Shown: one piece after another, positions 1-64,000 of the stretch
Numbering within the stretch: position 1 is the stretch's first letter
Layout: every line of letters begins with the position of its first letter
NCBI RefSeq assembly: GCF_964340395.1
Contig: NC_135561.1
Span: forward strand, 18,406,240-18,470,239
Length of the DNA: 64,000 nt
DNA from: Glandiceps talaboti
Lineage: Eukaryota > Hemichordata > Enteropneusta > Spengelidae
Direction of reading: 5' to 3'
Notes under the pieces: generated by a model
The model's input: only the letters and a program-made list of their open reading frames with translations
The model's database searches: none
Told to the model about the DNA's origin: nothing
Translations under genes and position numbers: made by a program

Positions 1-265
1 TACATTTTCCTCCTTAAATAAAATATTCAAGACTTTGGCCTTCTTGATGACCATGGTTTAAAGGAAAGGAAAAAGAACTTGTTTTTTTTACCCGGATTGG
101 GGAGTGCCTGTTTTTGCACTCCCCTCAGTTGCCTTAAAAGGAATAAGTAGTTCAAAAATGTCAAAGGCAAACGGTTAATACACTTTATAATTGATTACTT
201 ATCTCTGTTTTGTCTTCTCAGATACTGGTCATTCGATCGCTTCCTTCAGGCACACACGTCTTCTG
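1..265 (-). mobile_element. 5' end fragment of the U2-associated LINE (second copy)
   Basis: This stretch matches 10,970-11,230, the 5' end of the Tx1-like LINE, in the same orientation, including the shared block CCCGGATTGGGGAGTGCCTG. The element would extend left out of the window. Its 5' end stops near 265 and joins U2 spacer sequence (CTTGCTACATCCGGG) instead of the U2 gene itself. So a second LINE copy or a duplicated segment borders the array on this side. Confidence 0.65.
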
Positions 266-377
266 TACTCGGTCACCTTGCTACATCCGGGTATCTGCTA
301 CCATTAGAAATCCTGACAATTTTATGAAGTCCACCAGAAAATTCAACTATTACTTCTATTCTTTATTTCGATAAGAC

Positions 378-564
378 GGTGGACCGTTCCCGGAGGTACT
401 GCAATACCAGGTCGATCCGTGGCCAGGACGGAGCAAGCTCCTATTCCATAGCCCGATTGCAAAAATCAGTTTAATATCGAGCTGCTCGATGAGCAGCGTA
501 TCAGATATTAAGCTGATAAGAACAGATACTACACATGATCTTAGCCAAAAGGCCGAGAAGCGAT
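378..564 (-). ncRNA. U2: U2 snRNA copy, minus strand, lacking its upstream promoter
   Basis: Full-length 187-nt U2: it starts ATCGCTTCTCGGCC, carries the branch-site-pairing block GTGTAGTATCTG and the Sm site GATTTTTG, and ends GGAACGGTCCACC. Only a few bases of normal 5' flank (CGTT) remain before the sequence switches at about 570 to the opposite-facing spacer. The PSE and octamer found upstream of the other copies are therefore absent. The RNA sequence itself looks intact, but transcription is doubtful. Confidence 0.9.
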
Positions 565-754
565 AACGAAAACAAAAATAAACAATAATTACACTTCTAT
601 TTCTCTTTCAAATGTCACGTTATCCTCCATTTTGGACATCACAATACAACTTAAAACAGGTACACAAATATACTGATCAACTTTCATAAAATTGTCAGGA
701 TTTCTAATGGTAGCAGATGCCCGGGTGTAGCAAGGTGTCAATCTGACCAAGTAC

Positions 755-1065
755 ATTTGCATATCACTATGTAGTCTTTCTTCCAAATAATACCATGGTT
801 ACTGGTCATCCAGAAGTGGCCAACAGTACCTAGTTGTTATTTTGACTGGATTTTGTTTCCTGCTTTTTACATACTTAAACATTGAGATATATATAATACT
901 AAAGTCATGTACATTTTCTGAGAATAATGCAGATCATTTCCCATGAAGATATTTAATTAAACTTTGGTAAGAAAGATCGAGAATTTACCTTTCCCTTGCC
1001 TTACCTGAAACCGTACTAGGTCTTTTAACCCGCACATAGGCCACCCCAGAGTACCTTTCACCGTT
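755..1065 (+). promoter_or_regulatory. U2 promoter (octamer DSE and PSE-like block), unit 1
   Basis: ATTTGCAT, the octamer bound by Oct-1 in vertebrate snRNA enhancers, lies at 755-762. TTACCTGAAACCGTACTAGG at 1001-1020 (about -65 to -46) resembles the vertebrate PSE start TCACCNTNA. Both recur in each unit at fixed distance. Confidence 0.65.
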
Positions 1066-1252
1066 ATCGCTTCTCGGCCTTTTGGCTAAGATCATGTGTA
1101 GTATCTGTTCTTATCAGCTTAATATCTGATACGCTGCTCATCGAGCAGCTCGATATTAAACTGATTTTTGCAATCGGGCTATGGAATAGGAGCTTGCTCC
1201 GTCCTGGCCACGGATCGACCTGGTATTGCAGTACCTCCGGGAACGGTCCACC
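1066..1252 (+). ncRNA. U2: U2 snRNA gene, unit 1
   Basis: U2 snRNA pairs with the intron branch site in the spliceosome. The 187-nt copy has the invariant 5' region (ATCGCTTCTCGGCC), GTAGTATCTGTTC, stem IIb GCTGCTC-ATC-GAGCAGC, Sm site GATTTTTG and the 3' stem block GGAATAGGAGCTTGCTCC. A likely 3' box (GTCTTATCGAAATAAAGAAT) follows at 1253. The promoter is intact, so it is probably expressed. Confidence 0.96.
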
Positions 1253-1799
1253 GTCTTATCGAAATAAAGAATATAAGTAATAGTTGAATTTTCTGGTGGA
1301 CTTCACATTGTTCTTACAAATCGTTTTGGACGTTAATATTGTTCTGTCGCTTTGAAATGTACGTTTGACCTAAAAAAAAGCACTGTCAATTTATTGACGG
1401 TTGTACTTTCACGGTTTCTAGATCATTCAGCGGAGACTTTCTCACATGCTCCCTAGATTTACATGAGCCGGGCAGCTTATTCGAAGGGGATCCTGACGGT
1501 TATGTTTCTCCCAAATCATTGCAAAAAGTTGGATTGGGACTCGTCAATGTTATCCAAAAGTCTAATGCACTTTTTGCCAATTATACTTTAAAGACAATCT
1601 ATGACAGACATGTTTCGAACAAATCGCTTGTTTATGAATCAAAGGAAGAAGACGAGAACTTATGTATGAATGTGATGACTGACTATCGTTTCAAACCACT
1701 AGGTGGTACCGGTATCCTCAGGCCGGGAATGTTCTCTCCACAGACTGTGTTTACAATAACGCATATGATAAATCCATAATATACAAAAATAAACAATAA

Positions 1800-1997
1800 T
1801 TACACTTCTATTTCTTTTTCAAATGTCACGTTATCCTCCATTTTGGACATCACAATACAACTTAAAACAGGTACAAAAATATACTGATCAACTTTCATAA
1901 AATTGTCAGGATTTCTAATGGTAGCAGATGCCCGGGTGTAGCAAGGTGTCAATCTGACCAAGTACATTTGCATATCACTATGTAGTCTTTCTTCCAA
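1800..1997 (-). other. 65-codon spacer open frame, recurring in U2 units
   Basis: A 65-codon frame recurs at 589-786, 1800-1997, 4218-4415, 6637-6834 and, inverted, at 11,542-11,739 and within 12,762-12,983. It contains the octamer on its other strand. It opens with TTG, not ATG, in the left units. In the units at about 3,010 and 5,430 one base of a T run is lost and the frame breaks. No family recognised; most likely non-coding spacer that overlaps the snRNA enhancer. Confidence 0.3.
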
Positions 1998-2276
1998 ATA
2001 ATACCATGGTTACTGGTCATCCAGAAGTGGCCAACAGTACCTAGTTGTTATTTTGACTGGATTTTGTTTCCTGCTTTTTACATACTTAAACATTGAGATA
2101 TATATAATACTAAAGTCATGTACATTTTCTGAGAATAATGCAGATCATTTCCCATGAAGATATTTAATTAAACTTTGGTAAGAAAGATCGAGAATTTACC
2201 TTTCCCTTGCCTTACCTGAAACCGTACTAGGTCTTTTAACCCGCACATAGGCCACCCCTGAGTACCTTTCAACGTT
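1966..2276 (+). promoter_or_regulatory. U2 promoter, unit 2
   Basis: Octamer ATTTGCAT at 1966-1973, 304 nt before the U2 start; PSE-like TTACCTGAAACC block at about -65. Confidence 0.65.
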
Positions 2277-2463
2277 ATCGCTTCTCGGCCTTTTGGCTAA
2301 GATCATGTGTAGTATCTGTTCTTATCAGCTTAATATCTGATACGCTGCTCATCGAGCAGCTCGATATTAAACTGATTTTTGCAATCGGGCTATGGAATAG
2401 GAGCTTGCTCCGTCCTGGCCACGGATCGACCTGGTATTGCAGTACCTCCGGGAACGGTCCACC
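2277..2463 (+). ncRNA. U2: U2 snRNA gene, unit 2
   Basis: 187 nt, apparently identical to unit 1 through the branch-recognition region, stem IIb, Sm site and 3' stems. Upstream elements and the 3' box are intact. Confidence 0.96.
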
Positions 2464-3175
2464 GTCTTATCGAAATAAAGAATAGAAGTAATAGTTGAAT
2501 TTTCTGGTGGACTTCACATTGTTCTTACAAATCGTTTTGGACGTTAATATTGTTCTGTCGCTTTGAAATGTACGTTTGACCTAAAAAAAAGCACTGTCAA
2601 TTTATTGACGGTTGTACTTTCACGGTTTCTAGATCGTTCAGCGGAGACTTTCTCACATGCTCTCTAGATTTACATGAGCCGGGCAGCTTATTCGAAGGGG
2701 ATCCTGATGGTTATGTTTCTACCAAATCATTGCAAAAAGTTGGATTGGGACTCGTCAATGTTATCCAAAAGTCAAATGCACTTTTTGCCAGTTATACTTT
2801 AAAGACAATCTATGACAGACATGTTTCGAACAAATCGCTTGTTTATGAATCAAAGGAAGAAGACGAGAACTTATGTATGAATGTGATGACTGACTATCGT
2901 TTCAAACCACTAGGTGGTACCGGTATCCTCAGGCCGGGAATGTTCTCTCGACAGACTGTGTTTACAATAACGCATATGAGAAATCCATAATATACAAAAA
3001 TAAACAATAATTACACTTCTATTTCTTTTCAAATGTCACGTTATCCTCCATTTTGGACTTCACAATACAACTTACAACAGGTACACAAATATACTGACCA
3101 ACTTTCATAAAATTGTCAGGATTTCTAATGGTAGCAGATGCCCGGGTTTAGCAAGGTGTCAATCTGATCAAGTAT

Positions 3176-3486
3176 ATTTGCATATCACTATGTAGTCTTT
3201 CTTCCAAACAATACCATGGTTACTGGTCATCCAGAAGTGGCCAACAGTACCGAGGCGTTATTTTGACTGGATTTTGTTTCCTGCTTTTTACATACTTAAA
3301 CATTGGGATATATATAATACTAAAGTCATGTACATTTTCTGAGAATAATGCAGATCATTTCCCATGAAGATATTTAATTAAACTTTGGTAAGAAACATCG
3401 AGAATTTACCTTTCCCTTGCCTTACCTGAAACCGTAGTAGGTTTTTTAACACGCACATAGGCCACCCCAGAGTACCTTTCACCGTT
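3176..3486 (+). promoter_or_regulatory. U2 promoter, unit 3
   Basis: Octamer at 3176-3183, again 304 nt from the U2 start. The PSE-like block has one change (CCGTAGTAGG for CCGTACTAGG). Confidence 0.6.
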
Positions 3487-3670
3487 ATCGCTTCTCGGCC
3501 TTTTGGCTAAGATCATGTGTAGTATCTGTTCTTATCAGCTTAATATCTGATACCCTGCTCATGCAGCTCGATATTAAACTGATTTTTGCAATCGGGATAT
3601 GGAATAGGAGCTTGCTCCGTCCTGGCCACGGATCGACCTGGTATTGCAGTACCTCCGGGAACGGTCCACC
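3487..3670 (+). ncRNA. U2: U2 snRNA variant, unit 3 (damaged stem IIb)
   Basis: 184 nt. Compared with the other units it lost three bases and gained a substitution in stem-loop IIb (CCTGCTCATGCAGCTCG), leaving about 4 bp instead of 7. It also has ATCGGGATATGG for ATCGGGCTATGG just after the Sm site. The branch-pairing region is unchanged. It may be a variant or a decaying copy. Confidence 0.9.
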
Positions 3671-4383
3671 GTCTTATCGAAATAAAGAATAGAAGTAATA
3701 GTTGAATTTTCTGGTGGACTTCACATTGTTCTTACAAATCATTTTGGTCGTTAATATTGTTCTGTCGCTTTGAAATGTACGTTTGACATAAAAAAAAGCA
3801 CTGTCAATTTATTGACGGTTGTACTTTCACGGTTTCTAGATCATTCAGCGGAGACTTTCTCACATGCTCCCTAGATTTACATGAGCCGGGCAGCTTATTC
3901 GAAGGGGATCCTGACGGTTATGTTTCTCCCAAATCATTGCAAAAAGTTGGATTGGGACTCGTCAATGTTATCCAAAAGTCAAATGCACTTTTTGCCAGTT
4001 ATACTTTAAAGACAATCTATGACAGACATGTTTCGAACAAATCACTTGTTTATGAATCAAAGGAAGAAGACGAGAACTTATGTATGAATGTGATGACTGA
4101 CTATCGTTTCAAACCACTAGGTGGTACCGGTATCCTCAGGCCGGGAATGTTCTCTCCACAGACTGTGTTTACAATAACGCATATGAGAAATCCATAATAT
4201 ACAAAAATAAACAATAATTACACTTCTATTTCTTTTTCAAATGTCACGTTATCCTCCATTTTGGACTTCACAATACAACTTAAAACAGGTACACAAATAT
4301 ACTGATCAACTTTCATAAAATTGTCAGGATTTCTAATGGTAGCAGATGCCCGGTTGTAGCAAGGTGTCAATCTGATCAAGTAC

Positions 4384-4694
4384 ATTTGCATATCACTATG
4401 TAGTCTTTCTTCCAAACAATCCCATGGTCACTGGTCATCCAGAAGTGGCCAACAGTACCTCGGCGTTATTTTGACTGGATTTTGTTTCCTGCATTTTACA
4501 TACTTAAACATTGAGATATATATAATACTAAAGTCATGTACATTTTCTGAGAATAATGCAGATCATTTCCCATGAAGATATTTAATTAAACTTTGCCAAG
4601 AAAGATCGAGAATTTACCTTTCCCTTGCCTTACCTGAAACCGTACTAGGTCTTTTAACCCGCACATAGGCCACCCCTGAGTACCTTTCAACGTT
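4384..4694 (+). promoter_or_regulatory. U2 promoter, unit 4
   Basis: Octamer at 4384-4391, 304 nt upstream of U2; PSE-like TTACCTGAAACCGTACTAGG retained. Confidence 0.65.
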
Positions 4695-4881
4695 ATCGCT
4701 TCTCGGCCTTTTGGCTAAGATCATGTGTAGTATCTGTTCTTATCAGCTTAATATCTGATACGCTGCTCATCGAGCAGCTCGATATTAAACTGATTTTTGC
4801 AATCGGGCTATGGAATAGGAGCTTGCTCCGTCCTGGCCACGGATCGACCTGGTATTGCAGTACCTCCGGGAACGGTCCACC
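4695..4881 (+). ncRNA. U2: U2 snRNA gene, unit 4
   Basis: 187-nt copy matching units 1 and 2, with full stem IIb, Sm site and 3' stems and an intact promoter. Confidence 0.96.
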
Positions 4882-5593
4882 GTCTTATCGAAATAAAGAA
4901 TAGAAGTAATAGTTGAATTTTCTGGTGGACTTCACATTGTTCTTACAAATCGTTTTGGACGTTAATATTGTTCTGTCGCTTTGAAATGTACGTTTGAACT
5001 AAAATAACAGTCAATTTGTTGACGGTTGGTTGTACTTTCACGGTTTCTAGATCATTCAGCGGAGACTTTCTCACATGCTCCCTAGATTTACATGAGCCGG
5101 GCAGCTTATTCGAAGGGGATCCTGACGGTTATGTTTCTCCCAAATCATTGCAAAAAGTTGGATTGGGACTCGTCAATGTTATCCAAAAGTCTAATGCACT
5201 TTTTGCCAATTATACTTTAAAGACAATCTATGACAGACATGTTTCGAACAAATCGCTTGTTTATGAATCAAAGGAAGAAGAGGAGAACTTATGTATGAAT
5301 GTGATGACTGACTATCGTTTCAAACCACTAGTTGGTACCGGTATCCTCAGGCCGGGACTGTTCTCTCCAAAGACTGTGTTTACAATAACGCATATGAGAA
5401 ATCCATAATATACAAAAATAAACAATAATTACACTTCTATTTCTTTTCAAATGTCACGTTATCCTCCATTTTGGACATCACAATACAACTTAAAACAGGT
5501 ACACAAATATACTGATCAACTTTCATAAAATTGTTAGGATTTCTAATGGTAGCAGATGCCCGGGTTTAGCAAGGTGTCAATCTGATCAAGTAT

Positions 5594-5904
5594 ATTTGCA
5601 TATCACTATGTAGTCTTTCTTCCAAACAATACCATGGTTACTGGTCATCCAGAAGTGGCCAACAGTACCTAGGCGTTATTTTGACTGGATTTTGTTTCCT
5701 GCTTTTTACATACTTAAACATTGGGATATATATAATACTAAAGTCATGTACATTTTCTGAGAATAATGCAGATCATTTCCCATGAAGATATTTAATTAAA
5801 CTTTGGTAAGAAACATCGAGAATTTACCTTTCCCTTGCCTTACCTGAAACCGTACTAGGTCTTTTAACCCGCACATAGGCCACCCCAGAGTACCTTTTAC
5901 CGTT
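5594..5904 (+). promoter_or_regulatory. U2 promoter, unit 5
   Basis: Octamer at 5594-5601, 304 nt upstream of U2; PSE-like block intact. Confidence 0.65.
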
Positions 5905-6091
5905 ATCGCTTCTCGGCCTTTTGGCTAAGATCATGTGTAGTATCTGTTCTTATCAGCTTAATATCTGATACCCTGCTCATCGAGCAGCTCGATATTAAAC
6001 TGATTTTTGCAATCGGGCTATGGAATAGGAGCTTGCTCCGTCCTGGCCACGGATCGACCTGGTATTGCAGTACCTCCGGGAACGGTCCACC
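5905..6091 (+). ncRNA. U2: U2 snRNA gene, unit 5
   Basis: 187 nt. One G-to-C change opens the outermost base pair of stem IIb (GATACCCTGCTC). The 3' box region reads GTCTTATCGTAATAAAG, one base different from the others. Otherwise intact. Confidence 0.94.
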
Positions 6092-6190
6092 GTCTTATCG
6101 TAATAAAGAATAGAAGTAATAGTTGAATTTTCTGGTGGACTTCACATTGTTCTTACAAATCATTTTGGACGTTAATATTGTTCTGTCGCT

Positions 6191-6616
6191 TTGAAATGTA
6201 CGTTTGAACTAAAAAAAAAGCACTGTCAATTTATTGACGGTTGTACTTTCACGGTTTCTAGATCATTCAGCGGAGACTTTCTCACATGCTCCCTAGATTT
6301 ACATGAGCCGGGCAGCTTATTCGAAGGGGATCCTGACGGTTATGTTTCTCCCAAATCATTGCAAAAAGTTGGATTGGGACTCGTCAATGTTGTCCAAAAG
6401 TCAAATGCACTTTTTGCCAATTATACTTTAAAGACAATCTATGACAGACATGTTTCGAACAAATCGCTTGTTTATGAATCAAAGCAAGAAGACAAGAACT
6501 TATGTATGAATGTGATGACTGACTATCGTTTCAAACCACTACTTGGAATGGGGATCCTCAGGGGACTGTTCTCTCCACAGACTGTGTTTACAATAACGCA
6601 CATGAGAAATCCATAA
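6191..6616 (+). other. Spacer open frame downstream of U2 (up to 141 codons), recurring
   Basis: An open frame recurs in each left-arm unit, ending at 1779, 2990, 4197, 5408 and 6616. It ends with an ITHMRNP-like tail, a stop and, within about 12 nt, AATAAA. The longest copy opens at TTG, and none has a convincing in-frame ATG near the front. The start region differs by frameshifts in an A run. Between units most substitutions change the amino acid, which argues against purifying selection. No family recognised. It could be a captured, decayed 3' exon with its poly(A) signal. Confidence 0.3.
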
Positions 6617-6802
6617 TATAGAAAAATAAACAATAATTACACTTCTATTTCTTTTTCAAATGTCACGTTATCCTCCATTTTGGACTTCACAATACAACTT
6701 AAAACAGGTACACAAATATACTGATCAACTTTCATAAAATTGTCAGGATTTCTAATGGTAGCAGATGCCCGGATGTAGCAAGGTGTCAATCTGACCAAGT
6801 AC

Positions 6803-7104
6803 ATTTGCATATCACTATGCAGTCTTTCTTCCAAACAATACCATGGTTACTGGTCACCGAGAATATTACCTGAGCGTTATTTTGACTGGACTTTGTTTTC
6901 TGCATTTTACATACTTAAACATTGAGATACACATAATACTAAAGTCATTTACATTTTTGGAGAAAATGCAGATCATTTCCCATGCAGATATTTGATTATA
7001 CTTTGCTAAGAAAAGTCGAGAATTTACCTTTCTCTTGCCTTACCTGAAACCGTACTAGGTCTTTTAATCCGCACATAGGCCACCCCAGAGTACCTTTCAT
7101 TGTT
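6803..7104 (+). promoter_or_regulatory. U2 promoter in front of a truncated copy
   Basis: Octamer at 6803-6810 (295 nt from U2, not 304) and a PSE-like TTACCTGAAACCGTACTAGG, leading into a U2 gene that stops after 50 nt. This unit is more diverged than the others. Confidence 0.5.
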
Positions 7105-7154
7105 ATCGCTTCTCGGCCTCTTGGCTAAGATCATGTGTAGTATCTGTTCTTATC
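7105..7154 (+). pseudogene. Truncated U2 snRNA, first ~50 nt
   Basis: Begins ATCGCTTCTCGGCC, has C for T in GGCCTCTTGGC, and runs to TCTGTTCTTATC, where it joins the LINE. It lacks stems II-IV and the Sm site, so it cannot form a U2 snRNP. Confidence 0.93.
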
Positions 7155-7390
7155 TAGTCCCCAACCGCCTTTATTTTTTGGCAGGTTGATAATGTTACGT
7201 GCTACAGCCTCCCTTTTCCCTGTCTAGAAAAAGGAAAACATTCCAGAAATAAGTCGTTGCAAAATAGTTGGAGGGCACGTAAAAAGGGTGGCAACACAGT
7301 ACAAGAGCAGGAGGGCTAAGGAATTTAAAGCAGTCGTTTTGCCCGTGAGGGTAAGATGCCTCGATTTCCAGGAGTTAAGTGTTTTCCGTA
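7155..7390 (-). pseudogene. LINE ORF2 thumb region of reverse transcriptase, broken
   Basis: The minus strand encodes LNSWKSRHLTLTGKTTALNS, the W-K-x-R-x-L-T-x-x-G-K motif of L1/Tx1 RTs after the palm. A single TAG follows FSFF where family members have Trp, then the frame continues to NLPKNKGGWGL and stops at the U2 junction. The sequence that should lie between this and the upstream RT portion, including the YxDD active site, is missing. Confidence 0.8.
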
Positions 7391-7519
7391 ATTTCATATC
7401 TCTGTCTGACTAGTTTAGTATAGACATATCACCATTTGAAATCCAGACCCTGTTTACCTTTATTTTGTCAGTGTTAAAAGGGATACCAACAGGGGGTTCT
7501 GCTCTGTTTTGCCACCCTC

Positions 7520-8440
7520 CTACCAAAAGTCCTTTGCTTTTGTCTTTATTAGGGGAGAGCTAGTGATATTGTTATAGAGAGTTTGTACATAGTGGATAAA
7601 GGGGGAGCCGAAGTTCATTTTATGCAATACTTTAACAAGGAAGGCCCATTCAACGCGATCAAAGGCTTTCTGCTGGTCCAGGGAGATAATAGCGCAGGGT
7701 GACTTGCGTTCATTTGCAAAGTAAACCGTATCTCTGAGGATTTGGATGTTTTCATGTATCGATCTCCCTGGGATGCCACAGGTTTGAAAGGGAGAAAGAA
7801 GAGAGGTGAGAACTGGTTTTAAACGATTACAAAGAGATTTGGAAATTAACTTATAATCAGTGTTGAGAAGAGAGATAGGTCGCTTATTTTTTGGGTTCAT
7901 GTGTGCATTTTCATTACCTGGGAGAGATGTGTCTACCTGTTTATTGGGGAGGGTGATGACGCTCCTCCGCTGAGAAGTTGATAGTTCCCCTCGTTCAAGC
8001 ACTTCATTCAGAACGTTTGTAATGGCATCGCCGATGAAGTGCCAACACGATAGATAAAATTCGTTCTCCCCCCGGTGTTTTGTAGTTTTGTAGTTTTCCA
8101 TTTGTGTAAGTGAGTTGAATAATTCTGTTTTAGTTAGGGGGCCCTCTAAACTCTGTTTTTGTTCAGGTTTGAGAACGGAAGTGATTTTAGAAAGGAAAAA
8201 TTCTTGCTGGTTTTTGTCCAGGTCGGGTTCAGAAGTAAAGAGTGTTTTGTAAAAGTTAGTGAGTGTATTTGAAATTTCTTTTTGAGTTGGATGAGTTTTA
8301 CCTTGACCATCCTGAATGGCTGTGATGATCTTTTTCCTACCGCGATTGTGCTCGCGACTGAAAAAATACCGGGTACATCTTTCAGAAAGGTCAAGTCTGT
8401 GGACGCGCACGCGAATCATGGTGCCTTGCTGCCTTTTCAT
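7520..8440 (-). pseudogene. LINE ORF2 reverse transcriptase N-terminal part
   Basis: A 306-codon open frame with RT blocks: NKRPISLLNTDYKLISKSLC (RT1/2-like), QTCGIPGRSIHENIQILRD, then SLDQQKAFDRVEWAFLVKVL carrying the catalytic Asp and the AFDRV motif typical of L1/Tx1. The frame ends after SSPLIKTKAKDFW, just before the expected G-x-RQG-x-PLSP block. The rest of the palm is deleted. The protein cannot be active as it stands. Confidence 0.88.
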
Positions 8441-8681
8441 GTTTAAAGAGTTAATTTCCTCTTTTAATAGATGGTATTTGCCTAATGTTTACTTCGTTCT
8501 ATCACATTCGTTCAACTTGATGGTATATTTTGTGAGGTCGTTTTGGAGGGATTGGAGACGAGTTTTGTGTTGTTTTGTTTTTTCATTTGCACATTGTTTT
8601 AACACAGACTTAAAACGGCCCTTAACCATCCCACCAATCGGATAGGTTCTGTAAACCTGGTTTAAGTGTTTGCCAGTTTTT

Positions 8682-9479
8682 CTAATGTTGCTGAAGTTTA
8701 TCAATGATAGTAGGGTCCTGAAGTAGGGAGGTGTTGCACTTCCACACACCTGGACCACGCTGAGGTACGGAAGGGAGGAAAACAGAGATTTCAACGTAGT
8801 CATGGTCAGAAAGATGGCATGGGGAAATAGAAGTGGATATTTTAAGGGAAGATGTATAGTAGAAGCGATCTAGGCGGGAGGATACCGTGTTCTGTTTATC
8901 ACGCCATGTGAATGCTGTGACCTTTGGATGTTCAATACGCCAGGAGTCCACTAGTTTAAAATCTGTAGTAAGCAGGTTCAACTCCCTACTCCCTGCAAAA
9001 CTATAAGTACTGGAAGCGGAGCCTCCTAGTTTGTCTAATTGTTTTTCGACGCAATTAAAATCACTCCCAATTAGAATAGAGTCGTCTCCTTAGAAGAAGT
9101 TATGTAAAGAATTAAAAAAAGGAGGCCGATGATTTGGAATGTTTGAGCCATAAATATTGATCAGGGAGAGCGATGTTCCACCGATGTGGACAGTGCATGA
9201 TATCACTCTGCCATTGTCATTTTTAACGTTGGTGTGATGGAGTTCAGTGTTCGTGGAGAAAAGGACTCCCACCCCCATACTACTTGGAGAGCCAAAATTC
9301 CAAATGGCATTCCCACCCCACTCATTTGTCCATTGCTTCTCTTCACTGATTGAATTTATGTGAACTTCTTGATGGAAAACAACATCATACTTATTGCGGC
9401 AATGGGTGGAGGTTTGCGACCTTTTTGAAGGATTCTTCAAGCCATCGACGTTAATGGTCAGAATGGTCAAGGTAGCCAT
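8682..9479 (-). pseudogene. LINE ORF2 APE-type endonuclease, interrupted
   Basis: Begins MATLTILTINVDGLKNPSKR (N-V-x-G-L-x-x-x-x-K-R, as in APE endonucleases), then FHQEVHI (QE motif), GVGVLFS, INIYGSN, GSDFNCV and CHLSDHDYVEI (catalytic SDH). One TAA at 9090-9092 splits the frame, and translation resumes in the same frame. A further stop at 8682 is followed by linker sequence (QNLSDWWDGL) in the same frame. An inactive relic. Confidence 0.85.
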
Positions 9480-9537
9480 GAAGTGAAATAATAGAGAGGG
9501 TACTGTCATGTGTGTTTGATGATAGAAGAGGGGAAAA

Positions 9538-9834
9538 TTAATCAAAGAAATAATAATCAAGGAAATGTGTATCTTTTTTTAGGACGAAGTCTGGGTGTCT
9601 GTAGCAGCAGTGGTGTAACCAGTCTGAAGTGTTTTTGGATTTGGAAGTGCATCTCCTAATGGGGCAAGGTAACTCAATCGTGTCTAAGTAATTGTGTGTG
9701 TTCTGTAGGTGTGCAATCAGCATTGGCCAGCCGGTGAGTATTGTTTGGCAGTTCTCGCTAGATTTATGTGTTTTACAGCACCTTACTTCTATTTCATTTA
9801 ACCTATGTAAGCATGAGTCTCTCATTTTACTCAC
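9538..9834 (-). pseudogene. LINE ORF1 C-terminal remnant
   Basis: A 98-codon frame on the LINE coding strand, ending just upstream of ORF2. It contains CPIRRC...HHCCYRH, which could be a degenerate zinc-binding finger. Its position fits the end of ORF1 (gag-like RNA-binding protein). Confidence 0.5.
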
Positions 9835-10331
9835 AGCTGATTTAATCTGTCTGTTTTCGAAGGATTCTGGTATATCGTAGTCACTATTGTTGGAATCTGT
9901 GTCAGTTTGTGTGGTGTAATTCTGTTGACTGTCATAGTATCTCTCTGTCTCTGTTGAGGTACTAATGTCTCCTGAAATGGGAGAGTATCGCGTTTCTGTG
10001 TTATTTGTTTAGTTTTCTTCCTGTGAATCGTTTTCAGAATTTATAAGTTCAGGGGGTTTTGATCTTTTGTTTTCTTCCCCCCTCAGAGTCGGTTTCGAGA
10101 TCGGATGATGTTCGTTTCTCTCTTTGTGGACCGGTGGTAGGTGTGACCTTTTCATGAGAGAAGATATCAGGTGTCGGTGGTAAAGGTAAGTTTGTGTCAT
10201 CTGTTTTTTCTTGTGGTGTATTGTCTGTATGGTTGTCAGCTGTTTCCATTGTGTGACTATCGTCCTGTGCGGTGTTCGTGTTTGTTTCAATGTCTGGTTC
10301 GGTGCTTGTATTTGTTTTGTCGTTTTCATTT

Positions 10332-10673
10332 TCAGTTTGGTACCCATTTGTCCGTTATAGACACTTTATTAGCAAAGGAGAGAGGGCAAGCCCTGTAGCT
10401 GTGTCCCTCGTCACTACATATGGTACACTTTATTTTCTTTGTGCACGTTTCGAAAGTATGCCCCTGCTCAAGGCATCTAAAACACGTTTCAACCGTGCAC
10501 TGCTTGGCAAAAATGGCCACTTTTACCGCATTTTGCACAAATTTTTGGTTGCCCAGCGCACGAAAACCATATATTTTGGTTACAGACTCTGATCTTTGGT
10601 GGAATGCTTCGCCGAAGCTTGACTTTGTACTGTCGCAGCCCATTGTAACATGATGGGAAATCAGCGTATACAC
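10332..10673 (-). pseudogene. LINE ORF1 with two CCHC zinc knuckles
   Basis: A 113-codon frame with CFRCLEQGHTFETC and CTICSDEGHSYRAC, both C-x2-C-x4-H-x4-C. Such knuckles bind nucleic acid in ORF1 proteins of Tx1-clade elements. Ser/Thr- and Lys-rich frames continue downstream (about 10,009-10,347) but are shifted, so the ORF is broken. Confidence 0.75.
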
Positions 10674-11235
10674 ATTTGCGAGCAGCTAATATTTCGCAGT
10701 AAGGTGAAAGCGCGTGTTAAACGAAACAATCCTCAAGATCATTACCGACAAAGGATGCCGTGACAAAAACGAAATCTTCATACGAAGATATAGTAGAAAG
10801 TAAAGGGAGGGGGGGGGGGGTTCTCGTTTAGTAAAGAATTCTCTTCTTAAAGAAATAGAACGAAAAGTAATGTCGTACTTCGACGCTGCTATTCTTTCAA
10901 CAGCTTCAAGATGGGGTTCTACTTCTACCCCATTGTCTATAAAAAAAAGAAAAGACCTTCGTTGGAGGTACATTTTCCCCCTTAAATAAAATACTCAAGA
11001 CTTTGGCCTTCTTGATGACCATGATTTAAAAGGAAAGGAAAAAGAAATTGAGTTTTTACCCGGATTGGGGAGTGCCTGTTTTTGGCCTCAGTTGCCTTAG
11101 AAATGGAAATAAGAGTAGTTCAAAAACTGTCAAAGGCAAACGGAAAATAGACTTTAGTATTGATATCTTATCTCTGTTTTCTTTTCTGGTCAATCGGTCG
11201 CTTCCTTCAAACACGTACGTCTTCTGCAGTCTTCA

Positions 11236-11262
11236 ATCTTAGCCAAAAGGCCAAGAAGCTAT
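11236..11262 (-). pseudogene. U2 snRNA 5' stub, 27 nt
   Basis: Minus-strand U2 nt 1-27 (ATAGCTTCTTGGCCTTTTGG, with two substitutions), ending at GCTAAGATT where the LINE 5' end starts. Confidence 0.88.
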
Positions 11263-11573
11263 AATGGTGAAAGGTACTCTGGGTGGCCTATGTGCGGGTT
11301 AAAAGACCTAGTACGGTTTCAGGTAAGGCAAGGGAAAGGTAAATTCTCGATCTTTCTTGGGAAAGTGTAATTAAATATCTGCATGGGAAATTATCTGCAT
11401 TTTCTCCGAAAATGTGCATGACTTTAGTATTATATTTATATCTCAATGTTTAAGTATGTAAAATGCTGAAAACCAAATTCAGTCAAAATAACGCCTCGGT
11501 ACTGTTGGCCACTTCTGGATGACCAGTAACCATGGTATTGTTTGGAAGAAAGACTGCATAGTGATATGCAAAT
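11263..11573 (-). promoter_or_regulatory. U2 promoter upstream of the 27-nt stub
   Basis: Octamer ATGCAAAT at 11,566-11,573, 304 nt from the stub start. The PSE-like block is retained (GGTTTCAGGTAA on the plus strand). If active, it would now drive transcription into the LINE. Confidence 0.55.
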
Positions 11574-12319
11574 GTACTTGGTCAGATTGACACCTTGCTA
11601 CATCCGGGCATCTGCTACCATTAGAACTCCTGACAATTTTATGGAAGTTGATAAGTATATTTGTGTACCTGTTTTAAGTTGTATTGTGAAGTCCAAAATG
11701 GAGGAAAACGTGATATTTGAAAAAGAAATAGAAGTGTAATTATTGTTTATTTTTGTATATTGTGGATTTCTCATGTGCGTTATTGCGTGGGTTATACTTC
11801 CATGTGGGTTATACTTCCATGGTTATTGTAAACACAGTCTGTGGAGAGAACAGTCCCGGCCTGAGGATACCTGTATCAACTAGTGGTCTGAAACGATAGT
11901 CAGTCATCACATTCATACATAAGTTCTCGTCTTCCTCATTTGATTCATAAACAAGTGATTTGTTCGAAACATGTCTGTCATAGATTGTCTTTAAAGTATA
12001 ACTGGCAAAAGTGCATTAGACTTTTGGATAACATTGACGAGTCCCAATCCAACTTTTTGCAATGATTTGGGAGAAACATAACCGTCAGGATCCCTTTCGA
12101 ATAAGCTGCCCGGCTCATGTAAATCTAGGGAGCATGTGAGAAAGTCTCCGCTGAATGATCTAGAAACCGTGAAAGTACAACCGTCAACAAATTGACTGTT
12201 ATTTTAGTTCAAACGTACATTTCAAAGCGACAGAACAATATTAACGTTGAAAATGATTTGTAAGAACAATGTCCACCACAAAATTCAACTATTACTTCTA
12301 TTCTTTATTTCGATAAGAC

Positions 12320-12506
12320 GGTGGACCGTTCCTGGAGGTACTGCAATACCAGGTCGATCCGTGGCCAGGACGGAGCAAGCTCCTATTCCATAGCCCGATT
12401 CCAAAAATCAGTTTAATATCGAGCTGCTCGATGAGCAGCGTATCAGATATTAAGCTGATAAGAACAGATACTACACATGATCTTAGCCAAAAGGCCGAGA
12501 AGCGAT
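12320..12506 (-). ncRNA. U2: U2 snRNA gene, right arm
   Basis: 187-nt full-length U2 on the minus strand. It differs from the left-arm copies at CTCCAGGAACGG and GATTTTTGGAATC, and at both places it matches the vertebrate U2 consensus better. PSE and octamer are intact, so it may be expressed. Confidence 0.95.
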
Positions 12507-12817
12507 AACGATGAAAGGTGCTCTGGGGTGGCCTATGTGCGGGTTAAAAGACCTAGTACGGTTTCAGGTAAGGTAAGGGAAAGGTAAATTCTCGATCTTT
12601 CTTACCAAAGTTTAATTAAATATCTTCATGGGAAATGATCTGCATTTTCTCAGAAAATGTACATGACTTTAGTATTATATATATCTCAATGTTTAAGTAT
12701 GTAAAATGCAGGACACAAAATCCAGTCATAATAACAACTAGGTACTGTTGGCCACTTCTGGATGACCAGTATTCCACGGTATTGTTTGGAAGAAAGACTG
12801 CATAGTGATATGCAAAT
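12507..12817 (-). promoter_or_regulatory. U2 promoter, right arm
   Basis: Octamer ATGCAAAT at 12,810-12,817, 304 nt from U2 nt 1; PSE-like block present near -55. Confidence 0.62.
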
Positions 12818-13127
12818 ACACTTGGTCAGATTGACACCTTGCTACATCCGGGCATCTGCTACCATTAGAACTCCTGAAAATTTCATGAAAGTTGATCAAT
12901 ATATTTGTGTACCTGTTTTAAGTTGTATTGTGAAGTCCAAAATGGAGGATAACATGACATTTGAAAAAGAAATAGAAGTGTAATTATTCTTTATTTTTCT
13001 ATATTAGGGATTTCTCATGTGAGTTATCGTAAAGAGTCTGTGGAGAGCACAGTCCCCTGAGCTTCCCCGTACCAACTTGTGGTTTGAAACGATAGTCAGT
13101 CATCATATTCATACATAAGTTCTCGTT

Positions 13128-15365
13128 TTTGTTCCTAAAGGTATTTTGCCTACACTCACAGTATAGTCTACCATCTTATTTCAATTCTGGCCAGTTTTAC
13201 AATAATGAATGTTATTGATGCAACAAACTTTAGTTGTTTTAGATTAACTCCCTTTACCCGTAGCACATGGATCGTTAGTCTATCAGCTAGCCCTCGGATG
13301 TTCTTCCGATAAAAGACGACACACAGCCGAACAACGTTATCGAGGATGGAACATCCGAGCCCTCACATGCGAACTTCGTTCGCTTATAGCTATAGCATCG
13401 AAAGAAAGCCCGAACGTCTAGCAGCAAGACTAATGGATCGTCTCCTACGTACTGCATCATATAATACATCATACATGCGGTCATAAACTTAACATGACGG
13501 TGTACACATGTGTGTACGCGGCTGAAGTTGCGGTTGTTGGAAAACACATACTATCGCACGTAAATTAACAGTTTTGAGAACTGATATAATGTTTGAGCGA
13601 TCAATTTCGAAGGTAATAAGAACGTGTATTTGACGCCGAAACACGTCGTAATGGCTGTCAAAGGTTATGTCTGTCACGAGCACGACGTACTCGTGACAGG
13701 CGACGGGAACAACACGACGTGCTCGTGACTGGCGCCTGTCAGCAGACTCAGCCAAAAAAAAAAGTTGACAAAAGGATGAAAAAAATAAGTTTTAAAAAAA
13801 GTTTTAAAAAAAGTTTAAAAATAAAAAACCAACAAAAAATATATTTTGACCTTAAAAAAATTCTGGTTTGACGAAAAATAAAACAATAATCTCAAATAAA
13901 TGAAAACTTGTTTGAATTAAATAATGTTAACATGGAATAAAAGTACATAAAGTTTAAATTAGTTTGTAAGTACGAAACATATAAAATACTATAGGTAAAA
14001 TAAAATAATAATTTTGGCCTGAACGGCTTGCCATGTTTGAAAGTATAATAGTATGGTTTGGCACAATGACTTTTGCTTATGTAATAATAGAATCCCTCTA
14101 ACATATTTCGTGTGTTTATGGTAAATTACGTCAAATGTAGGTTTATTTATATTCAGAGCCAATTCTCTATTTGTATACAAGCTTTCTATCAGTTGGGAAA
14201 CATTATAGACTAGGTGTTCAGGTTAACTTCTTGGTTTATTGAAAATAGATATGTTTTAGCATATACCTAGTATATTGATAGTTTATATATCATAGATACA
14301 TGTATGAAATTTTCCAAGCTTCTGTTTCTGATTCAACATAAATGTTGGCTCATACAAGTTTGTCAAATGTATTATCCACTGAAATAGATGCAAACTGAAG
14401 GCGCAAATGATTTGAATATTCCACACAATTTATCATTTCTTCTATTCTAAAGAGGTGGACTGTCCCCAGAGGTACTGCATTACCGGATGTGTGGACGCTG
14501 TGACTTTGCAATATTACCCAGGATGCATTGTTTTACAAATCAACTATCTTATTAGTGATTTAGAGCGGACTATATTTTGCAGTGTGAAGCACCTTCTAGT
14601 CATCCTTTTTGGTCTGGACTATTTTTTCTCAAGAGAAAATACATACATAAATCCCCAATTTTTAATAAAACTACTCTAGTATAATGTTAATGTCAGAGCA
14701 TGTCTTCTATATCATTACGATTGTCTTCTGGTGATGTTAAAACAGTTGATTGCATAATAGGGATGTCCTAGATCAATGATACGTATGATAAATGACGTCA
14801 TCAGATCATTTATATCTTAATACAATGTTTGAGTTCAGTCAATTGCAATTGATGGTGAAATGTTCTTCAGCACGTAGTATAGAGTAATTTATCAATATAC
14901 AGCAAAAATAAGTTCAAAACAATATAAACTCAGCTTGTGCCCCTTTAAGCCGAAATTAATATTAATTTATTTTTTACTATAATTACCTGTTGACTAATAA
15001 TCTTGTGTTATCATTACACCAATCAACAGACAGCTTTCAGATTCCAATGTATAACACCAAAGGCACCATAATACTTCCCCACTGATTGGACAGTGTTATT
15101 CATAATAATGTTGATAATGTTAGGGGAAATTGAGGCTGACAGCATCTTGCTTCATTTAAAATTGATGTAGGGTACTATTATTTTACTACCGTACTTTATT
15201 TGTAAACAGTGTTGTTTATATCAACATTTATGCTAATGATGCTACATCTCACAGGACTTGATTAGATATATGTATTATTAAGTAGTTCAATGTTCTTTTC
15301 CAGATAGTGGAAACATTCCGAATAATTTCAGAATACGTTAAATTATAAGAGCAACATCTCAATAC
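13128..15365. other. AT-rich intergenic sequence, no gene seen
   Basis: Between the U2 array and the DIDO1 3' end. It holds a strong hairpin (13,671-13,700) and A/T-rich runs around 13,755-13,880. Open frames are short and without recognisable motifs. A fragment at 14,453-14,485 (GGTGGACTGTCCCCAGAGGT) recalls the U2 3' end but is too short and imperfect to call. Confidence 0.6.
13671..13700. repeat. Perfect 10-bp inverted repeat hairpin
   Basis: CTGTCACGAG and CTCGTGACAG flank a 10-nt loop. A related sequence with CACGACGTGCTCGTGA follows at about 13,711-13,730, giving a compound palindrome rich in CACGAC/GTCGTG. Confidence 0.75.
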
Positions 15366-15740
15366 TGCTAGAATTACAACTGCTGACATCAGACTATGGA
15401 CGAACGGAACTTGTAACAAACAGGGAATGTAAACAACTGAATTAGACTGATAACACTTGGTACAGTATAATGGAAGTACAGAGACATGTATTACATTTTA
15501 TCATTCCATAAGAACAGTTTTATGGCCACTTTATATAAATTTCCAGTTCCTCTGGCATTTCATGTACACATAAAGAGGCTATAATACTGTTCTTTTCAAA
15601 CAATGGTGTGTAATACAAGTCTGTGCTGTTGCAACATGCTGAGCCATGTGTTATTACTCCAGTTCATTTGTTTACTTTCCCTGTTTGTAACAGGTTCTAT
15701 TCGTCCACAGTCTGATGTCTGAAGTTGTACTTGTTAGCTG
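15366..15740. mobile_element. Foldback/MITE-like element with long terminal inverted repeats
   Basis: The left arm starting GACATCAGACTATGGACGAA (15,383) pairs with the reverse complement of the right arm ending TTCGTCCACAGTCTGATGTC (~15,720). Similarity continues inward through GTATTACA/TGTAATAC blocks, so nearly the whole 375 bp can fold back. No coding capacity. It lies just beyond the DIDO1 poly(A) signal. Confidence 0.7.
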
Positions 15741-15805
15741 TGAAAAAAAATAGAAATAAATATTGACACAAAACTGAGTTTGGATAATACACAGATTTCA
15801 ATTCA

Positions 15806-15811
15806 TTTATT
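15806..15811 (-). terminator. Candidate DIDO1 poly(A) signal
   Basis: AATAAA on the minus strand about 750 nt after the DIDO1 stop codon, the first clear hexamer I see there. Confidence 0.4.
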
Positions 15812-16563
15812 TGTACTCTTAATGTGAACATGTTCTCTTATTGATGAAAACACTGCACATATGGTCACTTCCTGTGGCCATCTTGGCTTGTGCATTATGG
15901 GTACATAATAATATTCAAATGAATGGCAGCCATATTGGTTCATAGGTGACATGTAGTATGTCTTAGTCACAAATTTCTTTAGGTGTAAAACAGTTGTTTC
16001 AAGACTTGTCAAAATTTACACTTCTGAAATTCTTCAGAATTAAAACCGTTGGACAATGCGTGTCTAATTTTTGTATTCATGGTCAAATAATCAAACATAA
16101 AGTGAAATAAAAATTGGTAAACTTACTGGTCTTTTCAGTTATAAACAAAGCTTTTTAAAGCTAGTGAGTGAATCGCTAAAATTGAGATCTGAAGAAAAAT
16201 TAATTGTCCAGTCAACCAAATGTGACTGCACTCAATGAAGGCCAATAGAAATTTTTTTCAAAATAATATCTCATTGCTTGTATAAATCACAAAATGGCAA
16301 ATTTTTAGCAAAATATGTTTGTTGTTCTCTTTTTAATGCTGTAGACTAACAAGGTAGTACTTAGCATCTAGAAAAAGTCAATAAAATCTTTATACTTCAC
16401 ATATTTCTCCACAAATACATGTGACCACTTATTTTTGACAAGAAAAGTTACACACAGAATTACTAACAAACAAAAAAATAGTACTCCCTAGATTGTGATT
16501 GTACAACCAATCTTGCACAATAGAGGGTGCTATAACAGTTACAGTAACTTAAACATAACATTC

Positions 16564-44362
<27,799 letters not shown>

Positions 44363-44378
44363 CTTCAAGAAAGCATAC

Positions 44379-46752
44379 CTGTTAAGAAATTGAAGAGAGA
44401 ATACTCTAAATTTGTACAGAAAAGATAGTGAGATAATGTAACTATGAACTCCATCACAGTGATTGAGACTGGTACAATGCAAGTCCTGTCCTCATGTGAA
44501 ATGTTGAGTCGGTTTGAAAAAAATCAAATCAAAATTGGTTCTCCTGTCCTACAATGCACTAAATAAGTTTTAAACCGATTTTAGTTGAATTGATTCAAAA
44601 CCACCTCAGGAGTGGTTTGGAACCCATTCAAGTAAATCAATTTGAAACCAGTTCCTCAATGCAAATTCATTGCTTAGTTCTTTCATGGGGAAAAAACTGG
44701 TACCAATTCAGTTTAGTTTTGAATCAGTTTAGGAAGGGATAGGGCTACATTCTAATTTAGTCTCACTTTCAGCTGACATTAGTACATGTAAAATGCTCAT
44801 AAATCAAACAAACAGAAACTACTATAAGCCAATCTGACTAAATACAGTGTGTTAGTTGTTAGATGTATATACACTGACTCTTAGTTATCACGAATGTGGC
44901 ATTTCCTAATTTTTTGGTAACCAAAAAATTATGTCATCTTCATATGTCATTTACATAATTTCTGAATACCTGAAGAGTGTTAAATGAGTTGCTAAACTTG
45001 TTCCATCCTGCTTTAGTATTGGGAATAACCAACTCTTATTTCATTTTCATATGAAACAGTTCAAAGCAACCACTTAGAACCTTAAAGTTAGAGACTGTGT
45101 CACCTGAAAGTACAGCGTCCCTTACACCATGCAAGATATACTTGGCCAACTTATGTACTTACGATACATTACGTTCTAAAAACAAACTGAAAACCGATAC
45201 GACGCTAAAATCAAAACTAGACAGAGAGAAACATTATACCAATACTGAGATTTGAAACTTTAATACTTTGATGGGTGTGCCCACTGTAGTGACTATCACA
45301 TGTATATGATATGTCTGTATTCACAATGTTTTCACTGTAGTTTTGTATGTCTTGTGTTTGCCATTTTGGCAAATTCATTGTTCAACCATGAATATGATTG
45401 TTATGTAAATGACCATAAATGGTCATCAGCTTGGTAGATCATAGTCATGGTTGAACAATGAATATTCATGAGATGTTATACACACTGAAATAAATAGGCA
45501 CCTCAAAGTCATGAATAATCATAAGTAATGGTAGATGATATAAAGTCATGAAATGACTCCAAAACCCAAAGTTTATGAAAATGCCTTTATTTCCTGGAGA
45601 GAGGTTCCTTTTATTAAATGTACATGTAGTTAGAGAATTGTCTATTTTCATATCTAGGCCAAACTTTGGTGGATTTTTTCATGACATGGAATTAATCAAA
45701 AGTTTATTTTGAACAAAATACCAGCAAATGACTCCACTCTGAAGCTATTTATTTTGTGGAATGTGTTTTGCAATGTAAAAACTAAGTACTACTAACTACA
45801 ACAATTTTAACTAATGGGCCTAACCAAATGAATAAACAGAACATTTCTTGTTCTTTGTAAATTTCTGAAATAACATAACATGACACAACACAACATAATA
45901 TAACATTACATTACATTCTACGTCTATAGTCTTTAAACTTGAAAGTAATTGTTGGAGGGATAAGCAAACCTTTGAGAATCTAGCAAATCTTATTATTTTA
46001 GTTGGTAAATGGTCAATTCACAAGTACTGGACTTGTAACCTTCACAATGAAGCTTCATCAACAATGTTTGCAAGAAACGAACTCCTTGAAAGAGCTCTTT
46101 CACAAAATATGTCACTATTACTTGAAATCCTTTGATATTTTGTCTCTAAATGTCTTTGTTAATTAAGTTTATAAGGTACTGGTTATTTTTTGTATGTAAT
46201 TGAAATTATGTATTGTTATGTATGAAACTTTTCAAATTCAGAAATAAACTTAATACTTAAAGAGAAAAAAAAACCCAATACATTCTACGTTACATAAAAG
46301 TGAATTATAACATGACATGACAAACCATTCTACATGTATACCATCATGAAATCAAATAGACATTCTGAAAGCAAAGCATAACATTTTAACATAACACAAC
46401 ATTCTTAAAGTGAAACATAACACCACATATAACACATACATATGATGACACTTCTACGAGTCTGTTAAAGTGTTTACATGGATTTCTTGGCAGTTGGTGA
46501 GAGCCGTGTTGTTAATGTGTTGTCAATCACTAACATAACAGTAAATGTATAACACTGTGACATTTTCACTATAGTCCACTATATTTTTATGATGAAGCCA
46601 GTAAACAATTTTGACTTTTAAGGTTTAATGGGGTAAACCAGAAGGCATGGGATGAAGTTTATTGAAGGAGAAATGGAATGATTCTATTCTTTCAAGCATT
46701 ACATCTTGAATAATCCTGTCTAAACTGTACCTTTAATTGCACTGATGTGACT

Positions 46753-46791
<39 letters not shown>

Positions 46792-47633
46792 ATACGTAGG
46801 AGAGACCGAGACAGAGAACATAGAAAGACAGACAGAAAGACAGACAGACAGACAGACAGACAGACACAGAGAAAAAACAGACAGTAACAGAGAGGTGGGG
46901 AAGAGAAGAAGAAAGGAAGAACAAAGTGAGAGAAAGAGAAAGAAAGCGGAAAAGGGAGGGAGAAGGGAAGATGAGAAAGTGAGAGAAAGAGCCAGAGATG
47001 GAGAGAAAGAGACAATATGAAAGACTACTAGGTACTATCCCAATACAGAAGGCATCTGTCAATGCTTGACAAGTCAATACCAGTAACCTAATGCTACATT
47101 TTGTATTAATAACATGGAGGGCTCTACAGCGACCCTTGACCTTGACAACTGGTGATGGTCTATTGTCATCTAAGAATCATATTGTTTCTTTTTATTTCAG
47201 GAATTTCTCAAATTAGGTCAGACAAAGGAAGACTATGTAAACAGAAAATAAAAAAATAACCTGAAATCATCATCTATTCCTTGGCCAGTCATTTTGTAGG
47301 GCAGCTTTCACTGTCTGTCTGTCTGTCTGTCTCGCTCTCTACCAAGCATTCTCTTCAGGGCTGTCTCGCCTAACACTTCACCTATAGGGGGCACCCTACC
47401 TAGCTGATGAAGCCAAACAAAAATCAAAACAAGTGGTTATGGCAAGCTACTAGTAGTACTATGATACATGCATGAGGTCAATAGGTCAATACATGCTATG
47501 ACTATAGTAAAGCAAATATGGAATGTACGAGCATGATGTGAGAGATGGAGATGAGAGATAGATGGGGAGGGATGTGGATACATGTAACAGTATGGATACC
47601 CCAAATCTGTCCTACCGAGTGACTTGCATACAT
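44379..47633. other. DIDO1 intron 1, left part
   Basis: No exon found. At 45,955-46,260 a frame-like stretch followed by AATAAA and an A run may be an old retroelement 3' end. At 46,757-46,785 there is (CA)n, at 46,820-46,866 (GACA)n. Confidence 0.45.
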
Positions 47634-49430
47634 ATGAGGTAAACCTGGAATTTTCCCTACAGACTTACTTTTTGCTTATTTCGCTGTAAAACAAAAACAC
47701 AAATTAGTAGTGACGAGAATGTCTTCTTGCACATAAACACAATGCACAAGTATAGTAATTAGCAATCTGATCCATGCCTATCACATACAGGGCTCGAAAT
47801 TAGTTTTTTTTCTTGGTAGCCCAGGTGGGCTACCATCTTTTAAATTTGGTAGCCCGAGAGCAATGACTGGTAGCCCATATGCATTCATTCCTAAATTAAT
47901 GGTGTCTGTGTATATGATGTATTGAATTCGATGATTGATTGAATAACTTAAGAGTCACGTTAACACGTTATTTGTGTGTATTTCATGCCATATTTGACAT
48001 TGGGGACGCAATTTTTTGCATGTATGTGTCTCTGGGGACGTGTCATAAAGAGGGACCGTATGAGGCTTACTACGTACGGTTTCATTGCAATGAAGAAAAA
48101 ACAAGTCGTCGCAGTTCGTACTTGTAACTATTATCTAAATCTCTTGGTGCAGTGAGACCTGTAAAATTTGAATATGATTCAACGTATGGAAAACGTATAA
48201 ACAGTTTCATAAGCCCCATGGCCATTTCCTGATGTGGAGACTACGTCTTGGGTAGTTTAGAAACTATGTGCTGTTATCATTATCTATCCACGTGATTGGT
48301 TACTTATTAACAGACGGGTTAGACAGGATTTGTATCAATACATGACGGCCATTACGGCAAAGCCCCTTCCATTCATGGGCGAAGAGATAATCAAACAGAG
48401 TCTAAGACCACATCAGCAGACGGTCCATGCTGAAAACTTCACTCAGATAAATTCAAATCATCATGTCACCATTTCATTCTCACTAAAACTTCAACTTTCT
48501 TTTGAGCTTTGCTACTACTACTAGATCGAATGCATTACGTGAATTTACCATTCACCACTGCATGCTCTCAGGGGTTGCGTGAGCGTGGTTTACACACGGA
48601 ATGTTTTAGGCATCGTTCAAGAATAAACGAATCTGTAGGTGTATACCAAGTTAACAGTTCTCATCAGCATAAAATTTTATCAAACACCATTACAACTGTG
48701 TCTCTGTCAAGTTGAAAGTTAAAGCTGTCATTAATGTTATGGAATTTAGTTACTGCAGCAGTGCTGTACCGAGAGTGTACTGTACACCGACTCCGAGAAG
48801 AACCGGAAGGGCCCGGGCCGGAGAGCAGATTTCCAGAGAGTGATAACCAACCATGGGAAATTGAAAGTACAGAAAGATAACATTAAATCGCTATACAGAA
48901 TATTGTTGCATATAAATGTTTTGTTGTGACATTTTGGAAGTACAAGCTGTGTATACGATGAACGGAAGAATGGCGTGTACAGTGTACATGTATTTCATGT
49001 ACATTTGATATACATGTAGTGTGGATGCAAATTTGGAAAAGACGCACAGATTTTGACGCTAATTTTGGCGAGAACACGTCCCACAGGACTGCGACCTAGG
49101 AGGCCCCCGGCCCGGGAAGGTGTCGGAGTCAGGGTGTCACAGTTTTATTCAAAACTTAGTAGCCCAATTGGGCTACCACTCACATAATTTGGTAGCCCAG
49201 AGACAGACATTGGTAGCCAAATGACACGGGGCTACCGTTAATTTCGAGCCCTGACATAGAACAAAACAAACGATACAAAGTGATAAAGAAAGACATCCAG
49301 CCGCTTTCACCACATCGCATTTTAATCAGATTGGGTAATTAGTAAAAAATTAGATTTTGAGAACTAGCTGAAGACTGTAAAATCACAAAATTTTCTAGTA
49401 ACAAAAATATCTAGCTAATTTTTACTGTAT
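47634..49430. mobile_element. Tc1/mariner-like MITE, copy 2, split by hAT element
   Basis: The left part (GTAAACCTGGAATTTTCCCTAC, TTTCGCTGTAAAACAAAAAC) and right part (GAAGACTGTAAAATCACAAA, TTTTACTGTAT) match the MITE at 25,896-26,105 when the hAT insert 47,788-49,253 is removed. Confidence 0.62.
47788..49253. mobile_element. hAT-type element, non-autonomous, 1.47 kb, with 5-bp TSD
   Basis: Inverted ends CAGGGCTCGAAATTA/TAATTTCGAGCCCTG. Target duplication ACATA (47,783-47,787; 49,254-49,258). Subterminal GGTAGCCC and GGGCTACC motifs are repeated near both ends, as typical hAT transposase binding sites. Short open frames inside, no recognisable transposase. Confidence 0.8.
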
Positions 49431-49924
49431 ATCTGGATGCATACCACAAAAATATGTACATGTATGTCTGTGTTTGGTACAGAAGACTTTAACAAATGTT
49501 CAAAAATCATCTTCATGAACATTCCTCTCGCATGCTCTCCAACATAATTTCTTTACAATAAAATTACAGCACTCATTGTCACAGAACAAGTAGATGTTAT
49601 GTTTGTAACAATATTTGTGATTTTTCAGATGTTTGTGAGAAATGTGATAATATTTTGAATACAATCACAAGTCAATACATTCATTAAAACCTAGATGTTT
49701 TTGTGACAAGTACGTGATGTGATTTTTAATAGTTTAGTAGACTTAGTTTATAATCTTATATCTATTTTATGTGGTTTTCTTTTAATTAACTTTATCTTTT
49801 ATCTGCAAAACTATACCAATTTCCGTTGTACAATTTTGCATTTATATGTGGTAATAAAGTTATTATGTTCTCTGTTAGTAGTTTTCAAAAACTAAAATGT
49901 GCACGTTACTGAGACTGCTTATAC

Positions 49925-50216
49925 AGGGCTCAAAATTAACAGCAGTCCCATGCCAATACTTGTCATGGGGCTACCATAAATTGCAGCTACATGTAGTAGC
50001 CCACTCAGGCTACCACTGATTATTAAAGTGATGAGGATGGAAGATTTATGGACATGAAAGTATTTTAATAACACACATATTTCCAATAGAGGACATTTTT
50101 TTTTCAGTTCAGGAATATAGTCCTGACTATTGGTCACAATCCTTGGGCTACCAATTTCAGAAATTTCAGAAATTGGTAGCCCACTACGACAACCAAAGAA
50201 AAAAAAAGATAATTTC
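49925..50216. mobile_element. hAT-type MITE related to the 47.8-kb element
   Basis: CAGGGCTCAAAATTAACAGC at the left, ATAATTTCGAGGCTTG at the right end (approximately 50,225), with TTATA flanking both. It shares the GGGCTACCA/TGGTAGCCC motifs. A deleted derivative of the same family. Confidence 0.65.
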
Positions 50217-51409
50217 GAGGCTTGTTATATTGTTCATGTACAGACGACATTTTAATTTTAAGCCATTTTCTATTCAATATTTTTAGCCACTGTGAAATAA
50301 ACAACAAGTAGGTTTACAATATTGCAATATTCCAGCATATTTTATGAAAATGACATACTGCCAAAAGATATGTATTTTTTCTGGAATACAGTTGGGTTCA
50401 TATTTATTATTTTATTCTTACCAAGGCAATAATTCAAAGTGTAACTTTCTAAATTGTCCACACAAATGGAGACCACAATTTTACAAATCAGAAAAGACAG
50501 GCATGCCAGACACTTTTGAACTTATCAACAAAGTAGCAAAATGCTTTTCTTATGCAAATGTTAAAAACATAAATTTGTTTTAAATTATGTAAATAAGTTG
50601 TATTTGGCAACATGTTTCAAAAGCTTTCATTGTCTATCTATATCTCAGGGCACGTGCACACATACTTAATTCTATCTTTCTCATAGTAACAGCTTCAAAA
50701 TGATGGGTTGGTCAGTTGGTTAAAAATTTAAGAAAAGTAAAATACAATAAGTGTTCACATCAGTACATGTTGAAGATTATTTCATTTCAAAACAAAATAA
50801 TCTAGAGCAATGTTGCGACTATGGTCATACGATCAACTCTCACTCTTCCGAGAGTACCTTCACTGGACCGCACGCCACGGCACATACTATCGGAGATGTG
50901 ATCGATTCGATTGATAAACGCAAAATGGGAATTGGCTGTGACCTATGTAGAGTGAGGTGCCACCAGTAGCAAAACATTGTGAAATATCACCATTCATAAT
51001 CCTACTTGACATTGTAAAAGTCTGAATGACATAGAAAGGACAATTAATGTCAGAACGAAACTCTGAACCATTTATTTTATTAGATTTCCTAAATTTCAGC
51101 AAATAAAGGTGATGGTGGGGTCACCGTCTGACAATCAATGACATATTATTTTTTTTCTAATTTTGCCATACAGGACATTTTTTTGAGAAAGATTGAAAAA
51201 ATATAGAGTTGGTTCAGGACATGAGAAACAGAGAATTAAATAAGACTCTCCTTATACATGAAACTGATTTAATCTCCTCCTATTCACTCATTTTCATTCA
51301 GCATGCAAATTGTCGATAATATTCCAATATTTCCTCCATATACTTTTGAATTAATTGTTTTGTCTGGTGTGTGCAGGAGTAGACTGTTGTGTATACCATA
51401 CATCTCCAT

Positions 51410-51530
51410 CTCTCTCTCTCCATTTCTCTCTCTCTCTCTCTCTCTCACTGTCTGTCTGTCTAGCTGTCTATCTGTCTCTCACTGTCTGTCTGTCTGTCTG
51501 TCTGGCTGTCTGTCTGTCTCTCCCTCCTGT
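51410..51530. repeat. (CT)n/(CTGT)n microsatellite
   Basis: Pyrimidine-rich simple repeat, intron 1. Confidence 0.93.
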
Positions 51531-51689
51531 GGGGGTCTATCTTACATTTAGCATCATGAACATAGAGTTATAAACATACTCTTGTAAATAATGTAAAAGT
51601 GATGCATCTTTTCTGTTTTCTTGTTTTTTTCCTTTTTCATTTTTTCTTGGGAGGGGGGGGGAGATACCAGAATGCTGGTCATACATCCT

Positions 51690-51721
51690 GGGGTGGGGTG
51701 GGGTGGGGTGGGGTGGGGGGT
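51690..51721. repeat. (GGGGT)n microsatellite
   Basis: GGGGTGGGGTGGGGTGGGGT in intron 1. With the G run at 51,650-51,661 it could form G-quadruplexes on the plus strand. Confidence 0.85.
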
Positions 51722-52441
51722 TCCGAGGGTGCCATACATTAAAAGTGCAGGCCTATTTGTATATGTACAATGCACCATTAAAGATAAATCAATCATCTAA
51801 TATTTCATTTGATACCATTTACTATTACACTTGTTCATGCCATTGGCACATTTCTACAAAAATACTTTTTCATACAGAAGGTTGACCTTAGGCTAGGGTC
51901 TGTCTGTAACCTTCGACATCGTACCCATTTCCTCATCACTGGGATGCTAAATTTAGAACAGAACGATTGCATAAACCTTCGCTGGCAGATTGAAATAAAA
52001 GAAACTTATATACACAAGTAACCTTTGGAAAACATAAACACCGCGTATATACCTTAGTGAATACGTTGACAATGACGGTGCGTGTGTGTGTGTGGTATGT
52101 GTACGTATGTGGCGTGGTGTGTGTGGGGGGGGGGGCGGACGCCGACGAACACCGTAGGACCAAACAACCACACGACTCAGTTGCGGTTGATCACGTACAG
52201 TATCGCAACAGCTAACACAGAAACTATGATAATCATACAATGGCGGTATCATTAAACTCTACAGACTCGTTTCTACAAAATCAGAAATCATTTCACACAG
52301 TTGTTTACAAACATTGCTGCCAGCAATATTCTTAGCGATCTCCGATCTCAGGAGGTCGCGAATAAACGTGACTAAAGTTTAGCAGGCAAAATAAAATCGC
52401 GTTTTATGCACAAAATAACATTGAATCGGGTGAATAAATAC

Positions 52442-52565
52442 CTTGATTTCACGCATCAATCCAAGAGATATAGTTTGCAGAAGGTTGTTGTGATCATCTG
52501 TCCGTAAAGACCTTGAAAACAGTTAAAATAGTATTACTATTACCAAAATCCAACGAGGTTCGACG
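52442..52565 (-). other. DIDO1: Probable DIDO1 non-coding exon 1
   Basis: On the minus strand GTGAAATCAAG|GTATTT gives a plausible 5' splice donor in the region just left of the head-to-head PSMF1 start. The DIDO1 start codon lies in an exon with its own acceptor, so an upstream exon must exist. Right border (TSS) is a guess. Confidence 0.4.
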
Positions 52566-52810
52566 CCATGACAGATCACGTGACATTTCCATCCCCTCCA
52601 CGAGCAAGATGTAAATATGTTATTATGAGCATTTTATTCGCTCACTATTTCCCTTTAAAAATGATAATTATGAAGAAGAATATTATCAAGTGAGCATTAT
52701 GTATTCATATAAATAAAATATTAGTATTGGTGAAAGAATACGCAGATGGAAATAATGTATAAACGAATGAGACGTTGAAAATGTGTCTAAATGTTCTAGA
52801 AGAAAACAAC
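52566..52810. promoter_or_regulatory. Shared (bidirectional) promoter of DIDO1 and PSMF1
   Basis: The space between the DIDO1 donor and the PSMF1 start codon is under 370 bp. It holds TCACGTGAC (CACGTG E-box core at 52,577-52,582), the kind of site bound by USF, MYC/MAX or TFEB-type factors. No TATA box at a fitting place for PSMF1. Confidence 0.5.
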
Positions 52811-52939
52811 ATGGCCGGGCTGGAGTTGTTGTATGCTAGCATTTCCAACCAAATTTCTTCTAGCAACGATGCTGTTGTTTGTTATTTACACTGGTGTATG
52901 ATAAATAACGGGTTTAAATGCATCGGTTGTGGGGAGGAG
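52811..52939 (+). CDS. PSMF1: PSMF1 exon 1
   Basis: ATG in context AACATGG. Ends GGGGAGGAG|GTATGA, phase 0. MAGLELLYASISNQISSSND, AVVCYLHWCMINNGFKCIGC. Confidence 0.95.
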
Positions 52940-55311
52940 GTATGAAAATGTGATTATCATTTTTTCGCACGTGGCATTAACGATAAGTTTGTTTACATTC
53001 TACTTCCGGGTTGTTGATGTCTGCAAATAATTTATGCACTGTCATGTTTGCAATACTTTTGACATCCTGTACTTCGTTCATATTTCATAAGAGCAGTCTA
53101 CCGTGAGATTTCAGATAATTGGAATCAGAATGGAGTTTTGAAATAGTTTTCATTGAAGATACTCATCATGTGTCTGATACATGATGTTGCTCATGAACTA
53201 GAATATGCATGTCTGTGAAATATAAAAACATGGGATAATGATAAATAATTGAATATGTATATATATAGACAATACCGTGAGTACGCAGTTCAGAAGATAG
53301 GATGTGGCAGCTATGTACTTTATAGGCATCCACTTTAGATTCACAGTTGTTAAGTGAGGGATAAGTAATTGATACCTTTGAACCTGCTAAAATATACATA
53401 CATATATTATATATACAAGCCTTGGTGGAGGGTCTATAATACAAGCAAGGGAAATGCATCATTTTTTAAAGTATAACACGGGTTAGAATTGCATGAGTAT
53501 AATATGGCTGTTAGCTAGACGCAAGGCCAGCTTGCATGGCGTGTGGTGGGTCTGTGATTCTGACTGTTGTCACTCGATGAGAGTGCAATGTACACCACAG
53601 CCATACAAGCTAGAAGCTAACCATGCAGATACATTTTGTACATGTAGTTACATAGATGTACATGTAGCCTGTTTACATCACAATGCAATGTATGTGTTTT
53701 TTGCTTTGCTGTTTCACAAACCACTTGTATTGCTAACCACAGCAAACTATTGATAATCATATGCTCAAACTAATTAGTTTGAGAAAAGCACACTCAAACT
53801 GATTGGTCGCAATGGGGAGTGATAACATATGTCGGCCTAATTGAATATATGCAAATGAAGTCAATATGTAAATGTGCCCTCATTGAGATGAGCACAGGAG
53901 TGACATCCACAAACAGGCATGCTGAAAACTTTTTTTGGGGGTGTGGCTAAATTAATTATTTTGCCTTTAAATACTAGCATTACAAGCAGTTTGTGATACA
54001 GCAAAGCTAAATACACAGATCATGATGGTAATGTAAACAGGCTGTTCATAGACTGGCAGGTATACATGATGTATATTTTGCAAAACATGCATCTCTACAC
54101 ATACATGTCATGCACACATAATGTATTCATCATTGTTCATTCATATAACATTTGATCAATCAAATTATCACACATTTATTAATTCTTCAATTGTTTGATT
54201 ACAACTAATGAATCATGTGTGTGTGTGTGTGTGTGTGTGTTTGTATGTAATGTATAGTATGTATGTATGTATGTATGTATGTATGTATGACTAAAATCCC
54301 ACGCAATCTGTCATTCATTTCTTTCACCCTTTAGATAAGTTTTTGCTTTGTATGGAGACATAGATGCTGCAGAAAGATCTCTCTCTCTGCGACATCTATG
54401 ATTGAGACAGTTATTTCACCTTGCTATGAAGCCAAATGACAAGAAGTGTTTTATTTCACATCTATAGATTCCTGACAATAAGAATTGTTTTATTTCGCTA
54501 TAGATTGCTGACAATAAGAACTGTTTTATTTCGCTATAAATTCCTGACAATAAGAAGTGTTTTATTTCACATCTATAGATTCCTGACAATCTTGATGGAT
54601 TAAAGAAGAGTGAATTGTTACCACCAGGCTGGAATTCATCTCAGGACTGTTATACATTAAAGTACCAACCCAATGACAGTGATGAACTACATCTATTGAA
54701 AGCTATACCTATAGACAATACATTATTAGTACATGTCATGGTGAGTGTAATAGTGATTTTACTAATGTTTGATAACCTCTCTCTTACCAATCATTTATTT
54801 AGATTTAGTCGATTTAGATGTACTCTTTAAATCATTTTAAATCATTATAACGTTGCCTTTTTTTTTTTTACAGCCATACTTGTAATTGCAGTAGCTTTTG
54901 ATTTATTTCAAATGTGAAGCACCTATGAGCACTGTCGTGGATATATGGCACTATATAAATGTTTATTATTTATTATTATTATTAACCTAGGTAACAGAAA
55001 AGGGGGATCAGGTAAAATTGCATATAGTTTATTTATACATATTGTACATTAACTTTGTTGGGAATCCCTGGGGAAGTGATTTGGGAACTTTGATAGATTT
55101 TACCTTCATAATTAATACAAAAGTAATGAAACAACTGTATAAATGTAGGTTTCTAGTTCTAAAAGATATGAGGGAAGTCTAGGTTAATGTACTATAGTCT
55201 GTCTGTATTCAATCATTTTGATTGGGAATTATTATAGCAGATTTTACCTTCTTTGTCTCAATTTACAAAATTAAATTCTATGACAGGTAGACAGGTAGCG
55301 CCCCCCCCCCC

Positions 55312-55345
<34 letters not shown>

Positions 55346-58300
55346 CATATTTTTTGTTGATCCTGGCTTGTGCATGATATAATGACTGATAATGGTTTGA
55401 TCATGTCCTACTTTAATAATAATCTGTATTCGTCCAAATAAATTCAGAAATTTGGTTTACGGTTGGTATAGTATTGAAACTAAGCTCACACAATTCTGTT
55501 TTATTACTGTTCCTTCACAGAGATTAAAAGATGAAAAAGTATGTAATCTGACAGTTGAAGTAGAAAGATACACAGACTCACAACATCTTCACAATTTTAA
55601 CAGGTAAGGATGACATTGCCTAGAATTATGCATTGATGTAATAAGTAGTCATTTATTAAGTTACACTAGCTGGAACTGAATCCAACAACCAGGTAAATGT
55701 TTACATTGTCCTGGTAATGTGTCAATTGGGTAAATAACCCATTCATTAGTTCTGGAATTAGCTGTACACAAAGATTAATACTTGAACTCTGATAAGACAG
55801 TGGCATTGATAGGAAATAGGAAAAAACTGTAGCGGAAACAAGTTATGATGGCAATATTTAAAATTTTATTTGAAATATCGACAAAAATAAGATAATGATA
55901 TTAGAAATCCAGTAAATCATGAAAAAAATTATGTACATTGTATTCCTTCTGGACCCTGTGATCAATCAATGCTGTTGCAATATCAACATGATGTTGTTGC
56001 TATATCAACGCAGTGTTGCTGCTATATCAACCTGATGTTTTTGCTATATCAATCAATGTTCTTGCTGTATCAACCTGATGTTGTTGCTATATCAATCCAA
56101 TGTTTTAGCTATATCCAACCAGTGCTGTTCCTGTATTGATCAACATAGTGGTGTTGCTATGTCAACACAATCTGTACAAATCCATGCATAGTCATTTGTA
56201 ATGTGTATTGTATGCGATTTCTTTATAGATCATACAAAAACTTACAAGAACTTCAAGATCAATTCAAGACTGAGATTGTCAATGAACTCCACAAAGATGA
56301 AGCTAAGAAACCGAAAGAGAAATACACATCATCATTGCGAGATGATAGGTTGCCTAGCAGCAGTAGAGAGGATAGAAGACCTGATCACAGCGACCCCCTT
56401 AGAGTGGGACCCCCAAGGAGGCCGTATGCTGAAAGACAACCAGAATGGTAAGCTGTAGATCACAGTTTTTATAATTTAAATCTGAAAGGTGACATGTAGA
56501 CTTGAGTCAATGAGTGATAGATATTCTGTTCTGTGTTACCATGACATTATTCATGACTCCTGAGTACATATTCCTTTCACTGCAAAACATCTCTCATGAA
56601 TATCCATTGTGCAAACATAAATATATTATTTCTACTGACTCCCATCATGCAATACTCCACAGCAAAGATACCCTATAAAGGCACAAGATCGACTTAATGT
56701 TTCTCTGAAATCACAAGTAATTGTAAGTGATGTAAAATAATGACATGACTCTCCGGAACTCACAGTGTATGAAAATGTCTTTATTTCCAGGAGTGGTGTT
56801 TCCATTAAAAATTTGGTGAGATAAATGGTTCTCTGGTTTTAGAAAAAGTTGGTCCAGAACAAAATAATAAATCTGTTTGATTCTTATGGCTCCTCTAATA
56901 GTAATAAGATAATATTAATGGAATCATGTGACTTTATCTTAAAATGATATTTTTTTAAATGAAAAAAATAAAAGTAAAGTAAAGTAAAGATCACTGATGA
57001 ATTAATTTAAATTGACTACCCATATAATTCCTAAGTCAATGTCTGTATACATTTTTTAAAAGTCAAATCAATTTTCCCACATTACTAAGGTAGAATGCAC
57101 CTTGAGATGAATTTCACTTCGAATAAAAGTTCTTCATACCTCTTTGCGCCTCTATCTGACAGAAATTAGTTTCAATAGTACTTTTAGTCACATGACATTG
57201 TCTGATCCAATTAAAATTGTGAAATTCTACAGATAGTGAAGTCCATGACACAGACTAACACTTTCTCCTGTTATGTTGCCAGGGGTGAACCAAGTAATCC
57301 ATATGACACAGACTAATATTTTCTCTCGTCATGTTGCCAGGGGTGAACCAAGTAATCCATACATGACACAGACTAATATTTTCTCCTGTTTTGTTGCCAG
57401 GGGTGAACCAAGTAATCCGTATGACACAGACTAACACTTTCTCCTGTTATGTTGCCAGGGGTGAACCAAGTAATCCATACATGACACAGACTAATACTTT
57501 CTCCTGTTATGTTGCCAGGGGTGAACCAAGTAATCCATATGACACAGACTAATATTTTCTCCTGTCATGTTGCCAGGGGTGAACCAAGTAATCCATACAT
57601 GACACAGACTAATATTTTCTCCTGTCATGTTGCCAGGGGTGAACCAAGTAATCCATATGACACAGACTAATACTTTCTCCTGTCATGTTGCCAGGGGTGA
57701 ACCAAGTAATCCATACATGACACAGACTAACACTTTCTCCTGTTATGTTGCCAGGGGTGAACCAAGTAATCCATACATGACACAGACTAATACTTTCTCC
57801 TGTTATGTTGCCAGGGGTGAACCAAGTAATCCATATGACACAGACTAATATTTTCTCCCGTCATGTTGCCAGGGGTGAACCAAGTAATCCATACATGACA
57901 CAGACTAATATTTTCTCCCGTCATGTTGCCAGGGGTGAACCAAGTAATCCATATGACACAGACTAATACTTTCTCCTGTCATGTTGCCAGGGGTGAACCA
58001 AGTAATCCATACATGACACAGACTAATATTTTCTCCCGTCATGTTGCCAGGGGTGAACCAAGTAATCCATATGACACAGACTAATATTTTCTCCCGTCAT
58101 GTTGCCAGGGGTGAACCAAGTAATCCATACATGACACAGACTAATATTTTCTCCCGTCATGTTGCCAGGGGTGAACCAAGTAATCCATATGACACAGACT
58201 AACACTTTCTCCTGTTATGTTGCCAGGGGTGAACCAAGTAATCCATACATGACACAGACTAACACTTTCTCCTGTTATGTTGCCAGGGGTGAACCAAGTA

Positions 58301-58674
58301 ATCCATACATGACACAGACTAACACTTTCTCCTGTTATGTTGCCAGGGGTGAACCAAGTAATCCATACATGACACAGACTAACACTTTCTCCTGTCATGT
58401 TGCCAGGGGTGAACCAAGTAATCCATACATGACACAGACTAATACTTTCTCCTGTCATGTTGCCAGGGGTGAACCAAGTAATCCGTATGACACAGACTAA
58501 TACTTTCTCCTGTTATGTTGCCAGGGGTGAACCAAGTAATCCATATGACATCGGAAGAGGAGATCTTGATCCTTTCCATGCTGGAGGTGGAATGTTGATG
58601 GATCCATCAAGGGGTGGATTTCCAAGGGGAGGGATTCCTGATCCAAGTGCTGGCCTACCTGGAAGATTACCAAG
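52811..58674 (+). CDS. PSMF1: Proteasome inhibitor PI31 (PSMF1), spliced, 3' end outside window
   Basis: Five exons (129, 162, 83, 219 and 150 nt) join in phase to 247 complete codons plus two bases. PI31 regulates the 20S/26S proteasome and binds the F-box protein FBXO7 through its N-terminal FP domain (exons 1-4 here). Start MAGLELLYASISNQISSSND closely matches the human protein (MAGLEVLF...); CYLHW, SELLPPGWNSSQD, YKNLQEL and the Pro/Gly-rich GDLDPFHAGGGM, SGFP-like and DPSAGLPGRLP blocks also agree. The final exon with the C-terminal proteasome-binding tail (HbYX-like) is not seen up to 64,000. Confidence 0.94.
54218..54290. repeat. (GT)n followed by (ATGT)n microsatellite
   Basis: Simple repeats in PSMF1 intron 1. 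Confidence 0.95.
54441..54578 (+). repeat. Tandem copies of the PSMF1 exon 2 acceptor
   Basis: Three copies of AAGAAGTGTTTTATTTC..CTATAGATTCCTGACAAT precede the real acceptor. AG ends fall at 54,467 and 54,503; the third is mutated (TATAAAT); the true one is at 54,578. Spacing 36-39 bp. Confidence 0.88.
54579..54740 (+). CDS. PSMF1: PSMF1 exon 2
   Basis: Acceptor CATCTATAG, donor GTCATG|GTGAGT; 54 codons, phase 0 both sides. IPDNLDGLKKSELLPPGWNS, LKYQPNDSDELHLLKAIPID. The LLPPGWN motif is diagnostic of the PI31 FP domain. Confidence 0.95.
54880..54985 (+). mobile_element. 3' tail of a non-LTR retroelement
   Basis: GAGCACTGTCGTGGATATAT, GGCACTATATAAATGTTTAT, then (TTA)n: a typical CR1/L2/SINE-type 3' end. 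The 5' extent is uncertain. Confidence 0.5.
55301..55342. repeat. C run followed by A run
   Basis: About 10 C then about 30 A in PSMF1 intron 2. Confidence 0.95.
55521..55603 (+). CDS. PSMF1: PSMF1 exon 3
   Basis: Acceptor TCCTTCACAG, donor AACAG|GTAAGG. RLKDEKVCNLTVEVERYTDS, QHLHNFN, split Arg codon. It aligns with the VADLTLNLDDYI-type segment of the FP domain. Confidence 0.93.
56229..56447 (+). CDS. PSMF1: PSMF1 exon 4
   Basis: Acceptor TTCTTTATAG, donor GAATG|GTAAGC. SYKNLQELQDQFKTEIVNEL closes the FP domain; then a Lys/Arg/Asp/Ser/Pro-rich linker ending RRPYAERQPEW. The Trp codon is split with exon 5. Confidence 0.94.
57246..58524 (+). repeat. 58/60-bp minisatellite made of PSMF1 exon 5 splice-acceptor copies
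   Basis: Counting GTTGCCAGGGG, there are 21 repeats followed by the real acceptor. Each unit holds branch-like GACTAA(C/T), a T/C-rich tract CACTTTCTCCTGTTATG, TTGCCAG and the first ~20 nt of exon 5 (GGGTGAACCAAGTAATCCAT). Two unit lengths (ATATGACAC, 58 bp; ATACATGACAC, 60 bp) often alternate. Confidence 0.97.
58525..58674 (+). CDS. PSMF1: PSMF1 exon 5
   Basis: The last minisatellite unit provides the acceptor TTGCCAG; the donor is CCAAG|GTATGT. GEPSNPYDIGRGDLDPFHAG, GGMLMDPSRGGFPRGGIPDP, SAGLPGRLPR: the PI31 C-terminal Pro/Gly-rich region (human GGEDLDPF, DPSSGLPNRLP). Phase 2 exit, so at least one more exon is needed. Confidence 0.95.
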
Positions 58675-58686
58675 GTATGTTCCATG

Positions 58687-58950
58687 ATATGACAGAACCC
58701 CATGGCATAACGTGCAAGTGTGGTGTACTCAGGGTATTTGGGTGAGTGCTTGTAGTTTTCTCTGTGGTCGTACTTTCATGAACATAGTGAAAAAGCAGCA
58801 GAGAACACTATAAGCATGATTGCAAATATCCCTGAGTATCTACACTGGAACTCACATGGCATGGGGTTGTGACTACCTACACTGGAACTCACATGGCATG
58901 GGGTTCTGAGTACCTACACTGGAACTCACATGGCATGGGGGTTTTGTTAT
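58687..58950. mobile_element. MITE family A, longer copy, next to PSMF1 exon 5
   Basis: Inverted ends ATATGACAGAACCCCATGGC and GCATGGGGGTTTTGTTAT. Right part has three direct repeats of TACACTGGAACTCACATGGC. Starts 13 bp after the exon 5 donor. Confidence 0.6.
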
Positions 58951-60757
58951 AATTACATATGTTTATCTGAAACAACAAATTTCTACAACAAATGACACCA
59001 TGCAATCATGCACTTTCATGTAGAAGGAACGATCATGTCTGATTTGCATGCAGGTATGACGAAAATCCGAGATTTCAAAGAATGTTTATGAGACTTTGCG
59101 ATTAACATATCACGTTGAAATTTTGACAGTGACATGAGAATACTTTCTTCTGTATTCATTCATTCAGTTGATTTGTAACAAAGTTTTTTGGCACTGAAAC
59201 CTTAGCAACCAGCAATTTCACCATCACTAATGCAAACAAGATACCTAACCTTAGATGTAACGTTAAAGAAATGAAAATAAGACCTGATATTCAAGAGATG
59301 TTCCCCAATACTTTGAAGAATTTTCAACTGCCTGGAATAAGTAGAATGTGTACAAATCACAGTTAGATTAGATAGCGCCACCAAGTGACCAGATTGAAAA
59401 GAATGTTGTACACCATTTGTAGCATGCAGGGATTATTATGGATGCTTTAAGTTTAAACATTGTTTTCCATTTATGTAAATTTGGCTAATATTGAATTTGG
59501 AGCTTCATGAGCACTACCTAGTTAATAACTAGTAAAGATATGCTAATGATGTGCCAAACACCAGGAATAGGAACAAAAGAAGTGACAAATATCAATTTCC
59601 CATGGTGCCAGTGAATGTCAACTGCCAAAAAAGATCAATTTCACTTCACTTTATTTGGGAAAGACCAAGTTTGCAGAAATTTAAACACATTTCAAAACAC
59701 TTCACTTTGCATTTATGACAATGACAGTTATTTAAATTTAATTTTAAATCCCCCTTTTATACAGACAGTATGAAGCTAGTAAGTGACCCAGTAACTGCTA
59801 TGTGACCATTACTTAACCACTCCACTAAATGAATGGTATTCAAAACCCTACCTGTCTTATCTTAGAATTATAAACCAGCTCATATATACTCAGGCAATTT
59901 AACAACCTTATGATAACATGCATATCAGTCATTTCCCCATTTATGGCCAAACAAATCTCTTCTTATGCCAACAGTGCTCAAACTGAAGTTAGAGCCAGTA
60001 GTTGATTGAGGATGCTAACAATTTGTCAACACAATAATCTGTAAGCTGTGATTACGTCATGTACATTGCCAACATTTGTGGTCCATTAATTAGCCCCACC
60101 AAACCCAAATAACACAGCATAACTGGGGTTGTTCCCTAGTGCACTGATTATGTCATGCCCAGTAGTTGTCATGTGACCCATTATGATCCCAAACTGTCAT
60201 GTGGAATAGGAATACTTGCAAAAATAATTCAGACTTGGTGATGATTTCACTGAACAGTGCCCTCTATGGTCAGAAATAATGCAGACCATGTATCAAGGTG
60301 TTGACCTGTGTTTTGATACTTTATTTAGGCTGCCATCTAGGGCAAGTAGGAATGTATTACTATGGTTATGAAAGTGTCGTTTTTAGTTTTGTTTCTACAT
60401 TGTATTTGAAATATCCTCAACTGAAACTTTATCTGCATTTAAATCAGCGCCACCATTATTCTAAAGAATTCAAAATTAAATATTTCAGTTATATGAATGA
60501 GGCCTGAGACCTACATATATTTTCTACTGGACCTGGCAGCCTTCCACTGATTTTCTGTCCACATCCCACTTCGATGTTCGGGCGACAAGTGTTGTTGCTT
60601 GTCCTCGTATGAAACGGTGGTGGCTGTTCTTGTGTCAAGAACAGTTCACCCAAACACACCCCAAGTGAATACATGTATTTCACTGAGCAGCGCCCTCTGT
60701 GATCAAAAAGGTCCTAATGTAACAAAAATTATCGAAAATGAGGACACAGTGACATAA
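58951..60757. other. PSMF1 intron 5 sequence, no exon seen
   Basis: I looked for the terminal DPFGP-like PI31 exon and did not find it. Several repeats of the type CAGCGCCCTCTGTGATC and CAGTGCCCTCTATGGTC (60,250; 60,690) may be repeat remnants. Confidence 0.5.
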
Positions 60758-60841
60758 GTGATATTACACAATGTAATGCTACTGGTGATAAATTACATTT
60801 TACTACTTTATGCGTATATATTACTAACTTTTTCAATAACA

Positions 60842-61117
60842 GTTTGGTTTGGAGCCGTATCCAAAAGTGATCAATTGAAGCTGAACAAGATCTTGGCCAC
60901 TGCATCAAAAATAATCGGCACAGATTTGTTATCTCTAGAAAATCTCTACTACCAACGAATTGTCAGCAAATCCTCTCTTATTGCTATTGACAGTACGCAT
61001 CCCACAAATAACCTTCTTCAGTTGCTCCCTTCTGGCCGCCGCTATCAATCCTTAAAAGTCAGGTCTGTACGTTTTAGCAACAGTTACTTTCCATGCACAG
61101 TTCAGTCACTGTCATGA
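60842..61117 (+). pseudogene. 5'-truncated LINE: reverse transcriptase C-terminus
   Basis: The frame VWFGAVSKSDQLKLNKILAT, ASKIIGTDLLSLENLYYQRI, then IDSTHPTNNLLQLLPSGRRY and SNSYFPCTVQSLS with stop. This is the usual end of CR1/L2/Rex-like RT proteins (W-x-G...K-L-N-K-I...ASKIIG...LLPSGRRY...SF-P-A). The 3' UTR follows to about 61,318 and ends in ATAATATCAATAATATC. Retroposed remnant, not a host gene. Confidence 0.8.
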
Positions 61118-61637
61118 TAATCTTCTAATTCACTATTGTATAGTTTTAACAGTCTTAACAGTTTTACTCTTGTCTTATGAATGTCACCAGTTTTGGTGTT
61201 GTCTTGTATGGATTGTAGATTGTTTGAATGTTCTGAGCGACATCGCAACATTTTCCTAGTGTATTTTTTAAATAATGCATAAAGGCAATTATGATTATAA
61301 TATCAATAATATCAATATATGTAATGTTGACATTTCCAGACTATTATATTATTTAAAACGTACATATCTTATTTTGCCTCTCTTTGCCTTAATACATTTT
61401 GAAACTGTATACTCATTTTTTCAAAGTACAGGAATAGATGTAGATTGAATAGATTGAAATGTTAATAAACTCATACAACCTCCGTCATCTTTTATCGTTG
61501 CAACACATTTTAGCCTAAGGGGTAGACAAGAATGACATAAATGATATATTAAAAACATTGCATGAAGATAGGTTTCAATTCTATTTTATATAGAATAATG
61601 ATAAATGAATCAGAGCTAGAATTTGGCAAGAATTTAG

Positions 61638-62020
61638 GACAAATAGACTACTAAACATTGTATCTAGACTACCAAATTAGCAGTAGTCCAGGGTTAGACT
61701 ACTAAACATTGTATCTAGACTACCAAATTAGCAGTAGTCCACGGCACATAGACTACTAAACATTGTATCTAGACTACCAAATTAGCAGTAGTCCAGGACA
61801 CATTAGATTATTAAACATTGTATCTATACTACCAAATTAGCAGTAGTCCAGGATACATAGACTACTAAACATTGTATCTAGACTACCAAATTAGCAGTAG
61901 TCCAGGATACATAGACTACTAAACATTGTATCTAGACTACCAAATTAGCAGTAGTCCAGGACACATAGATTATTAAACTTTATTTCTAAACTACCAAATT
62001 AGCAGTAGTCCAGGATACAG
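61638..62020. repeat. ~52-bp minisatellite, about 7 copies
   Basis: TAGACTACTAAACATTGTAT, CTAGACTACCAAATTAGCAG, TAGTCCAGGACACA. The last copies are more diverged. Confidence 0.93.
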
Positions 62021-62742
62021 AAATCAGGTGCTTTCATTAACATAGATTGACTACACATTGAATTTATACAATACCGGTTACATGTTGTGTTTGGCTTGTT
62101 CACAATTCTCTTAATTTACTTCTTTTAAGCTTCTTGAAACTATTACAAAATAGAAGGGTCATCTTGACTGACAATTCACTTGTTTTTAGATTGAAAGAAT
62201 ATGTTTTTTAAATTCCCAACCTAACTACCCAAATTTCTGAGCGTATGTTATTTGAAACTCAGTGTGGTTCTCGTTACCTAAGATAAGTAATCAACATATA
62301 ATCCAACAATCTGCTGTCATTTTTTATCAAAACACATCTCATTTACCAGGCTACAAAACGATAATCCAAATAAAAAAACAACTTCAGACAAATGCGGATG
62401 TGGTTTTACAGAAATAAAAGATAATTTATGGCACGATGTGATCTAATTATAGTAAATTGTGTATTTGTGAAGAATGTGTTGAAACTGTATCTCTTTCCTA
62501 GTAACAATAATGAGAATGAGAAATGTAAGTATGTAAAACACTTTATGGTGTATTTAGGATCATTGTAAAGCTGTACTAGCTGCAACAGGAACATTTTTTA
62601 AAACTGTTTTGTTGGTGTAATGACATACTCATAATTAATGTACATCATGAAGAACAGTAAAGTAATGAATCACCTGTGGAAAAAATGGATCTCTGTAGCT
62701 GTACTTCAAAAAGTAAATCCAATCTAAGTGATTTTTTTTTAT

Positions 62743-63060
62743 CTGAGGATTGGATATTTATTTTTCGATTTTTAATTTATAAAACAATTTTATCATGGCT
62801 TCCTACTTGAAAAATTAATGTGAAAAAACATTTGCTAAGTTTGTAATTGTAACTCAATACATAAAAAGCTAAACATTGTGTAAAAAGTGTGTTATTGTAT
62901 GTACAATAACAAACATTTTACACATTTATCAGTCTTTTGCCATTTATTGAGTTACAAAATAGGACTTGGCATATGTTGTTTCACATTGATTTTTCAAGTA
63001 GGAAGCCATGATAAAATTGTTTTATAAATTAAAAATCCAAAATAAATATCCAATCCTCAT
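62743..63060. mobile_element. Palindromic MITE, ~318 bp
   Basis: GAGGATTGGATATTTATTTT, TTAATTTATAAAACAATTTT, ATCATGGCTTCCTACTTGAA in the left arm are mirrored in the right arm (TTCAAGTAGGAAGCCATGAT ... ATATCCAATCCTC). Arms of about 85 nt are nearly perfect and the centre also pairs weakly. No coding. Confidence 0.82.
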
Positions 63061-64000
63061 CCATATGGCCACTTTAAGTTTTCTAAGTCTTAAAGCAATG
63101 TATTGTAATGATGTTTCCAATAACAAAGTTCTGTGTAATGTCACACTAATTGCCCACTGTATTTGCTAAAGTGGTAAGGGAGAAGATAGCTTCTGTGGCA
63201 GGCAGGATGGCTTACCCGGTATGCATTCTTACTACATAGCCTGCAAACCCAGTACTGTAAATTTCAGTATTTTTCATGGATACTGATTGGTTGAATAAGT
63301 CACATGATACCTATCACTTGTCACATTCACCACCAATTCTATAGAGGCTACAGTGGAAAGAAATCTGGTCAAACTTTGAAACAAATTTCAATACCATGTA
63401 TTATAATGTTTGATAGGGAAGCCTTGAATAAGAATTAAGTACATTGTATAGAATCTATGTGTGTCAACTTCAATACTTTTAAAGTTTCCTTTTTACCTTC
63501 TTCTGTGTGTAGAGTAAACTTGAGCCACCCACAGTTGTTACTTCATGCTTGTGTTAAATCAGCCCAATACATAAATAATTCTGCCAAATAATAAGTTAAT
63601 GTTTATTTTTGGCTGTTATATAATGTCCAAATATGGTACATTTGTGACACTGCTAGTCTAGAATTCAGTCCTGAGTTATGTAGGGATTTTGGGCGCTTGA
63701 TATTCCCCTACAATGGCATATAGTGGAATTATAGCGAGAGCAAAAAATCCCTAAATCACTGAAATCTAGACTAGGATAGTAGGATACTATCTGTACGCTG
63801 TTGTCATCATTATAAGAGTTGTGGGTGTACTTCCTTTGCATGAACAAATTCATGACTTCTCCTTCCTCTAAGCATAGAAGAAGGAGAAGTGTTAAATTCG
63901 ACATATTAATATTTGAAGCTACTGAGTGAAAATCTGGGAAATCACAACTTGCATATACAGATTTCCAAGCCTTGTAGCATAATGGGAACTCTTGAAGAAC
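63061..64000. other. No gene seen
   Basis: AT-rich sequence, either PSMF1 intron 5 or beyond. Short frames only. Confidence 0.5.

Follow-up and report, generated by a model that had tools for sequence, protein, structure and literature searches.

A 22-copy tandem repeat of a 3′ splice site spans the intron 4/exon 5 boundary of PSMF1 in the hemichordate Glandiceps talaboti

RESULTS

PSMF1 and neighbouring elements

The window, i.e. the whole stretch of 64 000 nt of Glandiceps talaboti DNA that was analyzed, carries exons 1–5 of PSMF1 on its forward strand. Exon 1 (52811..52939, from the ATG) and exon 2 (54579..54740) were placed by matches of their open frames to the Pfam domain PF11566, by reading frames and by alignment to PI31; frames and the PI31 alignment define exon 3 (55521..55603), exon 4 (56229..56447, donor ATG|GTAAGC) and exon 5 (58525..58674, 150 nt, donor AAG|GTATGT), whose open frames gave no Pfam match when taken singly. 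Intron 4 (56448..58524) measures 2,077 nt and carries at its 3′ end the array described below. The 248-aa model of exons 1–5 matches, over query residues 1–247, the PI31 of PDB 8fz6, which we take to be the human protein, with E = 8.4e-55. When exon 4 is joined to exon 5 through the last unit of the array, RQPEW|GEPSNPYDIGRGDLDP stands opposite RQPPWCDPLGPFVVGGEDLDP of PI31 without insertion. The gene, its exon 5 and the exon 4 donor at 56447, which an earlier note had named from the letters of the DNA, are borne out by the PI31 match and the frames. Outside the window, ~23 kb 3′ of exon 5, we found a frame with GAVPPGARFDPFGPPGTG...PDPDHLPPPGYDDMFG*, which is presumably the last exon, judged by its motifs.

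Several other elements lie in the window. Eight matches to U2 snRNA were observed at 374-7243 and 12316-12506, seven of them at 167-191 bits and one (7105-7243) at 56 bits; six copies are located on the + strand at intervals of ~1.2 kb and two on the - strand. With the U2 unit a frame of 136-146 aa recurs (1369-1779, 2580-2990, 3787-4197, 4998-5408 and 6176-6616), for which no Pfam match was found in the one copy tested. A reverse transcriptase frame on the minus strand (7520-8488; RVT_1, E = 2.1e-19) marks a retrotransposon remnant. Matches to PHD, BRK and TFIIS_M in separate minus-strand frames (16564-31355) suggest one gene adjoining PSMF1, presumably DIDO/PHF3-like.

A tandem array across the intron 4/exon 5 boundary

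The end of PSMF1 intron 4 and the start of exon 5 are repeated 22 times head to tail in units of 58 or 60 bp (57247-58546). TRF reports the array at 57244-58545 with a period of 60, 22.0 copies and 94% matches, and a second time with a period of 118 and 11.0 copies; the 118-bp dimer is called because spacings of 58 bp (9/21) and 60 bp (12/21) alternate over most of the array. Each unit consists of GACACAGACTAA(C/T), a pyrimidine tract, TTGCCAG and then GGGTGAACCAAGTAATCC(A/G)TA, and ends with either T, giving 58 bp, or CAT, giving 60 bp. TTGCCAG|GGGTGAACC is present in 22/22 units, CAG and CTAAY likewise (CTAAC in 7/22, CTAAT in 15/22), and the AG is intact in all of them. This is the anatomy that the earlier note had described, namely 22 tandem 58/60-bp units with CTAAY, a pyrimidine tract, CAG and the exon start, and it holds in every unit. 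The array extends in tandem copies across an intron/exon boundary, and its units contain splice signals. From repeat finding, alignment and frames, units 1–21 (57247..58488, forward strand) represent putative decoy 3′ splice sites, with the first exon-like base at 57283 in unit 1 and at 58467 in unit 21. Unit 22 (58489..58546, forward strand) is the exon-proximal copy, with exon 5 starting at 58525, and colinearity with PI31 through this unit supports it as the probable working acceptor, as had been proposed.

Among the 22 units we observed 12 distinct sequences with a mean pairwise identity of 96%. Seven of 57 aligned columns are variable, 6/36 in the intronic and 1/21 in the exonic part, and over these 57 columns an extra constraint on the exonic part was not apparent (Fisher p = 0.24). 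Units 5 and 10 are identical to unit 22 over the 57 columns, and units 17, 18 and 19 have another core in common. A genome-wide DNA search (covering 590,416,875 bases in 47 contigs), which skips very common words, found the array at one place only.

All of the 21 upstream acceptors lead to GEPSNPYDTD*, either directly or after at least one 20-codon unit; as the last two units are spaced by 58 bp, no decoy stays in frame. The frames agree with the earlier reading that a 58-bp unit gives GEPSNPYDTD and a stop, that 60-bp units keep a 20-codon frame open and that unit 21 ends it. Paired with the real donor, the decoys would give exons of 208-1392 nt (>500 nt in 16/21), compared to 150 nt for unit 22.

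Acceptor strength and choice of the exon-proximal copy

Acceptors and donors were scored with generic matrices. With the acceptor matrix 21/22 copies score 7.7-7.8, the exception being unit 3, a decoy, with 9.7, and unit 22 ranks 14th of 22. The median array copy outscores the best 5′-side AG at 36/40 kinase exons, where the yardstick is the best-scoring AG in the frame extension (n = 40), i.e. a candidate and not a confirmed acceptor. AGs as strong as the array copies occur 29 times in 360,000 nt (the 18 sampled stretches described below, both strands), about 1 per 12 kb. Every unit also contains the donor-like GTAATC and GTGAAC, located 2 and 11 nt into the exon-like part and matching 5-6/9 positions; the best donor match in the array reaches 6/9 positions and the real exon 5 donor 8/9. 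Directly 3′ of the repeated part, exon 5 contains the purine-rich CATCGGAAGAGGAGATC. Between +25 and +74 we counted five GAA/GAG after unit 22 and one after each decoy examined (units 1, 5, 10, 20 and 21).

Local signals cannot decide which site is used, because unit 22 has two exact counterparts over the 57 columns, units 5 and 10. Unit 22 is not the top-scoring copy either and upstream there is only more array, so selection must rest on downstream sequence. According to PMC9225289, long flanking introns favour, among near-equal sites, the one nearest across the exon, and short introns the one nearest across the intron; that text cites Reed and Maniatis as observing the nearest-across-intron choice, and over all its data, before strength is equalized, the downstream donor is still commoner. 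By this rule unit 22 is predicted, because both introns flanking exon 5 are long (2,077 nt and ~23 kb). Against exon definition, the classical nearest-across-intron result in the same text would favour unit 1; the more frequent downstream donor in its unequalized data and the higher score of unit 3 also count against it, as does the strong downstream donor copy of L029 described below. We consider exon definition the likeliest mechanism of choice: exon 5 would be recognized as a unit and the shortest exon would win, as decoys without a good donor of their own would have to pair with the real donor over much longer distances. The purine-rich stretch that follows unit 22 only may help, the decoys preceding the pyrimidine tract of the next unit. 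RNA spliced to a decoy would carry an early stop and would presumably be cleared by nonsense-mediated decay.

Origin and growth of the array

The left flank GTCCATGACACAGAC and ATCCATATGACATCGG of exon 5 have ATGACA in common, which sits just left of unit 1 in intron 4 and again in exon 5 and is a plausible seam of the founding duplication. The minisatellite may have started by tandem duplication across the intron/exon boundary, probably between such short matches, and would then have been amplified and homogenized by unequal exchange, partly as 118-bp dimers; judged from its units, the array looks young and shaped by unequal exchange. All units except the exon-proximal one would fall into intron 4. 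As these units are intronic, growth of the array leaves the protein unchanged while the exon-proximal acceptor is used.

Similar arrays elsewhere in the genome

In the available text of PMC3087553 and PMC3902484, amphioxus minisatellites across intron/exon boundaries are called 'mirages' and leave regular splicing undisturbed. Besides the exon 5 array, other arrays of the present genome share this build, on both sides of exons. A second mirage in PSMF1 itself, identified by TRF and sequence reading, consists of four units of 36 or 39 bp that straddle the border of intron 1 and exon 2 (54441..54590, forward strand): the acceptors at 54468 and 54504 are intact and each lead to a stop, the one at 54540 lacks the AG, and 54579 is the start of exon 2. 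On the minus strand a 43-bp array of 4.6 copies with CTAACTTACTGTTATTTATACACAG-like units (31297-31489) runs up to the acceptor of a PHD-finger exon and takes in the end of the intron, but not clearly the exon. The window arrays at 21301-21594, 24611-24751, 43025-44000 and 61636-62019 and smaller ones are not tied to an exon edge.

For a first estimate of frequency we used 15 stretches of 10 kb elsewhere and 3 adjoining the window, which contain 17 arrays. Two of the 17, chosen for splice-like motifs, were read. Both look like donor mirages, found in 2/15 sampled 10-kb places, their exons being judged by open frame and splice sites: L003 (7620-8010) has 39-bp units with 10 donor copies, nine of them with GTAAG, and L007 (7794-8033) has 104-bp units with donors GTAAGT and GTAAGA, next to an exon that we presume to be of STK40. 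We also selected 40 kinase exons with short open frames from 132 places. TRF flags arrays at 6/40. Two of these are clearly mirages of the donor: L029 has two copies of a 60-bp unit, and L064 has 78-bp units with five GTAAGTTC sites, the exon's own included, and one GTGAATTC. The array at L036 is ambiguous, and those at L058, L062 and L063 were rejected as intronic only. Mirages thus occur at 2 (or 3) of ~80 kinase-exon edges.

Non-simple arrays with a period of at least 20 make up 2.9% of the sequence in the 18 stretches and 4.8% of that in the kinase flanks. In this small sample (18 stretches, 40 kinase exons) there was no sign of arrays seeking or avoiding exon edges, and for this reason a near-neutral birth is favoured. 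Not every mirage is guarded by stops, since in L029 and L003 the second copy continues the reading frame and meets none. In L029 (811-925) the intronic downstream donor copy GTAAGT is closer to the consensus than the exon-proximal GTAGGT; splicing at the intronic copy would extend the open frame by 20 codons. Taken together, these arrays suggest that mirages are common in at least one deuterostome genome besides amphioxus.

The mitochondrial contig

Contig C40 (51,222 bases) contains COX1 three times, 15,435 bases apart, and these tandem mitochondrial units are probably the assembly form of a circle. By eye, cob is flanked by atp6 and cox3, the minus strand has a nad6-like frame, and the tRNA-Lys has the anticodon CTT. 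The codon AAA is absent from 8/10 mitochondrial genes counted, the cob span being out of frame and set aside; nad5 has two, near the end of the span taken. In a comparison by eye, mammalian Ile corresponds to ATA at several positions, including cox1 codons 252 and 311 and nad5 codons 166, 275, 311, 330 and 439; at cox1 72 the counterpart of ATA is Met, at cox1 317 it is Val, and at other places it is Val, Leu or another residue. As given in the available text of PMC2697986 and PMC3121625, ATA is Ile in echinoderms and hemichordates; AAA is missing in Balanoglossus, Lys in Saccoglossus and Asn in echinoderms; Balanoglossus has a tRNA-Lys CUU, and nad6 is its only minus-strand protein gene. In both hemichordates of PMC2697986 cob adjoins nad5, whereas on the present contig it is not beside nad5. 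Overall the contig fits an enteropneust hemichordate best and speaks against amphioxus, although the position of cob departs from this, as does the genome size (590,416,875 bases compared to 1.16 and 0.93 Gb for the two hemichordates of PMC11175523).

DISCUSSION

We consider it rather probable that the PSMF1 array is a mirage born by boundary duplication, that unit 22 is used via exon definition and that mis-spliced RNA decays. The anatomy of the array, its frames, the near-equal local signals and the colinearity with PI31 are observed, whereas we infer that no other unit is used, that the exon is recognized as a whole, that decay follows mis-splicing and by which route the duplication arose. 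A different role for the same features would be regulatory, in that decoys constantly divert some of the transcripts to destruction and the PI31 level depends on the copy number. The 22 intact and strong AGs would fit such a role, as would the stop behind 21/21 decoys and the 58-bp spacing of the last two units that breaks every decoy's frame. However, recent homogenization (96% identity) explains intact copies without selection, and array coverage (2.9 and 4.8%) is close to the mirage rate at the ~80 kinase edges, as chance would produce, so that we regard regulation by the array as unlikely.

Highly improbable, in our view, is an intron-proximal choice followed by step-wise or nested removal of unit-sized introns that ends at unit 22: every unit does offer the donor-like GTAATC and GTGAAC beside its acceptor, but these match 6 and 5 of 9 positions, and since they are 2 or 11 nt away from the acceptor each step would leave extra bases, mostly frame-breaking. 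That the animal has fewer units and the copy number is an assembly artefact also seems quite improbable. One amphioxus mirage was aberrantly assembled in a draft genome, according to the available text of PMC3087553, but here the contigs are large (C14 = 24.6 Mb), 12 distinct units stand in a partly ordered 58/60 pattern, and the array of 1.3 kb is within the span of one long read.

With the reading of a boundary duplication resolved by exon definition, the PSMF1 array takes mirages beyond amphioxus and provides a natural test of how splice sites are chosen, in which the same 57-nt core recurs and the difference lies only downstream. It indicates that repeats can expand at the edges of exons with apparently little cost, and such repeats are a proposed route to new introns. 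A wider picture, which we put forward tentatively and hold to be rather doubtful as a whole, is that hemichordate mirages sit at a few percent of exon edges (thousands), at donors and acceptors alike, and are near-neutral since splicing keeps to the sites nearest across the exon; PSMF1 would be an extreme natural experiment with 22 near-equal acceptors and one winner, and some arrays, heritable and variable in length, might tune the amount of unproductive splicing.

Three known systems can be compared with the array. Recursive splice sites provide several acceptors inside one intron, as does PSMF1 intron 4. However, in PSMF1 no acceptor is joined directly to a donor and re-splicing would leave bases behind: instead of AG|GT, the units have CAG|GGGTGAAC in 22/22 cases. 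New introns arising by tandem duplication are described in PMC4974935 (potato RdRp) and PMC2891723 (Drosophila); these duplications share with PSMF1 tandem copies with splice signals inside genes, whereas here the copies lie in an existing intron and no new intron arises.

The closest likeness is to the amphioxus mirages, whose units measure, in the available descriptions, 10-72 bp in Adh3 (the Adh cases being cited through PMC3087553) and 60 and 108 bp in PGBD5. Both they and the PSMF1 array consist of tandem boundary-spanning units that hold the splice signal. In the amphioxus cases the outermost unit forms the real exon edge, and colinearity with PI31 suggests the same for PSMF1. Like the arrays of the present genome, the amphioxus mirages affect 3′ and 5′ edges, and the unit lengths overlap. 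In contrast, the host here is a hemichordate, and PSMF1 has 22 copies compared to 3 and 6 in the two haplotypes of BflGb6 in the available text; splicing and instability were seen by experiment in amphioxus, whereas the PSMF1 array is known from the sequence of one assembly. In our searches of the open-licence literature we recognized no boundary-spanning minisatellites outside amphioxus and none for hemichordates. The earlier note mentioned neither that mirages had already been described nor that PSMF1 exon 5 is not unique in carrying one. The PSMF1 array belongs to the known kind of mirage; its host and the frequency of such arrays are new.
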